Assembly (NCBI RefSeq): GCF_018128245.1
Contig: NZ_CP072378.1
Coordinates: 558,001-622,000, forward strand
Direction: 5' to 3'
Length of the DNA: 64,000 bases
Origin: Leptotrichia sp. oral taxon 221
GTDB lineage: Bacteria > Fusobacteriota > Fusobacteriia > Fusobacteriales > Leptotrichiaceae
Under the pieces are notes generated by a model, which did not search any database, had not been told where the DNA came from, and saw nothing but the letters and a program-made list of their open reading frames with translations. This document shows, piece by piece, positions 1 through 64,000 of this stretch (the stretch's first letter is position 1; each line of letters starts with the position of its first letter). Both the position numbers and the translations under genes were made by a program.

Positions 1-91
1 TGAATTGTCACCAATTTATGACCATTCAGGACAATCAACAGCTTTGGCTTGTAAATTATTGAGAGAAATTTTGTTGTTTGTTTACAAATAA
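1..91 (+). CDS. speB: Agmatinase, C-terminal fragment (cut by window edge)
   Basis: Only the last 29 codons lie in the window, in the frame that ends at TAA 89-91. The residues ELSPIYDHSGQSTALA followed by KLLREILL resemble the conserved end of bacterial agmatinases (EVAPVYDHSEQTANTASK in Bacillus SpeB, from memory). Agmatinase hydrolyses agmatine to putrescine and urea. The next gene is a carboxynorspermidine synthase, so an agmatine to putrescine to spermidine route fits. The call rests on a short match plus this context; the rest of the gene lies outside the window. Confidence 0.6.
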   Translation, partial: ELSPIYDHSGQSTALACKLLREILLFVYK

Positions 92-213
92 GTAAAAAAG
101 TTTAAAATTCTGTAAATTATAAAGGAAAAAATGAAATTAAGCCAATTAGAATTTATTTTGAATTAGAAGAAATTGAATAAAAAAATTTTATAGAATAATT
201 TTGGAGGTAAAAA

Positions 214-1428
214 ATGGGAAAAAAAGCGTTGATAATTGGAGCAGGTGGAGTTTCAAATGTAGTTTGTCACAAATGTGCTCAAAATTCAGAAGTATTTAGC
301 TCAATAATGATAGCGAGTAGAACAAAATCGAAATGTGATGCAATTAAAGAAACAATTGAAAAAAGTAAATATGCAGGAAGAATAGAAATTCAAACAGCAA
401 AAGTGGATGCAGATAATGTACCAGAATTAGTAGCTTTAATTAACGAATACAAACCAGATATCGTAATAAATGTGGCGTTGCCTTATCAAGATTTGACAAT
501 AATGGATGCTTGTTTGGAAACTAAAACTGATTATTTAGATACAGCTAATTACGAGCCTTTAGATACAGCAAAATTTGAGTATAAATGGCAATGGGCTTAC
601 AAAGAAAAATTTGAGAAAGCAGGAATTACGGCTATTTTAGGATGTGGATTCGATCCAGGAGTAACAGGAGTATTCTCAGCTTATGCACAAAAACATTATT
701 TTGATGAAATAAACTATATTGATATTTTAGATGCAAACGCTGGAGATCATGGTTATCCATTTGCAACAAATTTCAATCCAGAAATTAATATTAGAGAAGT
801 GACTGCAAACGGAAGTTACTGGGAAAATGGAAAATGGGTAGAAACTGAACCAATGGAAATTAAAAGAGTATACAATTTTCCACAAATTGGTGAAAAAGAC
901 ATGTACTTGTTACACCACGAAGAATTGGAATCTTTAGCTTTGAATATTAAAGGAATTAAGAGAATTAGATTTTTCATGACATTTGGACAAAGTTATTTGA
1001 CGCACTTAAAAGTGTTGGAAAATGTAGGAATGACTTCGATTGAGCCAATTGAATTTGAAGGGCAACAAATTGTACCATTACAATTTTTAAAAGCAGTATT
1101 ACCAGATCCAGCTTCATTAGGGCCTAGAACAAAAGGATTGACAAATATTGGAAATATCTTTAGAGGTAAAAAAGACGGAAAAGATAGAACTTATTATGTT
1201 TACAATGTTTGTAACCATGAAGAATGTTATAAAGAAGTTAGCTCACAAGCAATTTCTTATACAACAGGAGTTCCAGCTATGATTGGTGCTGCGATGGTGT
1301 TGACTGGAGAATGGAAAAAACCAGGAGTGTACAATGTTGAAGAAATGGATCCAGATAAATTTATGGATGCGTTGAATAAATTTGGATTACCTTGGGTAGA
1401 AGATTTTAATCCAACATTAGTAGATTAA
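214..1428 (+). CDS. Carboxynorspermidine/carboxyspermidine synthase (saccharopine dehydrogenase family)
   Basis: A 404-residue protein of the saccharopine dehydrogenase-like family. The N-terminus KALIIGAGGVSNVVCHKCAQ is a Rossmann NAD(P)H-binding loop. The central LGCGFDPGVTGVFSAYAQ block and the length match carboxynorspermidine synthase rather than lysine-pathway saccharopine dehydrogenases. The enzyme condenses putrescine or diaminopropane with aspartate semialdehyde and reduces the product; a decarboxylase then yields (nor)spermidine. That decarboxylase is not in the window. A TTGGAGG ribosome site precedes ATG 214. The agmatinase tail upstream supports a polyamine cluster, and a terminator follows the gene. 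Confidence 0.85.
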   Translation: MGKKALIIGAGGVSNVVCHKCAQNSEVFSSIMIASRTKSKCDAIKETIEKSKYAGRIEIQTAKVDADNVPELVALINEYKPDIVINVALPYQDLTIMDACLETKTDYLDTANYEPLDTAKFEYKWQWAYKEKFEKAGITAILGCGFDPGVTGVFSAYAQKHYFDEINYIDILDANAGDHGYPFATNFNPEINIREVTANGSYWENGKWVETEPMEIKRVYNFPQIGEKDMYLLHHEELESLALNIKGIKRIRFFMTFGQSYLTHLKVLENVGMTSIEPIEFEGQQIVPLQFLKAVLPDPASLGPRTKGLTNIGNIFRGKKDGKDRTYYVYNVCNHEECYKEVSSQAISYTTGVPAMIGAAMVLTGEWKKPGVYNVEEMDPDKFMDALNKFGLPWVEDFNPTLVD

Positions 1429-1458
1429 TTTATAAAGAAATTGAAAAGATTTAAAATT

Positions 1459-1499
1459 GGGGCTTTCTGTAAGAAATTTTTTCTTACAAGTCCCTTTTT
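1459..1499 (+). terminator. Rho-independent terminator after the polyamine gene
   Basis: An imperfect stem pairs GGGGCT..TGTAAGAA with TTCTTACAAGTCCC and is followed by TTTTT. It separates the polyamine gene from the carbonic anhydrase-like gene. Confidence 0.75.
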
Positions 1500-1521
1500 G
1501 TGCTAGATTTAGGAGAAAAAT

Positions 1522-2046
1522 ATGATTTACAAATTAAAAGAAAGAAAACCAAAAATAAGTAATAGTGCTTTTATTGCGAAAAATGCAGATGTTATTGGCG
1601 ATGTTGAAATAGGAGAAAATGCGAGTATTTGGTTTGGAGCAGTTCTTCGTGGAGATATTGAAAAAATAGTTATTGGAAAAAATAGTAATGTCCAAGATAA
1701 TAGCACTTTACACACTAAACAGGGAACACCTTGTATAATAGGAGAAAATGTGTCTGTTGGGCATAATGTAATATTGCATAGCTGTAAAATTGGAGACAAT
1801 GTTATAGTTGGAATGGGAAGTACAATTATGGATGATGCAGAAATACTCGATAATTGCTTAGTTGGAGCAAATTCGCTTGTAACTTGTTCTACACCAAAAG
1901 AAGAAGGCGTTTTGATTTTAGGAAGTCCAGCTAAAATTGTTAGAAAATTAACGGATGAAGAAATTAAAGGATTAAAAGCAAATGCAGATCATTATGTTGA
2001 AAATGGAAAATTGTATCAAAATTATTTACAAGAAATAAGAAATTAA
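1522..2046 (+). CDS. Gamma-class carbonic anhydrase-like hexapeptide-repeat protein (YrdA/PaaY type)
   Basis: A 174-residue protein made of left-handed beta-helix hexapeptide repeats (AFIAKNADVIGDVEIGENAS, then SVGHNVILHSCKIGDNVIVG). Histidines in HTKQG, VGHNV and ILHSC sit where the trimeric gamma-carbonic anhydrase fold binds its metal. A short C-terminal helix (LTDEEIKGLKANADHYVENG) closes the protein as usual. It is cytosolic. Members hydrate CO2 or act as acyl/CoA-related enzymes, and the substrate here is not predictable. It lies 32 bases upstream of trpS, probably cotranscribed. RBS is AGGAGAAAAAT. Confidence 0.8.
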   Translation: MIYKLKERKPKISNSAFIAKNADVIGDVEIGENASIWFGAVLRGDIEKIVIGKNSNVQDNSTLHTKQGTPCIIGENVSVGHNVILHSCKIGDNVIVGMGSTIMDDAEILDNCLVGANSLVTCSTPKEEGVLILGSPAKIVRKLTDEEIKGLKANADHYVENGKLYQNYLQEIRN

Positions 2047-2078
2047 ATTAAGAAATAAAAAATGGAGGTTATTTTGAA

Positions 2079-3053
2079 ATGAAAAGAAGTTTATCAGGAA
2101 TACAGCCTAGCGGAGTTTTGCATATAGGAAATTACTTTGGGGCGATAAAACAGTTTGTAGAAATGCAAGATGATTATGAAGGACTTTATTTTTTAGCTAA
2201 TTATCATGCTTTGACATCAGCACCAAAAGGTGAAGATTTGAAAAAAAATACAATTGGTGTAATTTTAGATTATTTAGCATTAGGATTAGACCCTAAAAAA
2301 TCTACATTGTTTTTACAATCAGATGTACCAGAACATACTGAATTATCGTGGATTTTAGCGAATGTAACTCCGATGGGATTAATAGAGAGGGCACATTCTT
2401 ACAAAGACAAAGTTGCGAAAGGAATCAAGCCAAATATGGGACTTTTCACTTATCCAGTGTTAATGGCAGCAGATATTTTAATTTATGATGCTGATGTAGT
2501 TCCAGTTGGAAAAGATCAAAAACAACATTTAGAAATAACAAGAGATATTGCAACAAAATTTAATGAAACTTATGAAAAAGAAATCTTTAAATTACCTGAA
2601 CCAAAAATTGTTGAAAGTGTAGCAATTGTTCCAGGAACTAATGGAGATAAAATGAGTAAATCTTATGGAAATGTAATAAATATGTTCGCTTCAAAAAAAG
2701 AAGTTAAAAAACAAATTATGAGCGTTGTTACAGATTCAACACCTTTAGAAGAACCAAAAAATCCAGACAATAATGTAACTCAATTATATTCATTATTTGC
2801 AACTCCAGAAGAAGTAGAAGTTTTAAAAGAAAAATTTAGAGCTGGGAATTTCGGATATGGACATGCCAAAAATGAATTATTAGATAAATTTATGGATTAT
2901 TTTGCACCATATAGAGCTAAAAGGGAAGAATTAGTAAATAACATGGACTATGTTTATGATATTTTAAAAGAAGGTGCTGAAAAAGCTCGTAAAATCGCAG
3001 GAGCTAAATTAGAAATAGTTAGAGATACTGTAGGATTATTGAAAAGAAGTTAG
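2079..3053 (+). CDS. trpS: Tryptophanyl-tRNA synthetase
   Basis: A 324-residue class I synthetase that charges tRNA-Trp. The HIGH motif appears as HIGN in SGIQPSGVLHIGNYFGA near residue 17, and the KMSKS loop is present in NGDKMSKSYGN near residue 193. The segment TYPVLMAADILIYDADVVPVG and the following KDQKQHLE match bacterial TrpRS. Length is typical. GGAGG lies about 10 bases before ATG 2079. No T-box or trp leader is seen upstream; the gene follows the carbonic anhydrase-like gene closely. Confidence 0.97.
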   Translation: MKRSLSGIQPSGVLHIGNYFGAIKQFVEMQDDYEGLYFLANYHALTSAPKGEDLKKNTIGVILDYLALGLDPKKSTLFLQSDVPEHTELSWILANVTPMGLIERAHSYKDKVAKGIKPNMGLFTYPVLMAADILIYDADVVPVGKDQKQHLEITRDIATKFNETYEKEIFKLPEPKIVESVAIVPGTNGDKMSKSYGNVINMFASKKEVKKQIMSVVTDSTPLEEPKNPDNNVTQLYSLFATPEEVEVLKEKFRAGNFGYGHAKNELLDKFMDYFAPYRAKREELVNNMDYVYDILKEGAEKARKIAGAKLEIVRDTVGLLKRS

Positions 3054-3139
3054 GTTTAAAATTTTGAAATAAAAAGCTGAGTTTGAGGGTGGTGATTGAA
3101 TTCTCAAGAAAATTAATTAAAATAATTCTTAAAATATGT

Positions 3140-3145
3140 TATAAT
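3140..3145 (+). promoter_or_regulatory. Predicted -10 box for the CorC-like gene
   Basis: TATAAT lies 35 bases before the CorC-like start, after an AT-rich spacer with only a weak -35 (TTAATTAAA around 3112-3122). Confidence 0.45.
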
Positions 3146-3179
3146 AAAGTAAATTTAAGAATTTAGGAGGAATAAAAAA

Positions 3180-4529
3180 ATGTCGGAAGGCAGTTTGTTA
3201 TTACAATTCATTGTAATAATAGTTTTAACTGGAATTAATGCATTTTTCTCAGGAGCAGAAATGTCGATAGTTTCAGTAAATAAAAATAAGATAAAAGTGA
3301 TGGTTGAGGAGGGAGATAAAAAGGCAATTTTATTAGATAATTTATTAAAAGAGCCAAGTAAGTTTTTATCAACTATTCAAGTTGGAATAACACTTGCAAG
3401 TTTCTTTGCATCAGCATCAGCAGCAACAGGACTTTCACAATTTTTATCAGTATTTTTAAATAAAATGAAGGTGCCATATAGTGCTCAGTTATCAATGATT
3501 ATAGTAACTTTCTTGTTATCATATGTAACTTTGGTTTTTGGAGAACTTATTCCAAAAAGAGTAGCGTTAAGATCTTCTGAAAAAATGGCTTTATCTTCAA
3601 TTGGTGTAATTGTATTTATTTCAAAAATATTTTCGCCATTTGTAAAGTTTCTTACATTTTCAACGAATGTCGTGTTGACGCTTTTGAAATTGAAGGAAGA
3701 TAATATTGAAGAAAAGGTTTCTAAAGAGGAGTTACGTTCACTTGTAGAAGTTGGAAGAGAGCATGGAATTATTAATGAAGTCGAAAAGGAAATGATTGAA
3801 AATATAATAGTTTTCGATGAAAAAATTGCTAGAGAAATAATGATTCCAAGAACGAAAGTTTTTTTAATTGATAGAAATACGACGATTGAAGAATTATTTG
3901 AAACAAAAGAAGTTGGGAAATATTCAAGAATACCTGTTTATGAAGAGGAAGCAGATAATATTGTAGGAATCTTGTTGACAAAAGATTTAATGATGGAGGC
4001 GTACAAAAAAGGATTTGAAAATATCAATATTTCTGAAATGGTTCAGGAAGCATATTTTGTTCCAGAAACTAAAAATGTAAATGAGTTATTTAATGAAATG
4101 CAGTTAGAGAAAAAACATATTGCAATTTTAATTGATGAATATGGAGGATTTTCTGGAATTGTGACATTGGAAGACTTGATTGAAGAAGTGATGGGGAATA
4201 TTGCAGATGAATATGATGATGAAGATTTATCAATCAGACAATTATCGCCGAATAAATATTTGATTAGTGGAGATGTTTCGTTGAATGACTTAAATGATGC
4301 GTTTCATATAGAGCTAGAATCTAAATATTATGATACTTTGAGTGGTCTTTTGATTGAAAAATTAGGATATATTCCTGAAGATGATGAAAAAATATCGCCG
4401 ATAACTATTGATGGAATTGAATTTAAACCGCAAAGAGTTAGAGATAAAAAAATTGAGAAAATAATAGTGATATTTTTGAAGAAAATTGAGATGCAAGAAA
4501 AAGTAGAAAAAGAAAAAAATACACAATAA
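3180..4529 (+). CDS. CorC/HlyC-family membrane protein (DUF21, tandem CBS, transporter-associated domain)
   Basis: A 449-residue protein with a four-helix DUF21 membrane domain (residues 1-190), a CBS pair (about 215-335, REIMIPRTKVFLID and GIVTLEDLIEEVMGNIADE) and a C-terminal CorC_HlyC domain. FFSGAEMSIVSVNKNK and FGELIPKRVALRSSE are family hallmarks. Relatives take part in Mg2+ or Co2+ export and resistance (CNNM/CorC, MpfA); older annotations call them hemolysins. A magnesium role here is inferred from family. It sits 24 bases upstream of a purine permease; AGGAGGAATAAAAAA is its ribosome site. Confidence 0.88.
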   Translation: MSEGSLLLQFIVIIVLTGINAFFSGAEMSIVSVNKNKIKVMVEEGDKKAILLDNLLKEPSKFLSTIQVGITLASFFASASAATGLSQFLSVFLNKMKVPYSAQLSMIIVTFLLSYVTLVFGELIPKRVALRSSEKMALSSIGVIVFISKIFSPFVKFLTFSTNVVLTLLKLKEDNIEEKVSKEELRSLVEVGREHGIINEVEKEMIENIIVFDEKIAREIMIPRTKVFLIDRNTTIEELFETKEVGKYSRIPVYEEEADNIVGILLTKDLMMEAYKKGFENINISEMVQEAYFVPETKNVNELFNEMQLEKKHIAILIDEYGGFSGIVTLEDLIEEVMGNIADEYDDEDLSIRQLSPNKYLISGDVSLNDLNDAFHIELESKYYDTLSGLLIEKLGYIPEDDEKISPITIDGIEFKPQRVRDKKIEKIIVIFLKKIEMQEKVEKEKNTQ

Positions 4530-4553
4530 AATTTTAAGGAGGAATAAAATAAT

Positions 4554-5930
4554 ATGGCGTCTAAGACATCAGAATTAAAAGGGATTCAGTGGTTGTTTCC
4601 GTTATTAGCAGAAAAAAATGTAAATTACAAAAAGGAATTTTTAGCAGGATTGGTTACATTCTTGACAATGGCTTATATCATTGTTGTAAATCCAAATATA
4701 CTTTCTAAAACAGGTATGGATGCAGGTGCGTTAGTAACAGCAACTTGTTTAGGAGCAGCAGTAGGATGTTTTTTAATGGGATTTATTGCAAACTTGCCAT
4801 TTGCTTTGGCTTCAGGTATGGGATTGAACGCGTTTTTTGCATTTACAGTCGTTTTAAAAGGTGGAGTTAGCTGGGAAGTAGCATTAACAGCTGTATTCGT
4901 AGAAGGAATAATATTTATTTTATTAACAATGTTTAAAGTTCGTGAAATAGTAGTAAATTCGATACCAACAAGCATGAAACACGCAGTAACAGCTGGAATA
5001 GGTATATTTATTGCGTTTGTAGGATTTTCAGGAGCAGGACTTGTAGTAGCAAATGAATCAACAAAAGTAAGTATGGGTCATTTTACACCAACAGTCGTAA
5101 TAGCAGCAATTGGTTTATTTATAATTGGAGTTTTAGATAAAAAAGGTGTAAAAGGTTCAATTCTTTATGGAATTGTTGTAAGTTCAATTTTAGCTTGGAT
5201 TTTTTCTATAATTGATCCAGAAGCAGCAGCTAAATTGGGAATTTCTTTACCAAAAGGAATTTTTAAATATGAATCAATTGCACCAATTGCAGGGAAATTA
5301 GATTTTTCAGTATTTGCAGATGTAAAAGGTTTAAGTAGCTTTTTCGTAGTAGTTTGTACTTTCTTGTTTGTAGATTTCTTTGATACAGTAGGAACTTTGA
5401 TTGGTGTTTGTTCAAAAGCGAATATGTTAGATGAAGAAGGAAATGTACCAAATGTAGGAAGAGCGTTACTTGCAGATGCGATTGGAACGACAGCAGGAGC
5501 AGCTTTAGGAGTGTCAACAGTTACAACTTATGTAGAAAGCTCAACAGGAGTTTTAGCTGGAGGAAGAACAGGTTGGACAGCAATCACAACAGGAGTTTTA
5601 TTCTTGTTATCAATGTTTTTCTCACCAATATTTATAGCAATTCCAGCATGTGCAACAGCACCAGCATTGATTTATGTAGGATACTTAATGTTAAGTTCAT
5701 TAAAAGAAATTGACTTACACGATGTAACAGATGGAATTCCAGCATTTATTACAGCCACAACAATGGCATTAACATATAGTATTGGAGATGGATTAACACT
5801 AGGAATTTTATCATATGTAATAATCAATCTTATCTACAATGCAGTTGCACCAAAAGAAGATAGAAAACCAGTATCTTGGGTAATGATAGCACTTGCAATA
5901 TTATTTATAATAAAATTAGTTTTGATGTAG
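4554..5930 (+). CDS. NCS2-family guanine/hypoxanthine/adenine permease (PbuG/AzgA type)
   Basis: A 458-residue polytopic membrane protein of the AzgA-like branch of NCS2 purine-proton symporters. Family signatures are LVTFLTMAYIIVVNPNIL, ANLPFALASGMGLNAFFAFT, FDTVGTLIGV and STVTTYVESSTGVLAGGRTG. About 12-14 hydrophobic helices are visible. It imports free purine bases for salvage. No purine riboswitch is seen, and the gap to the upstream CorC-like gene is only 24 bases, so they probably share a transcript. A terminator follows. Confidence 0.92.
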   Translation: MASKTSELKGIQWLFPLLAEKNVNYKKEFLAGLVTFLTMAYIIVVNPNILSKTGMDAGALVTATCLGAAVGCFLMGFIANLPFALASGMGLNAFFAFTVVLKGGVSWEVALTAVFVEGIIFILLTMFKVREIVVNSIPTSMKHAVTAGIGIFIAFVGFSGAGLVVANESTKVSMGHFTPTVVIAAIGLFIIGVLDKKGVKGSILYGIVVSSILAWIFSIIDPEAAAKLGISLPKGIFKYESIAPIAGKLDFSVFADVKGLSSFFVVVCTFLFVDFFDTVGTLIGVCSKANMLDEEGNVPNVGRALLADAIGTTAGAALGVSTVTTYVESSTGVLAGGRTGWTAITTGVLFLLSMFFSPIFIAIPACATAPALIYVGYLMLSSLKEIDLHDVTDGIPAFITATTMALTYSIGDGLTLGILSYVIINLIYNAVAPKEDRKPVSWVMIALAILFIIKLVLM

Positions 5931-5944
5931 TATTGATTAAAAGT

Positions 5945-5984
5945 AAAAAAGGATCATTTTGTGAATGCGAAATGGTCTTTTTTG
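5945..5984 (+). terminator. Terminator after the purine permease
   Basis: Stem AAAAAG-GATCATTT pairs with AAATGGTCTTTTTT around a 10-base loop and ends in a T-run. It terminates the CorC-permease transcript before the convergent malQ. Confidence 0.8.
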
Positions 5985-6030
5985 TTTAGAAAAGAATTAA
6001 ATTTGTACTTAATAAAATCTAAAATTTAAT

Positions 6031-6069
6031 AATAAAAAAGGAATTACCTCACATTAGCAAGGTAATTCC
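6031..6069 (-). terminator. Terminator of malQ (minus strand)
   Basis: A perfect 10-bp stem, GGAATTACCT with AGGTAATTCC, is followed on the minus strand by TTTTTTATT. It lies just downstream of malQ. Confidence 0.85.
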
Positions 6070-6107
6070 AAACATCTTCGGTATTTTATTAAAATTTTAT
6101 AATTAAA

Positions 6108-7607
6108 TTATCTAGAATAAAGTTTTGTAAAATGAGCAATTTTTTCAGCTAAATCATCTGATAAACGATCTTTTAATCTCCATTGCCAGTTTCCAGCGGC
6201 GATACCAGGAGTATTAATTCTAGCTTCACTTCCCAATCCTAAGAAATCTTGAACAGGTGCAAGTGCAATAGAAGCCACAGAACTCCAAGCTCCTCTAATT
6301 GCATCCCAGTGAATATTATTTTCATCTCTTGAATTTAAGTATTCAAGTGCGAATTTTCTATCTTCAGGTTTAGCTTTTTCAAACCAACCAACGATTGTAT
6401 CGTTATCATGAGTACCAGTATAAACAACACAGTTTTTGTCGTAAGTATGTGGTAAATATTCATTTTCTTCACTAGAATCAAATGCAAATCCTAAAATTTT
6501 CATTCCAGGGAATCCAGTTGCATCTCTTAAATCAATAACACCTTGTGTCATTGTTCCTAAATCTTCAGCAATTATAGGTAATTCTCCAAGTTCATTTTTA
6601 ATGGCATTAAATAAGTCCATTCTAGGTCCTGGACACCAAGTACCATTTTCAGCTGTTTTATCTCCATAAGGAACAGCCCAATATTCATCAAATCCTCTGA
6701 AGTGATCGATTCTTATGATATCGCAAGTAGAAAGATTAGCTTTAACTCTATCAATCCACCATCTATATCCAGTTTCTTTTAATTTGTCCCAATTGTATAA
6801 TGGATTTCCCCAAAGTTGTCCAGTAGCACTGAAATAATCAGGCGGAACTCCTGCAACTTTAACTGGTTTTCTTTCTTCATCAAATAAGAAAATTTCTGGG
6901 TTTGCCCATGCATCAGAGCTATCAGCAGCAACGAAAATAGGGATATCTCCAATTATTTTTATACCATTTTCATTAGCATATTTTTTTACAGCATTCCATT
7001 GTTTGAAGAATAAAAATTGAGTGAATTTTTGATATTCGATTTCTTCTTTAACAATTTCATAATATTTACCCATTGCGTCATGTTGTCTAGATTTAATATC
7101 TTCTGGCCACTCATTCCAAGGCAATCCATTAAAATGATTTTTTAAAGAAATATACATTGTAAAGTCGTTTAACCAACTTTGATTATGATCTTTAAATTCT
7201 TCAAATAAATATTTTAATTCTTCTCTTTCTTTGTTTTCTTTAGTGTTTTTATAATTTTCATATGCCTTTCTTAACAAAGGATATTTTTGATTATAAATAG
7301 CTCCATAATCAACGCTTTCAGGATTTTCTCCAAATGAAATCCCTTCTAAATCTGATTGTGATAATAAATTTTCTTCAATTAATAAATCAAAATCAATAAG
7401 ATATGGATTTCCGGCAAAAGTAGAGAATGATTGGTATGGAGAATCACCATATCCTGTTGGCCCTAATGGGAATATTTGCCATAATTTTTGATTAGATTTT
7501 TTCAAAAAATCTACGAATGCAAAAGCTTCTTTTCCTAAAGTTCCAATTCCATATTTCCCTGGAAGTGAAGTAGGATGTAATAAAATACCTGAACTTCTTT
7601 CGAACAT
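6108..7607 (-). CDS. malQ: 4-alpha-glucanotransferase (amylomaltase)
   Basis: A 499-residue GH77 enzyme, the usual short bacterial length. It transfers alpha-1,4-glucan chains and disproportionates maltodextrins in the cytosol. Start RSSGILLHPTSLPGKYGIGTLG and LWQIFPLGPTGYGDSPYQ are conserved, as are the catalytic nucleophile in DIIRIDHFRGF, the acid/base in PIIAEDLG and the third carboxylate in YTGTHDNDT. AAGGAGGAAC precedes the ATG. Its promoter (7648-7676) is divergent from that of the EEP hydrolase. The nearby alpha-glucoside PTS suggests a shared theme of alpha-glucan or maltose use. Confidence 0.96.
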   Translation of the reverse strand: MFERSSGILLHPTSLPGKYGIGTLGKEAFAFVDFLKKSNQKLWQIFPLGPTGYGDSPYQSFSTFAGNPYLIDFDLLIEENLLSQSDLEGISFGENPESVDYGAIYNQKYPLLRKAYENYKNTKENKEREELKYLFEEFKDHNQSWLNDFTMYISLKNHFNGLPWNEWPEDIKSRQHDAMGKYYEIVKEEIEYQKFTQFLFFKQWNAVKKYANENGIKIIGDIPIFVAADSSDAWANPEIFLFDEERKPVKVAGVPPDYFSATGQLWGNPLYNWDKLKETGYRWWIDRVKANLSTCDIIRIDHFRGFDEYWAVPYGDKTAENGTWCPGPRMDLFNAIKNELGELPIIAEDLGTMTQGVIDLRDATGFPGMKILGFAFDSSEENEYLPHTYDKNCVVYTGTHDNDTIVGWFEKAKPEDRKFALEYLNSRDENNIHWDAIRGAWSSVASIALAPVQDFLGLGSEARINTPGIAAGNWQWRLKDRLSDDLAEKIAHFTKLYSR

Positions 7608-7647
7608 TGTTCCTCCTTAAATATATTTAATAATCTTTTTCACTTTA

Positions 7648-7676
7648 AATATACTTTATTTTTTTATAAATGTCAA
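7648..7676 (-). promoter_or_regulatory. malQ promoter
   Basis: On the minus strand TTGACA (7676-7671) and TATATT (7653-7648) are separated by exactly 17 bases, about 40 bases before the malQ start. Confidence 0.75.
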
Positions 7677-7713
7677 CATTAAAAAAATAATATTTTTATT
7701 ATTAGAATTATGA

Positions 7714-7742
7714 TTGACAAAATAGAAATAGTGAGATATACT
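7714..7742 (+). promoter_or_regulatory. Promoter of the EEP-family hydrolase
   Basis: TTGACA 7714-7719 and TATACT 7737-7742 have a 17-base spacer. The promoter lies back to back with that of malQ, with about 40 bases between their -35 boxes, so one regulator could act on both. Confidence 0.8.
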
Positions 7743-7846
7743 TTTTAGAGTATATAAAATTCCCAAATCTAAAAAATATTAACAAGTAAAAAATAATATT
7801 AAAAAATCTCAAAAAAAATAAATATTTAGAAAGGTTGGAGAGGAAA

Positions 7847-8641
7847 ATGAAATTATTGACAATTAATGTCCATGCTTGGATTGAAAAAAACCAAATGGAA
7901 AAAATTGACATTTTAGCAAAAACAATTGCTGAAAAAGATTATGATGTTATTGCTATGCAAGAAGTGAATCAGTTGATGACACAGCCTGTAGTTTATGCAG
8001 ATGTGAGGGAAGACAACTACGGTTGGGTTTTGCTTAATAAAATAGCAGAATATACAGACACAACTTATTATTACCATTGGAGTAATTCGCATATCGGTTA
8101 TGGAAAATATGAGGAAGGTATTGGAATCTTAACAAAACATGTATTAAAAGGTACAGATGATTTTTATTGTACTAGATCACAAACTGTAAATTCAATTTCT
8201 TCAAGAAAAGTTATAAGTGCTGAAATTGAATACAATGGAAAAGTAATGGAATTTTATAGCTGCCATATGAATTTACCAACTTGTGAAACAGAAAAAATGG
8301 ATAAAAGTATTCAAATAATTTTGAATAGAAATGAAGATGATATTATAAAAGTATTAATGGGAGATTTTAATACAAATATGTTAAAAGATAAAGAAGATTA
8401 TGAAAATATCTTAAATCAAGGGCTATTAGATACATATCAATTAGCAGAGAAAAAGGATGATGGTATCACAGTAGGTGGTGATATCGATGGTTGGCAAGGT
8501 CAAAAAGAAAAGAAAAAACTAGATTACATTTTCTTGACAAAAGAATTAAAAGTTAAAGAAAGTAAAGTAATCTTTAATGGAAAAAATTATCCTGTAATTT
8601 CAGATCATTATGGAATAGAAGTAATTTTAGATGTAGAATAA
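7847..8641 (+). CDS. Endonuclease/exonuclease/phosphatase (EEP) superfamily hydrolase
   Basis: A 264-residue EEP-fold metal hydrolase. Metal and catalytic motifs are seen in order: LLTINVHAW at the N-terminus, AMQEVNQ, a central HMN, MGDFNTNM and the C-terminal ISDHYGIEV. Members cleave phosphodiesters or phosphomonoesters in nucleic acids, sphingomyelin or inositol lipids; the substrate here cannot be told. No signal peptide is seen, so it is probably cytosolic. I chose ATG 7847 because GGAGAGG (7837-7843) lies just before it; the in-frame TTG 7835 overlaps that site. It is divergent from malQ. Confidence 0.85.
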   Translation: MKLLTINVHAWIEKNQMEKIDILAKTIAEKDYDVIAMQEVNQLMTQPVVYADVREDNYGWVLLNKIAEYTDTTYYYHWSNSHIGYGKYEEGIGILTKHVLKGTDDFYCTRSQTVNSISSRKVISAEIEYNGKVMEFYSCHMNLPTCETEKMDKSIQIILNRNEDDIIKVLMGDFNTNMLKDKEDYENILNQGLLDTYQLAEKKDDGITVGGDIDGWQGQKEKKKLDYIFLTKELKVKESKVIFNGKNYPVISDHYGIEVILDVE

Positions 8642-8832
8642 TTAAAAATATAAAAAAGAAATAATAAAAAAATTAATTTATAATCTAAACATCTATTAAG
8701 TAATTTGTAAAATTATAATTATAATAAAAAAAGTTAAAAATTTTTCTACAAAGAAAAGTATGATTTTTACTAGCTTAGAAGGATTTATAATTATAAAATT
8801 TTAAAAAAAATAAAAAATTTATAAAAAAAATA

Positions 8833-8860
8833 TTGACATTAGAAAAAAATAGGGTATAAC
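8833..8860 (+). promoter_or_regulatory. Promoter of the alpha-glucoside PTS gene
   Basis: TTGACA 8833-8838 and TATAAC 8855-8860 have a 16-base spacer, about 50 bases before the PTS start. No cre-like operator or antiterminator hairpin was recognised in the 268-base gap upstream. Confidence 0.7.
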
Positions 8861-8909
8861 TTATTGTAAAAAAGAAAAAACTAATATAATTTTTTGGAGG
8901 TATTTAATC

Positions 8910-10505
8910 ATGATGAAAAAAATTCAACGGTTCGGTGGAGCAATGATGGCACCAGTTCTGTTATTTGCATTTACAGGGATAGTGGTAGGGATAGCATCAC
9001 TATTTACAAATCCACAAGTAATGGGTTCAATCGCAAATGAAGGGACAAACTGGTATAAATTCTGGTTTGTAATAAGTGAAGGTGGTTGGACAGTATTTAG
9101 ACAAATGCCGTTATTGTTCGCAATCGGATTACCAATCAGCCTTGCAACTAAAACAAATGCAAGAGCATGTTTAGAAGCGTTTGCTTTATATACAACTTAT
9201 AATTATTTCGTAGCAGCAATGCTTGCACAATGGAGTTTCTTTGGTGTTGACATGAGTCAAGAAGCTGGAGGAACAAGTGGACTTGCAATAATTGCTGGAG
9301 TAAAAACACTTGATACAAACTTATTTGGTGCAATTATAATTTCTGCAATAGTAGTTTATTTACATAATAAATATTTTGATAAAAAGTTACCAGACTTTTT
9401 AGGAGTATTCCAAGGAACAGTATTTGTTTATATTATTGGTTTCTTAGTAATGCTTCCATGTGCTTTAATAACTGCACTTTGTTGGCCAAAAGTTCAAATT
9501 GGAATTAACAACTTACAACAATTATTAAAAGTTTCAGGACCAATTGGAGTATGGATTTATACATTCCTTGAAAGAGCATTGATTCCAACAGGATTACATC
9601 ACTTTGTATATACACCATTTATATTTGGACCAGCAGCAGTTCCAGGTGGAATTCAAACTTACTGGGTACAACATATTGGAGAATTTGCTCAATCTACAAA
9701 ACCTTTAAAAGAAATGTTCCCACAAGGTGGATTTGCATTACACGGTAACTCAAAAATCTTTGGTTCAGTAGGTATCGCACTTGCAATGTATTCAACTGCT
9801 AAACCTGAAAACAAGAAAAAAGTAGCAGGATTGTTATTACCAGTTTTATTAACTGCAATAGTTTCAGGAATTACAGAACCACTTGAATTTACATTCTTAT
9901 TTATAGCACCAGTATTATTTGGATTACACGCAGTATTAGCTGCAACAATGTCAACATTAATGTATATGTTCGGAGTTGTAGGAAACTTCGGTGGAGGATT
10001 CTTAGACTTCTTATTCTTAAACTGGATTCCAATGTTTAAAAACCACAGTGGAACAGTAATTATTCAAATTGTAATTGGATTAATCTTTACATGTATTTAT
10101 TTCGTATTATTCAGATTCTTAATTTTAAAAATGGATTTAAAAACTCCAGGTAGAGAAGATGATGATGAAGAAATGAAACTTTATACAAAAGCTGACTATA
10201 GAGCTAAACATGGTGAAGGTGGAGCACAAGGTGCAGCAGCCGTAGCTGGTGGAGATGAATATGCTCAAAAAGGTGCAATCATTCTTGAAGCATTAGGTGG
10301 AAGAGAAAATATTGAAGAACTTAATAACTGTGCAACTAGACTTAGAGTAAGTGTAAAAGATGCAAGTAAATTATTACCAGATGCAGCGTTTAAAGCAGCA
10401 GGAGCTCATGGTGTAGTTAGAAAAGGAACAGCTATTCAAGTAATCATTGGATTATCAGTACCTCAAGTAAGAGAAAGAATTGAAGAAATGATGAAAAAAG
10501 GGTAA
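8910..10505 (+). CDS. PTS transporter subunit IICB, alpha-glucoside/maltose type (MalB/AglA)
   Basis: A 531-residue sugar phosphotransferase permease with an N-terminal IIC domain (about residues 1-410, ten or so helices; RALIPTGLHHFVYTPFIFGP and SGITEPLEFTFLFIAPVLF are glucose-superfamily landmarks), a linker, and a C-terminal IIB domain. The phosphorylated cysteine is Cys474 in NNCATRLRVSV. Sequence and domain order resemble the MalB/AglA alpha-glucoside permeases of Fusobacterium and Klebsiella. It has no IIA domain, so it must borrow one. No phospho-alpha-glucosidase gene is adjacent. Substrate (maltose or sucrose isomers) is inferred. Confidence 0.88.
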   Translation: MMKKIQRFGGAMMAPVLLFAFTGIVVGIASLFTNPQVMGSIANEGTNWYKFWFVISEGGWTVFRQMPLLFAIGLPISLATKTNARACLEAFALYTTYNYFVAAMLAQWSFFGVDMSQEAGGTSGLAIIAGVKTLDTNLFGAIIISAIVVYLHNKYFDKKLPDFLGVFQGTVFVYIIGFLVMLPCALITALCWPKVQIGINNLQQLLKVSGPIGVWIYTFLERALIPTGLHHFVYTPFIFGPAAVPGGIQTYWVQHIGEFAQSTKPLKEMFPQGGFALHGNSKIFGSVGIALAMYSTAKPENKKKVAGLLLPVLLTAIVSGITEPLEFTFLFIAPVLFGLHAVLAATMSTLMYMFGVVGNFGGGFLDFLFLNWIPMFKNHSGTVIIQIVIGLIFTCIYFVLFRFLILKMDLKTPGREDDDEEMKLYTKADYRAKHGEGGAQGAAAVAGGDEYAQKGAIILEALGGRENIEELNNCATRLRVSVKDASKLLPDAAFKAAGAHGVVRKGTAIQVIIGLSVPQVRERIEEMMKKG

Positions 10506-10536
10506 AAATAAAATTTGATAAATAATTAAATTTTTA

Positions 10537-10595
10537 GAAAAAGTATTGTTTTATAGAAATTATGAAAATGATTTTTATAATCAATACTTTTTTCT
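10537..10595 (+). terminator. Terminator after the PTS gene
   Basis: A long imperfect stem pairs AAAAGTATTGTTTTATAGAA with its counterpart ending TCAATACTTTT, followed by TTTCTTTT. Confidence 0.8.
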
Positions 10596-10616
10596 TTTAA
10601 TATAAATTTAAAAGTA

Positions 10617-10645
10617 TTGAAAATGTAAATACTTTGTGATAAAAT
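10617..10645 (+). promoter_or_regulatory. Promoter of the M13 peptidase
   Basis: TTGAAA 10617-10622, a 17-base spacer, and TAAAAT 10640-10645 preceded by TGA (extended -10). Confidence 0.7.
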
Positions 10646-10745
10646 AACGATAATTGAAATTAATAAAAAAGAATAAATAGGAGAGGAGAAGTTACTTTAA
10701 ATCTAGGAAAATTTAATTTTGAATAGATTAAAGCAATGGGAAAAT

Positions 10746-12872
10746 ATGAAGAAATTAATGGTAATGTCATTGTTGCTAGCGAGTATGAGTGTGGCACATG
10801 CAGAAGTTACTAGTAACACAAATTCTAATGAGAGTACTAATAAATATCCAGGTCGAACTAATACAAATACAAAAGGAGGATTTTGGGACTTTTATACAGA
10901 ATCACAACGAAAATTAGTAAAACCAAATGATAAAGAAATTTATGAAAATTTAAGTAAAACAATAAAACCAACAGACGATTTTTATGAATATGTAAACAAA
11001 AATTGGGAAGATAAAACACAAATACCATCGACAAAATCGTCATGGGGATCATTTGTAGAGCTTTCTGAAAAAAATCAAGATTTTTTGAGAAATTTAATAA
11101 AAGATTTGAAGGAAAAAAGAAATTCTTTGAATTCGGATGAAAAGAAAATTTTAACTTTATATGAATCTTTTTACAACATAGATAAAAGAAATAAATTAGG
11201 TCTTGAGCCAATAAAAAAAGATTTAAAGGAAATTGATGATATAAAATCAATTGATGATTTGCAAAAATATAATATTAAGAATACAAGAAAAGGATCAAAT
11301 GAGTTTTACGGTTGGGGACTTTCTACTGATTTAAATGATTCTAAAAATAATGCGATTTATTTGGAATCAGCAGGATTAGGGCTTTCAAGAGATTATTATC
11401 AAAAGGAAACTCCAGAAAATGCAAAAATCTTAAAAGAATATACGAAATTTGTTAGTGATATATTGAAACTTGGTGGTGAAACTGACACTGATGCGAAAGC
11501 TCAAAAAATAGTTGCGTTTGAAAAAGAAATTGCTCAAACGCTGTTAAAAAATGAAGAAAGTCATGATGTAGCTAAATATAACAATCCTAGAAAAGTTAGT
11601 GAATTGTCATCGATAACTAAAAATGTGAACTTGGCTAATTATTTGAAACAGTTGAATGTGAATACAGATAAAGTGATTATTACTGAATTAAATTATTATA
11701 AAAATTTAGATAAATTTTTGACAAATGAAAATATTGATGTGATAAAAGATTATATGAAATTTCAAAAGATTGCAGGATCTTCAAGTGTTTTAAATGATGA
11801 GTTAGGGAAAAGATATTTTGAATTTTATGGAAAATATTTAAATGGACAAAAAGAAAGAGAAACGCTTGAAAAAAGAGCGCTGTATTTTGTTGATGGAACT
11901 TTAGGGGAATTAGTTGGAAAAGAATATGTTAAGAAAAATTTCTCACCTGAAGCTAAAAAAAATACTCAAGAAATGGTTAGTTACATAAAAAAAGCATTCC
12001 AAAATAGAATTAACAAATTAGATTGGATGAGTGCTGAAACTAAGAAAAAAGCAATACAAAAATTGAATAAAATAAATGTAAAAATTGGTTATCCAGATAA
12101 ATGGCATGATTACAGTACTTTAAATATAAATGAAAATGATTCATTGTATGATCAAATGGTAAAAGCTGGAGAATGGGCATACGATAAAGAATTTAAGAAA
12201 ATTGGAAAACCAGTAGACAAAACAGAATGGTTTATGGATGCACATACAGTAAATGCCTATTATTCACCAACAGGAAATGAAATAGTATTCCCAGCAGGAA
12301 TTTTACAAAAACCATTTTATGATTTCAAAAATTCTGAAGTAGGAAGTAATTTTGGTGGAATTGGAGCAGTTATTGGTCACGAGATAACTCATGGATTTGA
12401 CGTTTCTGGAGCACAATTTGATGGAGACGGAAATGTTAAAAATTGGTGGACAGCTCAAGATAAGCAAAAATTTGATGCAGCAACTAAAAAATTAGAGGAT
12501 GAATTTTCAAATTATACTGTTGGAGATAACATCAAACTTAATGGTAAATACACTTTAACAGAAAATATCGCAGATTTAGGAGGAGTAAGTATAGCTTATG
12601 ACGCATTACAACTATATTTGGCAGACCATCCTGATTTGAAAGTTTCTAATGATACAGAAAATGAATTATTTTTCTTAAATTATGCAAATATTTGGAAACA
12701 AAAAGCTACACAAGAATATAGAAATAATTTAGCTAAAACAGATTCGCACTCGCCTAATTTCCTACGTGTAAACTCTGTATTGAAAAACACTGATGCTTTT
12801 CATAAAATCTTTAAAACAAAACCAGGAGATAAAATGTATAGAGCACCACAAGATAGAGTGAAAATTTGGTAA
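10746..12872 (+). CDS. Secreted M13-family zinc metalloendopeptidase (PepO/neprilysin-like)
   Basis: A peptidase of 708 residues from ATG 10746. The N-terminus MKKLMVMSLLLASMSVAHA is a signal peptide with a likely AHA|EV cleavage site. The mature protein has the M13 N-domain and the zinc site HEITH (His545 to His549) with the third ligand Glu606 in ENIADLGG; NAYYSPTGNEIVFPAGIL is the conserved substrate-binding strand region. It would degrade oligopeptides outside the cytoplasm. An in-frame TTG at 10719 (AGGA upstream) is an alternative start adding nine residues; I prefer 10746 because it gives a standard signal peptide. Confidence 0.93.
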   Translation: MKKLMVMSLLLASMSVAHAEVTSNTNSNESTNKYPGRTNTNTKGGFWDFYTESQRKLVKPNDKEIYENLSKTIKPTDDFYEYVNKNWEDKTQIPSTKSSWGSFVELSEKNQDFLRNLIKDLKEKRNSLNSDEKKILTLYESFYNIDKRNKLGLEPIKKDLKEIDDIKSIDDLQKYNIKNTRKGSNEFYGWGLSTDLNDSKNNAIYLESAGLGLSRDYYQKETPENAKILKEYTKFVSDILKLGGETDTDAKAQKIVAFEKEIAQTLLKNEESHDVAKYNNPRKVSELSSITKNVNLANYLKQLNVNTDKVIITELNYYKNLDKFLTNENIDVIKDYMKFQKIAGSSSVLNDELGKRYFEFYGKYLNGQKERETLEKRALYFVDGTLGELVGKEYVKKNFSPEAKKNTQEMVSYIKKAFQNRINKLDWMSAETKKKAIQKLNKINVKIGYPDKWHDYSTLNINENDSLYDQMVKAGEWAYDKEFKKIGKPVDKTEWFMDAHTVNAYYSPTGNEIVFPAGILQKPFYDFKNSEVGSNFGGIGAVIGHEITHGFDVSGAQFDGDGNVKNWWTAQDKQKFDAATKKLEDEFSNYTVGDNIKLNGKYTLTENIADLGGVSIAYDALQLYLADHPDLKVSNDTENELFFLNYANIWKQKATQEYRNNLAKTDSHSPNFLRVNSVLKNTDAFHKIFKTKPGDKMYRAPQDRVKIW

Positions 12873-12944
12873 AAATTGATTTTAGAGAAAAGTAATTTTA
12901 CTGAGGATAATGAAGGATTAGTTTAGGTAAATAACTAATTTATT

Positions 12945-12979
12945 AGAAAATCTGAGTCTTGTTAGACTTGGATTTTCTA
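12945..12979 (+). terminator. Terminator after the M13 peptidase
   Basis: Stem AGAAAATC-tg-AGTCT pairs with AGACT-tg-GATTTTCT across a TGTT loop. The T-run is internal to the 3' arm. Confidence 0.65.
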
Positions 12980-12983
12980 TTAT

Positions 12984-13052
12984 CAGTGAACTACTCCTGC
13001 TTGTAGAAGCCGTAGACTTTTTGTTATCTTTTGTTAAATTAGAAGTCTAAAA
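12984..13052 (+). other. Possible remnant of an IS200/IS605-type right end
   Basis: AGTGAACTACTCC at 12984-12996 is followed by a hairpin in which CTAC/GTAG and GCTT/AAGC pair (12991-13014). Similar GTGAAC-ACTCC-hairpin sequences occur at the right ends of IS200/IS605 (TnpB) elements, from memory. A further AGACTT..AAGTCT inverted repeat ends at 13048. No transposase or left end is visible, so this is at most a remnant or a solo end. Confidence 0.25.
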
Positions 13053-13114
13053 AAATAAAATTTAAATTTATAATAAAAAGTAAAAAATATATCTTAATAA
13101 TTAAAAAAATTAAT

Positions 13115-13144
13115 TTGACAAAATATATAAAAATATGTTATTAT
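13115..13144 (+). promoter_or_regulatory. Promoter of the infC-rpmI-rplT operon
   Basis: TTGACA 13115-13120 and TATTAT 13139-13144 have an 18-base spacer. An overlapping TATAAC (13142) is an alternative -10. The predicted transcript carries a leader of almost 300 bases. Confidence 0.65.
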
Positions 13145-13149
13145 AACTA

Positions 13150-13431
13150 GGTAATTAAATTAGAAGTAGAAACATTGTTTCTCACCTTTCCATCAGAAGT
13201 GGATTTTTGCTTAAAATTATAAGCAAATTAGAAATATTGATTGATTGACAATTGATATTTAAAGATTTCTTTTTTAAGAAAGAGATGAGTTAGGTATATA
13301 GTTATTTTATTTTGCAGTTTATTTTATATTTTAATATATTTAATAATCTGTTTATATAGCTATTTTGAGCAAGGTTTCTTATATCTTGTTTTTTTATTAA
13401 TTATACCCAATTATTTAGGTGTAAAAAAAGT
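13150..13431 (+). promoter_or_regulatory. Long untranslated leader of infC, candidate L20/IF3 autoregulatory RNA
   Basis: About 290 bases separate the promoter from infC with no plausible ORF. Visible hairpins include GAAAC-att-GTTTC (about 13168), GCTT..AAGC near 13210, AAATAT-tGATTG..CAATTgATATTT (13231-13262), TTTCTT..AAGAAA (about 13266), and CAAG..CTTG followed by TTTTTTT (13370-13395), which could be an attenuator terminator. In Bacillus the infC leader is a transcription attenuator controlled by L20; a similar role is inferred here from position and length only. Confidence 0.45.
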
Positions 13432-13445
13432 AGGAGGTGTTCTTT

Positions 13446-13970
13446 ATAAAAGGAACTAATAAATCTAACGAACCGAGAATGAACGAGAGAATTAGAGCAA
13501 GAGAAATTAGAGTGATTGGAGACGATGGAGAACAATTTGGAATTTTGTCTGTTAATGAAGCAATTGCTTTAGCTGCAGAAAAAAATCTAGATTTAGTTGA
13601 GATTTCACCGAATGCCACACCACCTGTATGTAAAATTATGGACTATGGAAAATACAAGTATGAGAAAACAAAAAAAGATAAAGAAAATAAAAAGAAACAA
13701 AAAAATGTTGTTGTCAAAGAATTGAGAATAAAACCTCATATTGATGAACACGATAAAGAAACAAAAATTTCTCAAATTAAAAAATTCATAGAAAAAGAAC
13801 ATAAGGTGAAAGTAAGTTTAAGACTTACTGGAAGAGAAAGATTACATGCTGATTCAGCTATTAAAATTTTAGATGAATTTGCAAGTCATTTTGAAGAAAC
13901 AGCAATTGTTGAAAAAAAATATGGGAAAGAACAAGTACAAAAATTTATATTGTTATCGCCTAAAAAGTAA
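13446..13970 (+). CDS. infC: Translation initiation factor IF-3
   Basis: IF-3 binds the 30S subunit and checks initiator codon pairing. The protein has the N-domain ([18 protein letters not shown]), the basic linker and the C-domain ([30 protein letters not shown]). I place the start at ATA 13446: AGGAGGTG (13432-13439) is the ribosome site and lies six bases before it, whereas the in-frame GTG 13437 is part of that site and no ATG occurs before conserved residues. IF-3 genes characteristically use rare starts (AUU, AUC, AUA) that IF-3 itself discriminates against. First gene of infC-rpmI-rplT. Confidence 0.93.
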
Positions 13971-13987
13971 TTCAAGGAGGAAAGAAA

Positions 13988-14194
13988 ATGCCAAAAATGA
14001 AAACACATAAAGGAACTAAAAAAAGAGTAAAAGTTACAGGAAGTGGAAAAGTATCAGTTAAACATTCAGGAAAAAGCCACATCTTAACTAAAAAGTCTAA
14101 TAAGAGAAAGAAAAGATTAGGTCAAGACGCAATAGTTCCTAAAGGAGCAGAAAGAAAAATTAAAAAAGCATTAGCTGGGCAAGCAGGAAGATAG
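13988..14194 (+). CDS. rpmI: 50S ribosomal protein L35
   Basis: A 68-residue, very basic protein beginning [20 protein letters not shown], the L35 signature (usual length 64-66). It lies 17 bases after infC with an AAGGAGGAAAG ribosome site, and 23 bases before rplT, in the universal infC-rpmI-rplT order. Confidence 0.98.
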
Positions 14195-14217
14195 TTAGAA
14201 AATAAGGAGGAAAGAAA

Positions 14218-14562
14218 ATGCCAAGAGTAAAAACAGGAATAGTTAGAAGAAAAAGACATAAAAAAGTTTTAAAAGAAGCAAAAGGTTATAGAGGAGCTAT
14301 AAAAACAAATTATAAAAAAGCGAATGAAGCTGTTAAGAAAGCAATGGCTTACGCAACAGAGCATAGAAAACTTAAAAAGAGAACTATGCGTGAATTGTGG
14401 ATTGTTAGAATTAACGCTGCTGCAAGATTAAATGGATTATCTTATTCTAAATTTATGAACGGATTGAAAAAAGCTGGAATTGAATTAGATAGAAAAGTTT
14501 TAGCTGACTTAGCTTTAAACAATCCTGCAGAATTTGCAAAATTAGTAGAAAAAGTAAAATAG
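14218..14562 (+). CDS. rplT: 50S ribosomal protein L20
   Basis: A 114-residue basic protein with [18 protein letters not shown] and [18 protein letters not shown], diagnostic of L20. It binds 23S rRNA early in 50S assembly and, in other bacteria, represses its own operon through the leader mRNA. Ribosome site AAGGAGGAAAG. A strong terminator follows. Confidence 0.98.
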
Positions 14563-14585
14563 TATTAAATAATGTAATTTATATG

Positions 14586-14626
14586 AAAACATCCTAAAAA
14601 TATGAGTTTTAGGATGTTTTTATTTT
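14586..14626 (+). terminator. Terminator of the infC operon
   Basis: Perfect stem AAAACATCCTAAAA / TTTTAGGATGTTTT with a 7-base loop and trailing T-rich run. Confidence 0.9.
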
Positions 14627-14716
14627 AGATAGAAAGTGTTTATGGTTATAATTTACTATTAAAATTTTTACTCTATCAATTTGAAGATTATACTTAAAAT
14701 ATGTTAGATTTTATGC

Positions 14717-14722
14717 TATAAT
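14717..14722 (+). promoter_or_regulatory. Extended -10 promoter of asnS
   Basis: TGC-TATAAT (14714-14722) with a weak -35 TTAAAA at 14694-14699 (17-base spacing). The predicted 5' leader is about 90 bases, too short for a T-box. Confidence 0.6.
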
Positions 14723-14752
14723 TAAGCGTAAAAATTAAAGAATATAATATAG

Positions 14753-14817
14753 AGAAAGGAGTGCATAAAAATTATTTTTTAAGAAGATTAATAAAAATAA
14801 TTTGTTATGCGAAAAAA
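14753..14817 (+). promoter_or_regulatory. asnS: Split ribosome-binding region of asnS: Shine-Dalgarno, 17-bp hairpin, start codon
   Basis: AGAAAGGAG (14753-14761) is a strong Shine-Dalgarno sequence, but the ATG is 56 bases further on. Between them lies a hairpin: GCATAA plus AAATTATTTTT (14763-14779) pairs with AAAAATAATTT plus TTATGC (14793-14810), 17 pairs with one bulged G at 14804. Folding leaves an effective spacing of about 8 bases (T plus GAAAAAA). No other ribosome site precedes ATG 14818. Confidence 0.6.
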
Positions 14818-16206
14818 ATGTTATTAGAATTAAGGGAATTACAAAAAAACACAGAGAAGTATTTAGGTCAAGAAGTGACATTAAACGGATGGGCAAAAAA
14901 AATTAGAAGTCAAAAAAACTTTGGATTTATAGAATTAAATGATGGTACATTTTTTACAGGAATTCAAGTAGTTTTTGAAGATTCATTAGAAAATTTTGAG
15001 GAAATTTCAAAATTGACGATTTCATCTTCAATAAAAGTGACAGGGATAGTTGTAGAATCACAAGGGAAAGGACAAGCATATGAAATTAAAGCAACAAAAA
15101 TTGAAGTTTATGATAAAGCTGATTCAGATTATCCATTACAAAATAAAAGACATACGTTTGAGTTTTTGAGAACAATTGCTCATTTGAGACCTAGAACGAA
15201 TGCTTTTTTTGCAGTTTTTAGAGTGAGATCATTGTTGGCTTATGCGATTCATAAATTTTTTCAAGAAAAAAACTTTGTTTATGTGCAAACACCGATAATT
15301 ACTGGAAGTGATGCTGAAGGTGCTGGAGAAATGTTTAGATTGACTACATTGGACATTAATAATGTGCCTAGAACTGAAAAGGGAGACATTGATTTTAAAC
15401 AAGATTTCTTTGGGAAAGAAGCTAATTTGACAGTGAGTGGACAATTAAACGTTGAAACATTTGCAACTGCATTTAAAAATACTTATACTTTTGGTCCTAC
15501 ATTTAGAGCTGAAAAATCAAATACTCCAAAGCATGCAGCAGAATTTTGGATGATGGAGCCAGAAATTGCATTTGCTGATTTAGATGTAAATATGGATGTT
15601 ATTGAAGAGATGATAAAATATATTGTAAATTATGTGAGAGAAAATGCTCCAGAAGAAATGGAATTTTTCAATAAATTTGTAGATAAAGAATTATTTGCTA
15701 GATTGGATACTTTGGTAAATAATCAATTTGATAGAATTACTTATACAGAAGCGATTGAAATTTTGAAAAATGCGAAAAAAGATTTTGAATATGAAGTTGA
15801 ATGGGGAATTGATTTACAAACTGAGCATGAAAGATATTTGGCTGAAGAACATTTCAAAAAACCAGTGTTTGTAACTGATTATCCTAAAGATATTAAAGCA
15901 TTTTATATGAAATTAAATGAAGATGGAAAAACTGTAAGAGCAGTTGATTTATTGGCACCTGGAATTGGAGAAATTGTTGGAGGAAGCCAAAGGGAAGATG
16001 ATTATGATGTTCTTTTAGGAAAAATTCATGAAATGGGATTAAAAGAAGAAGATTATTGGTGGTACTTAGACTTGAGAAAATATGGAAGTGTTCCTCACTC
16101 AGGATTTGGACTTGGATTTGACAGAATGTTAATGTACATAACTGGAATGACAAATATTAGAGACGTAATTCCGTTCCCAAGAACTACTAAAAATCTTGAA
16201 TTCTAA
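14818..16206 (+). CDS. asnS: Asparaginyl-tRNA synthetase
   Basis: A 462-residue class IIb synthetase that attaches Asn to tRNA-Asn. It has an N-terminal OB-fold anticodon domain ([20 protein letters not shown]), the AsnRS-typical [16 protein letters not shown], motif 2 ([20 protein letters not shown]) and motif 3 ([17 protein letters not shown]). ATG 14818 gives the canonical [11 protein letters not shown] start; the reading frame stays open to GTG 14761, which overlaps a Shine-Dalgarno sequence and is unlikely to be the start. Its presence suggests direct Asn charging, although tRNA-dependent amidation genes could lie elsewhere. Confidence 0.96.
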
Positions 16207-16231
16207 TAAAAATTAGAAATAGGAGGGAAAA

Positions 16232-16978
16232 ATGAAGAAAATTTTGATAGGGGTAATGTCGCTATTGATGGTATCGACAGTTGTAAAAGCGAATTTATCA
16301 AGTGAAATTCAGACTTTGTCTAATCTTTTTCAACAAGGAAATTATGAATCAGCTGAAACAGTTGGAAGAGGAATTTTAAATGATTCTTCGTTAACGCCTG
16401 AAGAAAGAGCAACTGTAAATAGTATAATGAGCCAAATAGCGATAAAACAAGCGCAAAAACAGTCAAATAAAACAGAAAGTACTATGAAAAAGTCTTTTAC
16501 TGATCAAAAGGTTACAGAGACTCGTGACACTGGAACAATGCCAGCTTCACCTGATGAAGATGTTTCGTCAGAAGCAAAATACAATACTTATGGAAATTTT
16601 GAAAATGCAACATTGGCTAAAAAAAGTTCAACTGCAACTTTTAAAATGAGTCAATTATATTTTAAAGATGGATTGTATGAAAAAGCTGTTAATTTGGCAA
16701 AAAAAGATACAGGCGGTGACATTAGAAATCTTTATGTTGTTGCAATTGGGTCTAGATTAATGGGAAATTATGATCAAGCGATTGATTATTATAATAGAAT
16801 TTTGGCGATGTCACCAGATCAGCAAGAGGCTAAATTGGGGATTGGAATAGCGTATAAATCAAAAGGTGAGTTTTCTAAAGCGTTGGAATTTTTGAGAGAG
16901 TATGCTGAACAGAATTCTAATCAAGAAGTAGTAAAAGATATAGCAATTTTGAATGATATATTGGCAAATAAAAAATAA
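16232..16978 (+). CDS. Secreted or periplasmic tetratricopeptide (TPR) protein
   Basis: A 248-residue protein with a signal peptide (MKKILIGVMSLLMVSTVVKA|NLSS). Mature residues form TPR-like helix pairs: LSNLFQQGNYESAETVGRGI, then SQLYFKDGLYEKAVNLAKKD, AIGSRLMGNYDQAIDYYNRI and GIAYKSKGEFSKALEFLREY. A Ser/Thr/Lys-rich linker lies around residues 75-125. TPR repeats bind other proteins; the partner is unknown. Placed 25 bases after asnS and just before dprA, possibly cotranscribed. AGGAGGG is its ribosome site. Confidence 0.8.
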   Translation: MKKILIGVMSLLMVSTVVKANLSSEIQTLSNLFQQGNYESAETVGRGILNDSSLTPEERATVNSIMSQIAIKQAQKQSNKTESTMKKSFTDQKVTETRDTGTMPASPDEDVSSEAKYNTYGNFENATLAKKSSTATFKMSQLYFKDGLYEKAVNLAKKDTGGDIRNLYVVAIGSRLMGNYDQAIDYYNRILAMSPDQQEAKLGIGIAYKSKGEFSKALEFLREYAEQNSNQEVVKDIAILNDILANKK

Positions 16979-17003
16979 ATAAATTAAATTGGGGGATTTA
17001 ATT

Positions 17004-18122
17004 GTGGGTTGGTTAAATTTGAAAAAAATTGAGATGAAAAATGGTCACATTAGAAAGTTGATGAATCTCTTTTCAGATTATGAAGAATTATTTCTAGAGA
17101 AAAATTTTTCTCTTTTTAAAGATGATTTAAAAAGGGAACTTGAAAAATCTAGGAAAATTGATATAAGAGAAGAAATGGATATTTATAGTAGAAGCAAAAT
17201 TAGGATAATAAGTGCAAATGATTATGAATATCCAAAAAATTTAAGAGAAGTTTCTAATTTTCCGTTATTTTTGTATGTTAAGGGGAAAAAACTGATTGAA
17301 GGAAACGTTAAGAAAACAGCAAATAAGGAAAAAACACTATTTTCAACAGAAAATGAAGAAAAAAATTACAATTTTAATAGAAATATTGCAGTGATTGGTA
17401 CTAGAAGAATGACGAAAATTGGTAGAAATAATTGTGAAAAGATTGTAAAGGAACTTTTGGATTATGATATTAACTTGATAAGTGGACTGGCTGAAGGAAT
17501 TGATACGATTGCTTTGAAAATGGCGGTTGAAAATCAGAATAAGGTGACTGCTGTTGTAGGAAGTGGATTAGATGTTGTGTATCCTTATGGAAATCGAGAG
17601 TTGTGGGAAAAAATAAGTGAATGTGGGACGTTGATTAGCGAATATCCAATGGGAACAAAACCACTAAAATGGAATTTTCCTCAGAGAAATCGTATAATTG
17701 CAGGATTGTCTGAAGGTATTTTAGTTGCAGAAAGTTTTAAATCTGGAGGAGCATTGATAACAGCTGAGTTGGGATTTACGCTTAACAGAGAAATTTTTGC
17801 AATACCTGGTTTTCTTAATTATCCGTCATTTGAAGGTTGTAACAATTTGATAAAGGAAAATAAGGCAAAATTGGTGACTTCAGCAGATGATATTGCGAAA
17901 GAATTTTTGTGGGATTTAAGCAAGAAAAATAGTAAGATAGAAAAGTTAACAGAAGATGAAGAGCTGGTGTTTAGATTATTAGTAGAGGAAATGAATGTTG
18001 AGGAGATTTCTAATAAAATCCCAGAATTTCCAGTCAAAAAATTATTTTCTGTACTAATGAGTTTAAAGATAAAGGGATTAATAGTAGAAACAGGAGTAAC
18101 AAAATTTTTAAAAATAGTGTAA
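17004..18122 (+). CDS. dprA: DNA-processing protein DprA (Smf)
   Basis: A 372-residue Rossmann-like DprA that protects incoming single-stranded DNA and loads RecA during natural transformation. Conserved blocks: NIAVIGTRRMTKIGR, LISGLAEGIDTIALKMA, VVGSGLDVVYPYGNRELW, SEYPMGTKPLKWNFPQRNRI and a C-terminal winged-helix-like region (residues about 310-372). I chose GTG 17004 because GGGGGAT (16991-16997) lies seven bases before it; an upstream TTG overlaps that site. dprA-topA-xerC is a gene order shared with many low-GC bacteria. Competence itself is not shown by the window. Confidence 0.95.
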   Translation: MGWLNLKKIEMKNGHIRKLMNLFSDYEELFLEKNFSLFKDDLKRELEKSRKIDIREEMDIYSRSKIRIISANDYEYPKNLREVSNFPLFLYVKGKKLIEGNVKKTANKEKTLFSTENEEKNYNFNRNIAVIGTRRMTKIGRNNCEKIVKELLDYDINLISGLAEGIDTIALKMAVENQNKVTAVVGSGLDVVYPYGNRELWEKISECGTLISEYPMGTKPLKWNFPQRNRIIAGLSEGILVAESFKSGGALITAELGFTLNREIFAIPGFLNYPSFEGCNNLIKENKAKLVTSADDIAKEFLWDLSKKNSKIEKLTEDEELVFRLLVEEMNVEEISNKIPEFPVKKLFSVLMSLKIKGLIVETGVTKFLKIV

Positions 18123-18139
18123 TTTGTAGGATAAAAAAG

Positions 18140-18145
18140 TATAAT
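18140..18145 (+). promoter_or_regulatory. Possible -10 box before topA
   Basis: TATAAT lies 25 bases before the topA start, in the 48-base gap after dprA. No convincing -35 is present, so this may be a weak internal promoter. Confidence 0.35.
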
Positions 18146-18170
18146 AGAAAGAAATATTGAGGTGATAAAC

Positions 18171-20618
18171 TTGGCGAAAAAACTTGTAATAGTAGAGTCG
18201 CCTTCTAAGGCTAAAACTATTGAAAAAATATTAGGTAGAAATTATGAAGTGACGGCATCTTATGGGCATGTGATTGATTTGCCAAAAACGAAAATAGGAA
18301 TAGATGTTGATAATAATTTTGAGCCTAAATACCAAGTGATTAAAGGGAAAGGTGAGCTTTTAAAGAAATTGAAGGAAAAATCTAAAAAGGCTCCTACCGT
18401 GTATCTGGCATCCGATCAGGATAGAGAAGGAGAGGCTATTGCTTGGCATATATCAAATTATATAAAACAACCTGATAAAATTAAAAGAATTGAATTTAAC
18501 GAGATAACTAAAACAGCAATTAATAATGCAATAAAAAATCCAAGAAATATTAATGAAAATCTGGTAAATGCACAACAAGCGAGAAGATTACTAGATAGAA
18601 TAGTGGGTTATAAAATAAGTCCATTACTTTGGCAAACGATAAATAGAAATGCTAGTGCTGGTCGTGTTCAGTCTGTTGCATTAAAATTGATTTGTGACTT
18701 GGAAGATGAAATAAAAAGTTTTGTTCCAAAAAAATATTGGGAAGTGAACGCAGTTTTAAAAAATGATATAAAACTGAATCTTGTTGAAATTTTAAAGGAG
18801 AAAGTTGATAAAATTTTCGACGAAGAAGTAGTAAAAAAATTGAAAAAAGATTTAGAAAATGAAAGTTTGACGTTGGATAAAATTGAGATTAAGAAAAAAA
18901 GTCAAAGACCACCGTTAGTTTTTAAAACGAGTACATTGCAACAATTGGCTTCCTCATATTTAGGATTTGGTGCGAAAAAAACAATGAGCGTAGCACAGCA
19001 ATTGTATGAAGGGCTTGTGATAGATGGCGAAAATAAAGGGTTAATTACATATATGAGAACGGATTCTACGAGAGTTTCTGTAGATGCAATGAATATGGCT
19101 AAAGATTATATAACTAAAAATTTTGGAAAACAGTATGTTGGAAATTATGTTGTGAAAAAATCTAAAGGGAATATTCAAGATGCACATGAAGGAATAAGAC
19201 CGTCGTATATTAAGTTAGAACCTGATAAAATAAAAAACAATTTGACAAATGATCAGTATAAGTTATATAAATTGATATGGGATAGATTTTTGGTTTCGCA
19301 ATTTGCAGCTATGAAGTATGAACAAATGAAGATAGAAGCTGTAAATGGCGATTATAGATTTAGAGGGACAATAAATAAAGTACTTTTTGATGGATATTAC
19401 AAGATTTTTAAAGATGAAGATGAGATAAAGACTGAAGATTTTCCAGAAATGAAAGAGGGAGATGTTTATCCAATTGAGCAGTTAAATATTCAGGAAGGAA
19501 TAACAAAAGCTCCAGCGAGATTTTCTGAAGCAACTTTAGTAAAAAAATTGGAGGCAGAAGGAATTGGGCGTCCGTCGACGTATGCTTCTATTGTTGAGAC
19601 TTTGAAGGCTAGAGAGTATGTTGAAATTATTGAGAAAAGATTTTATCCGACAAATTTAGGATATGAAGTGAAAGATGAACTTGAAAAACATTTTAAAGAT
19701 ATCATGAATGTTAAATTTACAGCGAATATGGAAGAAAAATTAGATGAAGTTGAAGAAGGTAGCATTGAGTGGGTCCAGCTGTTAAGAGAGTTTTATGATG
19801 CGTTGGAAAAAAATATAGAAGTTTATGAAAAAGAAATAGAAGAAATTCAAAATAGAAGGATTGTTTCTGACGTAATGGATTCTAGTGGTAATCCGATGGT
19901 ATTAAAAACTGGAATTTTTGGAAAATATTTAATTTCGGAAACTAATTCTAATGAAAAAATAACATTGAAAGGAATTCAAGTTGATCCAAAACAAATTGAA
20001 GAGGGTAAAATCACTGTAAAAAAAGAAGTTGAGGAAACCCAAAAGAAAAAGAAAGGAATTCCAACAGACTTCTTTACTGAGAACAATAAAAGATATTTGC
20101 TGAAAACTGGAAGATATGGAGAATATCTTGAAAGTGAAGATTATGAAAATGATGAAAAGAGAATGGCGTTACCATTACCTTTGAAACAGAAGTATAAAAA
20201 AGATACGCTTATTGAAATAGACGGTGTTTTACAAATAAAAAATGAGTTGGAAAAGATTTTGGAAGAAGACAAGAAAATAATAGAAGAAGCTGGAGTTTGT
20301 GAGTTTTGTGGACGACCTTATGAGATTAAAAATGGACGTTTTGGAAAATTTTTGGCGTGTACTGGGTATCCAGAATGTAAAACGATAAAAAATATAAAAA
20401 CTGGGAAAGTTACTAGAACAGTAGATGATGGTGAGGATGAAAGTTCAAAAAAAGGTAAGGCTACTAAAAAGACTACTAAATCTACTAAATCTGCTAAAAG
20501 TAAGGCAAAAACAACAAAAGCTAAAAAAACTACAAAATCAAAAACAACATCGACTAAAACTAAAACAACAAAAACTACAAGGAAAAAGAAAACTAGTTCT
20601 GATTCTGATAGCGAATAG
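18171..20618 (+). CDS. topA: DNA topoisomerase I (type IA)
   Basis: An 815-residue enzyme that relaxes negative supercoils. Order: TOPRIM domain (LVIVESPSKAKTIEKIL; acidic motif in SDQDREGEAI), type IA core with catalytic Tyr294 in ITYMRTDSTRVS, then one clear four-cysteine zinc ribbon (CEFC..CTGYPEC), and a tail of about 55 residues made almost only of Lys, Thr and Ser. I chose TTG 18171 because GAGGTGA (18159-18165) lies just before it and MAKKLVIVESP is the canonical start; GTG 18162 overlaps the ribosome site. The basic tail presumably aids DNA binding. Confidence 0.97.
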   Translation: MAKKLVIVESPSKAKTIEKILGRNYEVTASYGHVIDLPKTKIGIDVDNNFEPKYQVIKGKGELLKKLKEKSKKAPTVYLASDQDREGEAIAWHISNYIKQPDKIKRIEFNEITKTAINNAIKNPRNINENLVNAQQARRLLDRIVGYKISPLLWQTINRNASAGRVQSVALKLICDLEDEIKSFVPKKYWEVNAVLKNDIKLNLVEILKEKVDKIFDEEVVKKLKKDLENESLTLDKIEIKKKSQRPPLVFKTSTLQQLASSYLGFGAKKTMSVAQQLYEGLVIDGENKGLITYMRTDSTRVSVDAMNMAKDYITKNFGKQYVGNYVVKKSKGNIQDAHEGIRPSYIKLEPDKIKNNLTNDQYKLYKLIWDRFLVSQFAAMKYEQMKIEAVNGDYRFRGTINKVLFDGYYKIFKDEDEIKTEDFPEMKEGDVYPIEQLNIQEGITKAPARFSEATLVKKLEAEGIGRPSTYASIVETLKAREYVEIIEKRFYPTNLGYEVKDELEKHFKDIMNVKFTANMEEKLDEVEEGSIEWVQLLREFYDALEKNIEVYEKEIEEIQNRRIVSDVMDSSGNPMVLKTGIFGKYLISETNSNEKITLKGIQVDPKQIEEGKITVKKEVEETQKKKKGIPTDFFTENNKRYLLKTGRYGEYLESEDYENDEKRMALPLPLKQKYKKDTLIEIDGVLQIKNELEKILEEDKKIIEEAGVCEFCGRPYEIKNGRFGKFLACTGYPECKTIKNIKTGKVTRTVDDGEDESSKKGKATKKTTKSTKSAKSKAKTTKAKKTTKSKTTSTKTKTTKTTRKKKTSSDSDSE

Positions 20619-20629
20619 AGAGGTTTTGT

Positions 20630-21631
20630 ATGGATAGTTCTAAAGATAAGAAAAAAAATGAAGAAATTTTAGAAGAAACCTATGAAAATTACAAAGATAT
20701 AGAAAATCTTATGTTTTTTGTTGATAAATATTTATATTATGAGGAAGTTATTTTAGGAAAAAGTTCTAATACAATAAGAAGCTACAGAAGAGATATATTG
20801 CAGTTTATGGAATATATTGATGAATATGAGGAAATAAGGACTTTTGAAGATGTGGAAATGCTGACAATTAGATCGTTTATTGCGTATTTGAATTCTGATG
20901 AAAGATTGAAAAAAAAGAAGAATGCTAAAGTCGTTTCAAAAAGAAGTATTAATAGAAAAATTTCAGCATTGAGGACGTTTTTTAAGTATTTACAAGAGAA
21001 AAAAGTTATTCAAACGAATAAAGTAATGTATGTGAATATGCCAAAGTTTGAGAAGGAATTGCCGAATGTATTGAGTAAAGATGACTTGAATAAGATGAGA
21101 AGTGTCATTAATACTGAAAAAATTACGGGAATTCGTGATAGATTGATAATAGAATTACTTTATTCGAGTGGAATTCGTGCTAGTGAGTTGATAAATTTGA
21201 ATGAGTATGTGATTGATTTTAATGAGCGAGAAATGAGAATTGTTGGAAAAGGTGACAAAGAGAGAATTACTTTTTTTAGTCGGAATGCAAAAAAATGGTT
21301 GGAAAAGTATATTGAAGAGAAAAAGAAAGAGTATAAAAACTATAGTAAAGAAATTTTAATTACAAATAGCAAAGGGAAAAAACTGACAACTCGTTCTTTA
21401 CGACGTCTCATTTCAAACCATGCAACTGAAGCAGGGTTACAAAAAGAAGTGACACCTCATGTATTTAGACATTCATTTGCAACAGAACTTTTGAATAATG
21501 GTGTGGATATTAGATATTTGCAAGAGTTGTTGGGACATAGCAGTATTTCGACAACGCAAGTGTACACGCATGTGAGTAAATCTTTCTTGAGAAGTATCTA
21601 CATGAGTACTCATCCATTCGCAAATGAATAG
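20630..21631 (+). CDS. xerC: Tyrosine recombinase XerC/XerD-like
   Basis: A 333-residue tyrosine recombinase: SAM-like N-domain (EEVILGKSSNTIRSYRRDIL) and catalytic domain with Arg183 (SGIRASEL), Lys in GKGDKER, HVFRHSFATELL, LGHSSISTTQVYTHVS and nucleophile Tyr312. Such proteins resolve chromosome dimers at dif. Position 11 bases after topA matches the topA-xerC (codV) order of low-GC bacteria, which is why I prefer XerC over XerD. An extra acidic or lysine-rich stretch of about 25 residues precedes the usual start. Confidence 0.9.
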   Translation: MDSSKDKKKNEEILEETYENYKDIENLMFFVDKYLYYEEVILGKSSNTIRSYRRDILQFMEYIDEYEEIRTFEDVEMLTIRSFIAYLNSDERLKKKKNAKVVSKRSINRKISALRTFFKYLQEKKVIQTNKVMYVNMPKFEKELPNVLSKDDLNKMRSVINTEKITGIRDRLIIELLYSSGIRASELINLNEYVIDFNEREMRIVGKGDKERITFFSRNAKKWLEKYIEEKKKEYKNYSKEILITNSKGKKLTTRSLRRLISNHATEAGLQKEVTPHVFRHSFATELLNNGVDIRYLQELLGHSSISTTQVYTHVSKSFLRSIYMSTHPFANE

Positions 21632-21658
21632 AAGAGTTAAATTTATTAAGGAGAAAAA

Positions 21659-22771
21659 ATGTTAAAAAAGAAATGTATAGGCTGTGGTGTTGAACTACAG
21701 TTTGAAGATAAGACAAAAGAAGGGTATGTTCCAGAAGAAAAATTTGTTACTGAAGAAAATTTGCTTTGTCAAAGATGTTTTAAAATAAAAAATTATGGAC
21801 AAAATTTAGAGCATAGTTTTGATAAAGAAGATTACTTGAAGGAAGTAACGGAGAATGTAAAAAAATCAGATGTGATAATACCGATTTTTGATATAATTGA
21901 TTTTGAAGGTTCGTTTACTGAAGAAATTTTGGATTATTTGAGAGATTATCGTTCTATAGTTGTGATTAATAAAATTGATTTATTGCCAGATTTTGTTCAT
22001 CCGACAGAAATTGCGAATTGGGTAAAACGAAGATTGGCAGAGGAAGATATTGTTCCAGATGACATTGCATTTGTGAGTGCGAAAAATAAATATGGAGTTA
22101 ATGGAATTATTAGAAAAATAAAGACATTATTTCCTAATAAAAAGGTTAAAGCTACTGTTTTAGGTGTTTCAAATGTTGGAAAATCTTCAGTAATTAATTT
22201 GCTATTGGGAAATAAAAGAATTACAACTTCCAAATATTCTGGAACAACGTTAAAATCGATTAATAATAAAATTCCGAATACGGAGATAACAATAATTGAT
22301 ACGCCAGGATTAATACCAGATGGTAGAATTTCTGATTTAATAAAAGTGGAAACTGGGTTGAAATTGGTTCCAGCTGGTGAAATTTCCAGAAAAACATTTA
22401 AATTAGATGCAGGACAAGTATTTATGTTTGATGTTTTCTGTAGATTTAAGATATTGGAAACTGGTTCTGATACAAAGCCAATATTTTCAGCGTATTCTTC
22501 AAAAGATGTAAAATATCATACAACTAGAGAGGAAAGAGTTCAAGAGTTGATTGATAAAGGATTTTTTAAGATCTTGAATGGATACGAGAGAGAAATGTAT
22601 TTTCAAAATGAATTTTATACACAAGTGATTGAATTGGAAGAAAATGAAGAATTGGCGATTGCTGGATTAGGCTGGATAAATGTAAAAAGAGGTCCATTAA
22701 AAATTGAGTTAACAGCACCAAAAGATGTAAAAATTGTTGTTAGACCAGGAATTTTTAAGGCTAAAAAATAA
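21659..22771 (+). CDS. yqeH: Ribosome biogenesis GTPase YqeH
   Basis: A 370-residue circularly permuted GTPase needed for 30S assembly in Bacillus. It begins with a zinc finger (CIGCG, then CQRCFKIKNYG), then G4 NKIDLLP, G5 VSAKNKYG, G1 GVSNVGKSSVINLL, G3 DTPG, in the permuted G4-G5-G1-G3 order, followed by a C-terminal RNA-binding domain. Length is typical. It sits 28 bases after xerC. Confidence 0.95.
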   Translation: MLKKKCIGCGVELQFEDKTKEGYVPEEKFVTEENLLCQRCFKIKNYGQNLEHSFDKEDYLKEVTENVKKSDVIIPIFDIIDFEGSFTEEILDYLRDYRSIVVINKIDLLPDFVHPTEIANWVKRRLAEEDIVPDDIAFVSAKNKYGVNGIIRKIKTLFPNKKVKATVLGVSNVGKSSVINLLLGNKRITTSKYSGTTLKSINNKIPNTEITIIDTPGLIPDGRISDLIKVETGLKLVPAGEISRKTFKLDAGQVFMFDVFCRFKILETGSDTKPIFSAYSSKDVKYHTTREERVQELIDKGFFKILNGYEREMYFQNEFYTQVIELEENEELAIAGLGWINVKRGPLKIELTAPKDVKIVVRPGIFKAKK

Positions 22772-22792
22772 ATAAATGGAGTAAATTGAGAT

Positions 22793-23260
22793 ATGAGTTA
22801 TGACAATAATGTTTCAACAAAGAAAAAAATAAAAAAAATAGTAAATGGAATTATTTCTATGGCTATTGTGATTATAATTTCAGGAATTGTAGTTTTGAAT
22901 ATGTATGCTACGAAAGTAAATAAATTAAAGGAAGCAGATATTAAAGTAGAAACTATAAAATTGGAAAATGCTATAAAAGATTATAAATCGAGAACAGGTT
23001 CATTTCCAGCATTAAAGGGAAATGAAAACAATTTAAAAGCATTAAAAAGTACTGATAATTTATATGATTTTGCGATATTGTATGGAGAGAATAAACTTTA
23101 TGAAATACCAGAAAATTTAGTAAAAAATGTTGTGAGAACGAATAAAATTGTTGAAAAGCAAGATAATACTGGTGGTTGGGTTTATGATCAAATGAAGGGT
23201 GAAATAAAACCTAATATTGAAATCGGGAAACCAAGTAAACCTAAAAAACAAAAAAAATAA
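22793..23260 (+). CDS. Membrane-anchored pseudopilin-like protein of unknown function
   Basis: A 155-residue protein with a basic N-terminus, one membrane helix (residues 18-40, GIISMAIVIIISGIVVLNMY), then an alpha segment and LENAIKDYKSRTGSFPALKG, and GGWVYDQMKGEIKPN before a Lys/Pro tail. The last two motifs resemble the globular part of type II/IV pseudopilins (GspG-like). The prepilin peptidase site with Glu+5 is absent, and no secretion genes are nearby, so it is probably a non-processed membrane protein with a pilin-like domain. It lies between yqeH and walJ with short gaps. Confidence 0.6.
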   Translation: MSYDNNVSTKKKIKKIVNGIISMAIVIIISGIVVLNMYATKVNKLKEADIKVETIKLENAIKDYKSRTGSFPALKGNENNLKALKSTDNLYDFAILYGENKLYEIPENLVKNVVRTNKIVEKQDNTGGWVYDQMKGEIKPNIEIGKPSKPKKQKK

Positions 23261-23293
23261 ATTAAAAAGTAAAGAAAGTTGGAGATAGAAAAA

Positions 23294-24067
23294 ATGAAGT
23301 TTTCGAGCTTAGGAAGTGGGAGCAGTGGAAATTCTAGCTTTGTTCAAATGGGGAGTAAAAAATTTTTGATTGATGCTGGTTTTAGTGGGAAAAAAATTTC
23401 TGAAAAATTGAATAATATTAAAGTTAGGCCAGAAGATATTAATGGGATTTTTGTTACTCATGAGCATAGCGATCATATACAAGGATTAGGGATTGTTTCT
23501 CGAAGATACGATATTCCGATATATATTCACGAGGTAACGTATAGAGAAGTGCAAGAGAAAATTGGTAAAATAGATCCAAAAAATCTTAATTTTATTAAAG
23601 GTGATAAGACAATTATTGGAGATTGTGTTATTAATAATTTTGAGGTAATGCACGATGCTGTAAAGTGTTTGGGATACACGTTTGAATATGAGGATAAAAA
23701 ATTATCGTATGCAAGTGATGTTGGATGTGTCAATAATATAATCAAGGAGAACTTGAAAAATAGTGATGTAATCGTATTAGAAAGCAATTATGATTATAAT
23801 ATGTTAATGACAGGGCCTTATCATTGGGAATTGAAAAATCGTGTAAAAGGACGAAATGGACATTTATCAAACTCTGAAGCATCGAAATTAATTGCACAAG
23901 TTCTATGTAAAAAATTAAAAAAGATTTATTTAATGCATATTAGTAAAGACAACAATACCCCAGAATTAGCGTACAATTCGCTATATAGTATTTTAGAGCG
24001 TGAAAATAAAGAGGATTTAGAAATTGAAATTATTACAGAAGAGCAAACTAAAATGTATAGTTTGTGA
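23294..24067 (+). CDS. MBL-fold metallohydrolase, WalJ/YycJ family
   Basis: A 257-residue metallo-beta-lactamase fold protein. Start MKFSSLGSGSSGNSSFVQ and metal motif FVTHEHSDHIQGL, later LSYASDVGC, VLESNYD and LMHISKDNNTPE, match the WalJ/YycJ exonuclease group linked to mismatch repair in Bacillus and Streptococcus. The function here is by family. ATG 23294 is preceded by GGAGAT with good spacing; the TTG 23279 frame extension overlaps that site. The UDG-like gene follows after 12 bases. Confidence 0.9.
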   Translation: MKFSSLGSGSSGNSSFVQMGSKKFLIDAGFSGKKISEKLNNIKVRPEDINGIFVTHEHSDHIQGLGIVSRRYDIPIYIHEVTYREVQEKIGKIDPKNLNFIKGDKTIIGDCVINNFEVMHDAVKCLGYTFEYEDKKLSYASDVGCVNNIIKENLKNSDVIVLESNYDYNMLMTGPYHWELKNRVKGRNGHLSNSEASKLIAQVLCKKLKKIYLMHISKDNNTPELAYNSLYSILERENKEDLEIEIITEEQTKMYSL

Positions 24068-24079
24068 GGAGTCAAGAAA

Positions 24080-24637
24080 ATGTGGAAAGATTTAGAAATA
24101 GAAGTCGATTTATGTAGCGATTGTAATTTAAGGAAAATTACGAAAAATTCAATTTTGGGAGAAGGCGATAGAGAAGCTTCGGTTATGATTTTATTGGATA
24201 GTATTAGCACTGAAGAAGATGATCAAAAGGAACTGTTGATAGATGAGAATGGTAAATATTTAAAAAAATTTTTTAAATTTGCGAAATTAGATATAAATAA
24301 ATGTTACCTTACAACTTTGACAAAATGTAGTGCACGTGGAGATATGGTCGATGGAAAATGTATTATGAAATGTAAAAATTTTTTGATTGCTCAAATTGCA
24401 TTAATTAATCCAGAATTTATTATAACAGTTGGAGATAGACCAACAAAGTTGCTTTTAAAAAATAAAGAAGATATTAGAATGTTGGTTGGGAATGCATACG
24501 AATATATTGGTGGTATAAAAGTTGTACCGATATATGATGTGCAATATTTATTGAGAGCAAGTGATAAGGAAAAATGGAAAGTGGTAAGAGTTTTGGAAGC
24601 AGTAGTAGATAGTATGAAAAAATTAATAAGTGATTAA
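24080..24637 (+). CDS. Fe-S uracil-DNA glycosylase-like protein, active-site motifs missing
   Basis: A 185-residue protein with the layout of family 4 UDGs: Cys12/Cys15 (CSDC), the GRAGK-like loop as ENGKYLKKFFKFAKLDIN, YLTTLTKC, Cys83 and Cys98, and ALINPEFIITVGDRPTKLLL. Cys83-x14-Cys98 plus Cys12-x2-Cys15 reproduce the 4Fe-4S ligand spacing. Motif A (GEAPG in active enzymes) reads LLDSIST and motif B (HPxxLL) reads YDVQYLL, so the catalytic and uracil-binding residues are absent. It may be an inactive DNA-binding or structural relative. It lies between walJ and ychF. Confidence 0.7.
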   Translation: MWKDLEIEVDLCSDCNLRKITKNSILGEGDREASVMILLDSISTEEDDQKELLIDENGKYLKKFFKFAKLDINKCYLTTLTKCSARGDMVDGKCIMKCKNFLIAQIALINPEFIITVGDRPTKLLLKNKEDIRMLVGNAYEYIGGIKVVPIYDVQYLLRASDKEKWKVVRVLEAVVDSMKKLISD

Positions 24638-24660
24638 AGATTAGAGTAAATAAAGAATAG

Positions 24661-24705
24661 AGAAAGGAGAGTATGATAAATATTTATTTATCATGCAAAA
24701 AATAA
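24661..24705 (+). promoter_or_regulatory. ychF: ychF translation initiation region with hairpin and ten-codon leader ORF
   Basis: AGAAAGGAG (24661-24669) is followed by a perfect inverted repeat ATGATAAATA/TATTTATCAT (24673-24694), then GCAAAAAATAA and ATG 24706. The same stretch encodes a ten-codon ORF (MINIYLSCKK, 24673-24705) whose TAA directly abuts the ychF ATG. Either the hairpin brings the Shine-Dalgarno near the start, or translation of the mini-ORF is coupled to ychF. Confidence 0.5.
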
Positions 24706-25809
24706 ATGATAGGAATAGGAATAGTAGGATTACCAAATGTAGGAAAATCGACATTGTTTAATGCGATTACAAAAACACAAAATGCAGAGGCAGCAAATTA
24801 TCCGTTTGCAACAATTGAGCCAAATGTAGGATTAGTTAGTGTGCCAGATCCAAGATTAGATAATTTGGCAAAAATAATAAATCCTCAAAGAACATTGGGA
24901 GCGACAGTTGAGTTTGTTGATATTGCTGGGCTTGTAAAAGGTGCTTCAAAAGGAGAAGGATTAGGGAATCAATTTTTATCAAATATAAGAAATACAGCGG
25001 CTATTTGTCAAGTTGTTAGATGTTTTGATGATGATAATATTATTCACGTTGAAGGAAGCGTTGATCCGATTAGAGACATTGAAACAATTAATGCAGAGTT
25101 GATTTTTTCTGATATGGATACAGTTGATAGAGCAATTCAAAAGAATCAAAAATTGGCAAGAGGTGGAAATGCTGAAGGTAAAGAATTATTGGCTGTATTA
25201 GAAAGATGTAAAGCTCATTTGGAAGAGTTCAAATTATTGAAAACATTGAATTTCACTCAAAGAGAAGAAGATTTGATTAGAGTTTATCAATTTTTAACAA
25301 TAAAACCAATGATGTTTGCAGCAAATATTTCTGAAGATGATTTGACTCAAGGAATTGAAAATGATTATGTTAAAAAAGTAAGAGAATTTGCAGCAGAACA
25401 TGATAGTGAAGTTGTAACTTTTTCGGCAAAAGTTGAAGCAGAATTGATTGAGATTGAAGATGAAGAAGAAAGACAAATGTTTATCGAAGAATTAGGAATT
25501 ACAGAACCTAGCTTAAACAGATTAATTAGAGGTGGTTTCAAATTATTAGGATTAATCACGTACTTTACAGCTGGAGAAAAAGAAGTAAGAGCTTGGACAA
25601 TAAAAAAAGGAACTCTTGCACCAAAAGCAGCTTCGGAAATTCATTCTGATATTGAAAAAGGATTCATAAGAGCAGAAGTTGTTTCATTCGACAAGTTTAT
25701 TGAGTATAATGGATGGGCAGGTTCTAAAGAAAAAGGAGCAATGCGTCTTGAAGGTAAAGAATATGTTGTAAATGATGGAGATGTAATGTTCTTTAGATTT
25801 AATGTATAA
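24706..25809 (+). CDS. ychF: Redox-regulated ATPase YchF (Obg family)
   Basis: A 367-residue OLA1/YchF P-loop protein, binding ATP rather than GTP. G1 is [15 protein letters not shown]3 [20 protein letters not shown], followed by a coiled coil and C-terminal TGS domain ([20 protein letters not shown]). YchF associates with the ribosome and stress responses; its exact role is not settled. The start ATG fits the canonical [11 protein letters not shown], and its initiation region is unusual. Confidence 0.97.
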
Positions 25810-25935
25810 TTTATACTCAAAACTATTTAAATTATGTAAATTTAAGGGTTAAGTAAAATAGTCATAGTTTTAGCGCTTAGTTTTAAAGTAGTTTTAGAAT
25901 AATAATAAATAAAAAAAGAAAATATTTTTAAATAA

Positions 25936-25984
25936 AAAATACGCCATTTTATTTGTGAAAAACATGAATAGTGGCGTATTTTAA
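25936..25984. terminator. Bidirectional terminator between ychF and the YiiX-like gene
   Basis: AAAATACGCCA pairs with TGGCGTATTTT, an 11-bp stem with a 24-base interior. A-rich and T-rich flanks on each side allow use from both convergent genes. Confidence 0.75.
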
Positions 25985-25989
25985 ATTAA

Positions 25990-26574
25990 TTATTCATATA
26001 AATCAATATTTTCTAAAAGTGGTGATTCTAAAATATCAAAAGGCATAACCATTCCTCCACCATTTGAATCCAAATCAACATTTCTTCCGACATCTATACC
26101 AGCTTTTTTAAATACGAGATAAACAAATTGTGAACAATAAAGTCGTTTATCAAAAGTTTTGTTAAAAGTAATTCCGTAAGGTTTTGTCAGAGTTTTATCA
26201 ATCTCTTTAAATAGTGCACTTCTAAAATCATCATCAATATTTTTTAAACGCATTACAGAAACTTGTCTGTTAATTGCTCGCCAAGAATAAATTGGACTTT
26301 CACTATAACCTATCGAATAGGAAGGAAATTCAACTATTTTCCTGTTTTCATTAATAATAGCTGCATGTCCCCACATTGAACGTAACGTAGGCTCTTTAGA
26401 TAAAATTAAAATATCTCCAGGTTTTAATTTATCAGATTTTTCAACTAATTCCTTAGTCGAATACCACTTGTAATTTGGAACAATAGACTGGCAAGAAATA
26501 GCCATTATCATCATTACAAGCAATAGAATAATTTTTTTTATCTTCGATTCTATATTTGGAAAACTATAAATCAT
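25990..26574 (-). CDS. YiiX/YebB-like permuted papain (NlpC/P60-type) lipoprotein
   Basis: A 194-residue protein with an N-terminal lipoprotein signal (KKIILLLVMMIMAISC, likely lipidated Cys28). The body carries LKPGDILIL, a histidine in WGHAAII and the cysteine in YCSQFVYLVFKKAGI, the catalytic pair of the permuted NlpC/P60 (DUF830, YiiX) cysteine hydrolases. Targets in this group include cell-wall peptides or lipids; the target here is unknown. It would sit on the outer face of the inner membrane or in the outer membrane. A good AGAAAGGAG precedes its ATG. Transcribed divergently from rplU. Confidence 0.82.
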   Translation of the reverse strand: MIYSFPNIESKIKKIILLLVMMIMAISCQSIVPNYKWYSTKELVEKSDKLKPGDILILSKEPTLRSMWGHAAIINENRKIVEFPSYSIGYSESPIYSWRAINRQVSVMRLKNIDDDFRSALFKEIDKTLTKPYGITFNKTFDKRLYCSQFVYLVFKKAGIDVGRNVDLDSNGGGMVMPFDILESPLLENIDLYE

Positions 26575-26605
26575 AAAAACTCCTTTCTAAAAGATAATAT
26601 GTTAC

Positions 26606-26611
26606 ATTATA
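26606..26611 (-). promoter_or_regulatory. -10 box of the YiiX-like lipoprotein gene
   Basis: On the minus strand TATAAT lies about 32 bases before the start codon; the -35 (TAGATT) is weak. Confidence 0.4.
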
Positions 26612-26657
26612 ACGAAAAGAAGAGAAAAAATCTAGTTTTTTTTAAAATTTTTTGAAG

Positions 26658-26686
26658 TTGACAAAAATTTAAAATTATAGTATAAT
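26658..26686 (+). promoter_or_regulatory. Promoter of rplU-prp-rpmA
   Basis: Consensus TTGACA 26658-26663 and TATAAT 26681-26686 with 17-base spacing. Confidence 0.9.
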
Positions 26687-26692
26687 AAATGA

Positions 26693-26757
26693 AGTACGCA
26701 TAGGTTGGGTGGCTAATACCTGCACTTAGCGATTTTAAAATTTTGGAGGTGAACAGA
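26693..26757 (+). promoter_or_regulatory. Short leader of rplU, possible L21-type leader RNA
   Basis: About 65 bases between the predicted transcription start and ATG. It holds AGGT-TGGGTGGCTAAT-ACCT (26703-26722) and flanking GC pairs, markedly more G/C-rich than its surroundings. L21 leaders exist upstream of rplU in other low-GC bacteria; identity is inferred from position. Confidence 0.35.
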
Positions 26758-27066
26758 ATGTTTGCAGTAATTAAAACAGGTGGAAAACAATATAAAGTTG
26801 AAGTTGGAACTGTATTAAAAGTTGAAAAATTAGCTGCTGAAGTAAATTCAGATGTTGAAATTAAAGAAGTTCTATTGGTGGGAGAAGGAGATAACGTTAA
26901 AGTTGGAACTCCAGTAGTAGAAGGAGCTACAGTTGTAGCAACAGTTAAAGAACACGGAAAAGGTGATAAAAAAATCAACTTTAAATATAACAAAAAAACT
27001 TATTATAGAAAAAAAGGACATAGACAATCATTCACAACTATTGAAGTTAAATCAATAAATGCGTAA
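26758..27066 (+). CDS. rplU: 50S ribosomal protein L21
   Basis: A 102-residue protein starting [20 protein letters not shown] and ending with [20 protein letters not shown], diagnostic of L21. TTGGAGGTG just before ATG 26758 fixes the start; an in-frame TTG 26743 is part of that site. It heads rplU-prp-rpmA. Confidence 0.98.
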
Positions 27067-27090
27067 TAATTGAGAAATGTCGTGATTTGA

Positions 27091-27432
27091 ATGATAGAAA
27101 TAAAAATTCAAAGAAAAAATGATAAAATTGTTCATTTTGAAATTAGAGGACATGCTAATTCAAGTGAATATGGACAAGATATAGTTTGTGCGGCTATTTC
27201 TTCTGTTTCACAAATGACATTAAATGGTCTTCTTGAAGTATTAGAATTTAAAAATTTGAAGTATGAAGAAAAAGAAGGATACATAGTTTGTGATTTAGAA
27301 AATTCTGATTTGACAGAAGATGAACGTGAAAAAGCATTTATCTTAACAGAATCAATGTATAAATATATTGAAGAAGTAGCAAAAGCTTATAAAAAATATG
27401 TGAAATTAACAATTAAGGAGGTTAGAAAATGA
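27091..27432 (+). CDS. prp: Ribosomal-processing cysteine protease Prp
   Basis: A 113-residue protein with catalytic His21 in [10 protein letters not shown] and Cys33 in [10 protein letters not shown], the Prp family hallmark. Prp removes the N-terminal extension of L27 in Firmicutes and Fusobacteria and is essential in Staphylococcus. It lies between rplU and rpmA and overlaps rpmA by four bases (ATGA), so translation is coupled. Its own Shine-Dalgarno is weak, which may keep it scarce. Confidence 0.93.
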
Positions 27433-27722
27433 TATTAAAATTAAACTTACAGTTATTTGCCTCAAAAAAAGGACAAGGATCAACTAGAAATGGTAGGGAT
27501 TCAAATCCTAAATATTTAGGAGTAAAAAAATACGACGGTGAATTAGTAAAAGCTGGAAATATTATCGTAAGACAAAGAGGAACTAAATTCTATGCAGGAA
27601 CAAATGCTGGATTAGGAAAAGATTATACATTATTCGCTTTAACAGATGGATATGTAAAATTTGAAAATTTCGGAAAAGGTAAAAAAAGAATTAGTATTTA
27701 CCCTGAAAGAGCAGAAGCTTAA
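27429..27722 (+). CDS. rpmA: 50S ribosomal protein L27 with cleavable N-terminal extension
   Basis: A 97-residue L27. It begins [20 protein letters not shown]; the first ten residues match the MLKLNLQFF-type extension removed by Prp, with cleavage expected after Phe10 to expose ASKKG, whose N-terminus reaches the peptidyl transferase centre. The substrate and its protease are adjacent. AAGGAGG precedes the start inside prp. A terminator follows. Confidence 0.97.
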
Positions 27723-27746
27723 TTAATTAAAATTAAATATTGAAAA

Positions 27747-27796
27747 TAAAAGAGATTATTTCAAAATTCAATCATTTTGAGATAGTCTCTTTATTT
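27747..27796 (+). terminator. Terminator of rplU-prp-rpmA
   Basis: AAAGAGATTATTTCAAAAT pairs with ATTTTGAGATAGTCTCTTT across a short loop, with TTATTT following. Confidence 0.85.
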
Positions 27797-27805
27797 AGGT
27801 TAGTA

Positions 27806-30514
27806 TTATTCTTTGGAAGTTTTTTTTAAGTCGATTTTATGTATAATTCCAGTACTTCCATCGAATTCTATGTAATCGCCAGTTTTTAGTAATTGAGTTG
27901 CATTTGAGACACCGACAATAGATGGAATTCCTAATTCTCGAGAAATAATGGCACTGTGAGAAAGAAGACTTCCAACTTCGACAATAAGTCCTTTTAACAA
28001 TGGAAAAACCATAACCCAGCTAGGATCAGTAGATTTTGTTACTACGATGTCATCTTTTTCTATTTTTTCATTTGCAGGATTTGCAATTACTTTGATAAAA
28101 CCTCTCACAATTCCTTTACTACAAGGCGTTCCTCTTAATAAATTTTTCTTTTCATCATGTTGTATAATTTCTGAAGATGTTAAATCTTGAAAAAAGAAAT
28201 TTTCTCCAATAAATCCTTTTGTTAAAAAACGATTCGGAAGAGGTGTTAATTGTTTGTAAATATCATAATTCTTTTTTCGTATTTCAATAATTTTTTTTAT
28301 ATTTGTGTCAATTATAGAAGCATTTATTAATCCGAAAATTTCATTTGTAGTCATATAAAAAATATCTCGCTCATTATTTATAATATTACTATTTTTTAGA
28401 TAAATTCCAATTTGTTTAAATATGTTTTTGGCAAGAGCAAAAACGATAGTTCGCTGAAATCTTAATTTTTCACGTATTTTAATAAATTTTTGTGCATAAA
28501 AAATTGATATTTTTAATAGAAATTTTTTGAAAATATTAATTTTGATATTTTTGTAAATATTTTTTTGTTCTGTTGAAATATCAGTTTCCTCCTTAGAATT
28601 TTCATTATTTTTTAGAGAAAGTGAATAAATCATTTCAAGTAAAAATATTGGATTTTCTTTTAAAGTCAATGATTCCAGCTTTAATTCATAAATCGCTCGG
28701 TTTCCAAATTTATCTAAATATTCGTTTAAAAGTTCATTAAATTTAGAATTTTTTGTGAAAATGTCTTTCTTTTCTGTAATAATATTTTTTACTTCTTCTT
28801 GTAAAGTTGTATCTTTTTTTAAGAGAAAACTCAATTTTTCAATATATTTTGCGGGTTCGACACTAATGATATCTTTTCCTTTTTGAGAAATAAGAATGTT
28901 ATGAATTTCATCAGCATTTGTTTTTATAAATTTATCTGTTAATTTTTTTGAAATTCCAAACCAAACCATTACTAGAAAATCATTTGATATAGAGACATTC
29001 CATTTTTTAAGAAGTTTATTTTCAAGTAAATCATAATAATTTTTCAATTCAGAAATATTCATTTTAGCAATTTTTTCTTCATTATTTTTAGTGTTTTCTT
29101 CAATCATTTGACAGAATTTTTTTGCACGATAATTTATAAAAAACATATTCAAAAATAGGAAAAATCCAGCTTTTATTTTTTTTGTAAAACTAAGAAATTT
29201 TTCAAACGAATTCATATTTTTGTAAGCATCAGTCAAATTTTCTTCAAAATTTATTCCCTTTAATTCGTCAGTTACTCCGAGCATTTGTTCCATGAAAGTA
29301 TTATTTTTCTTAGCATTTGGAACAAGAAGCAACATTTTGTACCAGTTAATAAGATTATTATAAATTCGCCCATTCAAGATACCAAGCATATTATCAAAAA
29401 CAGGGTTATAATAATTGATTATTTTTTTTGAAACACCAATAATTTCAGCAAACTGTTTGTAAACTTCTGTGTAAGCATTTTTTGCAAAGCTAAATGTTAG
29501 AGGTAAAGTGATTTCAGGGAAACTTTCGATAACGTTACCATTGTCCCAAATAATCGTATTGGAATCATTTAAAATTTGATTATTATTAGTTTTGAAAGTT
29601 GTAATTGGTCTAGATTGTAAGATATAAAGAGAATTATTTTCATAGGCCCATTCGATATCTTGAGGTAAAGAATATAATTTCTCAATGTTTATTATGTTTT
29701 CGGTAAGTTTTTTTAATTCATTTTCATTTAAAACTTCACTCGAATCATTTATTTCTTCAAGTTTAATTGTTTTTTTATCATAATCAAAATTTTGTTTTAC
29801 AGTTTTTTCTTTAATTTTTTTGCTTAAAATTTTAAAATTTTTATCTAAAACAAATAAATCTCCACTTTCAATACCGTCAACGAGAGAATTTCCCAATCCA
29901 AAAGTTGCAGAAATTACTATTTCATTTTTATTTTGATTAACAGGATTTGCACTAAAAGCTATTCCAGATTTTTTAGAATTCACCATTTTTTGGACAATAA
30001 TAGCAGGAACATTAATTTTATTATTAATTTTTTGCTCTTTTCGATATTTCATAATATGATCTGAAAATGAAGAAATCCATATTTTTTTAATATTTTGAAG
30101 AACTTCCTCTTTTTTGATATACAAAAATGTCTCAAACTGACCAGCAAATGAGAATGAATCGCTATCTTCTTCAATCGAAGACGAACGAACAGCATAATAT
30201 TCATCATTTTTCAAATAAGAATAAAGCTCTTTCAAAAATTCATTTTCAAAAGTATGGTCTTCAATAATATCTTTTATTTTTTGCAATAAGTTTTTGCTAT
30301 TATTGTTATTAATTACATCATTCCAATCGTAAATATTCAGAGATTTATTAATTTTAGAAAAAATTATTTTCTCAAAATATTCGTTGCTAATAACAAAAAA
30401 ATATGGAACATTAAATCCATTTTTCAACAAGTCATTTAGATTTTGAGCTTTTTTACCAATTTTGATATTTTCTTTATAACCATTATTTTCGGAAATATCG
30501 TAGATATATTTCAT
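27806..30514 (-). CDS. PEP-utilising dikinase-like protein (PpsA/rifampicin phosphotransferase type)
   Basis: A 902-residue protein with an N-terminal pyruvate-phosphate dikinase ATP-grasp domain (residues about 1-310; GKKAQNLNDLLKNGFNVPYFF, YYAVRSSSIEEDSDSFSFAGQ, QDIEWAYENNSLYILQSRPI), a long central region without a recognised fold (about 310-790), and a C-terminal phosphohistidine domain with His853 in GSLLSHSAIISRELGIPSIVG. It lacks the PEP-binding TIM barrel of PpsA/PPDK, matching the layout of rifampicin phosphotransferases and related enzymes that pass phosphate from ATP through His to a small molecule. The substrate is unknown. GGAGGTCAAT precedes ATG. Confidence 0.8.
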   Translation of the reverse strand: MKYIYDISENNGYKENIKIGKKAQNLNDLLKNGFNVPYFFVISNEYFEKIIFSKINKSLNIYDWNDVINNNNSKNLLQKIKDIIEDHTFENEFLKELYSYLKNDEYYAVRSSSIEEDSDSFSFAGQFETFLYIKKEEVLQNIKKIWISSFSDHIMKYRKEQKINNKINVPAIIVQKMVNSKKSGIAFSANPVNQNKNEIVISATFGLGNSLVDGIESGDLFVLDKNFKILSKKIKEKTVKQNFDYDKKTIKLEEINDSSEVLNENELKKLTENIINIEKLYSLPQDIEWAYENNSLYILQSRPITTFKTNNNQILNDSNTIIWDNGNVIESFPEITLPLTFSFAKNAYTEVYKQFAEIIGVSKKIINYYNPVFDNMLGILNGRIYNNLINWYKMLLLVPNAKKNNTFMEQMLGVTDELKGINFEENLTDAYKNMNSFEKFLSFTKKIKAGFFLFLNMFFINYRAKKFCQMIEENTKNNEEKIAKMNISELKNYYDLLENKLLKKWNVSISNDFLVMVWFGISKKLTDKFIKTNADEIHNILISQKGKDIISVEPAKYIEKLSFLLKKDTTLQEEVKNIITEKKDIFTKNSKFNELLNEYLDKFGNRAIYELKLESLTLKENPIFLLEMIYSLSLKNNENSKEETDISTEQKNIYKNIKINIFKKFLLKISIFYAQKFIKIREKLRFQRTIVFALAKNIFKQIGIYLKNSNIINNERDIFYMTTNEIFGLINASIIDTNIKKIIEIRKKNYDIYKQLTPLPNRFLTKGFIGENFFFQDLTSSEIIQHDEKKNLLRGTPCSKGIVRGFIKVIANPANEKIEKDDIVVTKSTDPSWVMVFPLLKGLIVEVGSLLSHSAIISRELGIPSIVGVSNATQLLKTGDYIEFDGSTGIIHKIDLKKTSKE

Positions 30515-30555
30515 ATTGACCTCCAGTTTCTACTTTTTTCTTCATAACTAAAAAT

Positions 30556-30590
30556 AAAAAAGGTTAATAATTGAAAATAACCTTTTTTAC
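30556..30590. terminator. Hairpin terminator between the ABC-F and dikinase-like genes
   Basis: AAAAAAGGTTA pairs with TAACCTTTTTT with an 11-base loop; A and T tracts on both sides. It most probably ends the ABC-F transcript (minus strand). Confidence 0.8.
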
Positions 30591-30632
30591 ATTTTTCCTA
30601 AATTTTTAGATTACCAAAATATTAAATAAAAT

Positions 30633-32255
30633 TTATTTACCATATAATTCTTCTAATCTATCTTGAACTTTTTCATCGTTTAAATAATCATCATATTCCA
30701 TTTCTTTTTCAAGAATTCCATTAGGTGTGATTTCAATAATTTTTGTTGCAACTGTTTGGATAAACTCGTGGTCGTGAGTAGTGAATAAAACAGTTCCGTC
30801 AAATCTTTCCAATGATTTATTTAATGAAGTAATTGATTCCAAATCCAAGTGATCTGTAGGATTATCAAGCATTAAAACGTTTGCACCAGATAACATCATT
30901 CTTGACAACATACATCTAACTTTTTCTCCTCCAGATAAAACTTTAGCTGATTTTTTAGCTTCTTCACCCGAGAAAAGCATTCTTCCTAAAAATCCTCTTA
31001 CATATTGTTCGTCTTGATCTTTAGAAAATTGTCTTAACCAATCAATTAATGATAAATCAACATCTTCAAAATATTCTGAATTATCTTTAGGGAAATAGCT
31101 TTGTGAAGTTGTAATTCCCCATTCGTAAGTTCCTGAATCAGGTTCCATTTCACCTGCTAAAATTTGGAATAAAGTAGTTTTAGCGATATCATTTCTTGAT
31201 AAAAGAACAACTTTATCTCCAGTATTTATTGTGAATGAAACATTTTCAAAGATTTTTTCTCCATCAATTGTTTTACTTAAATTTTCAACTTTCAATAAGT
31301 TATTTCCAGCTTCTCTGTCTGGTTTGAATTCAATATAAGGATATTTTCTGTTAGAAACTTGCATATCCTCGAATTGTAATTTTTCCAATTGTTTTTTACG
31401 GCTTGTTGCTTGTTTAGATTTTGAAGCATTTGCAGAGAATCTTGCGATGAAATCTTGTAATTCTTTTTTCTTTTGCTCCATTTTTTTATTTTGGTTTCTA
31501 ATTAATTCTTGCATTAATTGGTTTGATTCGTACCAGAAATCATAGTTTCCAACGAACATTTTAATTTTTCCATAGTCGATATCAGCAATGTGAGTACAAA
31601 CTTTATTTAAAAAGTGTCTGTCATGCGAAACAACTAAAACAGTTGTGTTTTCCAAATCCATTAAGAAATCTTCCAACCATTTTACAGCGTGTAAATCAAG
31701 TCCATTTGTAGGCTCATCTAATAATAAAATATCAGGATTACCAAAAATAGCTTGTGCCAATAAAACTTTTACTTTTTCAGGTTCCGTTAATTCTTTCATT
31801 AATTTGTGATGTAAATCAGGACCAATTCCTAATCCAATTAAGAATTTTTCTGCATTTGTTTCAGCGTCCCAACCGTCTAATTCAGCGAATTCCCCTTCTA
31901 ATTCAGACGCTAATATTCCGTCTTCTTCAGTAAATTCTTCTTTAGAGTAAAGTTTCTCTTTTTGTTTCATAATATCGTATAATTTTGCATGTCCCATCAT
32001 TACAACGTTTAAAACTTCCTCATCTTCGTAAGCAAAGTGATCTTGTTTTAAGAATGATAATCTTTTACCTTTGTCAATAATAACTTCTCCAGAAGTTGAA
32101 TCCATTTCTCCAGTTAGGATTTTTAAAAATGTAGATTTTCCAGCTCCATTAGGACCGATTATACCGTAACAGTTTCCTGGTGTGAATTTTATGTCAACTT
32201 CATCGAAAAGTTTTCTTCCACCAAACTGAACTGATAAGTTACTAGTTGATATCAA
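30633..32255 (-). CDS. ABC-F family ATPase (YkpA/YbiT subfamily)
   Basis: A 540-residue soluble protein with two ABC domains and an ABC-F linker (about residues 240-310). The first P-loop is IIGPNGAGKSTFLKILTG with LLDEPTNGLD; the second has SRNDIAKTTLFQIL, LSGGEKVR and LDNPTDHLD. Replacement of LSGGE by LTEPE in the first domain and the odd second P-loop are, from memory, usual in YkpA. The second Walker B Glu is Asn. ABC-F proteins act on the ribosome E site; some protect against antibiotics. The start codon is TTG with AAGGAGG eight bases upstream. Confidence 0.92.
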   Translation of the reverse strand: MISTSNLSVQFGGRKLFDEVDIKFTPGNCYGIIGPNGAGKSTFLKILTGEMDSTSGEVIIDKGKRLSFLKQDHFAYEDEEVLNVVMMGHAKLYDIMKQKEKLYSKEEFTEEDGILASELEGEFAELDGWDAETNAEKFLIGLGIGPDLHHKLMKELTEPEKVKVLLAQAIFGNPDILLLDEPTNGLDLHAVKWLEDFLMDLENTTVLVVSHDRHFLNKVCTHIADIDYGKIKMFVGNYDFWYESNQLMQELIRNQNKKMEQKKKELQDFIARFSANASKSKQATSRKKQLEKLQFEDMQVSNRKYPYIEFKPDREAGNNLLKVENLSKTIDGEKIFENVSFTINTGDKVVLLSRNDIAKTTLFQILAGEMEPDSGTYEWGITTSQSYFPKDNSEYFEDVDLSLIDWLRQFSKDQDEQYVRGFLGRMLFSGEEAKKSAKVLSGGEKVRCMLSRMMLSGANVLMLDNPTDHLDLESITSLNKSLERFDGTVLFTTHDHEFIQTVATKIIEITPNGILEKEMEYDDYLNDEKVQDRLEELYGK

Positions 32256-32391
32256 TTAAATTCCTCCTTAAATTTTATACTTTAATTTATATTACCTATA
32301 TTATATCAAAAAAAGTCGATTAAATAAACAAAAATTATAAATAAATATATAAATATTATAGATAATGCTAGAATATAATTTTTTTTTTTGG

Positions 32392-32397
32392 TATAAT
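32392..32397 (+). promoter_or_regulatory. -10 box of the SseB-like gene
   Basis: TATAAT about 50 bases before the start, after a run of T; the -35 (TAGAAT) is weak. Confidence 0.4.
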
Positions 32398-32449
32398 TAG
32401 ATGGGTTGGGAGACAGGAATTTTAGAAAAATTGGAGAAAACATAAAAAT

Positions 32450-33244
32450 ATGGAAAAAACAATAGAAAATGTTAGATTAAAAAAATTATTAAAACAACAA
32501 AATAGTGAAATTGAAAATGATGAGTTACAAAATGATATTTTAGAAGAAATAGTTTTTAACTCACAATTTTTATGTTACATTCATTATAAAAAAGAATCCT
32601 TGAAAAAAAATCATTTTGAAAATAAGAAAATCGAGAAAAAAATAAGTTTAACTTTTCAAACAGTTAATTCAGGTGACGGAAAGGTTTATTATCCAGCTTT
32701 TACAGATTTGGAAGAATTGAAAAAAGGTTTGAGAAATGATAGTAAAGATGTTACGCTAATGATTATGAATTTTGATGATTATGCTTCTTTGGTTAGAAAA
32801 AACATGGAACGAATGGCAGGAGTTGTCATAAATCCGTTTGGTGATTTGTTTGTGATGTCTAGTAAATGGATAGAAATGTTGAAACAGCATAAAGATAAAA
32901 TAAAGGATGCGAGGGAATCGGCTAAAAAAGAGATAGAATACACCGATTCGATAGATGTGTCAAAGAAAATAAAAATTGAATTGCGAAAAGTATTGAAGAA
33001 ATTTCCAAATATTCAAAAAGCATGGTTGTTAAATCTTAATTTTAGAGATATTAAACGGAATGTTATTGTTATTCAAAATGAAATTGATTATGAAGAAAGT
33101 TTACAAAAATTGAGTGAGAAAATAATGGAAAATCTACCCAATCAGTCAATGATTATAGAAAATTATGAGACTTTGAAGGAAAATGAGCTTTTAGAAGAAA
33201 ATTTGCCATTTTACAAAAAAAGAAAATTTCTTATAAATTTATAG
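32450..33244 (+). CDS. SseB-family protein
   Basis: A 264-residue protein. Residues about 75-145 (YYPAFTDLEELKKGLR, LMIMNFDDYASLV, AGVVINPFGDLFVMS) match the SseB N-terminal domain, and the region from about 165 (VLKKFPNIQKAWLLNLNF) its C-terminal domain. An extra Lys/Glu-rich segment precedes them. SseB is linked in E. coli to enhanced serine sensitivity but has no defined biochemical role. The Shine-Dalgarno (GGAG 32433) is about 13 bases from the ATG, so expression may be low. Confidence 0.7.
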   Translation: MEKTIENVRLKKLLKQQNSEIENDELQNDILEEIVFNSQFLCYIHYKKESLKKNHFENKKIEKKISLTFQTVNSGDGKVYYPAFTDLEELKKGLRNDSKDVTLMIMNFDDYASLVRKNMERMAGVVINPFGDLFVMSSKWIEMLKQHKDKIKDARESAKKEIEYTDSIDVSKKIKIELRKVLKKFPNIQKAWLLNLNFRDIKRNVIVIQNEIDYEESLQKLSEKIMENLPNQSMIIENYETLKENELLEENLPFYKKRKFLINL

Positions 33245-33295
33245 AATTTTATTCTATAGTTTGATAAAAATAAAAAAATAAAAATAGGAGGAACA

Positions 33296-33808
33296 ATGGA
33301 TAATAGTTTTAAATTTTTAAAAGGTGCGAAAATGATACATCCAACAACAGGGATAACATTGGAATATTTAGATAAATCAAATGCAGTTTGTTTTGTTTTG
33401 TTTAATGAAACAAGAGAGAAAGTTATTTTGGTAAAACAGTTTAGACCTGGATCAAATAGTGAAATGTTGGAGATAATAGCAGGATTGATTGATAAAGGAG
33501 AGGATCCGTTGACTGCGGCATTTAGAGAATTGAGAGAGGAAACAGGTTATGAGAAAGAAGATGTGACAGATTTTGAAGAATTGCCACATGGTTTGTATGT
33601 GTCACCTGGTTATACGACTGAAAATCTTTACTTTTTCAGTGCTAGATTGAAATCTGATGATATTACGCCAAAAGAATTGAGATTGGATCATGGAGAAGAT
33701 TTAGTCGTGGAATGGATAGATGTGAAGGATATTTTGGAAAAATCAAATGATATGAAAACAATTTTGGGTGTAACATATTTTTCAAAAAATAGTAAATTTG
33801 TAAAATAG
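33296..33808 (+). CDS. nudF: Nudix hydrolase, ADP-ribose pyrophosphatase type
   Basis: A 170-residue Nudix protein. The Nudix box GLIDKGEDPLTAAFRELREE is complete, followed by TGY. YVSPGYTTENLYFF downstream is typical of ADP-ribose pyrophosphatases (NudF/YqkG), which cleave ADP-ribose to AMP and ribose 5-phosphate. Substrate is by similarity. AGGAGGAAC ribosome site; it lies 51 bases after the SseB-like gene. Confidence 0.87.
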   Translation: MDNSFKFLKGAKMIHPTTGITLEYLDKSNAVCFVLFNETREKVILVKQFRPGSNSEMLEIIAGLIDKGEDPLTAAFRELREETGYEKEDVTDFEELPHGLYVSPGYTTENLYFFSARLKSDDITPKELRLDHGEDLVVEWIDVKDILEKSNDMKTILGVTYFSKNSKFVK

Positions 33809-33933
33809 TTTTTGTGGTGTTTGCAATAAAAGTGTATGGTTCAGAGTGTGTAAATTTATTTGGATTAAAATAAATTAGGAATAAAAAATTATACTGAAAA
33901 AAATAATAGAATAAAAAAGGAAGGAGGAAATTA

Positions 33934-35397
33934 GTGAAGGATAAAAATTTAGAAGAATTAAAAGAAGAGTTTAAAAATAAAGACGTTGAAGAGTTAAAAA
34001 ATGAAATAAGAAACAGAATGTCTGAATCGGAAGAGATTGAAGAGGAGGAAGATGAAGAAATTTCGCCTGAGGAGATGGCTGAGGAAATTCAGAAGATTGA
34101 ATCGGAAGAAGAGTTAGAAGAATACTTGGAAGATAATCACTTTGTAGATGTCGCAGAAAGTTTTGAAGAATTAGATGATGAAGAGCTTTTGCGTGTATTT
34201 GAATTGATGACAGATGAGCAAAAGGCGAATGTGATTGAACAGGCTGATGACGATCTTCAAGAAAGAATATTTGAGCTTATTCCTGATGAAGAGGCAATTG
34301 ATATTTTGGCGTTTATGTCACCAGATGATATTGTTGATGTTTTAGGATTTATTGATATTCGGAAAAGTAAATCTATTTTGACAAAGATGAAAAGATCTCA
34401 AGCTAATAAAATTAGAGAATTATTAGGTTATGAAGAAGATACAGCTGGTGGGATCATGACGACTCAGTATATCGCATTCAAGGAAAACTTGGAAATAAAA
34501 GAAGTTATGAAAAAAATAAAAATGATCGCGCCGAGGACAGAGGTAATTGAAACGATTTTTGTAACGAATAGTAAAAAAGAATTGGTTGGAGAAGCTGATT
34601 TGAGGGATATTTTAATTTCATCAGATGAAACAAAATTATCGGAAATAATGGACGAAAATCCGAAATATGTTTATGTAGAAGAGGATCAGGAAGATGTAGC
34701 TAGACTAGTTTCAAAGTATGATTTAAAGGTAGTTCCAGTAATTAATCACAAAAAAATGATATTGGGAATTATTACGATTGATGATATTATTGATGTAATT
34801 CAAGAGGAAAATACAGAAGATATCTTGAAATTAGGAGGGGTTTCTGAAGAAGAGGATATTTATTCAGATTTCTGGTTTTCTGTTAAACAGAGATTGCCAT
34901 GGCTAGCAATAAATTTAGGAACTGCATTTTTAGCGTCATTCGTTATTGGAATATTTTCTGGAACAGTTGAAAAAGTGGTCATACTATCTTCAGTAATGAC
35001 AATAATCAGTGGAATGGGTGGAAATGCCGGGACACAAGCCTTATCTGTAACAATTCGTGCGTTAGCATTAGGAGAGGTTGACTTAAAGGACACTCTAGGA
35101 ATAATTTGGAAAACAGTTTTAGTTGGAACGATAAATGGAGCACTTTTAGGATTGCTATGTGGAGGAATCTTATGGGCAATTTATGGAAATTTTTACATGG
35201 GATTAATCGTATTTTTAGCAATGATTGGAAATTTAGTAATCGCATGTATGATTGGATTTTTAATTCCAATAACATTAAAAGCAATGAAAATTGATCCTGC
35301 AATGGCATCAGCCGTTGTTTTAACAACAGCAACAGACTGTTTTGGATTTTTAATATTTTTAAGTTTAGCAACAGTATTTTTAAATAAATTAGTTTAA
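33934..35397 (+). CDS. mgtE: Magnesium transporter MgtE
   Basis: A 487-residue MgtE channel: acidic N-domain with superhelical repeats (residues about 50-170), CBS pair (EDTAGGIMTTQYIAFKEN, then LGIITIDDIIDVIQEE), plug helix, and five membrane helices (SSVMTIISGMGGNAGTQALS and ASAVVLTTATDCFGFLIF are pore and family signatures). The CBS domains close the channel when cytosolic Mg2+ is high. GTG start, GGAGG seven bases before. A 45-residue acidic extension precedes the usual start. No M-box riboswitch fits in the 125-base gap upstream. Confidence 0.95.
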   Translation: MKDKNLEELKEEFKNKDVEELKNEIRNRMSESEEIEEEEDEEISPEEMAEEIQKIESEEELEEYLEDNHFVDVAESFEELDDEELLRVFELMTDEQKANVIEQADDDLQERIFELIPDEEAIDILAFMSPDDIVDVLGFIDIRKSKSILTKMKRSQANKIRELLGYEEDTAGGIMTTQYIAFKENLEIKEVMKKIKMIAPRTEVIETIFVTNSKKELVGEADLRDILISSDETKLSEIMDENPKYVYVEEDQEDVARLVSKYDLKVVPVINHKKMILGIITIDDIIDVIQEENTEDILKLGGVSEEEDIYSDFWFSVKQRLPWLAINLGTAFLASFVIGIFSGTVEKVVILSSVMTIISGMGGNAGTQALSVTIRALALGEVDLKDTLGIIWKTVLVGTINGALLGLLCGGILWAIYGNFYMGLIVFLAMIGNLVIACMIGFLIPITLKAMKIDPAMASAVVLTTATDCFGFLIFLSLATVFLNKLV

Positions 35398-35431
35398 AAT
35401 TTTAAAGAAAAGTCTTCAGAAAGGAGAATAG

Positions 35432-35866
35432 ATGATAGTAGTAGGAGTAATTTTATGGGTGTTATTAATCTTTTTCTGGGCAAAAAAGTTTTTGAAACAT
35501 TTGGCTTATAAAGTTGAGAAGTTAGAAGAATTAGACGGAGAATTTATTTATACAAGTTTGAAAGTATTGAGAAAAAAATCAGAATATTTTCATATAAATG
35601 AAGTGGAAATGGCATATATTTCAAAAATGGTTATGACACAGAATTTTTTTAAGAGTCTATCTATGAGTATTTTATTGAAAGATAGTTATACGATAAAATT
35701 GCAAAAAAAGAAAGATTGTATACTATTTTTGAAGAGTTGTAAGGAAAATGAACCAGAATTATTCAATAAAATTTTGGGAGCAGTTCCAATAGGAATAAAA
35801 ATGATTGGAATAGATATTCCTGAAATGATTGAAAAAGAAATAGAAGATTATAAAAATAATAAATAA
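35432..35866 (+). CDS. Single-pass membrane protein of unknown function
   Basis: A 144-residue protein with one N-terminal membrane helix (MIVVGVILWVLLIFFWAKKFL) and a basic, mainly helical cytosolic part with no recognised motif. It lies between mgtE (34 bases upstream) and the YgjP-like metallopeptidase (9 bases downstream), so it probably belongs to the same transcript. AGAAAGGAG gives a confident start. Confidence 0.6.
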   Translation: MIVVGVILWVLLIFFWAKKFLKHLAYKVEKLEELDGEFIYTSLKVLRKKSEYFHINEVEMAYISKMVMTQNFFKSLSMSILLKDSYTIKLQKKKDCILFLKSCKENEPELFNKILGAVPIGIKMIGIDIPEMIEKEIEDYKNNK

Positions 35867-35875
35867 AGGGGAAAT

Positions 35876-36568
35876 ATGAAGGTTGAAAAAATCTTGGGTT
35901 ATGAAGTTCATAGGAAAAAGGTTAAAAACATTAATTTGCGAATAAGACCGAATATGGAAATTTATATTTCGGCACCGATGAATTTACATAGTGATTACAT
36001 CGAAAATTTTATTCGCTCAAAAGAAAAATGGATAAAACAAGTTTTGAAAAAAATAGAGGAAGCAAAACAAAACCAGTTACCATCTCAGTATTTATCAGGT
36101 GAAAAGCACAAATATCTAGGAAAGGAATACGAGCTAGAAGTTAAGCAAGGCAACAGTAATAGAGTTAGCCTAAAAGAGGGGAAAATCATTTTAACTGTAA
36201 TTTCGAATATTTTTGAAAATTCAGATGAAAAGAAAAAAGTTATGGAAAAATGGTATTTTGAAAATGCACAAAAAGTTTTTGTAAATGCAATACAAAAATG
36301 GTTGGAAATACTTGATGAATCGATAGAAAAGTTGTCAATAAAGCCGATGAAATCTAGATGGGGATCATGTAATTATGTTAAGAGATATATAAATTTGAAT
36401 ACAGAACTTATAAAAAGAACACAATTTGAAATAGAATATGTAGTTTTGCACGAGTTGACTCACTTGAAATATCCGAATCATGGGAAAGGATTTTATCGAT
36501 ATATTGAAAATTATATGCCGAATTATAAAATGGCAGAGAAGATGCTGAACGCAAAACATTATTATTAG
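35876..36568 (+). CDS. YgjP-like (DUF45) zinc metallopeptidase
   Basis: A 230-residue protein of the YgjP/SprT-like group. PMKSRWGSCNYVKRYINLN and the zinc motif HELTHLKYPNHGKGFYR (HExxH plus downstream His) are characteristic. It has no signal peptide, so it is cytosolic. Physiological substrates are not established. Start ATG 35876 follows AAAGGGGAAAT. Confidence 0.88.
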   Translation: MKVEKILGYEVHRKKVKNINLRIRPNMEIYISAPMNLHSDYIENFIRSKEKWIKQVLKKIEEAKQNQLPSQYLSGEKHKYLGKEYELEVKQGNSNRVSLKEGKIILTVISNIFENSDEKKKVMEKWYFENAQKVFVNAIQKWLEILDESIEKLSIKPMKSRWGSCNYVKRYINLNTELIKRTQFEIEYVVLHELTHLKYPNHGKGFYRYIENYMPNYKMAEKMLNAKHYY

Positions 36569-36577
36569 AAATAAAAA

Positions 36578-36611
36578 TGATCGTTGTTATAAATGACGAT
36601 TATTTTTTATT
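36578..36611 (+). terminator. Weak terminator after the metallopeptidase
   Basis: ATCGT pairs with ACGAT around GTTATAAATG with extra AAT/ATT pairs, followed by TTTTTTATTT. Confidence 0.5.
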
Positions 36612-36757
36612 TATAAGGAAATTAAATTCATATTTTTTAAACTATTTACTGATATATTTGATAATTTGAGAGTATCTAAAATTTTGTGTAAATTAATAGA
36701 TAAATCTAGTAAATTCAGTACTTTTTTATTCTATTTACACATAAGAAAATTACACAC

Positions 36758-36795
36758 AAAAAAGACCGTCTTAGTTTCTAAGACAGCCTCTTTTT
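36758..36795. terminator. Terminator of fabV (usable on both strands)
   Basis: AAAAAGA-cc-GTCTTAG pairs with CTAAGAC-agcc-TCTTTTT around TTT; T-runs flank both sides. It lies just downstream of fabV. Confidence 0.8.
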
Positions 36796-36854
36796 ATAAA
36801 ATTATTTCTAAATTTAAAAAATCACTTTTGATTTTAAAAAGCAATTAAAGATAA

Positions 36855-38048
36855 CTAAGGTTTTAATTTAGCTAATTCGTCGATATCAACGTCTGCATCG
36901 TAATCTACATTATCAAAATCAAATCCGTTTAATTGCATAAATTCTTCTCTAGCACCTTTGTAATCACTGATTTCTTTAAAGTTTTCAGGAGTAACTTGAT
37001 CCCATAATGCTTCAACTTCAGCTTGAACATCTTCTCTCATTTCCCAGTTATCAGGTCTTAATCTTCTTTGGTCATCGATTTCAGGTTTGTCACCGTAAAC
37101 CATGTCTTTTAATAATCTATGTTTTTGTTGGATAGTTCCTTCGTGGATTCCTTTTTCTTTCATTACTCTGTAAAGTAATGCAGCATATAATGGGAATATA
37201 GGTATAACAGCACTTGCTTTAGTCATTAAGGCTTTACTCAATGAAACATATGCTTCACCATTAACTTTTTCTTTTAAGAAATCATTTAAAACATCAGAAG
37301 TATGCTCTAAATCTCTTTTTGCTGCTCCAATTGTACCATCTTTATAAATTCCATAAGTTACTTTTGGTCCTAAGTATGAGTAAGCAACTGTTTTGAATCC
37401 TTCAGCTAAAACATCAGCATCAGCAAGAGCTTCAATCCATAATTTCCAGTCTTCTCCACCCATTACTTTTACAGTACTTTTTACTTCTTCAGGAGTAGCA
37501 ACACCCATAGTAGTGTCTTCCATGGTTTCTTTTTCAAAGTTAATAGTTGGTCCAGTAATTTCCTCTTTTGTTGATTTTAAAGCAGATCTGTAAGTAACTC
37601 CGTCAGTAGGATCAGTTCTTACAGCACTTGCCAAACTATAAATAACTAAGTCAATTTTACCACCAAATTCTTCTTTGATGTATTTAATTACTTCTTCTTT
37701 CATTTCGTTAGAAAAAGCATCCCCGATGAAATTTTTAGCTTTAATTCCTTCTTTTTTTGCAGCTTCAGTAAAAGCAATTGTATTCCACCAACCAGCAGAA
37801 CCAATTCTTTTTCCTTCTACACCTTTTTCAAATGCAACTCCGATAGTTTCAGTTCCTGCACCAAAAGCTAATGAAATTCTTGTTGAAAGTCCATATCCTG
37901 AAGACGATCCTATAATTAAAGCTTTTTTAGGTCCAGTATATTTATCTTGTGATTTTACATAATCAATTTGTCTTTTTACAAATTCTTTTGCTCCTATTGG
38001 GTGATTAGTTAAAGCTAACCCACCTTTTAATCTAGGTTTGATTACCAT
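36855..38048 (-). CDS. fabV: Enoyl-[acyl-carrier-protein] reductase FabV
   Basis: A 397-residue FabV/trans-2-enoyl-CoA reductase of the SDR superfamily. GSSSGYGLSTRISLAFG is the NADH-binding loop, GSAGWWNTIAF a family block, and the active-site Tyr-x8-Lys is Tyr235-Lys244 (YKDGTIGAAK). It performs the last reduction of fatty acid elongation. FabV enzymes are known for resistance to triclosan. It stands alone rather than in a fab cluster. AGGAGGAAAAA precedes ATG. Confidence 0.95.
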   Translation of the reverse strand: MVIKPRLKGGLALTNHPIGAKEFVKRQIDYVKSQDKYTGPKKALIIGSSSGYGLSTRISLAFGAGTETIGVAFEKGVEGKRIGSAGWWNTIAFTEAAKKEGIKAKNFIGDAFSNEMKEEVIKYIKEEFGGKIDLVIYSLASAVRTDPTDGVTYRSALKSTKEEITGPTINFEKETMEDTTMGVATPEEVKSTVKVMGGEDWKLWIEALADADVLAEGFKTVAYSYLGPKVTYGIYKDGTIGAAKRDLEHTSDVLNDFLKEKVNGEAYVSLSKALMTKASAVIPIFPLYAALLYRVMKEKGIHEGTIQQKHRLLKDMVYGDKPEIDDQRRLRPDNWEMREDVQAEVEALWDQVTPENFKEISDYKGAREEFMQLNGFDFDNVDYDADVDIDELAKLKP

Positions 38049-38170
38049 TTTTTCCTCCTAATTATTTCTATTATTACTACAAGTATACAATAAATATATA
38101 TTTTTTACAAGATAAATAATCTAATTATAAAAAAAAATTATACTTGAAACTCAAAATATTTGAAAATTAA

Positions 38171-38200
38171 AATAAAAGGAGAATTATTTTAATTCTCCGT
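38171..38200 (-). terminator. Terminator overlapping the end of the unknown gene
   Basis: On the minus strand GGAGAATT-aaaat-AATTCTCC is followed by TTTTATTTT; the 5' arm is part of the last codons. Confidence 0.75.
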
Positions 38201-38756
38201 AAACAATAGGAATAAAGTGCGTAAACTCTGTGTGTCCATCTTTTGAAATTAAAAGTTTTCCATTTGGATGAAAGATGTTATCTAAATCCATGAATATGAA
38301 TCCTCCACAATTTTCGATACATTTGTAAATATCTTTTATTCGATTTTGAACTTCTTCTGATTCCTTTTTTGATTTAGGATAAGAAAAATTTACGCTAATA
38401 ATACAGTTAAACATTGAAATTTGCTTTAAAATATTGCTTTTGAGTTCTTCGTTATCGAGATGAACTTTAGAAAAATAGTTATACATTCCAACACTTTGGT
38501 CTTGTGCTTCTTCAGAATTATCCAAATTTCCTTTAATTGTAGAACCATCGCTAAATTTTATAATAAATTTTGTCGTTTTTTCAGAAAATGGAGTTCCGTC
38601 TGAATCATAACAACCTTCACTTTGATTATGAAAACACTCATCAAATTGTTTCATAATATTACTTTCATTACTTTTTACAACATAAAAAAACAACTCGAAT
38701 TCTTCTTTTTCTTCTACTTTTTTTTCTTTTTTCTTAAAAAAATTAAGCACTGTCAT
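38184..38756 (-). CDS. Cytosolic protein of unknown function
   Basis: A 190-residue protein I do not recognise. It begins with a short hydrophobic residue run and a Lys/Glu-rich stretch (residues 8-19), followed by alternating beta and alpha segments (ELFFYVVKSNESNIMKQFDE, FIIKFSDGSTIKGNL, GGFIFMDLDNIFHPNGKLLI). No membrane helix or signal peptide is clear. It is monocistronic, with its own terminator and an AGAAAGGAT ribosome site, between fabV and the divergent tmk. Confidence 0.6.
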   Translation of the reverse strand: MTVLNFFKKKEKKVEEKEEFELFFYVVKSNESNIMKQFDECFHNQSEGCYDSDGTPFSEKTTKFIIKFSDGSTIKGNLDNSEEAQDQSVGMYNYFSKVHLDNEELKSNILKQISMFNCIISVNFSYPKSKKESEEVQNRIKDIYKCIENCGGFIFMDLDNIFHPNGKLLISKDGHTEFTHFIPIVYGELK

Positions 38757-38953
38757 GATTTTTATCCTTTCTAAATGATGTATCAGTCTATATTTATTAA
38801 TAGTTATAAAAACAAATTTTAATTTAGTTTATAATAGAATTATAACATAAAAATATATTATCATAAATAATGAAAATAATAAAGGATTTTGTGAAAATTA
38901 TCAAAAATTTTATGTATTTATTTTGATAAATAATAGATTTTATCGTTGCAAAA

Positions 38954-38962
38954 TGTTATAAT
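38954..38962 (+). promoter_or_regulatory. Extended -10 promoter of tmk
   Basis: TGT-TATAAT, followed by AATAAAG, about 65 bases before tmk. The -35 (TAGATT) is poor, as is common with extended -10 sites. Confidence 0.6.
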
Positions 38963-39027
38963 AATAAAGCATTTTTTAGTTTAAAAAAACGGAAAATGAT
39001 AAAAAATATGAAATTAGGAATGAAAAA

Positions 39028-39720
39028 ATGGTAAATTTGAGAACAGGAAAATTAATAATAATAGAAGGAACTGACGGAAGTGGGAAACAAACGCAATCAG
39101 AGCTTTTAGCAAAAAAACTTTCAGAAAAAATAGGAGAAAATAATGTAAAAAAAATTTCTTTTCCAAATTATGAAAGTAAGGCGTCTGAACCAGTAAAAAT
39201 GTATCTTTCAGGTGAGTTTGGTGAAACGGCTGATAGTGTGAATGCTTATGCAGCCTCTGTGCTTTATTCTGTGGATAGATTTGCTTCCTTTAAAACAGAA
39301 TGGGAAGATTTTTACAAAAATGGTGGAGTTGTGGTGAGTGATCGGTATACAATTTCAAATATGATTCATCAAGTACCGAAGATTGATGATGTAGTAGAAA
39401 AGGAAAAATATTTAGATTGGTTAATTGACTTAGAATGGAATAAAATTGCAATTCCAAAGCCTGATGTTGTATTTTTTTTGGATATACCTTTTGAATATAG
39501 TCAGAAATTGATGGAGGAGAGAAAAAACAAGATTACTGGTGATAAAGAAAAAGATATTCATGAAAAAGATAAGAAATATTTGAAAAAATCTTATGAAACA
39601 GCTAAGGAATTGGCTAAAAAATATGATTGGAAAGTGATTTCTTGCGTAAAAAATGATAAATTGAGAACGATTGAAGAAATAAATGATGAAATGTTGGAAA
39701 TTGTTTTGAAAAATTTGTAG
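39028..39720 (+). CDS. tmk: Thymidylate kinase
   Basis: A 230-residue P-loop kinase converting dTMP to dTDP. P-loop IIIEGTDGSGKQTQSELLA, the DRY motif in VVSDRYTISNMIHQ, and a lid region around KNKITGDKEKDIHEKD. The Gln after the P-loop Lys (GKQTQ) is seen in a distinct branch of bacterial and archaeal TMP kinases. The gene is about 60 bases upstream of hisS. Confidence 0.88.
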   Translation: MVNLRTGKLIIIEGTDGSGKQTQSELLAKKLSEKIGENNVKKISFPNYESKASEPVKMYLSGEFGETADSVNAYAASVLYSVDRFASFKTEWEDFYKNGGVVVSDRYTISNMIHQVPKIDDVVEKEKYLDWLIDLEWNKIAIPKPDVVFFLDIPFEYSQKLMEERKNKITGDKEKDIHEKDKKYLKKSYETAKELAKKYDWKVISCVKNDKLRTIEEINDEMLEIVLKNL

Positions 39721-39783
39721 ATTAGAAAATTTTAAAATATAAAAATAGGAATTATATAAAATTGTAGAAAGGACGGAATTGAA

Positions 39784-41019
39784 ATGATAAGCGTATTAAA
39801 AGGAATGAAAGATAGATATTCTGACGATGTGAAAAAATACGATGCGATTGTAGAGGCTTCAAAAAAAGTTTTTGGAAAATATGGATTTGAGCGAATAATT
39901 ACGCCGATTTTGGAGGAGACGGAGCTTTTTAGAAGAGGTGTTGGAGATGAAACTGATGTTGTTTCAAAAGAAATGTATGATTTTAAGGATAAGGGAGAAA
40001 GAGATGTTACAATGCGTCCAGAAGGAACTGCGGGAGTTGTAAGAGCGTATCTTGAAGCTGGATTTCATAAGTCTTCTCCAATAGTGAAATGGTTTTACAA
40101 TGGTCCAATGTACAGATACGAAGCACCACAAAAAGGGAGAATGAGAGAATTTCATCAAACTGGAGTGGAAATGTTTGGTGTGAGAAGTGCTTATTTAGAT
40201 GCAGAAATTATTAAAATGGGTTGTGATTTTCTTGAAGAACTTGGAATTACTGGCTTAGTTGTGGAGATTAATAGCTTAGGAAATGTTGAGTCGAGAAAAA
40301 AATATATTGAAGATTTGAAAAAATTTATGTTTGAAAGACTTGACAAATTGAGTGAAGATTCGCAAAAAAGATATGAGAAAAATCCTTTGAGAGCTTTGGA
40401 TTCTAAGGATAAAGGTGATCAGGAAGAGTTTAAAAATGCACCAAAACTTTATGATTATTTGGATGAAGAAAGTAAAAAATATTTTGAAGATACTAAAAAA
40501 TATTTGGAATTGTTGGGCGTGAATTATGTTGTAAATGATAAATTGGTTAGAGGGCTTGACTATTATTCGGACACAGTTTTTGAAATTAAATCGAGTAAAT
40601 TGGGGTCACAAGCGACAGTTCTAGCGGGTGGACGATATGACAGATTGCTTGAAATATTAGGAAATGCGAAAGTTCCTGGAATTGGATTTGCCGCTGGAAT
40701 GGAAAGAATTGCGATGTTAATGGATGATTCTATAATTTCTGAAAATGAAGAAAAAATTTATGTAATTTATTTCGATGATACAAAAGAATATTTTGTGAAA
40801 ACAGTAAATGAACTTAGAAAAAATGGCATTAAAGTAAACTTTGACTATAATGCAAAAAGTTTTGGAGCACAAATGAAAAAGGCAAACCGTGAAAATGCTG
40901 AATATGTGTTGATTTTAGGGGAAGAAGAACGAAATGAAAATGTGATCACGGTTAAGAAATTTAGTACTGGGGAGCAGAAAAAATACAGTTTTGAAGAAGT
41001 TTTTGAGATTTTGAAATAA
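39784..41019 (+). CDS. hisS: Histidyl-tRNA synthetase
   Basis: A 411-residue class II synthetase for tRNA-His. Motif 1 region GFERIITPILEETELF, motif 2 PMYRYEAPQKGRMREFHQ, histidine-specific LVRGLDYYSDTVFE and motif 3 GGRYDRLLEIL, GIGFAAGMER. A C-terminal anticodon domain follows. The window also holds trpS, asnS, aspS and leuS. Ribosome site AGAAAGGA. Confidence 0.97.
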   Translation: MISVLKGMKDRYSDDVKKYDAIVEASKKVFGKYGFERIITPILEETELFRRGVGDETDVVSKEMYDFKDKGERDVTMRPEGTAGVVRAYLEAGFHKSSPIVKWFYNGPMYRYEAPQKGRMREFHQTGVEMFGVRSAYLDAEIIKMGCDFLEELGITGLVVEINSLGNVESRKKYIEDLKKFMFERLDKLSEDSQKRYEKNPLRALDSKDKGDQEEFKNAPKLYDYLDEESKKYFEDTKKYLELLGVNYVVNDKLVRGLDYYSDTVFEIKSSKLGSQATVLAGGRYDRLLEILGNAKVPGIGFAAGMERIAMLMDDSIISENEEKIYVIYFDDTKEYFVKTVNELRKNGIKVNFDYNAKSFGAQMKKANRENAEYVLILGEEERNENVITVKKFSTGEQKKYSFEEVFEILK

Positions 41020-41040
41020 GAAATTTAAAGGAGTATGAAG

Positions 41041-41673
41041 ATGAAAAAGATTTTTTTTACAGCGTTATTTTTGATTAGTTCATTAAGTTTATATTCTGAA
41101 AATTGTTATAAACCTGCTGGACATATTGAATGTTTATTAGATTTGAATTCAGAAAAGGGACAAGAGGTAGTTAAAAAAGTTGAAAATGAAAAGAGAAAAA
41201 TATATATGGATTCGATGAAATATTTTGAAAAAGGTAGATTTGGAAATGAAAAAGTAGGTTTTATCGAATATCCTAAAACAGAAGGTTGGACATTATTTGC
41301 TGATGTTAGATTACCAGTATATGCAATGCAAATAAGCAAAGGAAATGGTGATATTTACACGCTTATATCATATGATTTAGCTAAAGAGTACAAAAATATG
41401 AATTCAGAAAAGGCAGTAGAAAAAATGTTAAAAAATGTGTATGATAAATATAAAAAAGCAGGAGTCACTGAAAATAAAATGTCGCTAGGACCAGTAATTT
41501 TGAATGGTTATAAAGGAATGCAGTTTGTATTAACAGAATTTCAAGGGAAATCAATGATTAAAAATGGTGTTATTGTGAAAGACAAACTTTATGAAATAAC
41601 TGTTGAAGGATTACCAAAAGATGTGATAGAAATGCAAAAAGTTGTGGAAAAAAGTTGGAATGAAATAAAATAA
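41041..41673 (+). CDS. Secreted protein of unknown function
   Basis: A 210-residue protein with a signal peptide (MKKIFFTALFLISSLSLYS|EN). The mature part starts with two close cysteines (NCYKPAGHIEC) that could form a disulfide; the C-terminal half (residues about 95-205; GYKGMQFVLTEFQGKSMIKN, LYEITVEGLP) resembles small PsbP/Mog1-like sandwiches, but this is only a shape impression. I prefer ATG 41041 because AAAGGAG sits seven bases before it; ATG 41035 is too close. It follows hisS by about 20 bases. Confidence 0.65.
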   Translation: MKKIFFTALFLISSLSLYSENCYKPAGHIECLLDLNSEKGQEVVKKVENEKRKIYMDSMKYFEKGRFGNEKVGFIEYPKTEGWTLFADVRLPVYAMQISKGNGDIYTLISYDLAKEYKNMNSEKAVEKMLKNVYDKYKKAGVTENKMSLGPVILNGYKGMQFVLTEFQGKSMIKNGVIVKDKLYEITVEGLPKDVIEMQKVVEKSWNEIK

Positions 41674-41745
41674 ATTGTAAAAAAATAGATTGTATTAAAT
41701 TTTATAGAAAAAATATAAAATCATTAAATAAAGAAAGGATAAAAA

Positions 41746-43527
41746 ATGTATAGAGATTATAAATTAAATGAATTAAGAATGGAAAATATTGGCGAAGAAG
41801 TGACTTTGTCAGGATGGATTTCTAAAGTTAGAGATTTGGGGCACTTTGTGTTTATTGATTTGAGGGATAGATATGGGGTTACTCAAATTTTGTTGAATGA
41901 GGAAGTTTCTGGGAGTGAACTTTTTGAGGAAGCTAAAAAATATAAGAATGAATGGGTTTTGAAGGTTACAGGAGTTGTGGCTGAAAGAAGTAGTAAAAAT
42001 AAAAATATTCCAACTGGGGATATTGAAATTGAAGCGAAAAAAATTGAAGTTTTAAGCCGTGCGAAACAGTTACCGTTTGAAATTAGTGAAACTGGGAATC
42101 TTAGCGAAAATATGAGATTGACTTATAGATATTTGGATATTAGAAGACCGAAAATGTTGAATAATATTATTAAAAGAAACGATATGCTGTTTTCGATTAG
42201 AAAATTTATGAATGAAAATGGATTTTTGGATGTTGATACTCCGATTTTGGCAAAAGCGACACCTGAAGGAGCGAGAGATTTTATTGTGCCAAGTAGAACT
42301 AACAAAGGAGATTTTTATGCATTGCCACAATCACCACAATTGTTTAAGCAAATACTTATGGTTTCTGGAATTGACAAATATTATCAGTTAGCAAAATGTT
42401 TTAGAGATGAAGATTTGAGAGCGGACAGACAGCCTGAATTTACTCAATTAGATGTGGAAATGTCGTTTGTTGAGCAAGAAGATGTGATTTCAATGGCTGA
42501 AGAATTGACAAAGACAGTATTTAAAGATGTTACAGGAATTGAAATTACTGAAAAATTTCCAAGAATGAGCTACGATGATGCGATGAATTTTTATGGTTCA
42601 GATAAGCCAGATTTGAGATTTGATATGAAATTGATTGATTTGTCTGAAGAAACTGCTGATTGTGGATTTGGCGTTTTTGAAAATGCGTTGAAAGATGGTG
42701 GAAATGTAAAAGCAATTGTTGCACCAAATGCAGAAAAATTCTCGAGAAAATACATTAAAGATTTGGAAGATTATGTGAAAACATACTTTAAAGCAAAAGG
42801 TCTGGCGTATATTAAAATGAATGAAAATGGAGAAATAAATTCTCCAATTGCGAAATTCTTCTCAGAAGAAAAATTGACACAAATTATTGAAAAATTGGGA
42901 ATTAAAAATAATGAAGTTGCGTTAATTTTGGCTGATAAATATAAAGTTGTGCATGATGGATTGGGAGCGTTGAGATTGAAACTGGGAGAAGAGTTGGAAT
43001 TAATTGACAAAAATGCGTTTAAATTCTTATGGGTAGTTGATTTTCCTATGTTTGAATGGAGTGAAGAAGAAAATAGATATAAAGCGCAACACCATCCATT
43101 TACTTCGATTAAGGAAGAAGATAGAAAATATCTTGATATGAATGAACTTGCAAAAATTAAAACAGATTCTTACGATATTGTCTTGAATGGTTATGAAATC
43201 GGTGGAGGAAGTATCAGAATTCACGATGAAGATTTACAGGCAAAAGTTTTTGAAAAATTAGGATTTAGTCAAGAAGAATTAGAAGACAAATTTGGATTCT
43301 TCTTGGAAGTGTTGAAATATGGAGTTCCGCCACATGGAGGACTTGCTTACGGAATTGATAGATGGCTTATGGCAATGTTGAAGGAAGATTCAATAAAAGA
43401 AGTAATTCCGTTCCCTAAAACTAATAAAGGACAAGACTTGATGACTGGAGCACCTGCAGGAATTGAAGAACAAGTTCTTGAAGATGATTTGAGATTGAAA
43501 TTGCTGGAAGTTGAAAAAGAAGATTAG
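41746..43527 (+). CDS. aspS: Aspartyl-tRNA synthetase
   Basis: A 593-residue bacterial-type AspRS with N-terminal OB fold ([20 protein letters not shown]), catalytic domain ([58 protein letters not shown]), the bacterial GAD insertion (about residues 300-410) and motif 3 ([18 protein letters not shown]). The bacterial-type length and insertion are compatible with either discriminating or non-discriminating enzyme; the adjacent-region asnS suggests a discriminating one. Confidence 0.97.
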
Positions 43528-43558
43528 TAATTAAAAAAATTTTATAATTAAAGGATTA

Positions 43559-43580
43559 GCAAGGGGTCTTGACCCCTTGT
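43559..43580. repeat. GC-rich perfect hairpin between aspS and the zinc-ribbon gene
   Basis: CAAGGGGTC-TT-GACCCCTTG (43560-43579), a 9-bp perfect inverted repeat that is very G/C-rich for this genome. It is not followed by a T-run on the plus strand, so it is not a standard terminator; it could be a dispersed palindromic repeat or a processing site. Confidence 0.5.
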
Positions 43581-43615
43581 CAAAAAATGTAAAAAATAAA
43601 GGAGAAGGATCCAGA

Positions 43616-43831
43616 ATGATTTTAATATTCGGAACAAAAAGAAAATTTAAAAATTTAGGAACACTAGAAAACTGTCATTGTTCAAGATGCAACAATACAT
43701 CTGATTGGAATTTTATGGAATATCGTGACTGGTTTACTTTGTTTTGGATACCAGTTTTTCCGATAAGTGCAAGAAAAGAATATTTGGAATGTCCGATTTG
43801 CCATCAGGCTTATGATGTGCCGAAAGATTGA
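43616..43831 (+). CDS. Small zinc-ribbon protein
   Basis: A 71-residue protein with two Cys pairs: CHCSRC near residue 20 and CPIC near residue 61, forming a zinc ribbon interrupted by a hydrophobic segment (DWFTLFWIPVFPISA). This matches the zinc-ribbon 15 type of small proteins, probably membrane-associated or embedded through the central segment. GGAGAAGGA decides ATG 43616 against the long upstream TTG. Function unknown. Confidence 0.75.
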   Translation: MILIFGTKRKFKNLGTLENCHCSRCNNTSDWNFMEYRDWFTLFWIPVFPISARKEYLECPICHQAYDVPKD

Positions 43832-43883
43832 TTTTTTCTAGGTTTTAATGGAAATAAATTTAAAAAGAAAGAAGTGAATTTTT

Positions 43884-44576
43884 ATGAAAAAAGTAATTTT
43901 AAGTTTGTCAATATTATTAAGTTTGTCAAGTTTTGCACAAGAAAAATATCAAGTGGAAGTAGAACCAGCTGTAAAATTTAATCAAAGTATTCTTTCAGAT
44001 TACAATTCTCAAATTGAAAAGGAAGTTAGCAGAATTTATTCAAAAGAGGAAATGTTTGGAATGATGAATAAAATGATGAATGGATTTTCTGTTGGAAGTC
44101 AAAAAGATGGAGAAAATCAAATAAAAGAAATGATGGGTTCTTTTTTTGGAAAAGATTATTTTTCTAAAATGATAGATACAATGTATAAATATTACAAGAT
44201 TAATATAGAAAAAATAGATTATATCAATGGAGAAAAAGCATATGTAAAAGTTAAATTGGGATTTCCTGTAAATACAGATGAAATGAGCATGGATAAGATG
44301 ATTGAAAGATCTGGAGAAATGGCTGAAAAAATGGACGAAGCCTTTAAGAAAAAAACAGGAAAAACAATGGAAGAATATCAAAAATCAATTTCACAAAATG
44401 ATGAAAAAGCTATGAAAAAATATTTTAAAACAATAGGTGAAATTCAATTAGAAATGATGGATCAAGAATTAGAACGAATTACAAAAAATGGGAAATATGT
44501 AGGAAGAAAAGAAATTTTGGAAGCTAATAAAAAGAATGGAAAATGGGTTATTGAAAATCCAAGTTTTGGATATTAG
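43884..44576 (+). CDS. Secreted Met/Lys-rich protein of unknown function
   Basis: A 230-residue protein with a signal peptide (MKKVILSLSILLSLSSFAQ|EK). The mature part is rich in Met, Lys and Glu with many MMNKMMNGF/KEMMGSFFGKD-like helices, followed by a beta segment (DYINGEKAYVKVKLGF) and helices. It lacks known catalytic motifs. Similar lengths and features occur in DUF-type secreted proteins of Fusobacteria, but I cannot assign one. Ribosome site AAAGAAAGAAG is modest. Confidence 0.6.
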   Translation: MKKVILSLSILLSLSSFAQEKYQVEVEPAVKFNQSILSDYNSQIEKEVSRIYSKEEMFGMMNKMMNGFSVGSQKDGENQIKEMMGSFFGKDYFSKMIDTMYKYYKINIEKIDYINGEKAYVKVKLGFPVNTDEMSMDKMIERSGEMAEKMDEAFKKKTGKTMEEYQKSISQNDEKAMKKYFKTIGEIQLEMMDQELERITKNGKYVGRKEILEANKKNGKWVIENPSFGY

Positions 44577-44677
44577 TAGGTTGAAGTAGATTATTTGTTT
44601 TTGACTGCATTTGTTGTTTTATGCGAAGAGGAAATAATATTTATAGGAATTCTAGAAATATTATGGAACAAAAATAA

Positions 44678-44706
44678 TTGTCAAAAATTCCAAAATATAG
44701 TACAAT
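44678..44706 (+). promoter_or_regulatory. Promoter of the micropeptide pair
   Basis: TTGTCA 44678-44683 and TACAAT 44701-44706, 17-base spacing. The predicted start near 44713 leaves only about 13 bases before the first ATG. Confidence 0.65.
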
Positions 44707-44725
44707 TATGAGGCGGAGGGAGAAA

Positions 44726-44839
44726 ATGCACATGTTAAAAATTTGGGAGATAATTATTTTATTCATTACAACTATAGATTATCTGATAAAGATAATAAAA
44801 TGGATTATCAAAATGATTAGGAGGTTTAAAGGGGAATAA
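44726..44839 (+). CDS. Membrane micropeptide 1 (37 residues)
   Basis: A 37-residue ORF with a strong ribosome site (GGAGGGAG) six bases before ATG. It begins MHMLKIWEIIILFITTIDYL and ends in basic residues (KMIRRFKGE). It has one hydrophobic helix and a positively charged C-terminus, a build shared with type I toxins, small membrane regulators and signalling peptides. It resembles the next ORF in the motif TI[DE][YF]-xx-[KR]-xx-KWI-x-K, so the two appear paralogous. No homologue is recalled. The strong signals on both sides argue for a real gene. Confidence 0.6.
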   Translation: MHMLKIWEIIILFITTIDYLIKIIKWIIKMIRRFKGE

Positions 44840-44845
44840 TTCCCT
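44831..44845. repeat. Near-palindrome between the micropeptide genes
   Basis: GGGGAATAATTCCCT can form a small hairpin and overlaps the stop of the first micropeptide. It lies where a terminator or processing site for either strand could be. Confidence 0.35.
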
Positions 44846-44885
44846 GACTCCCTCCCTTCTATTTAATCAAAGGAGAGTGCTGAAT

Positions 44886-44975
44886 ATGGAATGGATTAGG
44901 GTAGCAACGATTATATTATGTATTGTAAAAACAATAGAATTTAGTTATCGATTTTTAAAGTGGATAAAAAAATAA
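44886..44975 (+). CDS. Membrane micropeptide 2 (29 residues)
   Basis: A 29-residue ORF beginning MEWIRVATIILCIVKTIEFS and ending LKWIKK. AAAGGAGAGTG lies nine or so bases upstream. It shares the TIEF..KWIKK block with micropeptide 1 (TIDY..KWIIK), with 46 bases between the two genes. It is one amphipathic or membrane helix with a basic end. A strong terminator overlaps its stop codon, which closes a compact two-gene unit starting at the promoter at 44678. Confidence 0.6.
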   Translation: MEWIRVATIILCIVKTIEFSYRFLKWIKK

Positions 44976-44998
44976 GAGCAATAATACTCTTATTTTTC
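44967..44998 (+). terminator. Terminator of the micropeptide unit
   Basis: AAAAATAAGAG pairs with CTCTTATTTTT (loop CAATAATA); the 5' arm includes the micropeptide 2 stop. Confidence 0.85.
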
Positions 44999-45122
44999 AC
45001 ACATGTTTTTATTTGGTAATTAATTATAAAATATTTTTGCAGAAATGTCAATAGACAAATTATTTTTTAAGGATATTAAATAAAAAATTTATAAATACTG
45101 AAAAAATGAAGGAGAAAAAACA

Positions 45123-47801
45123 ATGATTAAGGAATATAATCCTAATGAAATTGAGAAAAAATGGCAAGATAAATGGGCTGAAAAAGATGTTTTTAAGTCT
45201 GAAAATAAAGCCGATGGGAAAGAGAATTATTATGTGCTTGAGATGTTTGCATATCCGTCAGGGAAATTGCATGTTGGGCATTTGAGAAACTATGCGATTG
45301 GTGATGCGATTGCTAGATATAAGAAAATGAAAGGGTTTAATGTGTTGCATCCATTTGGATGGGATAGTTTTGGGTTACCTGCGGAAAATGCGGCGATTGA
45401 TCATGGAGCTCATCCTGGAAAATGGACTAAAGCGAACATTGACAATATGAGAAGACAGTTGAAACTTATGGGCCTTTCTTATGATTGGGATAGAGAACTT
45501 AGTACTTATACTCCAGAGTATTACAAATGGAATCAAAAATTCTTTATTGAAATGTATAAAAAAGGATTGGTTTATAAGAAAAAATCTTTTGTAAACTGGT
45601 GTCCTGATTGTAATACGGTTTTGGCGAATGAACAAGTTGAAGATGGGAAATGCTGGAGACATAGTAAAACTGATGTTATTCAAAAGGAATTGTCGCAATG
45701 GTATTTTAAAATAACTGATTATGCTGAAGAATTGCTGCAAGGGCATGAAGAACTTAGAGGACATTGGCCTGAACAAGTTTTAACTATGCAAAAAAACTGG
45801 ATTGGAAAATCAACTGGATCTGAAGTTGACTTTATTTTAGATTACAAATTTGAAAATAATGGACATACGCATTTGAAATTGAATGACAAGGAAGAAGTTG
45901 TAATTTCTGTGTTTACAACAAGACCTGATACACTTTATGGAGTTACTTATGCAACTGTTGCACCAGAACATCCGTTGGTTGAGGAAGTTATTTTAAAGGA
46001 AAATCCTAGTATTAGAGAAAAAGTTGAAGCGATGAGAAATGAGGATAAAATAGCTCGTACAGCAGAAGATAAGGAAAAAGAAGGAGTCTTTTCTGGAATT
46101 TATGTGATTAATCCTGTAAATGGTGAAAAAGTGCAGTTGTGGGTTGCAAACTATGTATTGATGGATTATGGGACAGGAGCTGTTATGGCGGTGCCTGCAC
46201 ATGATGAAAGAGATTTTCAATTTGCTAAGAAATATAACTTGGATTTGAAAATTGTTGTAAATCCTGTTGATAAAAATGGAAATTTAGAAGAAGTTTCTGT
46301 TGAAAAATTGGAAAATGCTTTAACAGTTCCAGGAGTATTAGTGAATTCAGAAGAATTTAACGGATTAAATAGTAATGAAGCAAAAGAGAAAATTACTGAA
46401 AAATTGGAAAAAATTGGGCTTGGTAAGAAAACGGTAAATTATAGACTTCATGATTGGTTGATTAGTAGACAAAGATATTGGGGAACTCCGATTCCTGTAA
46501 TTTATGATGAAGATGGGAATATTTACTTGGAAGAAGAAGAAAACTTGCCAGTAAAACTTCCTACTGATATTGAATTTAATGGGAAAGGAAATCCGCTTGA
46601 AACTTCGGAAGAGTTTAAGGATGTGATTTTGCCGAATGGGAAAAAAGGTAGAAGAGAAACTGATACGATGGATACTTTCGTTGACTCGTCTTGGTACTAT
46701 TTGAGATATTTGGATTCTCATAATGCGGATAAGCCATTTGAAAAAGCGGACGCAGATGCTTGGACACCTGTAAATCAATATATTGGTGGAATTGAACATG
46801 CGGTAATGCATTTGCTTTATGCGAGATTTTTCCATAAATCACTTAGAGATTTGGGATATGTTGACACAAATGAGCCATTTAAAAAATTGTTGACGCAAGG
46901 AATGGTTTTAGGGCCTTCATTCTATTCGCAAAATGAGAGAAGATACTTATTCCCAAGAGAAGCTGAATTTAAAGATGGAAAAGCGTTCTCGATTGAAACA
47001 GGGGAAGAATTAGTTACAAAAGTAGAAAAAATGAGTAAATCAAAAAATAATGGAGTTGATCCTGAAGAAATCGTGAAAGAATACGGAGCCGACTCTTCAA
47101 GAGTGTTTACATTATTTGCTGCACCGCCTGAAAAAGAATTGGAATGGAACATGAATGGGCTTGCAGGGGCATACAGATTTATAAATAGATTGTATTTGTT
47201 AGTTTCTGGAACTGCAGAATTTTCTGAACATAATGCGAAATCAGCAAATCACTATGGAGTTGAATTAAAAAATAGAAATCAAAAAGATGAAGAAATTCAA
47301 AAGAAATTGCATCAAACAGTTAAAAAAGTTACAGAAAGCATCGAAGATGATTTCCACTTCAATACCGCAATTGCAGCTGTTATGGAATTGTTAAACGACA
47401 TGACGACTTACAAGCAAGAAGTAATTGATAAAGACAATATATCTTCAGAAAGCAAAAAAATCTGGCGTGAAGTATTGGAAAAAACAATTTTGTTAATCGC
47501 ACCATTTGCACCGCATGTAGCTGATGAATTGTGGGCTTATTTAGGAAATGAAACATTTACTTTTGAAGAAGAATGGCCAAAATATGACGAAGAATTGACA
47601 AAAGATTATACCTTCAATTTGGTAATTCAAGTAAATGGAAAAGTGAGAGACATGGTTTCGGCTCAAATTGGTATTTCAAAAGATGACGCTGAAAAACTTG
47701 CGTTGGAATCAGAAAAGGCTAAGAAATTTATTGTTGGAAAAGAAGTTGTGAAAGTGATTGTTGTACCAAATAAATTGGTTAATGTTGTTGTGAAAGGGTA
47801 A
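45123..47801 (+). CDS. leuS: Leucyl-tRNA synthetase
   Basis: An 892-residue class I synthetase. HIGH motif as KLHVGHLRNYAIGDAIA, zinc or Cys-rich WCPDCNTVLANEQV, editing CP1 domain (FTTRPDTLYGVTYA, YGTGAVMAVPAHDERD), GGIEHAVMHLLYARF, KMSKS in VEKMSKSKNNG and a C-terminal anticodon and tail domain (VIQVNGKVRD). All blocks are complete and editing residues look intact. AAGGAGAAAAAAC precedes ATG. Confidence 0.98.
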   Translation: MIKEYNPNEIEKKWQDKWAEKDVFKSENKADGKENYYVLEMFAYPSGKLHVGHLRNYAIGDAIARYKKMKGFNVLHPFGWDSFGLPAENAAIDHGAHPGKWTKANIDNMRRQLKLMGLSYDWDRELSTYTPEYYKWNQKFFIEMYKKGLVYKKKSFVNWCPDCNTVLANEQVEDGKCWRHSKTDVIQKELSQWYFKITDYAEELLQGHEELRGHWPEQVLTMQKNWIGKSTGSEVDFILDYKFENNGHTHLKLNDKEEVVISVFTTRPDTLYGVTYATVAPEHPLVEEVILKENPSIREKVEAMRNEDKIARTAEDKEKEGVFSGIYVINPVNGEKVQLWVANYVLMDYGTGAVMAVPAHDERDFQFAKKYNLDLKIVVNPVDKNGNLEEVSVEKLENALTVPGVLVNSEEFNGLNSNEAKEKITEKLEKIGLGKKTVNYRLHDWLISRQRYWGTPIPVIYDEDGNIYLEEEENLPVKLPTDIEFNGKGNPLETSEEFKDVILPNGKKGRRETDTMDTFVDSSWYYLRYLDSHNADKPFEKADADAWTPVNQYIGGIEHAVMHLLYARFFHKSLRDLGYVDTNEPFKKLLTQGMVLGPSFYSQNERRYLFPREAEFKDGKAFSIETGEELVTKVEKMSKSKNNGVDPEEIVKEYGADSSRVFTLFAAPPEKELEWNMNGLAGAYRFINRLYLLVSGTAEFSEHNAKSANHYGVELKNRNQKDEEIQKKLHQTVKKVTESIEDDFHFNTAIAAVMELLNDMTTYKQEVIDKDNISSESKKIWREVLEKTILLIAPFAPHVADELWAYLGNETFTFEEEWPKYDEELTKDYTFNLVIQVNGKVRDMVSAQIGISKDDAEKLALESEKAKKFIVGKEVVKVIVVPNKLVNVVVKG

Positions 47802-47940
47802 ATAATTTTTATAAAAGGTGGGGGAATTTTTGGAAAAAATTAAAAAAATCTCAATGGATATTTTGTTTGAAAAAATAGAAGAAAATAAAGAAGTATTTAT
47901 TAGATTACGTGATAAATTGAGAATAAGAGGCGATATTGAA

Positions 47941-48777
47941 ATGACTAAAATTGCAGTGACTGGAGTGACAGGACATTTAGGTGGAATTGTTTCAAAATTA
48001 TGTAAGAAAAATGGAATAGAAATTAGAAACTTGGCTAGAAATAAAGAAAAGGCTGAAAAAATGGGATTTTCTAATGTTTTTAAGTCGAGTTATGATAAAT
48101 CAGAAGAAACTGTGAAAGCGCTAGAGGGAATTGATGTTCTTTTTATGGTGTCTGGTTCGGAAAATCCTAATCGAGTTCAGCAACATAAGGATTTTATTGA
48201 TGCGGCTAAAATGGCAAAAGTTTCGCACATTGTGTATCTTTCGTTTTACAATGCTTCAAAAAATTCTGTATTTACATTGGGAAGAGATCATTATGCAACT
48301 GAAGAGTATATTAAAGAAAATGGATTTAAATATACATTTTTGAGAGATAATTTTTATGCAGATTTTTTTGTGGACATGTGCAGAGAATACGGAGAGATAA
48401 AAGGACCTGCTGGGAATGGTAAAGTTTCTGTTGTAGTTCGTTCAGATGTTTCGGAAGTTGTTGCTAAAATTTTGGAAAATCCAGAAAAATGGGAAAATCA
48501 AACTTTGAATATGACAGGGCCTGAGGAACTTACAATGAATGAAATTGTAAAAATTGTGAGCGAATATTTTGGAAAAGAAATTAAGTATATTGATGAAACT
48601 GTGGAAGAAGCTTACGAAAGTCGTAAAATTTGGAAGGCTGAGCAATGGGAATATGATTCTTGGGTTTCGACTTATACTGCGATTGCTCAAGGGGAACAAT
48701 CAGGGATTTCTAATGACATTGAGAAAGTTTTAGGGCGTAAAGCTACTTCGTTTTCGGAATATTTGGAAAAATTATAG
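47941..48777 (+). CDS. NmrA-like NAD(P)-dependent oxidoreductase (SDR/quinone reductase type 2)
   Basis: A 278-residue atypical short-chain dehydrogenase: MTKIAVTGVTGHLGGIVSKL is the Rossmann loop, LARNKEKAEKMGF binds NADPH, and LRDNFYADFF with GPAGNGKVSVVVRSDVSEVV match the NmrA/QOR2 group (NADPH:quinone reductases or redox sensors). The reading frame continues 41 residues upstream to TTG 47830 behind a good GGTGGGGG site; if used, it would add a charged extension not seen in relatives I know. GAGG lies about nine bases before ATG 47941, which I chose because it gives the family start. Confidence 0.75.
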   Translation: MTKIAVTGVTGHLGGIVSKLCKKNGIEIRNLARNKEKAEKMGFSNVFKSSYDKSEETVKALEGIDVLFMVSGSENPNRVQQHKDFIDAAKMAKVSHIVYLSFYNASKNSVFTLGRDHYATEEYIKENGFKYTFLRDNFYADFFVDMCREYGEIKGPAGNGKVSVVVRSDVSEVVAKILENPEKWENQTLNMTGPEELTMNEIVKIVSEYFGKEIKYIDETVEEAYESRKIWKAEQWEYDSWVSTYTAIAQGEQSGISNDIEKVLGRKATSFSEYLEKL

Positions 48778-48843
48778 GGAAATATTAAAATATTTGATAA
48801 ATTTTTAAATCTTGTTTGAAACATTAAAAATTAGATTTTAAGT

Positions 48844-48870
48844 GGAGGAAATTTTTTCCTCCTTTTTTAT
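48844..48870 (+). terminator. Terminator after the NmrA-like gene
   Basis: GGAGGAAA pairs with TTTCCTCC, with TTTTTTAT following. Confidence 0.85.
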
Positions 48871-48882
48871 AATGTAAAAATG

Positions 48883-48891
48883 TGTTATAAT
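48883..48891 (+). promoter_or_regulatory. Extended -10 promoter of the HAD phosphatase pair
   Basis: TGT-TATAAT about 50 bases before the first HAD gene; no clear -35. Confidence 0.5.
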
Positions 48892-48939
48892 GACGTGAGA
48901 GTAAAATAATAATTAGCTACGAAAGAAGGAGATAATAAA

Positions 48940-49752
48940 ATGTTTAAAGCTGTTGTAAGTGATTTGGATGGAACACTTTTGAATGCAGAACATAAAGTAA
49001 GTGATTTTACTAGAGAAACGGTAGAATTATTATTAAAAAAAGGGATAAAGTTTTATATTGCAACTGGAAGAAATTATTTAGGAGCAAAAGAAGCAATGGA
49101 TGAGCTTGGTGTAAAAGTCCCATTGATTACTTCACATGGATCAGTTGTTTTTGATGAGAATGGGAATAAAATTTTTGCAAATAATTTGAAGCGAGAATAT
49201 TTAGATAAAGTTTTGAATATTGATTATAAGTCGTTTGGAAAAGATATAATTATAACTGGATATTCTGGACCAAATTGGTTTGTTACTGAAGATTTGCGAG
49301 AATATTTTTACAATAAAAAGCCTGATAGAACTAGATATCCAAAACAAATTACTCCTGAAGAGTTTAAAAAGAATGATTTTACAAAAATATTTTTTCTTGG
49401 AGAAAATCATGATGAATTGTTAGAACTTGAGAATGAGATAAAAAGAATAGTTGGGGAGGAAAATATAAGTCTTTTATTTGCAAATGAAGGAAGTTTGGAA
49501 GTTTTCCCTGCAAATTGTGATAAGGCAAAAGCAGCTGAAGTTGTGTTAAAAAGAGATGGATTGACATTAAAGGATGCAGTTTCATTTGGAGATGGATTGA
49601 ATGATTATGAACTGATAACAGAAACTGGACTTGGTTTTGCAATGGGAAATTCAATTTATTTGTTGCTTGAGAAATTGACAGATACGGAAGTTATTGAAAG
49701 TAATGCTGAAGATGGAATGGCAAAAAAATTAAGAGAATTGTTTGATTTATAA
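48940..49752 (+). CDS. HAD-superfamily (Cof-type) sugar-phosphate phosphatase
   Basis: A 270-residue Cof/YbiV-like HAD hydrolase. Motif I VSDLDGTLLN with the nucleophile Asp, motif II in YIATGRNYL, a C2B cap (residues about 85-190), motif III Lys in NCDKAKAAE and motif IV FGDGLNDYELI. Members dephosphorylate sugar phosphates or FMN/PLP in the cytosol; the substrate is not predictable. A paralogue follows 58 bases downstream. Confidence 0.9.
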   Translation: MFKAVVSDLDGTLLNAEHKVSDFTRETVELLLKKGIKFYIATGRNYLGAKEAMDELGVKVPLITSHGSVVFDENGNKIFANNLKREYLDKVLNIDYKSFGKDIIITGYSGPNWFVTEDLREYFYNKKPDRTRYPKQITPEEFKKNDFTKIFFLGENHDELLELENEIKRIVGEENISLLFANEGSLEVFPANCDKAKAAEVVLKRDGLTLKDAVSFGDGLNDYELITETGLGFAMGNSIYLLLEKLTDTEVIESNAEDGMAKKLRELFDL

Positions 49753-49810
49753 AAAATATAAAAAATTAAAATTTCAAAATAATTAAATAAAGAAATAAGA
49801 AAGGGAATAC

Positions 49811-50617
49811 ATGTATAAAGCTGTTATTAGTGATTTAGATGGAACTTTACTAAGTAGAGGTCATCATGTTACAAAATTTACTAAAGATGTCATAAAAGAA
49901 ATAATAAATAAAGGAATAAATTTTTATATTGCTTCGGGTAGAAGTTATGATCAAATTGGATACATAACAGAACAACTAGATGTAAAAATTCCGATTATAG
50001 CGGCAAATGGTGCAAGAATTTTTGATGCAGAAGGAAAAATGATTTATGAAAAAGGATTATCAAAAGAAACAACAGAAGCGATATTGGACTTAGATTATGA
50101 AAATATTGCCAAAGATTCACATTTAAACATATTTTCAGGAAATGACTGGATTATTACAAAAGGAACAGCTCAAAAAGTATATGATAGAATTCCGAGAGAT
50201 GTAAAAGTTGTTTTTAAAGAGATTCCTAAAGATGAATTAAAAAATTTGGATATATTAAAAATATTTTATATTGGAGAACATGAGCAGTTAATAAAATTAG
50301 AAAAGGCTATTTTAAAAGTGACAGATGCTGTAAATGTTATATTTGTTAATGATTATTGTATGGAAATTATGGCAAAAGGCGCCAATAAAGGGGCAGCAGC
50401 AAAATTTCTACTAGAAAAAGAAGGAATAGAATTAAAAGATGCAGTAGCTTTTGGTGATGGTGAAAATGACTTTGAAATGCTTACAATGGTCGGAAAAGGA
50501 TATGCAATGGGAAATTCTATTGATAGACTTCGAAGATTATTACCAAAAGATTTTGAATTTGTTGGGATGAATACAGAAGATGGAGAAGCTGTGAAGTTAA
50601 AAGAATTGTTTCTATAA
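49811..50617 (+). CDS. HAD-superfamily (Cof-type) phosphatase, tandem paralogue
   Basis: A 268-residue HAD hydrolase with VISDLDGTLLSRGH, YIASGRSYDQI, MAKGANKGAAAKFLL and FGDGENDFEMLTMVGKGYAM. It clearly resembles the preceding protein across motifs and cap, consistent with a local duplication. The cap differs, so the two may act on different phosphate esters. GAAAGGGAATAC lies before ATG. A terminator follows. Confidence 0.9.
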   Translation: MYKAVISDLDGTLLSRGHHVTKFTKDVIKEIINKGINFYIASGRSYDQIGYITEQLDVKIPIIAANGARIFDAEGKMIYEKGLSKETTEAILDLDYENIAKDSHLNIFSGNDWIITKGTAQKVYDRIPRDVKVVFKEIPKDELKNLDILKIFYIGEHEQLIKLEKAILKVTDAVNVIFVNDYCMEIMAKGANKGAAAKFLLEKEGIELKDAVAFGDGENDFEMLTMVGKGYAMGNSIDRLRRLLPKDFEFVGMNTEDGEAVKLKELFL

Positions 50618-50683
50618 AATATTAAAAGAGATATAATTTTTTAGTAATATATTTAGTATAAGTTTGATTAATATTTAAAGATT

Positions 50684-50727
50684 AGAGAGTGTTAGTTTTT
50701 TAAAAAAGTACGAACACTCTCTTTTTA
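50684..50727 (+). terminator. Terminator of the HAD pair
   Basis: AGAGAGTGTT pairs with AACACTCTCT, inner TTTTTT/AAAAAA extends it, and TTTTT follows. It may also serve the convergent gene. Confidence 0.85.
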
Positions 50728-50755
50728 TAGATTAAATTTATATATTAAAAAAAGA

Positions 50756-51202
50756 TTAATAATGATAGATTACAAACTCTCGAAGTTCATTTTCACGTAT
50801 TGTATTTGAAGTTCTTCTAAAATGGATTTTTCCAAAAGATTCATCGACTATCTTCAACTCTGAAAGAAAATATATGTGTAATTCAAATTTTGTTTGTGTA
50901 CTGCAAATCCAAATTGTTCCTTTCGATAAATCTGTAAAAGCATATCCGATATTCCTATTTCTTCTCCATTTAAAAATTTGATTTTTAGGTACTGGAATTT
51001 TCGACATTCTTTTATTGAGTTCTTTTTGAATTGTTTTTTCACAAATATCTGAACTAAAAGTAATAAAAAAAGAAAATATAAACCAAATTCCAGTGACAAA
51101 TATTCCAAGTTTTAAAAAAATTGGTATACAAACACAAGCTAAAAAAATTAGGAATCCAGCTGTATAAGCTAAATTTATATATTTATAATTTTTTATAATC
51201 AT
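50756..51202 (-). CDS. Two-helix membrane protein coupled to the J-domain protein
   Basis: A 148-residue protein with two N-terminal membrane helices (residues about 8-50) followed by a cytosolic part with basic residues and an alternating beta pattern (GYAFTDLSKGTIWICSTQTK). Not recognised. Its ATG overlaps the stop of the upstream J-domain gene (ATGA), so the pair is translationally coupled and probably acts together. Confidence 0.6.
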   Translation of the reverse strand: MIIKNYKYINLAYTAGFLIFLACVCIPIFLKLGIFVTGIWFIFSFFITFSSDICEKTIQKELNKRMSKIPVPKNQIFKWRRNRNIGYAFTDLSKGTIWICSTQTKFELHIYFLSELKIVDESFGKIHFRRTSNTIRENELREFVIYHY

Positions 51203-51978
51203 TGTCTTTTTCTCCTTTGCATTAAATAATATTCAAGTTGTGCCTTCAAGAAATCTTCCATTGCTTTTAGTTCTTGAGCTTGAGCAGTAGTATCTTTATC
51301 AAGATTCTTATCAGGGTGAACAACTTTCATTTTCTTTAAGAATGCTTTATGTATAATCCTTTCAGTAATTTCTCCATTTTTATCAATTTCTAAAACATCA
51401 AGATATTTTTCAAATTTTTGAATAATTCCACCATCATTTGTATTTTGATACTTGAAACGAGAATTATTGTTGTTTTGTCTTTCATATTGTTGTCGAGATT
51501 GTTGCTGCTGTTGTTTTGAATATTCTTTATCTTGCCATTTTTTGTATTGTTCGTCCCAAAAACGTTGTTTTTCGTTTTGTTTTCGTTGATATTCTTGTTG
51601 TTGCTGTCGTTGGTATTCTTCTTGAGCTCTTCGTCTTCTTTCGTATTCTTGGTTTATTGAATTTTCATACCATTGCTCATATGTTTTATAAATTCTTTTA
51701 TTTTCTCCCCTTTCATTCAAAAGAATCCCCACAATAAAATTTAAAATTATTTGAAGAAGTTTAATAATCCCCAAAATTAAACAAGCAACAAAAGAGAAAA
51801 GCACAATTCCGATAATTCCATTCCAATTTTTTCCAATAACAAGAGCAAGAAGAGCAAAAAAAGTTAAAATTGGCAGAATTACATAAAATCCAATTCCCAT
51901 TAAAAACGTCCAAATTGAAAGAACGAGTTCAATAATTTCATTTAATATAAATTGAACTATTTTTATTAAAGATTTCAC
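51199..51978 (-). CDS. Membrane-anchored J-domain protein
   Basis: A 259-residue protein. N-terminal half has about three membrane segments (IIELVLSIWTFLMGIGFYVI, then FFALLALVIG and IVLFSFVACLILGIIKLLQI), followed by a long Gln/Arg/Glu-rich helical linker (about residues 110-175, with runs of Q), and a C-terminal J-domain with HPD at His221 (KKMKVVHPDKNLD). J-domains stimulate Hsp70 (DnaK) ATPase, so it may recruit DnaK to the inner membrane. GTG start behind AAGGAGG. Confidence 0.8.
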   Translation of the reverse strand: MKSLIKIVQFILNEIIELVLSIWTFLMGIGFYVILPILTFFALLALVIGKNWNGIIGIVLFSFVACLILGIIKLLQIILNFIVGILLNERGENKRIYKTYEQWYENSINQEYERRRRAQEEYQRQQQQEYQRKQNEKQRFWDEQYKKWQDKEYSKQQQQQSRQQYERQNNNNSRFKYQNTNDGGIIQKFEKYLDVLEIDKNGEITERIIHKAFLKKMKVVHPDKNLDKDTTAQAQELKAMEDFLKAQLEYYLMQRRKRQ

Positions 51979-52167
51979 CAGTGACCTCCTTTTTAGATTT
52001 TTATATTTTATAAAATTGTCATTACTTATTATGATTTTATGTACAAAATTATTGTAGCTAAACTCAAAATAATAAGATTAATCACAAAATAAAAAATACA
52101 TTGAATTAATATTATTTTACTTAATTAATTGATGGATGTCAACTTTTTGTATTTTTACATTTTATAT

Positions 52168-53685
52168 TTATTTTTTAATAATTCCAGCATTTCTCAAATA
52201 TTCTCTAGCAACATCTTCCGCTTTCTCACCTTTCACAGAAACACGATAATTCATTGTCGACATTTCTTCATCTGAAATTTTTCCACTCAATTTTTCCAAA
52301 ATCTTTTTCAATTCAGGATATTTTTTTAAAGTTTCTTCACGCATCATTGGAGAACCTTGATATGGTGGAAATAAATGCTTATCATCCTTTAAAATAACCA
52401 TATTATATTGAGCAAGTTCAGGATCAGTAGAATATGCGTCAACCAAGTTAATATCGCCACTTTGAACAGCAACATAACGGAGTTTTGGCTCAAACTCTTT
52501 AATATTCGGAATTTCAAACTGATATAATTTTTTAAGTCCAGGATAACCATCTTCACGGTCATTAAATTCTCTTGTAAATCCAGCTTTTATCTTATCCTTC
52601 ACTCTCACCAAATCAGAAATCGTCTTCAAATTATTTTCATCAGCAAACTTCTTGCTAACAGCGATTGCATAAGTATTATTATATTTCATAGGTTTTAACA
52701 TAACCATTTTAAATTTAGTTTCCATTCCTTTTTGTGCTTGATTAAAAACATCTTCAGCATTATTATTCACAGGAGTTTCATTCAAGAAAGTAAAAACGGC
52801 AGTTCCTGAAAATTCAGGATAAATATCAATATTGCCATTTTTCAAAGCATTGAATACGAATGAAGTTTTTCCAAGTCCAGGTTTTAACTCAACGCCAATT
52901 TTACTATTTTCTTCAATCAAAATTTTATACATATTTATCAATATTTCTGGCTCAGAACCAAGTTTTCCAGAAATTATCAATTTGTCTTTTTTTGTATTAT
53001 TAAAACTGCTAATTGACCCAAAAAGACACGCAAACGTGATTAAAATTAGGAAAATTAATATTTTTTTGATACTCAATTTTTCCAATTGCTTAAAGATGAA
53101 ATCGAATAAAATCGCAAGTAAAGCAGCAGGAATCGCTCCTAACAAAATCAAATAGTTATTATTCCTATCAAGACCAAGTAAAATCAACTTTCCAAGTCCT
53201 CCAGCTCCAACAAGTGAAGCCAATGTGGCAGTCCCAATAATCAAAACTGCAGCCGTTCTAACTCCTGTCATTATTACAGGCATAGCCAGTGGAAGCTGAA
53301 CTTTTGTAAGTTGCTGAAATTTATTCATTCCTAAAGCTCTTGAAGTTACCATATACATTGGATCCACGCCAGTAATCCCAGTGTAAGTATTATGTAAAAT
53401 TGGAAGCAGAGCATAAAGTATTAAGGCGATTATAGCAGGTTTTCTCCCAATTCCAACAATAGGAATTAGAAGTGCTAAAATTGCTAAAGATGGTATAGTT
53501 TGAATAACGCCGTTAATCGCAATAACAATATTTGCTAATTTTTTATGATAGCTCAAATAAATTCCTAGTGGAATGGCGATAATTAGAGCGATTATTAGTG
53601 CAATAAAAGAAATTTGAATATGCTCCACAATTCCACTAAAAAGTTCGTCTTTTTTCTCTAAAAAAGTCAAAATTAATTTATTCAT
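52168..53685 (-). CDS. Fused ABC permease and substrate-binding protein (EgtU/OpuC type)
   Basis: A 505-residue fusion. Residues about 1-205 form a six-helix permease of the OpuC/ProW type ([28 protein letters not shown]-like helices, the EAA-like [16 protein letters not shown] end); residues about 225-505 are an extracytoplasmic binding domain ([55 protein letters not shown]). This arrangement is that of EgtU (ergothioneine) and of fused betaine/choline uptake proteins. ATG 53685 follows GAAGGTG; the upstream GTG is inside that site. It overlaps the ATPase gene by eight bases. Confidence 0.85.
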
Positions 53686-54424
53686 AAATTTCACCTTCTT
53701 TCTTTTTGATAGCTATAAATTTTTTCACAAAATCATTTTTAGGATTTGAGATTATTTCGTGTTTTGTTCCAGATTGAATTAATTCGCCATCTTGAATAAT
53801 GCAAATTTTATCCCCCAATAAAAATGCTTCCTCAATGTCGTGAGTTACAAAAACAATTGTTTTGTGAATTTGTTTCTGAAGTTTTTTCACATCTTCCTGT
53901 AAATTTGCACGAGTGATGGGATCTAATGCACTAAATGGTTCGTCCATCAAAATAATTTGTGGATCAGCAGCTAGAGCTCTTGCAATTCCAACCCTTTGTG
54001 CTTCTCCACCAGATAATTCTGAAGGGTTTCTCTTTCGATATTTTTCAGGCTCAAGCCCAACCATATTTAATAACTCATTAATTCTCGCATCAATTTTTTC
54101 TTTCTTCCATTTTTTCAATTCAGGCACAATCGCAATATTTTCTTCAACCGTCATATGCGGAAAAAGTGCCACTTGCTGCAAAGCATATCCAATATCCCAA
54201 CGCATTTTGTGAATATTATAATCCTTCACATTTTTTCCATTAATTTTCACTTCCCCAGTCGTATTATCCTCCAATCGATTAATCATTTTCAAAAGCGTAG
54301 TTTTCCCGCTCCCAGACGGTCCAATAAAAACCGTAATTTCAGACTCCTTTATAGTCAAGTTTATATTTTTTAATCCAACATTCCCATTTGGATAAGTCAT
54401 TCCAACATTGATAAATTCTATCAT
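53678..54424 (-). CDS. ABC transporter ATPase (EgtV/OpuCA type, without CBS domains)
   Basis: A 248-residue nucleotide-binding subunit: Walker [19 protein letters not shown]-loop in [14 protein letters not shown], signature [16 protein letters not shown], Walker [14 protein letters not shown], and H-loop [15 protein letters not shown]. It ends soon after the H-loop and lacks the C-terminal CBS pair found in osmoregulated OpuA/OpuCA ATPases, which argues against osmotic gating and favours the EgtV type. GGAGGTAAATGA precedes ATG. Confidence 0.9.
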
Positions 54425-54490
54425 TCATTTACCTCCAGTTAAATACCAAATAATTTTTTATAAATTTCAAATTTTGTTCAGTATTTTAAA

Positions 54491-54940
54491 TTATTTTTTA
54501 TTAAATTCCTGTTCAGCTTTTTCAAAGTTATACAAAACTTTTTCTAAAGTTGTCTCAAAAGCCAATCTTTCCTCATCTGAAATTCCTTCAAAAGAGATTT
54601 CAGTCATTTTGTCAGAAATTTCATCATATTCACTTTTCAAGGATTTAGCATAATCCGTTAAAAAAATTAAACTTTTCCGTTTATCAGTCGGACAAAATTT
54701 TCGTATCAATAATTTTTTTTCTTTCATCCGTTCAAGCATCGTTGTAAGTGAACTCATAGCAAGACCAGATTTTTTCGACAATTCTCTATTACTAATCCCA
54801 TCATTTTCCCAAAGCACATGCAAAATTCGACCTTGTTCCCCATTAAACGCCATTATATTTTTTTGTGCTAAAAATTTATTCAAAAGTCTAGTATTTACTT
54901 GTTTTATTCTGCTTATATAAAATCCAGAGTTTGATTTCAT
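54491..54940 (-). CDS. MarR-family transcriptional regulator
   Basis: A 149-residue MarR-type winged-helix repressor: N-terminal dimer helices (SGFYISRIKQVNTRLL), LSKKSGLAMSSLTTMLERMK as recognition helix and the wing RKFCPTDKRKSLIFLTDYAK. AAGGAGG eight bases before ATG 54940 fixes the start; the frame runs to GTG 54988, which has no ribosome site and lies within a palindrome. It heads marR-ATPase-permease on the minus strand, with operator-like repeats just upstream, so it probably regulates itself and the transporter. Confidence 0.9.
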   Translation of the reverse strand: MKSNSGFYISRIKQVNTRLLNKFLAQKNIMAFNGEQGRILHVLWENDGISNRELSKKSGLAMSSLTTMLERMKEKKLLIRKFCPTDKRKSLIFLTDYAKSLKSEYDEISDKMTEISFEGISDEERLAFETTLEKVLYNFEKAEQEFNKK

Positions 54941-54963
54941 AGTATTTTCCTCCTTTACAAAAT

Positions 54964-54983
54964 TATTACTATATGATAATATA
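54964..54983. promoter_or_regulatory. MarR operator-like palindrome 1
   Basis: TATTACTATATGATAATATA, near-perfect inverted repeat, 23 bases upstream of the MarR ATG. It matches the unit at 55016. Confidence 0.65.
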
Positions 54984-54994
54984 TTCACATAAAA

Positions 54995-55014
54995 ATATAA
55001 CTATATCGTAAATT
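54995..55014. promoter_or_regulatory. MarR operator-like unit 2 (degenerate)
   Basis: ATATAACTATATCGTAAATT agrees with the consensus ATATTACTATATGGTAATAT at about 16 of 20 positions. Confidence 0.4.
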
Positions 55015-55015
55015 T

Positions 55016-55035
55016 ATATTACCATATAGTAATAT
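55016..55035. promoter_or_regulatory. MarR operator-like palindrome 3
   Basis: ATATTACCATATAGTAATAT, palindromic except two central positions, next to unit 2 and about 80 bases upstream of the mnmA promoter. Confidence 0.65.
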
Positions 55036-55110
55036 GAAAGTCAAATATTTTTTGAAATTTATAAAATAAAAAAATAACAATTAATAAAAAATGAAATTTC
55101 TCAAAAAGTG

Positions 55111-55119
55111 TGGTAAAAT
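55111..55119 (+). promoter_or_regulatory. Extended -10 promoter of mnmA
   Basis: TGG-TAAAAT followed by AGAC, about 37 bases before the mnmA start; no clear -35. Confidence 0.5.
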
Positions 55120-55155
55120 AGACTAAAAATTTTATATATTTTGAGAAAGGTAAAA

Positions 55156-56217
55156 ATGAAAAATAAAAAAGTAGTAGTTGGAATGAGTGGAGGAATAGAT
55201 AGTTCGGTAGCAGCATTATTGTTGCAGCAACAAGGATATGAAGTGATAGGAGTTACATTGAAACATTTGCCAGATGAATTGTCAGAAAATCCTGGTAAAA
55301 CATGTTGTTCACTAGATGATATAAATGATGCGAGATATACTTGCTATAATTTGGGGATTCCACATTATGTGATAAATGTTGTAGATGAATTTAAAAAAGA
55401 GGTAATGGAATATTTCGTGAAAATGTACAATGAAGGGAAAACTCCATCACCTTGCGTGATTTGTGATGAGAAAGTGAAGATTAAGAAATTAGTAGAATTT
55501 GCAGATAAAATGGGGATAAAATATATTTCAACTGGGCATTATTCGAAAAAAAGTATGAATGGACTTCTTATGTGGGACAAGGAAAATCGAAAAGATCAGT
55601 CGTATATGCTTTACAGACTTGATAAAGATATTGTTGAGAGATTTTTATTTCCGCTATCAGAATATGAAAAACCACAAGTTAGAGAAATCGCTCGACAACA
55701 CGGAATTCATACACATAACAAGCCAGATAGCCAAGGAATTTGTTTTGCACCAAATGGTTATATTCCATATTTACAAAAGGTTCTTGGCGATGAAGTCAAA
55801 AAGGGAAATTTTGTAGATAAAGATGGAAATGTAGTAGGTCAGCATATAGGATATCAATTTTATACGATTGGTCAGCGACGTGGCTTGGGACTTAATTTAG
55901 GAAAACCTTTTTTCGTTTCAGAAATTCGATCAGAAACTAACGAAATTGTCGTTGGAGATTTTGAAGAATTGCTAATAGATGAAATTGAAGTGATTAATTA
56001 TAAATTGTATTACAAAATAGAAGAGTTGCTTGATAAGGAAATTATTGCAAGACCAAGATTTTCATCGAAAGGACTGAAGGGAAAATTAATTTTGAAAGAG
56101 GATTTACTTTTTTTCAAATTTAATGAAAAAACACATGAAAATTCTGAAGGTCAGCATATTGTATTTTATTTAAACGATGAATTAATCGGTGGTGGAGAGA
56201 TAAAAACGAAAAAATAA
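55156..56217 (+). CDS. mnmA: tRNA-specific 2-thiouridylase MnmA
   Basis: A 353-residue tRNA U34 thiolase. PP-loop VVGMSGGIDSSVAALLL, catalytic Cys100 in PCVICDEKVK and Cys196 in SQGICFAPNGYIP, both in the expected positions, plus YTIGQRRGLGL. It introduces s2U34 into Lys, Glu and Gln tRNAs using ATP and sulfur relay. ATG 55156 is preceded by AGAAAGG; the TTG 55141 start is part of it. Near the ergothioneine-type transporter, but no functional link is known. Confidence 0.95.
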   Translation: MKNKKVVVGMSGGIDSSVAALLLQQQGYEVIGVTLKHLPDELSENPGKTCCSLDDINDARYTCYNLGIPHYVINVVDEFKKEVMEYFVKMYNEGKTPSPCVICDEKVKIKKLVEFADKMGIKYISTGHYSKKSMNGLLMWDKENRKDQSYMLYRLDKDIVERFLFPLSEYEKPQVREIARQHGIHTHNKPDSQGICFAPNGYIPYLQKVLGDEVKKGNFVDKDGNVVGQHIGYQFYTIGQRRGLGLNLGKPFFVSEIRSETNEIVVGDFEELLIDEIEVINYKLYYKIEELLDKEIIARPRFSSKGLKGKLILKEDLLFFKFNEKTHENSEGQHIVFYLNDELIGGGEIKTKK

Positions 56218-56349
56218 AATAAGAAATTTAATATTTATAAAAAAAATAAATACTACCATTTATAGAATAAATTTTACTAATTTACTCTAAAGTGATAGAA
56301 TTAAATAGTAAAAATAATAAGTGTTATGTAAATATTGGAGGTAAATTTA

Positions 56350-57291
56350 ATGGCAGGTAAAACTGAATTTATGAAATATGCATATTTCAATAAAGAAATA
56401 GTAGAATTTGAGAAAGCAACAGTAAGTATTGCAACTCACAGTTTACAATATGGAACAACTTGTTTCGGTGGAGTTAGAGGATACTACAGAAATGGGAAAG
56501 TAGCAATTTTTAGATTGGAAGATCACTATAAAAGACTTATGACAGCTTCAAAAATGTTAGGTTTTGAATTTTTCATGGAATGGGATGAATTTAAAAATAT
56601 TGTAACTGAATTAGTTAAAAAGAACGATATTAAAGAAGATTTCTATATGAGACCATTCATTTTCTGTAAAGAACCAAGATTATCACCTAAAAAAGCAGGA
56701 CTTGATTTTGATTTAGCAATTTATATGTTGCCACTTGCAGATTATGTAAGTACAAAAGGTGGATTAAGATTGATGAGTTCAACTTATAGAAAATATAACG
56801 ATTCATCTATCCCAACTAAAGCAAAAGCAGGTGGATCTTACATCAATTCATTCCTAGCTACAAGTGACGCTCAAAGAAATGGTTATGATGATGCATTAAT
56901 GTTTGATGATGCAGGAAATGTAGTAGAAGTTTCTGTTGCAAATATTGTATTAATTTACAGAGATCAAGTAATTATTCCTGATACAGGAAATGCAGCACTT
57001 GAAGGAATTACAGTAAGATCAGCATTAGAATTATTAGAATACAATGGATACAAAATCAACCGTGGAAAAATTGACAGATCAATGGTATTTACAGCAGATG
57101 AATTGTTAGTAACAGGAACAGCAATGAAAATCACTTATGCTGAATCATTAGACCAAAGACCAATTGGACAATTAGACTTCCATGCTGAACCAAAACCTGG
57201 TAAATTCTATGAATTGTTAAAAGGTGAATATGAAAAAGTTATTAATGGAGATCACGAATTATCTAAAGAATGGTTATTTGTTGTTGAATAG
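56350..57291 (+). CDS. ilvE: Branched-chain amino acid aminotransferase
   Basis: A 313-residue class IV PLP aminotransferase. HSLQYGTTCFGGVRGYY, the PLP lysine Lys159 in TKAKAGGSYINSF, ALMFDDAGNVVEVSVANI and GNAALEGITVRSALELL are typical. It converts between branched-chain keto acids and amino acids. ATG 56350 follows GGAGG; a TTG upstream overlaps that site. No ilv/leu genes are adjacent. A D-amino acid or aminodeoxychorismate role is less likely. A terminator follows. Confidence 0.9.
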   Translation: MAGKTEFMKYAYFNKEIVEFEKATVSIATHSLQYGTTCFGGVRGYYRNGKVAIFRLEDHYKRLMTASKMLGFEFFMEWDEFKNIVTELVKKNDIKEDFYMRPFIFCKEPRLSPKKAGLDFDLAIYMLPLADYVSTKGGLRLMSSTYRKYNDSSIPTKAKAGGSYINSFLATSDAQRNGYDDALMFDDAGNVVEVSVANIVLIYRDQVIIPDTGNAALEGITVRSALELLEYNGYKINRGKIDRSMVFTADELLVTGTAMKITYAESLDQRPIGQLDFHAEPKPGKFYELLKGEYEKVINGDHELSKEWLFVVE

Positions 57292-57296
57292 TTATT

Positions 57297-57333
57297 ATAA
57301 AAAGGTTCTGAAAGATTCAGAGCCTTTTAATTT
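57297..57333 (+). terminator. Terminator of ilvE
   Basis: AAAAGGTTCTGAA pairs with TTCAGAGCCTTTT, loop AGA. Confidence 0.9.
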
Positions 57334-58045
57334 ATATTACTAAAATTATACTTAGTTTATTTTATCAAAATCGTTTGAAAATATAGTTTTAAAGCTAAAT
57401 TATTAGAAAAATATGATAATTAACATTTCTAAAAGAATAAAAATTAAAAAGAAAATTTTATTAAACCTTTAAAAATCAATGTTTAAAGGTAATTTTTTAA
57501 ATCATTTTCCAAATCTCAAAACTAATGAAATAAATAAAAAAATTTTTCAAATCTATGAAAAAAAAATAAAAAGGTTTCAAACTAATTAGAAAAAAGATTA
57601 AATAGAAACTTTTGAATAATAAAGAAAAATTTATTTTACTTTATAAAAATTCTTATATTTGCCTATTTTATTGACTTAAATGATTTATTCTAAACATAAA
57701 TAAATAAAAAGTACTCATGAAAAATCAGTTTTTAAATTCGATATAGGATTATTAAAAAAATAAAGAAAAATTTATATAGCAGGTGTTATTTAAAAAAATT
57801 TCGTTATAGAATGGATATTTTTATTAGAAAATTTTGAGAAATAAGACAAAAAAATTTAAAGTCAAAAGAATATTTGAAAAAAATATATATTTTTTTCAAA
57901 ATTATGATAGTATATTAAAATTGTAATTATTACAAATAAAGTTATAAATATTGTTAAATAATAAGTTTGTGAAAGTTATATTAATAGTAAATATAAAAAA
58001 AAAATATAAAAATGAAAAAAAATGAAAAAATTTCAATAAAAAGTG
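57334..58045. other. Gene-free AT-rich region
   Basis: About 710 bases without an ORF above background and with an even more extreme AT content. It contains two terminator-like hairpins (ACCTTTAAA/TTTAAAGGT 57465-57490 followed by TTTTTT, and AAAGGTTTC..GAAACTTTT 57571-57617) but no coding signal that I can support. It may be a decayed gene or a spacer. Confidence 0.5.
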
Positions 58046-58074
58046 TTGACATAAAAAGTGAAATGTGGTAATAT
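58046..58074 (+). promoter_or_regulatory. Promoter of the small RNA
   Basis: TTGACA 58046-58051, 17-base spacer, TAATAT 58069-58074 preceded by TGG (extended -10). One of the best promoter matches in the window. Confidence 0.85.
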
Positions 58075-58080
58075 ATATTT

Positions 58081-58152
58081 GTCTAAAAGAGACGCCCCAT
58101 CTCTACATTTAGACTTCTTTCATACAAGAAACGAGCACACGGCTCGTTTTTT
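58081..58152 (+). ncRNA. Candidate small RNA, about 72 nt
   Basis: The predicted start (seven bases after the -10) falls exactly on the first base of a hairpin: GTCTAAA and AGAGA pair with TCTCT and TTTAGAC (58081-58114), leaving a CGCCCCA loop. A weaker TTCTT/AAGAA hairpin follows (58115-58130) and ACGAGC-ACACG-GCTCGT-TTTTTT (58131-58152) is an intrinsic terminator. No ORF fits. The C-rich loop resembles those of bacterial sRNAs that bind G-rich ribosome sites. I do not recognise a known family. Confidence 0.75.
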
Positions 58153-58170
58153 AAATATATTGTTTTTTAT

Positions 58171-58228
58171 AAGTGTGAGTCTAATTTTGGTAAAATAAAA
58201 CTGAAATTACTAAGATTCACACTTTTTT
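58171..58228 (+). terminator. Large hairpin with trailing T-run
   Basis: AAGTGTGA-g-TCT-AATTT pairs with AAATT..AGA-t-TCACACTT, with TTTTTT after. Its loop carries TGG-TAAAAT, an extended -10-like sequence. It may be a second terminator for the RNA above, a second small RNA, or a regulatory element of the downstream gene. Confidence 0.6.
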
Positions 58229-58413
58229 ATTTTAAAAATAGAAACAGAATTTTTGAAATTTTAAGAAAAAAACTTTTAAATTGAATTTTTTTGATTTATT
58301 ATTAAAATATTTAGAAAAAGAAAAATTAAAAAGGTTTAGGAATGTTTAGAAATGTGATATAATGAGAAAATGTTAATGAAGTTTGAGAATATGAAAAATA
58401 GAAAGTAGGTATA

Positions 58414-59634
58414 ATGAAAGCGGATGTAATAATAATTGGTGGTGGTGCATCAGGATTAATAGCAGCGATTACTGCTAAGAAAAATGGGAAAGATGTAATT
58501 ATTTTGGAGCGAAAAGAAAGAGTGCTAAAAAAGGTTTTAGTTACGGGAAATGGACGTTGTAATATGACTAATGTTAGAGCTGGGATTTCGAATTATTTTG
58601 CGATGGGGAAAAATGTGGATTTGATTGAGAATGTGTTTGAGAAGTTTACGGTGACAAATACTATTGATTTTTTTGAAAATGAAATTGGGTTAATTTGTAA
58701 TGAGGAAACTAGGGGGAGAGTTTATCCCTTGAGTGGTCAGGCGGCTTCGGTTGTTGATGGATTGAGATTTTGTGCTGAAAAATTGGGAATTACTACGTTG
58801 ACTGATTTCTATGTAAGAAAAATTGAAAAAAAGGATTTTAAATTTAAGGTTTATTCTGAAGATAAAAAAGTTGTGGAAGGAAGTAGAGTGATTTTAGCTA
58901 CTGGTGGACAGACTTACACAGAATTAGGGTCGAATGGATCTGGATATGAGTTGGCAAAAAGTTTTGGACATTCAATTACAAAGTTGGTTCCGACGATTGT
59001 TCAGTTGAAAACTAAAGATTATCAAGTTAAAGGACTTCGTGGAATTAAACTAGATACAAAAGTTACGGCTTATGGTGATGGGAATAAAATTTGTACTTAT
59101 GATGGGGAGTTGTTATTTACAGAATATGGAGTTTCAGGAAATGTGATTTTTAATATTTCGTTTGTGTATCCGATTCATAAGAAAGTGGAGCTTGAAATTG
59201 ATTTTATGCCAAAATTTGAGTATAACGAGTTGTTGGAAATTTTAAGAAAACGTAAAAATATATTGGGTGATTTGACGATGGAACAATATTTTAATGGAAT
59301 GATTAATAAAAAATTGGGACAGTTTTTGTCAAAAGCATCTGGAATTGAGAAATTGTCAAAAATGATAAATATGTTGACAGAAAAGGAACTAAGAAGTATG
59401 TGCACTGTTTTAAAAAAGTATAGAGTGGATGTGATAGATACGAATGGTTTTAAAGCAGCTCAAGTTACAGCGGGTGGAATACCTTTAAAAGAAATTAACC
59501 CCGAAACTTTAGAATCGAAAAAAGTTAAGGGGCTATACTTTGCTGGTGAAATTTTAGATGTTTATGGTGAATGTGGTGGCTTTAATTTACAGTGGGCTTG
59601 GTCTTCGGGGCATTTAGCCGGAATGAATGTTTAA
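58414..59634 (+). CDS. YhiN/HI0933-type NAD(P)/FAD-dependent oxidoreductase
   Basis: A 406-residue flavoprotein. N-terminal VIIIGGGASGLIAAITAKKN binds FAD, KKVLVTGNGRCNMTNVR is the HI0933 family block, ILATGGQTYTELGSNG follows, and the end EILDVYGECGGFNLQWAWSSG completes FAD binding. The family is widespread with no settled substrate. Its gene ends six bases from the convergent membrane protein gene, with no terminator between. Confidence 0.9.
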   Translation: MKADVIIIGGGASGLIAAITAKKNGKDVIILERKERVLKKVLVTGNGRCNMTNVRAGISNYFAMGKNVDLIENVFEKFTVTNTIDFFENEIGLICNEETRGRVYPLSGQAASVVDGLRFCAEKLGITTLTDFYVRKIEKKDFKFKVYSEDKKVVEGSRVILATGGQTYTELGSNGSGYELAKSFGHSITKLVPTIVQLKTKDYQVKGLRGIKLDTKVTAYGDGNKICTYDGELLFTEYGVSGNVIFNISFVYPIHKKVELEIDFMPKFEYNELLEILRKRKNILGDLTMEQYFNGMINKKLGQFLSKASGIEKLSKMINMLTEKELRSMCTVLKKYRVDVIDTNGFKAAQVTAGGIPLKEINPETLESKKVKGLYFAGEILDVYGECGGFNLQWAWSSGHLAGMNV

Positions 59635-59640
59635 TAAAAA

Positions 59641-60930
59641 TTATTTTCTTCTACGATTATAGATTTTGATTCTAGAATATTTTCTTTTTTTCTTCAAATC
59701 AAGAGGTTCATCAATGGAAGAATTTGTGTTTATATAATTAGCCATTAATCTTAAAATTTTATACATTTCAGAAAGAATCGGAAGTAAAAGTACGATAAAA
59801 ATTAATAAATATGAATTTGAAAAATAGGATAAAAGAACATTTGTTAAGTCATATCCTTTTTTCAGATTCCCTTCAAAAAACAGATTAAAAATCACATTTC
59901 TTAAAAATAATGTTTGAACAAGAACTATCGGAAATGTCAACGATTTAACAGTTTTCAAAATTGCAAAAACTGATTTTCTTATTGTTTTTAAATTTTTTTC
60001 ATTCGACATTAATCGATTGACGATTTTTTTATTTGTGTCACGTAATTTAAAATTATTGTTCAATATTAAGGTTCTGCCATCATCAAGTTTTATTATTTTT
60101 CCGTACACTTCTCCTTGAATAACACGTTTATCTTTTAATGTTATTTTCACTGTATCAGGATCAAAACTAATGATTTTCCCTTTTATCCACACAACTTCGC
60201 CTTTATCATTAGTGAATGAAATATTCACTTTGTTATTGTCTTCGATAACAGTATCCACAATTTTCATATTCTTATTTTTGGAATCTTCATGAGTGATAAT
60301 TTTTAGATTTTTATCAACTTTCCATTTTATTTTTCCCTCCTTATTTGATATCTCAAGAGTACTATTTTTCAATTCAGAAATTGAGTCCATTTCAGCACCT
60401 CGAATCAAAATAGATTTATTATTCAATGCTTCTAAAGTATTTTTGTAAGAATTTAAAAAATAGCCAATTCCTACAAAAAAGATAAGAAATGGAATTAATT
60501 TTTTAAAATTAAAGTTGAAATAGTAGGCATCAAAAATTTTCTTTTTAATAATAAATGTTATCAGTACTGATAAAGATGATAGAATAATAAAAATCACAAC
60601 TAAAACGTGGATAAAATGGTTGTAAACCTTTAAATTCAATGATAAATTAAAAAGCGAAATATAAAAAAGAATTAGAAGTAAAATTCTTTGAATATATCGA
60701 TTTACGTTGATAATTTGTATTTTTCCACTTTTTAAATCATAAATTTTTTGTAACTTTTTATCAATTTTTTTATTATATTTTGTGTTTAGTTGTTGAGTAT
60801 AATTTTTCATTTTATCATTTAGTTTATTCACTAATTTAATTTCATTATTAAATTCAGCTTTCCGTTTTTCTGTAAAATATTTTTTAAAAAATTCAACAAT
60901 TTCCAATTTTCCTTTTAACATTTCTTTCAT
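59641..60930 (-). CDS. Large membrane protein of unknown function
   Basis: A 429-residue protein with about six membrane helices: four in residues 85-170, then a soluble 140-residue beta-rich region (about 180-310, with repeats like NKEGKIKWKVDKN, KGEVVWIKGKIISFDPDTVK, DKRVIQGEVYGKIIKLDDGR), and two or more helices in residues 335-400, ending in a basic tail. An N-terminal Lys-rich coiled coil of 80 residues precedes. The soluble part contains RNA- or nucleotide-like beta strands, but I cannot name it. GGAGGAATTC precedes ATG. Confidence 0.55.
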   Translation of the reverse strand: MKEMLKGKLEIVEFFKKYFTEKRKAEFNNEIKLVNKLNDKMKNYTQQLNTKYNKKIDKKLQKIYDLKSGKIQIINVNRYIQRILLLILFYISLFNLSLNLKVYNHFIHVLVVIFIILSSLSVLITFIIKKKIFDAYYFNFNFKKLIPFLIFFVGIGYFLNSYKNTLEALNNKSILIRGAEMDSISELKNSTLEISNKEGKIKWKVDKNLKIITHEDSKNKNMKIVDTVIEDNNKVNISFTNDKGEVVWIKGKIISFDPDTVKITLKDKRVIQGEVYGKIIKLDDGRTLILNNNFKLRDTNKKIVNRLMSNEKNLKTIRKSVFAILKTVKSLTFPIVLVQTLFLRNVIFNLFFEGNLKKGYDLTNVLLSYFSNSYLLIFIVLLLPILSEMYKILRLMANYINTNSSIDEPLDLKKKRKYSRIKIYNRRRK

Positions 60931-61241
60931 GAATTCCTCCTTTTATTGCACGTATTATAGCATATTTATGAGATTAATAAACAGTATTTTTTTAAAAGTT
61001 ATTGCAAGTAATGGAGAAGATTTGGACTAAAAATTTGTTTACAAAGAGGTATGCATGTGGTATAATAATAAAACGACAAAACATATTAAAGACAATGCAA
61101 AACAAATTAATGATCATATAAATTCAAGAATTTAAGGAGCTTCTTGAGAAACATTTCAAAAATAATTAGAAGTTTTTACTAAAATTTTCTAAAAATCATG
61201 TTGTAAAAATAAATTCATAATTTAAAAATATAGGGGGAAAT
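60931..61241. other. Intergenic region with lon-like gene leader
   Basis: 310 bases: a divergent spacer, the promoter at 61038-61066, and a 170-base leader of the Lon-like gene. The leader holds AAGGAG (61134-61139) before a 12-codon ORF (TTG 61144), which is not convincing. No heat-shock operator (CIRCE) was seen. Confidence 0.4.
61038..61066 (+). promoter_or_regulatory. Promoter of the Lon-like protease
   Basis: TTTACA 61038-61043, 17-base spacer, TGG-TATAAT (61058-61066). Confidence 0.75.
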
Positions 61242-62921
61242 ATGGCTAAAGAAGATTTGAAAAACAACGAAGAATTGGAAGAAAGCAGATCAGAATTAAG
61301 ATTTGAAGATATTGAAAAATTAGATACGAGTGAAAGCAATAAAGCTAAAATAAAAGAATATTTTGAATTTTGTTCTGATGAAGAAAATGTTGAAGAAGCA
61401 GGTTTTAGAAAAATGGAAAGATGCCTTGAATTCATTAAACGTCTTGATTGGAAAAGACACCTTAAAGAAAAGAAAATTAATATTGGTGAAGTAAGAAGGA
61501 TTTTGAATGAAAGACATTTTGGAATGGAAAGTATAAAAGAAACTATTCTAGAAAATTTAGCAATACGTTTTTTTATGAAAAATACTAATGAAAAAATGCC
61601 AGTTATATTGTGTTTGGCAGGTCCAGCTGGAACAGGGAAAACTTCAATTGCTGAATCGATAGCTGAAGCTTTGGGAAGAAAATTTGAGAAGATTTCTTTG
61701 AGTGGTGTAACAACGACGTTTGAATTGACAGGACTTACAAAAGGATACAATTCATCAGCTCCTGGAAGAATTATGAAAACGTTGGCAAAATTTGGTTGTG
61801 ATAATCCTCTAATTTTATTAGATGAAGTTGATAAAATTATGGAGAAAAGAACAGAAGGGGATATAGAAGGTGTTTTGCTTGAAATTTTAGATCCAGATCA
61901 AAATAAGAGATTTAGGGATGAATTTTTGGAATTAGAATACGATTTGTCAAATGTGTTGTTTATAGCTACAGCAAATGATATGAGTAGAGTTTCTGAGCCA
62001 CTAAAAAGTAGAATGGAAATCATTTATTTGGATAGTTATACTTTGGAGGAAAAGGTTCAGATTGCAAAAAGATATATGGTTCCAAGTATAAATAAAAAAA
62101 TAGGATCAGGATTAACTTTTGATGACGATGTTTTAAGATATATTATTGAAAATTATACTAGTGAGTCTGGTGTTAGAAAATTGAATATAATTTTGATGAA
62201 AATTTATGGAAAAATTGCTAAAAATACACTAGAAAGAAAGAAAACTCCTGAAATAACTTTAAAAAATATTGATTCGTTTATTAGCACTAAAAAAATTCCA
62301 AAAATACCGATAAATGTGGCAACTAGTGGGTCACAAATAGGAAAAGTGATGGGAATTGCTTTATCTCCTTTTGGAGGAAGAGTTATACCTATTCAAACTG
62401 TTATTATGCCTGGAAGAGGGGAAATAATAGTAACTGGGAATATTTCACAAACTATGAAAGAAGAGATAATGGTAGCGATAACATATTTAAGAACAAAAAG
62501 TACAAGATTTCATTTGAAAAATCCTAATTTTTATAGGGAATATGATATTCATGTTCATTTAAGCGAAAATTCCATTCAAAAAGATATTATTTCAGCTGGA
62601 ATGGCTATTGCAACATCAATACTTTCTGCGTTGAATCAAGTGAAAATACGACAAGATATAGCTTTTACTGGAGAATTGAGTATTTTAGGAGAAATTTTAC
62701 CTGTGGGAGCAGTAAATTTAAAAATTGAAGAAGCTTATAAATTTGGAATAAAAAAATTTTTTGTTCCTGAAGGTGATAAAAGTAGTGTCAGTTCTGTGAA
62801 TAAAGATATTTTGGATAAAGTAGAAGTTGAATTTGTAGAAAATTATGAGCAAGTTTACTCAAAATTATTTTTGATGCAAGAAGAAATAGAAGAGGATATT
62901 AATAAGATGTTTTTGAATTAA
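61242..62921 (+). CDS. Lon-like ATP-dependent protease without the N-terminal substrate domain
   Basis: A 559-residue protein: short acidic helical N-terminus (residues 1-95), AAA+ module (LAGPAGTGKTSIAESIAEAL, LLDEVDKIM, NVLFIATAND), and S16 protease domain. Catalytic Ser451 (KDIISAGMAI) and Lys494 (LPVGAVNLKIEEA) are 43 residues apart, as in E. coli Lon (Ser679/Lys722), so proteolysis is plausible, although the usual GPSAG reads IISAG. The N-terminal substrate-binding LAN domain (about 250 residues) of true Lon is missing, so target choice must differ. Ribosome site GGGGG. Symbol left blank since it may be a lon paralogue. Confidence 0.85.
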   Translation: MAKEDLKNNEELEESRSELRFEDIEKLDTSESNKAKIKEYFEFCSDEENVEEAGFRKMERCLEFIKRLDWKRHLKEKKINIGEVRRILNERHFGMESIKETILENLAIRFFMKNTNEKMPVILCLAGPAGTGKTSIAESIAEALGRKFEKISLSGVTTTFELTGLTKGYNSSAPGRIMKTLAKFGCDNPLILLDEVDKIMEKRTEGDIEGVLLEILDPDQNKRFRDEFLELEYDLSNVLFIATANDMSRVSEPLKSRMEIIYLDSYTLEEKVQIAKRYMVPSINKKIGSGLTFDDDVLRYIIENYTSESGVRKLNIILMKIYGKIAKNTLERKKTPEITLKNIDSFISTKKIPKIPINVATSGSQIGKVMGIALSPFGGRVIPIQTVIMPGRGEIIVTGNISQTMKEEIMVAITYLRTKSTRFHLKNPNFYREYDIHVHLSENSIQKDIISAGMAIATSILSALNQVKIRQDIAFTGELSILGEILPVGAVNLKIEEAYKFGIKKFFVPEGDKSSVSSVNKDILDKVEVEFVENYEQVYSKLFLMQEEIEEDINKMFLN

Positions 62922-62941
62922 TGGAAGGGTAAAATAAAAAA

Positions 62942-62970
62942 TTGAAGTATTTTTTTTCGTATGATATAAT
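62942..62970 (+). promoter_or_regulatory. Promoter of the COG2426 gene
   Basis: TTGAAG 62942-62947, 17-base spacer, TGA-TATAAT (62962-62970). It lies just after the Lon-like gene, leaving a leader of about 147 bases that holds a hairpin, AAATTCGAATTT at 63000. Confidence 0.7.
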
Positions 62971-63123
62971 AAAGAAAATATTTGTAAGAGATTTATAGAA
63001 AAATTCGAATTTTTCTATAAAAGGTAATTGTAAATTAAAGATTATTTGATAGAAATTTTTGAGAAATTAATCTATGAATCAAAGAATTGATAATTATAAG
63101 AAAAATTATGAGAAAGGGAAAAT

Positions 63124-63627
63124 ATGAAATCTTTTAATGAATTTATAAAAGTGAGTTTATTGGGAGCATCACTTTTGAATAAAATGTTTGGGATATTTTT
63201 AATATCGATGTTACCTGTTGTTGAGCTTCGTGGAGCGATACCTGTTGGAGCGGCGATTGGGTTGCCTTGGTATTTGAATATGATTGTGTCAATTGTAGGG
63301 AATTTGCTTCCAGTGCCGTTTATTCTTTTGTTTTCGGTAAAAGCATTTGAATTTATGAAAAAGCATAATATTTTAGTGAAATTTATTGAAAAAATTGAAA
63401 ATCGTGCAAAAAAACGTAGCGAAGGTCTTGCAACTGGAGAATTTATAGGGCTTATGTTATTTGTGGCTATTCCGTTTCCAGGGACAGGTGCTTGGACGGG
63501 TGCATTAATTGCGGCTTTGCTTCAATTTGAGAGAAAAAGATCATTTATTTATATTACGCTAGGAGTATTGATAGCTGCAGCAATTATGACGGCGGCATCT
63601 TATGGTGTGATAAGTTTATTTAAATAA
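63124..63627 (+). CDS. COG2426 small multidrug export-like membrane protein
   Basis: A 167-residue membrane protein. MLPVVELRGAIPVGAAIGLP and VAIPFPGTGAWTGALIAALL are the two conserved blocks of the COG2426 / small multidrug export family, with about four helices. The export function in the family name is not well supported experimentally. GAAAGGGAAAAT precedes ATG; a terminator follows. Confidence 0.88.
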   Translation: MKSFNEFIKVSLLGASLLNKMFGIFLISMLPVVELRGAIPVGAAIGLPWYLNMIVSIVGNLLPVPFILLFSVKAFEFMKKHNILVKFIEKIENRAKKRSEGLATGEFIGLMLFVAIPFPGTGAWTGALIAALLQFERKRSFIYITLGVLIAAAIMTAASYGVISLFK

Positions 63628-63645
63628 AAGTTCAAAAAATATGGG

Positions 63646-63674
63646 AACGAGTTGCATTAACTCGTTTTTTATTT
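63646..63674 (+). terminator. Terminator of the COG2426 gene
   Basis: AACGAGTT-GCATT-AACTCGTT followed by TTTTATTT. Confidence 0.9.
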
Positions 63675-63768
63675 GATTTATGAAGAAAATAAATTTATGA
63701 TTTTTACTATATAGAAGATCTATAAAAAATTTTATGGTAAATTAATTAGAGAAAATGAGAGGGAAAAT

Positions 63769-64000
63769 ATGTTAAGAATAACGAATATAAAAATGCCAGT
63801 GAAACATAATATTGATGATTTAAAAACGGTTGTCTGTAAATTGTATAAAATTTTGAAGAATGAAATTTTGAGTTTTGAAATTGCGGGACAAGCGATTGAT
63901 GCGAGAAATAAGAATAATGTGATTTATGTGTATTCTGTGGATGTGGAATTGGTTGATGAGAAAAAATATGAAGGTGTTAAAAATGTTAGAGGGATAGAAA
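63769..64000 (+). CDS. FAD-dependent dehydrogenase, COG2509 type (N-terminal part, cut by window edge)
   Basis: The first 77 codons of an open reading frame that leaves the window. MLRITNIKMPVKHNIDDLKT, then ILSFEIAGQAIDARNKNN and VIYVYSVDVELVDEKKY, resembles the N-terminal domain before the FAD-binding loop of COG2509 dehydrogenases. GAGAGGGAAAAT gives a good start. Catalytic parts lie outside, so the call rests on the N-terminal region only. Confidence 0.7.
   Translation, partial: MLRITNIKMPVKHNIDDLKTVVCKLYKILKNEILSFEIAGQAIDARNKNNVIYVYSVDVELVDEKKYEGVKNVRGIE

Follow-up and report, generated by a model that had tools for sequence, protein, structure and literature searches.

The window, a stretch of 64,000 nucleotides from Leptotrichia sp. 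oral taxon 221 that forms part of genome G000, carries two short open reading frames near leuS. Among plasmid records, its leuS region is closest to one from Fusobacterium vincentii (69.5%), and seven of nine plasmid records that match the first 8 kb of the second G000 contig are from Leptotrichia (about 70% among the matches listed), in keeping with a Leptotrichia-like host. The candidate promoter of the peptide mRNA, P1 (TTGTCA-17-TACAAT, 44678..44706, plus strand), scores 10/12 in a promoter scan that returned five promoter-like sites for this region, with 4.9 expected by chance; 10 of the 14 Leptotrichia-like genomes retain P1. On the same strand follow a first Shine–Dalgarno sequence, SD1 (GGAGGGAG, 44715..44722), a direct repeat, DRa (44729..44746), which covers the start codon of ORF1, and ORF1 itself (44732..44839), which encodes an amphipathic cationic peptide. 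A pyrimidine tract (44840..44860, plus strand), whose positions 44848-44855 are complementary to SD1 and predicted to pair with it, separates ORF1 from the second Shine–Dalgarno sequence, SD2 (AGGAGA, 44871..44876, plus strand), and from ORF2 (44886..44975, plus strand), which encodes a hydrophobic cationic peptide of 29 aa, apparently a weak paralogue of ORF1. An earlier, sequence-only reading of this DNA had described the promoter and ORFs of 37 and 29 codons. All three are present, and the two ORFs sit inside longer frames with TTG or GTG starts in the ORF list; relatives favour the second Met (44732) over position 44726 as the start of ORF1, giving a peptide of 35 rather than 37 aa.

A hairpin with two perfectly complementary 11-nt arms (44968..44997) spans the ORF2 stop codon and is the predicted terminator of both RNAs at the locus. 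The earlier reading had also placed a terminator here: the hairpin exists, but it contains little G+C, and no terminator at the locus appeared in the terminator scan. The predicted fold of the mRNA has a z-score of -1.64, with 11 of 200 shuffles equally good. A weak plus-strand promoter, TAGACA-16-TATTAA, was seen by eye at 45052-45079; it may serve leuS, because the hairpin now separates leuS from P1.

Back to back with this weak site lies a minus-strand promoter, TTGACA-17-TATAAT (45023..45051), which points into the hairpin from its right side and scores 12/12 in the promoter scan, one of only two such sites on both strands of the window. Between this promoter and the hairpin we found a second direct repeat, DRb (CACATGTTTTTATTTGG, 45000..45016), a copy of the sequence that spans the ORF1 start (CACATGTTAAAAATTTGG, 44729-44746). 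Promoter, repeat, complementarity and covariation together predict a minus-strand antisense RNA of ~52 nt (44966..45017), resembling RNA II. Since its 5′ end contains the ORF1-start repeat, the predicted RNA is complementary to the ORF1 start codon. The first 19 nt of this RNA were scanned against 9840 segments covering both strands of the window. The best energy belonged to its own template (-25.3 kcal/mol), followed by the ORF1 start (-16.6) as the best non-template target and by the next site at -13.9; the ORF2 start reached -5.8 kcal/mol.

These features bear on two earlier claims. The locus had been described as a compact unit, and the parts then listed hold; the unit is larger, as the minus-strand promoter, the direct repeats and the pyrimidine tract had been missed. 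An antisense RNA had been expected across 44840-44930, where the only nearby minus-strand promoter-like site scores 9/12 (44951-44922), within the number expected by chance. The candidate RNA would instead run from about 45017 into the shared hairpin, and its contact with ORF1 would be made by the repeat.

A search of 33 genomes of the family gave credible matches at leuS, in the Leptotrichia-like group (n = 14: G000 and G004-G016). The whole unit occurs in four of these genomes (G000, G009, G013 and G016), with 0-4 differences in about 400 sites. In G015, ORF2 is intact and ORF1, the hairpin and the minus-strand promoter are gone; three genomes (G007, G012, G014) hold dead remnants of both ORFs; two (G006, G010) have P1 alone, directly before leuS; and the remaining four (G004, G005, G008, G011) have a different leuS promoter and no trace of the module. 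The stretch upstream of leuS seems to be exchanged between species, so we did not count the near-identity of the four units as constraint. The dead remnant upstream of leuS is almost identical in G007, G012 and G014 (L009, L010, L011), the leuS third positions of which differ by 16-26%. In G009 (L081) the leuS frame stops at codon 156, through either a sequencing error or a real break.

The module is also found in phages. A DNA search of phages matched the Fusobacterium phage phiHugo, in which ORF1 (34 aa, 65% identical), ORF2 (37 aa), the hairpin, the repeat and the minus-strand promoter lie between tail genes; the phiHugo repeat, ATGCATTCTTGG, occurs at the ORF1 start and again past the hairpin. 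The earlier reading held that ORFs this short could be overlooked in annotations, and annotation can miss the module: the CDS called at this place in phiHugo occupies a frame overlapping ORF1. Pattern scans recovered the module in five IMG/VR contigs (L103, L104, L106, L107 and L108, the last with the module downstream of an antirepressor gene); a first viral pattern scan had given no match, and the IMG/VR matches L102 and L105 contain no module. Contigs L104 and L108 share an IMG genome number and carry modules with somewhat different repeats, whose cross-pairing is predicted to be weaker than pairing with their own yet present (-15.1 and -16.0, phi and V108 types).

Profile searches of 98 genomes of the phylum, which by the above matches and the host of phiHugo is probably Fusobacteriota, detected both ORFs in nine: the four with the whole unit at leuS, and G051 (two loci), G068, G069, G070 and G071. 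The same searches found ORF2 alone in G015 and remnants in three genomes. The G068 module lies about 1 kb before a terminase gene, and that of G071 (L110:1026-2924) between frames that by eye resemble a sugar epimerase and a transposase. A tblastn search of phages returned phiHugo alone, and tblastn searches of plasmids returned either no match or four Acinetobacter records at E 9. Weak matches (69 from genomes and four other records) were re-examined, corrected for strand, with a permissive pairing test in which nine control copies of the module gave -16.9 to -24.0 kcal/mol. Nine of the 73 reached -15 or lower: L133 and L192 had roughly fitting positions and on reading proved to contain no module, and in the other seven the site or the promoter lies elsewhere. 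No module was seen by eye in L147, L148, L157, L183 or L186.

One reading of the locus takes ORF1 and ORF2 as leader peptides of leuS that attenuate leucyl-tRNA synthetase at the hairpin, as might be suggested by P1, which immediately precedes leuS in G006 and G010, and by ORF2, which lies in the leuS leader of G015. It is largely refuted by the copies in phages and other places away from leuS. The peptides are also low in Leu (3 of 35 residues in ORF1, 2 of 29 in ORF2), the intact pair is missing before leuS in 10 of the 14 Leptotrichia-like genomes, and in the seven module loci compared with Rfam no match reached the gathering score, the two matches at the window locus not being near it (E 7.3 and 9.3). 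We consider this reading very unlikely.

We measured the parts of eight loci: the window, phiHugo, V108 (the L108 contig), G071, both loci of G051 (the second being G051b), G068 and G069. In all eight, ORF1 is followed by ORF2 at a distance of 39-50 nt, a direct repeat covers the ORF1 start, and convergent promoters with a shared hairpin are predicted. Promoters were taken as the best match within a short stretch; on this basis the minus-strand promoter scores 9-12/12 with a spacing of 17 throughout, and an ACC stands 6-7 nt past its -10 element in each locus, while P1 reaches only 8/12 in G071 and G051b and 9/12 in G069. The hairpin overlaps the end of ORF2 and is stronger on the antisense strand at every locus, with only 2-3 G-C pairs. 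That diverged loci share both the order of the two ORFs and the parts flanking them argues that the pairing is more than chance.

The repeats covary. The 5′ end of each predicted antisense RNA pairs with its own ORF1 start at -16.6 to -24.0 kcal/mol, as against -2.3 to -12.8 with the ORF1 starts of other modules; the exception is the group of phi, V108 and G071, which have similar repeats and cross-pair at -15.1 to -22.2. Pairing with the RNA's own ORF2 start reaches only -5.1 to -9.3. In a permutation test with seven modules (G071 was left out because its repeat is the same as that of phi), the true assignment of antisense RNAs to ORF1 starts was the only one as good among 5040. The best-fitting ORF1 start is the ATG within the repeat, which in the window is 44732. 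A second interaction is predicted within the mRNA, where a Watson-Crick run of 8-11 nt joins the SD1 region to the pyrimidine tract past ORF1 in all eight loci. Fold models give this pairing a probability of 0.67-0.87 in seven loci and 0.04 in G051b. Runs between SD1 and the tracts of other loci are often equally long, and the covariation is weak: 68 of 5040 assignments are as good by run length and 504 of 5040 by energy. As a possible way of coupling ORF2 to ORF1, masking of the tract was modelled; it opens SD2 clearly in only three of the eight fold models (phi, V108 and G071).

Small genes of DNA-binding type start directly past the antisense promoter in several modules, and their Shine–Dalgarno sequence overlaps the antisense -35 element. 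That of phiHugo (L101:2846-3028) matches the ribbon-helix-helix family (PF01402, 1.3e-5), and those in G051 and G068 (L115, reverse strand; L116:1840-2013) are MazE-like below the cut-off. Such a gene is a possible third partner of the module.

Across the family, the ORF1 peptide has 34-37 aa, a net charge of +4 to +6 and a maximal helical moment of 0.70-0.82; the corresponding values for ORF2 are 29-39 aa, +4 to +6 and 0.41-0.57. The hydropathy and helical moment of both predicted peptides are compatible with the class of type I toxins. In an ungapped alignment of ORF1 and ORF2 of the window, the motifs TI[DE][YF] and KWI-x-K fall in the same columns, as the earlier reading had noticed. The ORF1 profile matches ORF2 of G070, G071 and G000 (E 1.5e-4, 2.4e-4 and 0.007), which supports, weakly, the paralogy it had proposed. 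Database searches gave little: the two window peptides had no match in PADLOC or NCBIfam, and they and a third peptide had none in Pfam at E 10. Four further peptides yielded a single sub-threshold Pfam match (DUF6967, E 0.16), and six peptides compared with PHROGs reached E 0.063-0.71 only.

Codon-level constraint, an earlier suggestion for a check, is seen for ORF2 in each informative comparison. Between G000 and G015, 18 of 87 bases differ and 21 of 29 residues are kept (dN 0.16, dS 0.81), and of 20,000 trials that placed the same changes at random, 1.4% retained as many residues; dN/dS values are 0.05/0.72 for G068-G069 and 0.04/0.66 for phi-V108, and the phi-window comparison is saturated (dN 0.44). 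For ORF1, dN/dS is 0.21/0.84 in G068-G069 and 0.25/1.71 in phi-window, and in both its frame is the best conserved of the three (22/35 residues against 17/34 and 16/34, and 20/31 against 13/30 and 12/30, respectively). The phi-V108 pair departs from this, with dN (0.15) above dS (0.06): the other frames, one of them the frame annotated in phiHugo, keep 28/33 and 26/33 residues against 23/34 for ORF1, and being as well or better conserved they leave the coding frame of ORF1 without support from this pair. The substitution patterns thus indicate that ORF2 is under purifying selection in every informative comparison and ORF1 in two of three. The earlier proposal of a duplication kept under selection finds support in these comparisons and in the profile matches.

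The same data are relevant to a pair of antisense-controlled small membrane peptides that would be no toxins and would instead regulate an envelope or phage function under the same RNA control. The toxicity of the peptides is a prediction, ORF2 is the better conserved of the two ORFs in two comparisons and the only one left in G015, and the locus sits at leuS in several genomes. We nevertheless regard such a regulator as improbable, given the locations in phages, the decay in relatives and a control layout that the available text of PMC7472228 describes for toxins. The earlier reading had also offered a two-peptide bacteriocin-like agent, for which a single message encoding two peptides, both cationic and either amphipathic or hydrophobic, would be suitable. 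We inspected the neighbourhoods by reading (±2.5 kb in phiHugo, about 1.5 kb on each side of the other modules) and by a Pfam scan of eight neighbouring proteins, and saw no export or immunity gene in these stretches, except for a frame upstream of the G069 module that by eye resembles an ABC ATPase. This, with a predicted antisense control over the start codon, makes a bacteriocin hardly credible.

The closest parallel is the par system of pAD1 (Fst, RNA I and RNA II), which lies in another phylum. As far as it is described in the text available (PMC7472228), it has the same convergent promoters, shared terminator hairpin and short antisense RNA, with direct repeats over the toxin start, as predicted here. 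In par the Shine–Dalgarno sequence is also masked within the toxin mRNA; the pairing of SD1 with the tract that might correspond to this is predicted in seven of our eight loci and covaries weakly. In fst-Sm/srSm of Streptococcus mutans, too, repeats cover the start codon and the hairpin is shared, according to the accessible portion of PMC3543317; that system encodes a single Fst-type peptide, unlike the two found here. The Fst/Ldr family has one ORF per RNA I, whereas two are present at all eight of our loci. By eye, the window peptides lack the P-x-x-x-G motif of the Fst family (PF13955), and they have no Pfam match at E 10; PF13955 exceeded the cut-off in 0/33 genomes but likewise in 0/14 control genomes, so the genome test has little power. 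The loop of the window hairpin, CAAUAAUA, contains by eye no U-turn (YUNR), a motif that is also absent from some par homologues (PMC7472228, in the part at hand). The module is predicted to work like par/Fst, but its peptides appear to fall outside the Fst peptide family. For two toxins sharing a single antisense RNA, a precedent exists in yonT-yoyJ/SR6 of the Bacillus subtilis prophage SPbeta, where the toxins likewise come from a polycistronic message. Its layout, as given in the available text of PMC5848175, sets it apart from the module: the 100-nt SR6 extends over the 3′ end of one gene (yonT) and the 5′ end of the other (yoyJ).

Judged from the DNA, in which the parts, their recurrence, the covarying repeats and the selection on coding are visible, the module is probably a par-like (Fst-type) type I toxin–antitoxin system with two peptides. 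Type I toxins are the best supported of the options named earlier, with the antisense RNA at another position. Our best reading is a new bicistronic par-like module that travels on phages; four Leptotrichia-like genomes keep it intact near leuS, and in others it is decaying.

For its mechanism we infer transcription, pairing in the cell, toxicity and control of ORF2 as follows. Transcription from P1 would yield a bicistronic mRNA (ORF1-ORF2) of about 285 nt, and the convergent promoter would yield the ~52-nt antisense RNA, the same hairpin ending both. The antisense RNA would pair with the mRNA at the hairpin, where the overlap is complete and takes in the last part of ORF2; the repeat would let it pair at the ORF1 start codon as well. 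We propose that this second pairing, by covering the start codon, blocks translation of ORF1, whose Shine–Dalgarno sequence would additionally be held by the pyrimidine tract between the ORFs. By the logic of par, an excess of antisense RNA would keep ORF1 off, and loss of the element would free the mRNA. A cell deprived of the antisense RNA, as when the phage or segment carrying it disappears, would make ORF1 and probably ORF2, and the peptides would enter its membrane with harmful effect. The predicted antisense RNA pairs with the 3′ end of ORF2 and the hairpin, not with the ORF2 start. G015 tolerates ORF2 although the antisense RNA is missing there, which makes ORF1 the more likely candidate for the main toxin.

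A bolder version, which we hold only tentatively and think somewhat doubtful, is a true two-component system. Here neither peptide would suffice alone, the two would cooperate in the membrane, and a single RNA of ~50-60 nt, binding the beginning of ORF1 and the end of ORF2, would control both. The pyrimidine tract would switch between the two Shine–Dalgarno sites, and the diverging repeats of the phages would let several copies coexist in a cell without silencing one another. As far as the open literature shows, this would be the first type I system of the phylum.

We noticed no report of the module in the open literature of PubMed Central, the scope of our search being open-access papers; the available part of a study of F. 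nucleatum RNAs (PMC11005410) names none, and two reviews link Fusobacteria with type III systems. According to the accessible text of PMC12390103, the type I systems known before came from Proteobacteria, Firmicutes and Tenericutes alone, with Cyanobacteria added in 2025. If our reading is true, the type I systems would gain a phylum from this covarying par-like module, seen here in Leptotrichia-like genomes and in Fusobacterium phages. It would also mean that the regulatory layout of par is separable from the Fst peptide, either through convergence or as a new toxin placed under an old RNA switch.
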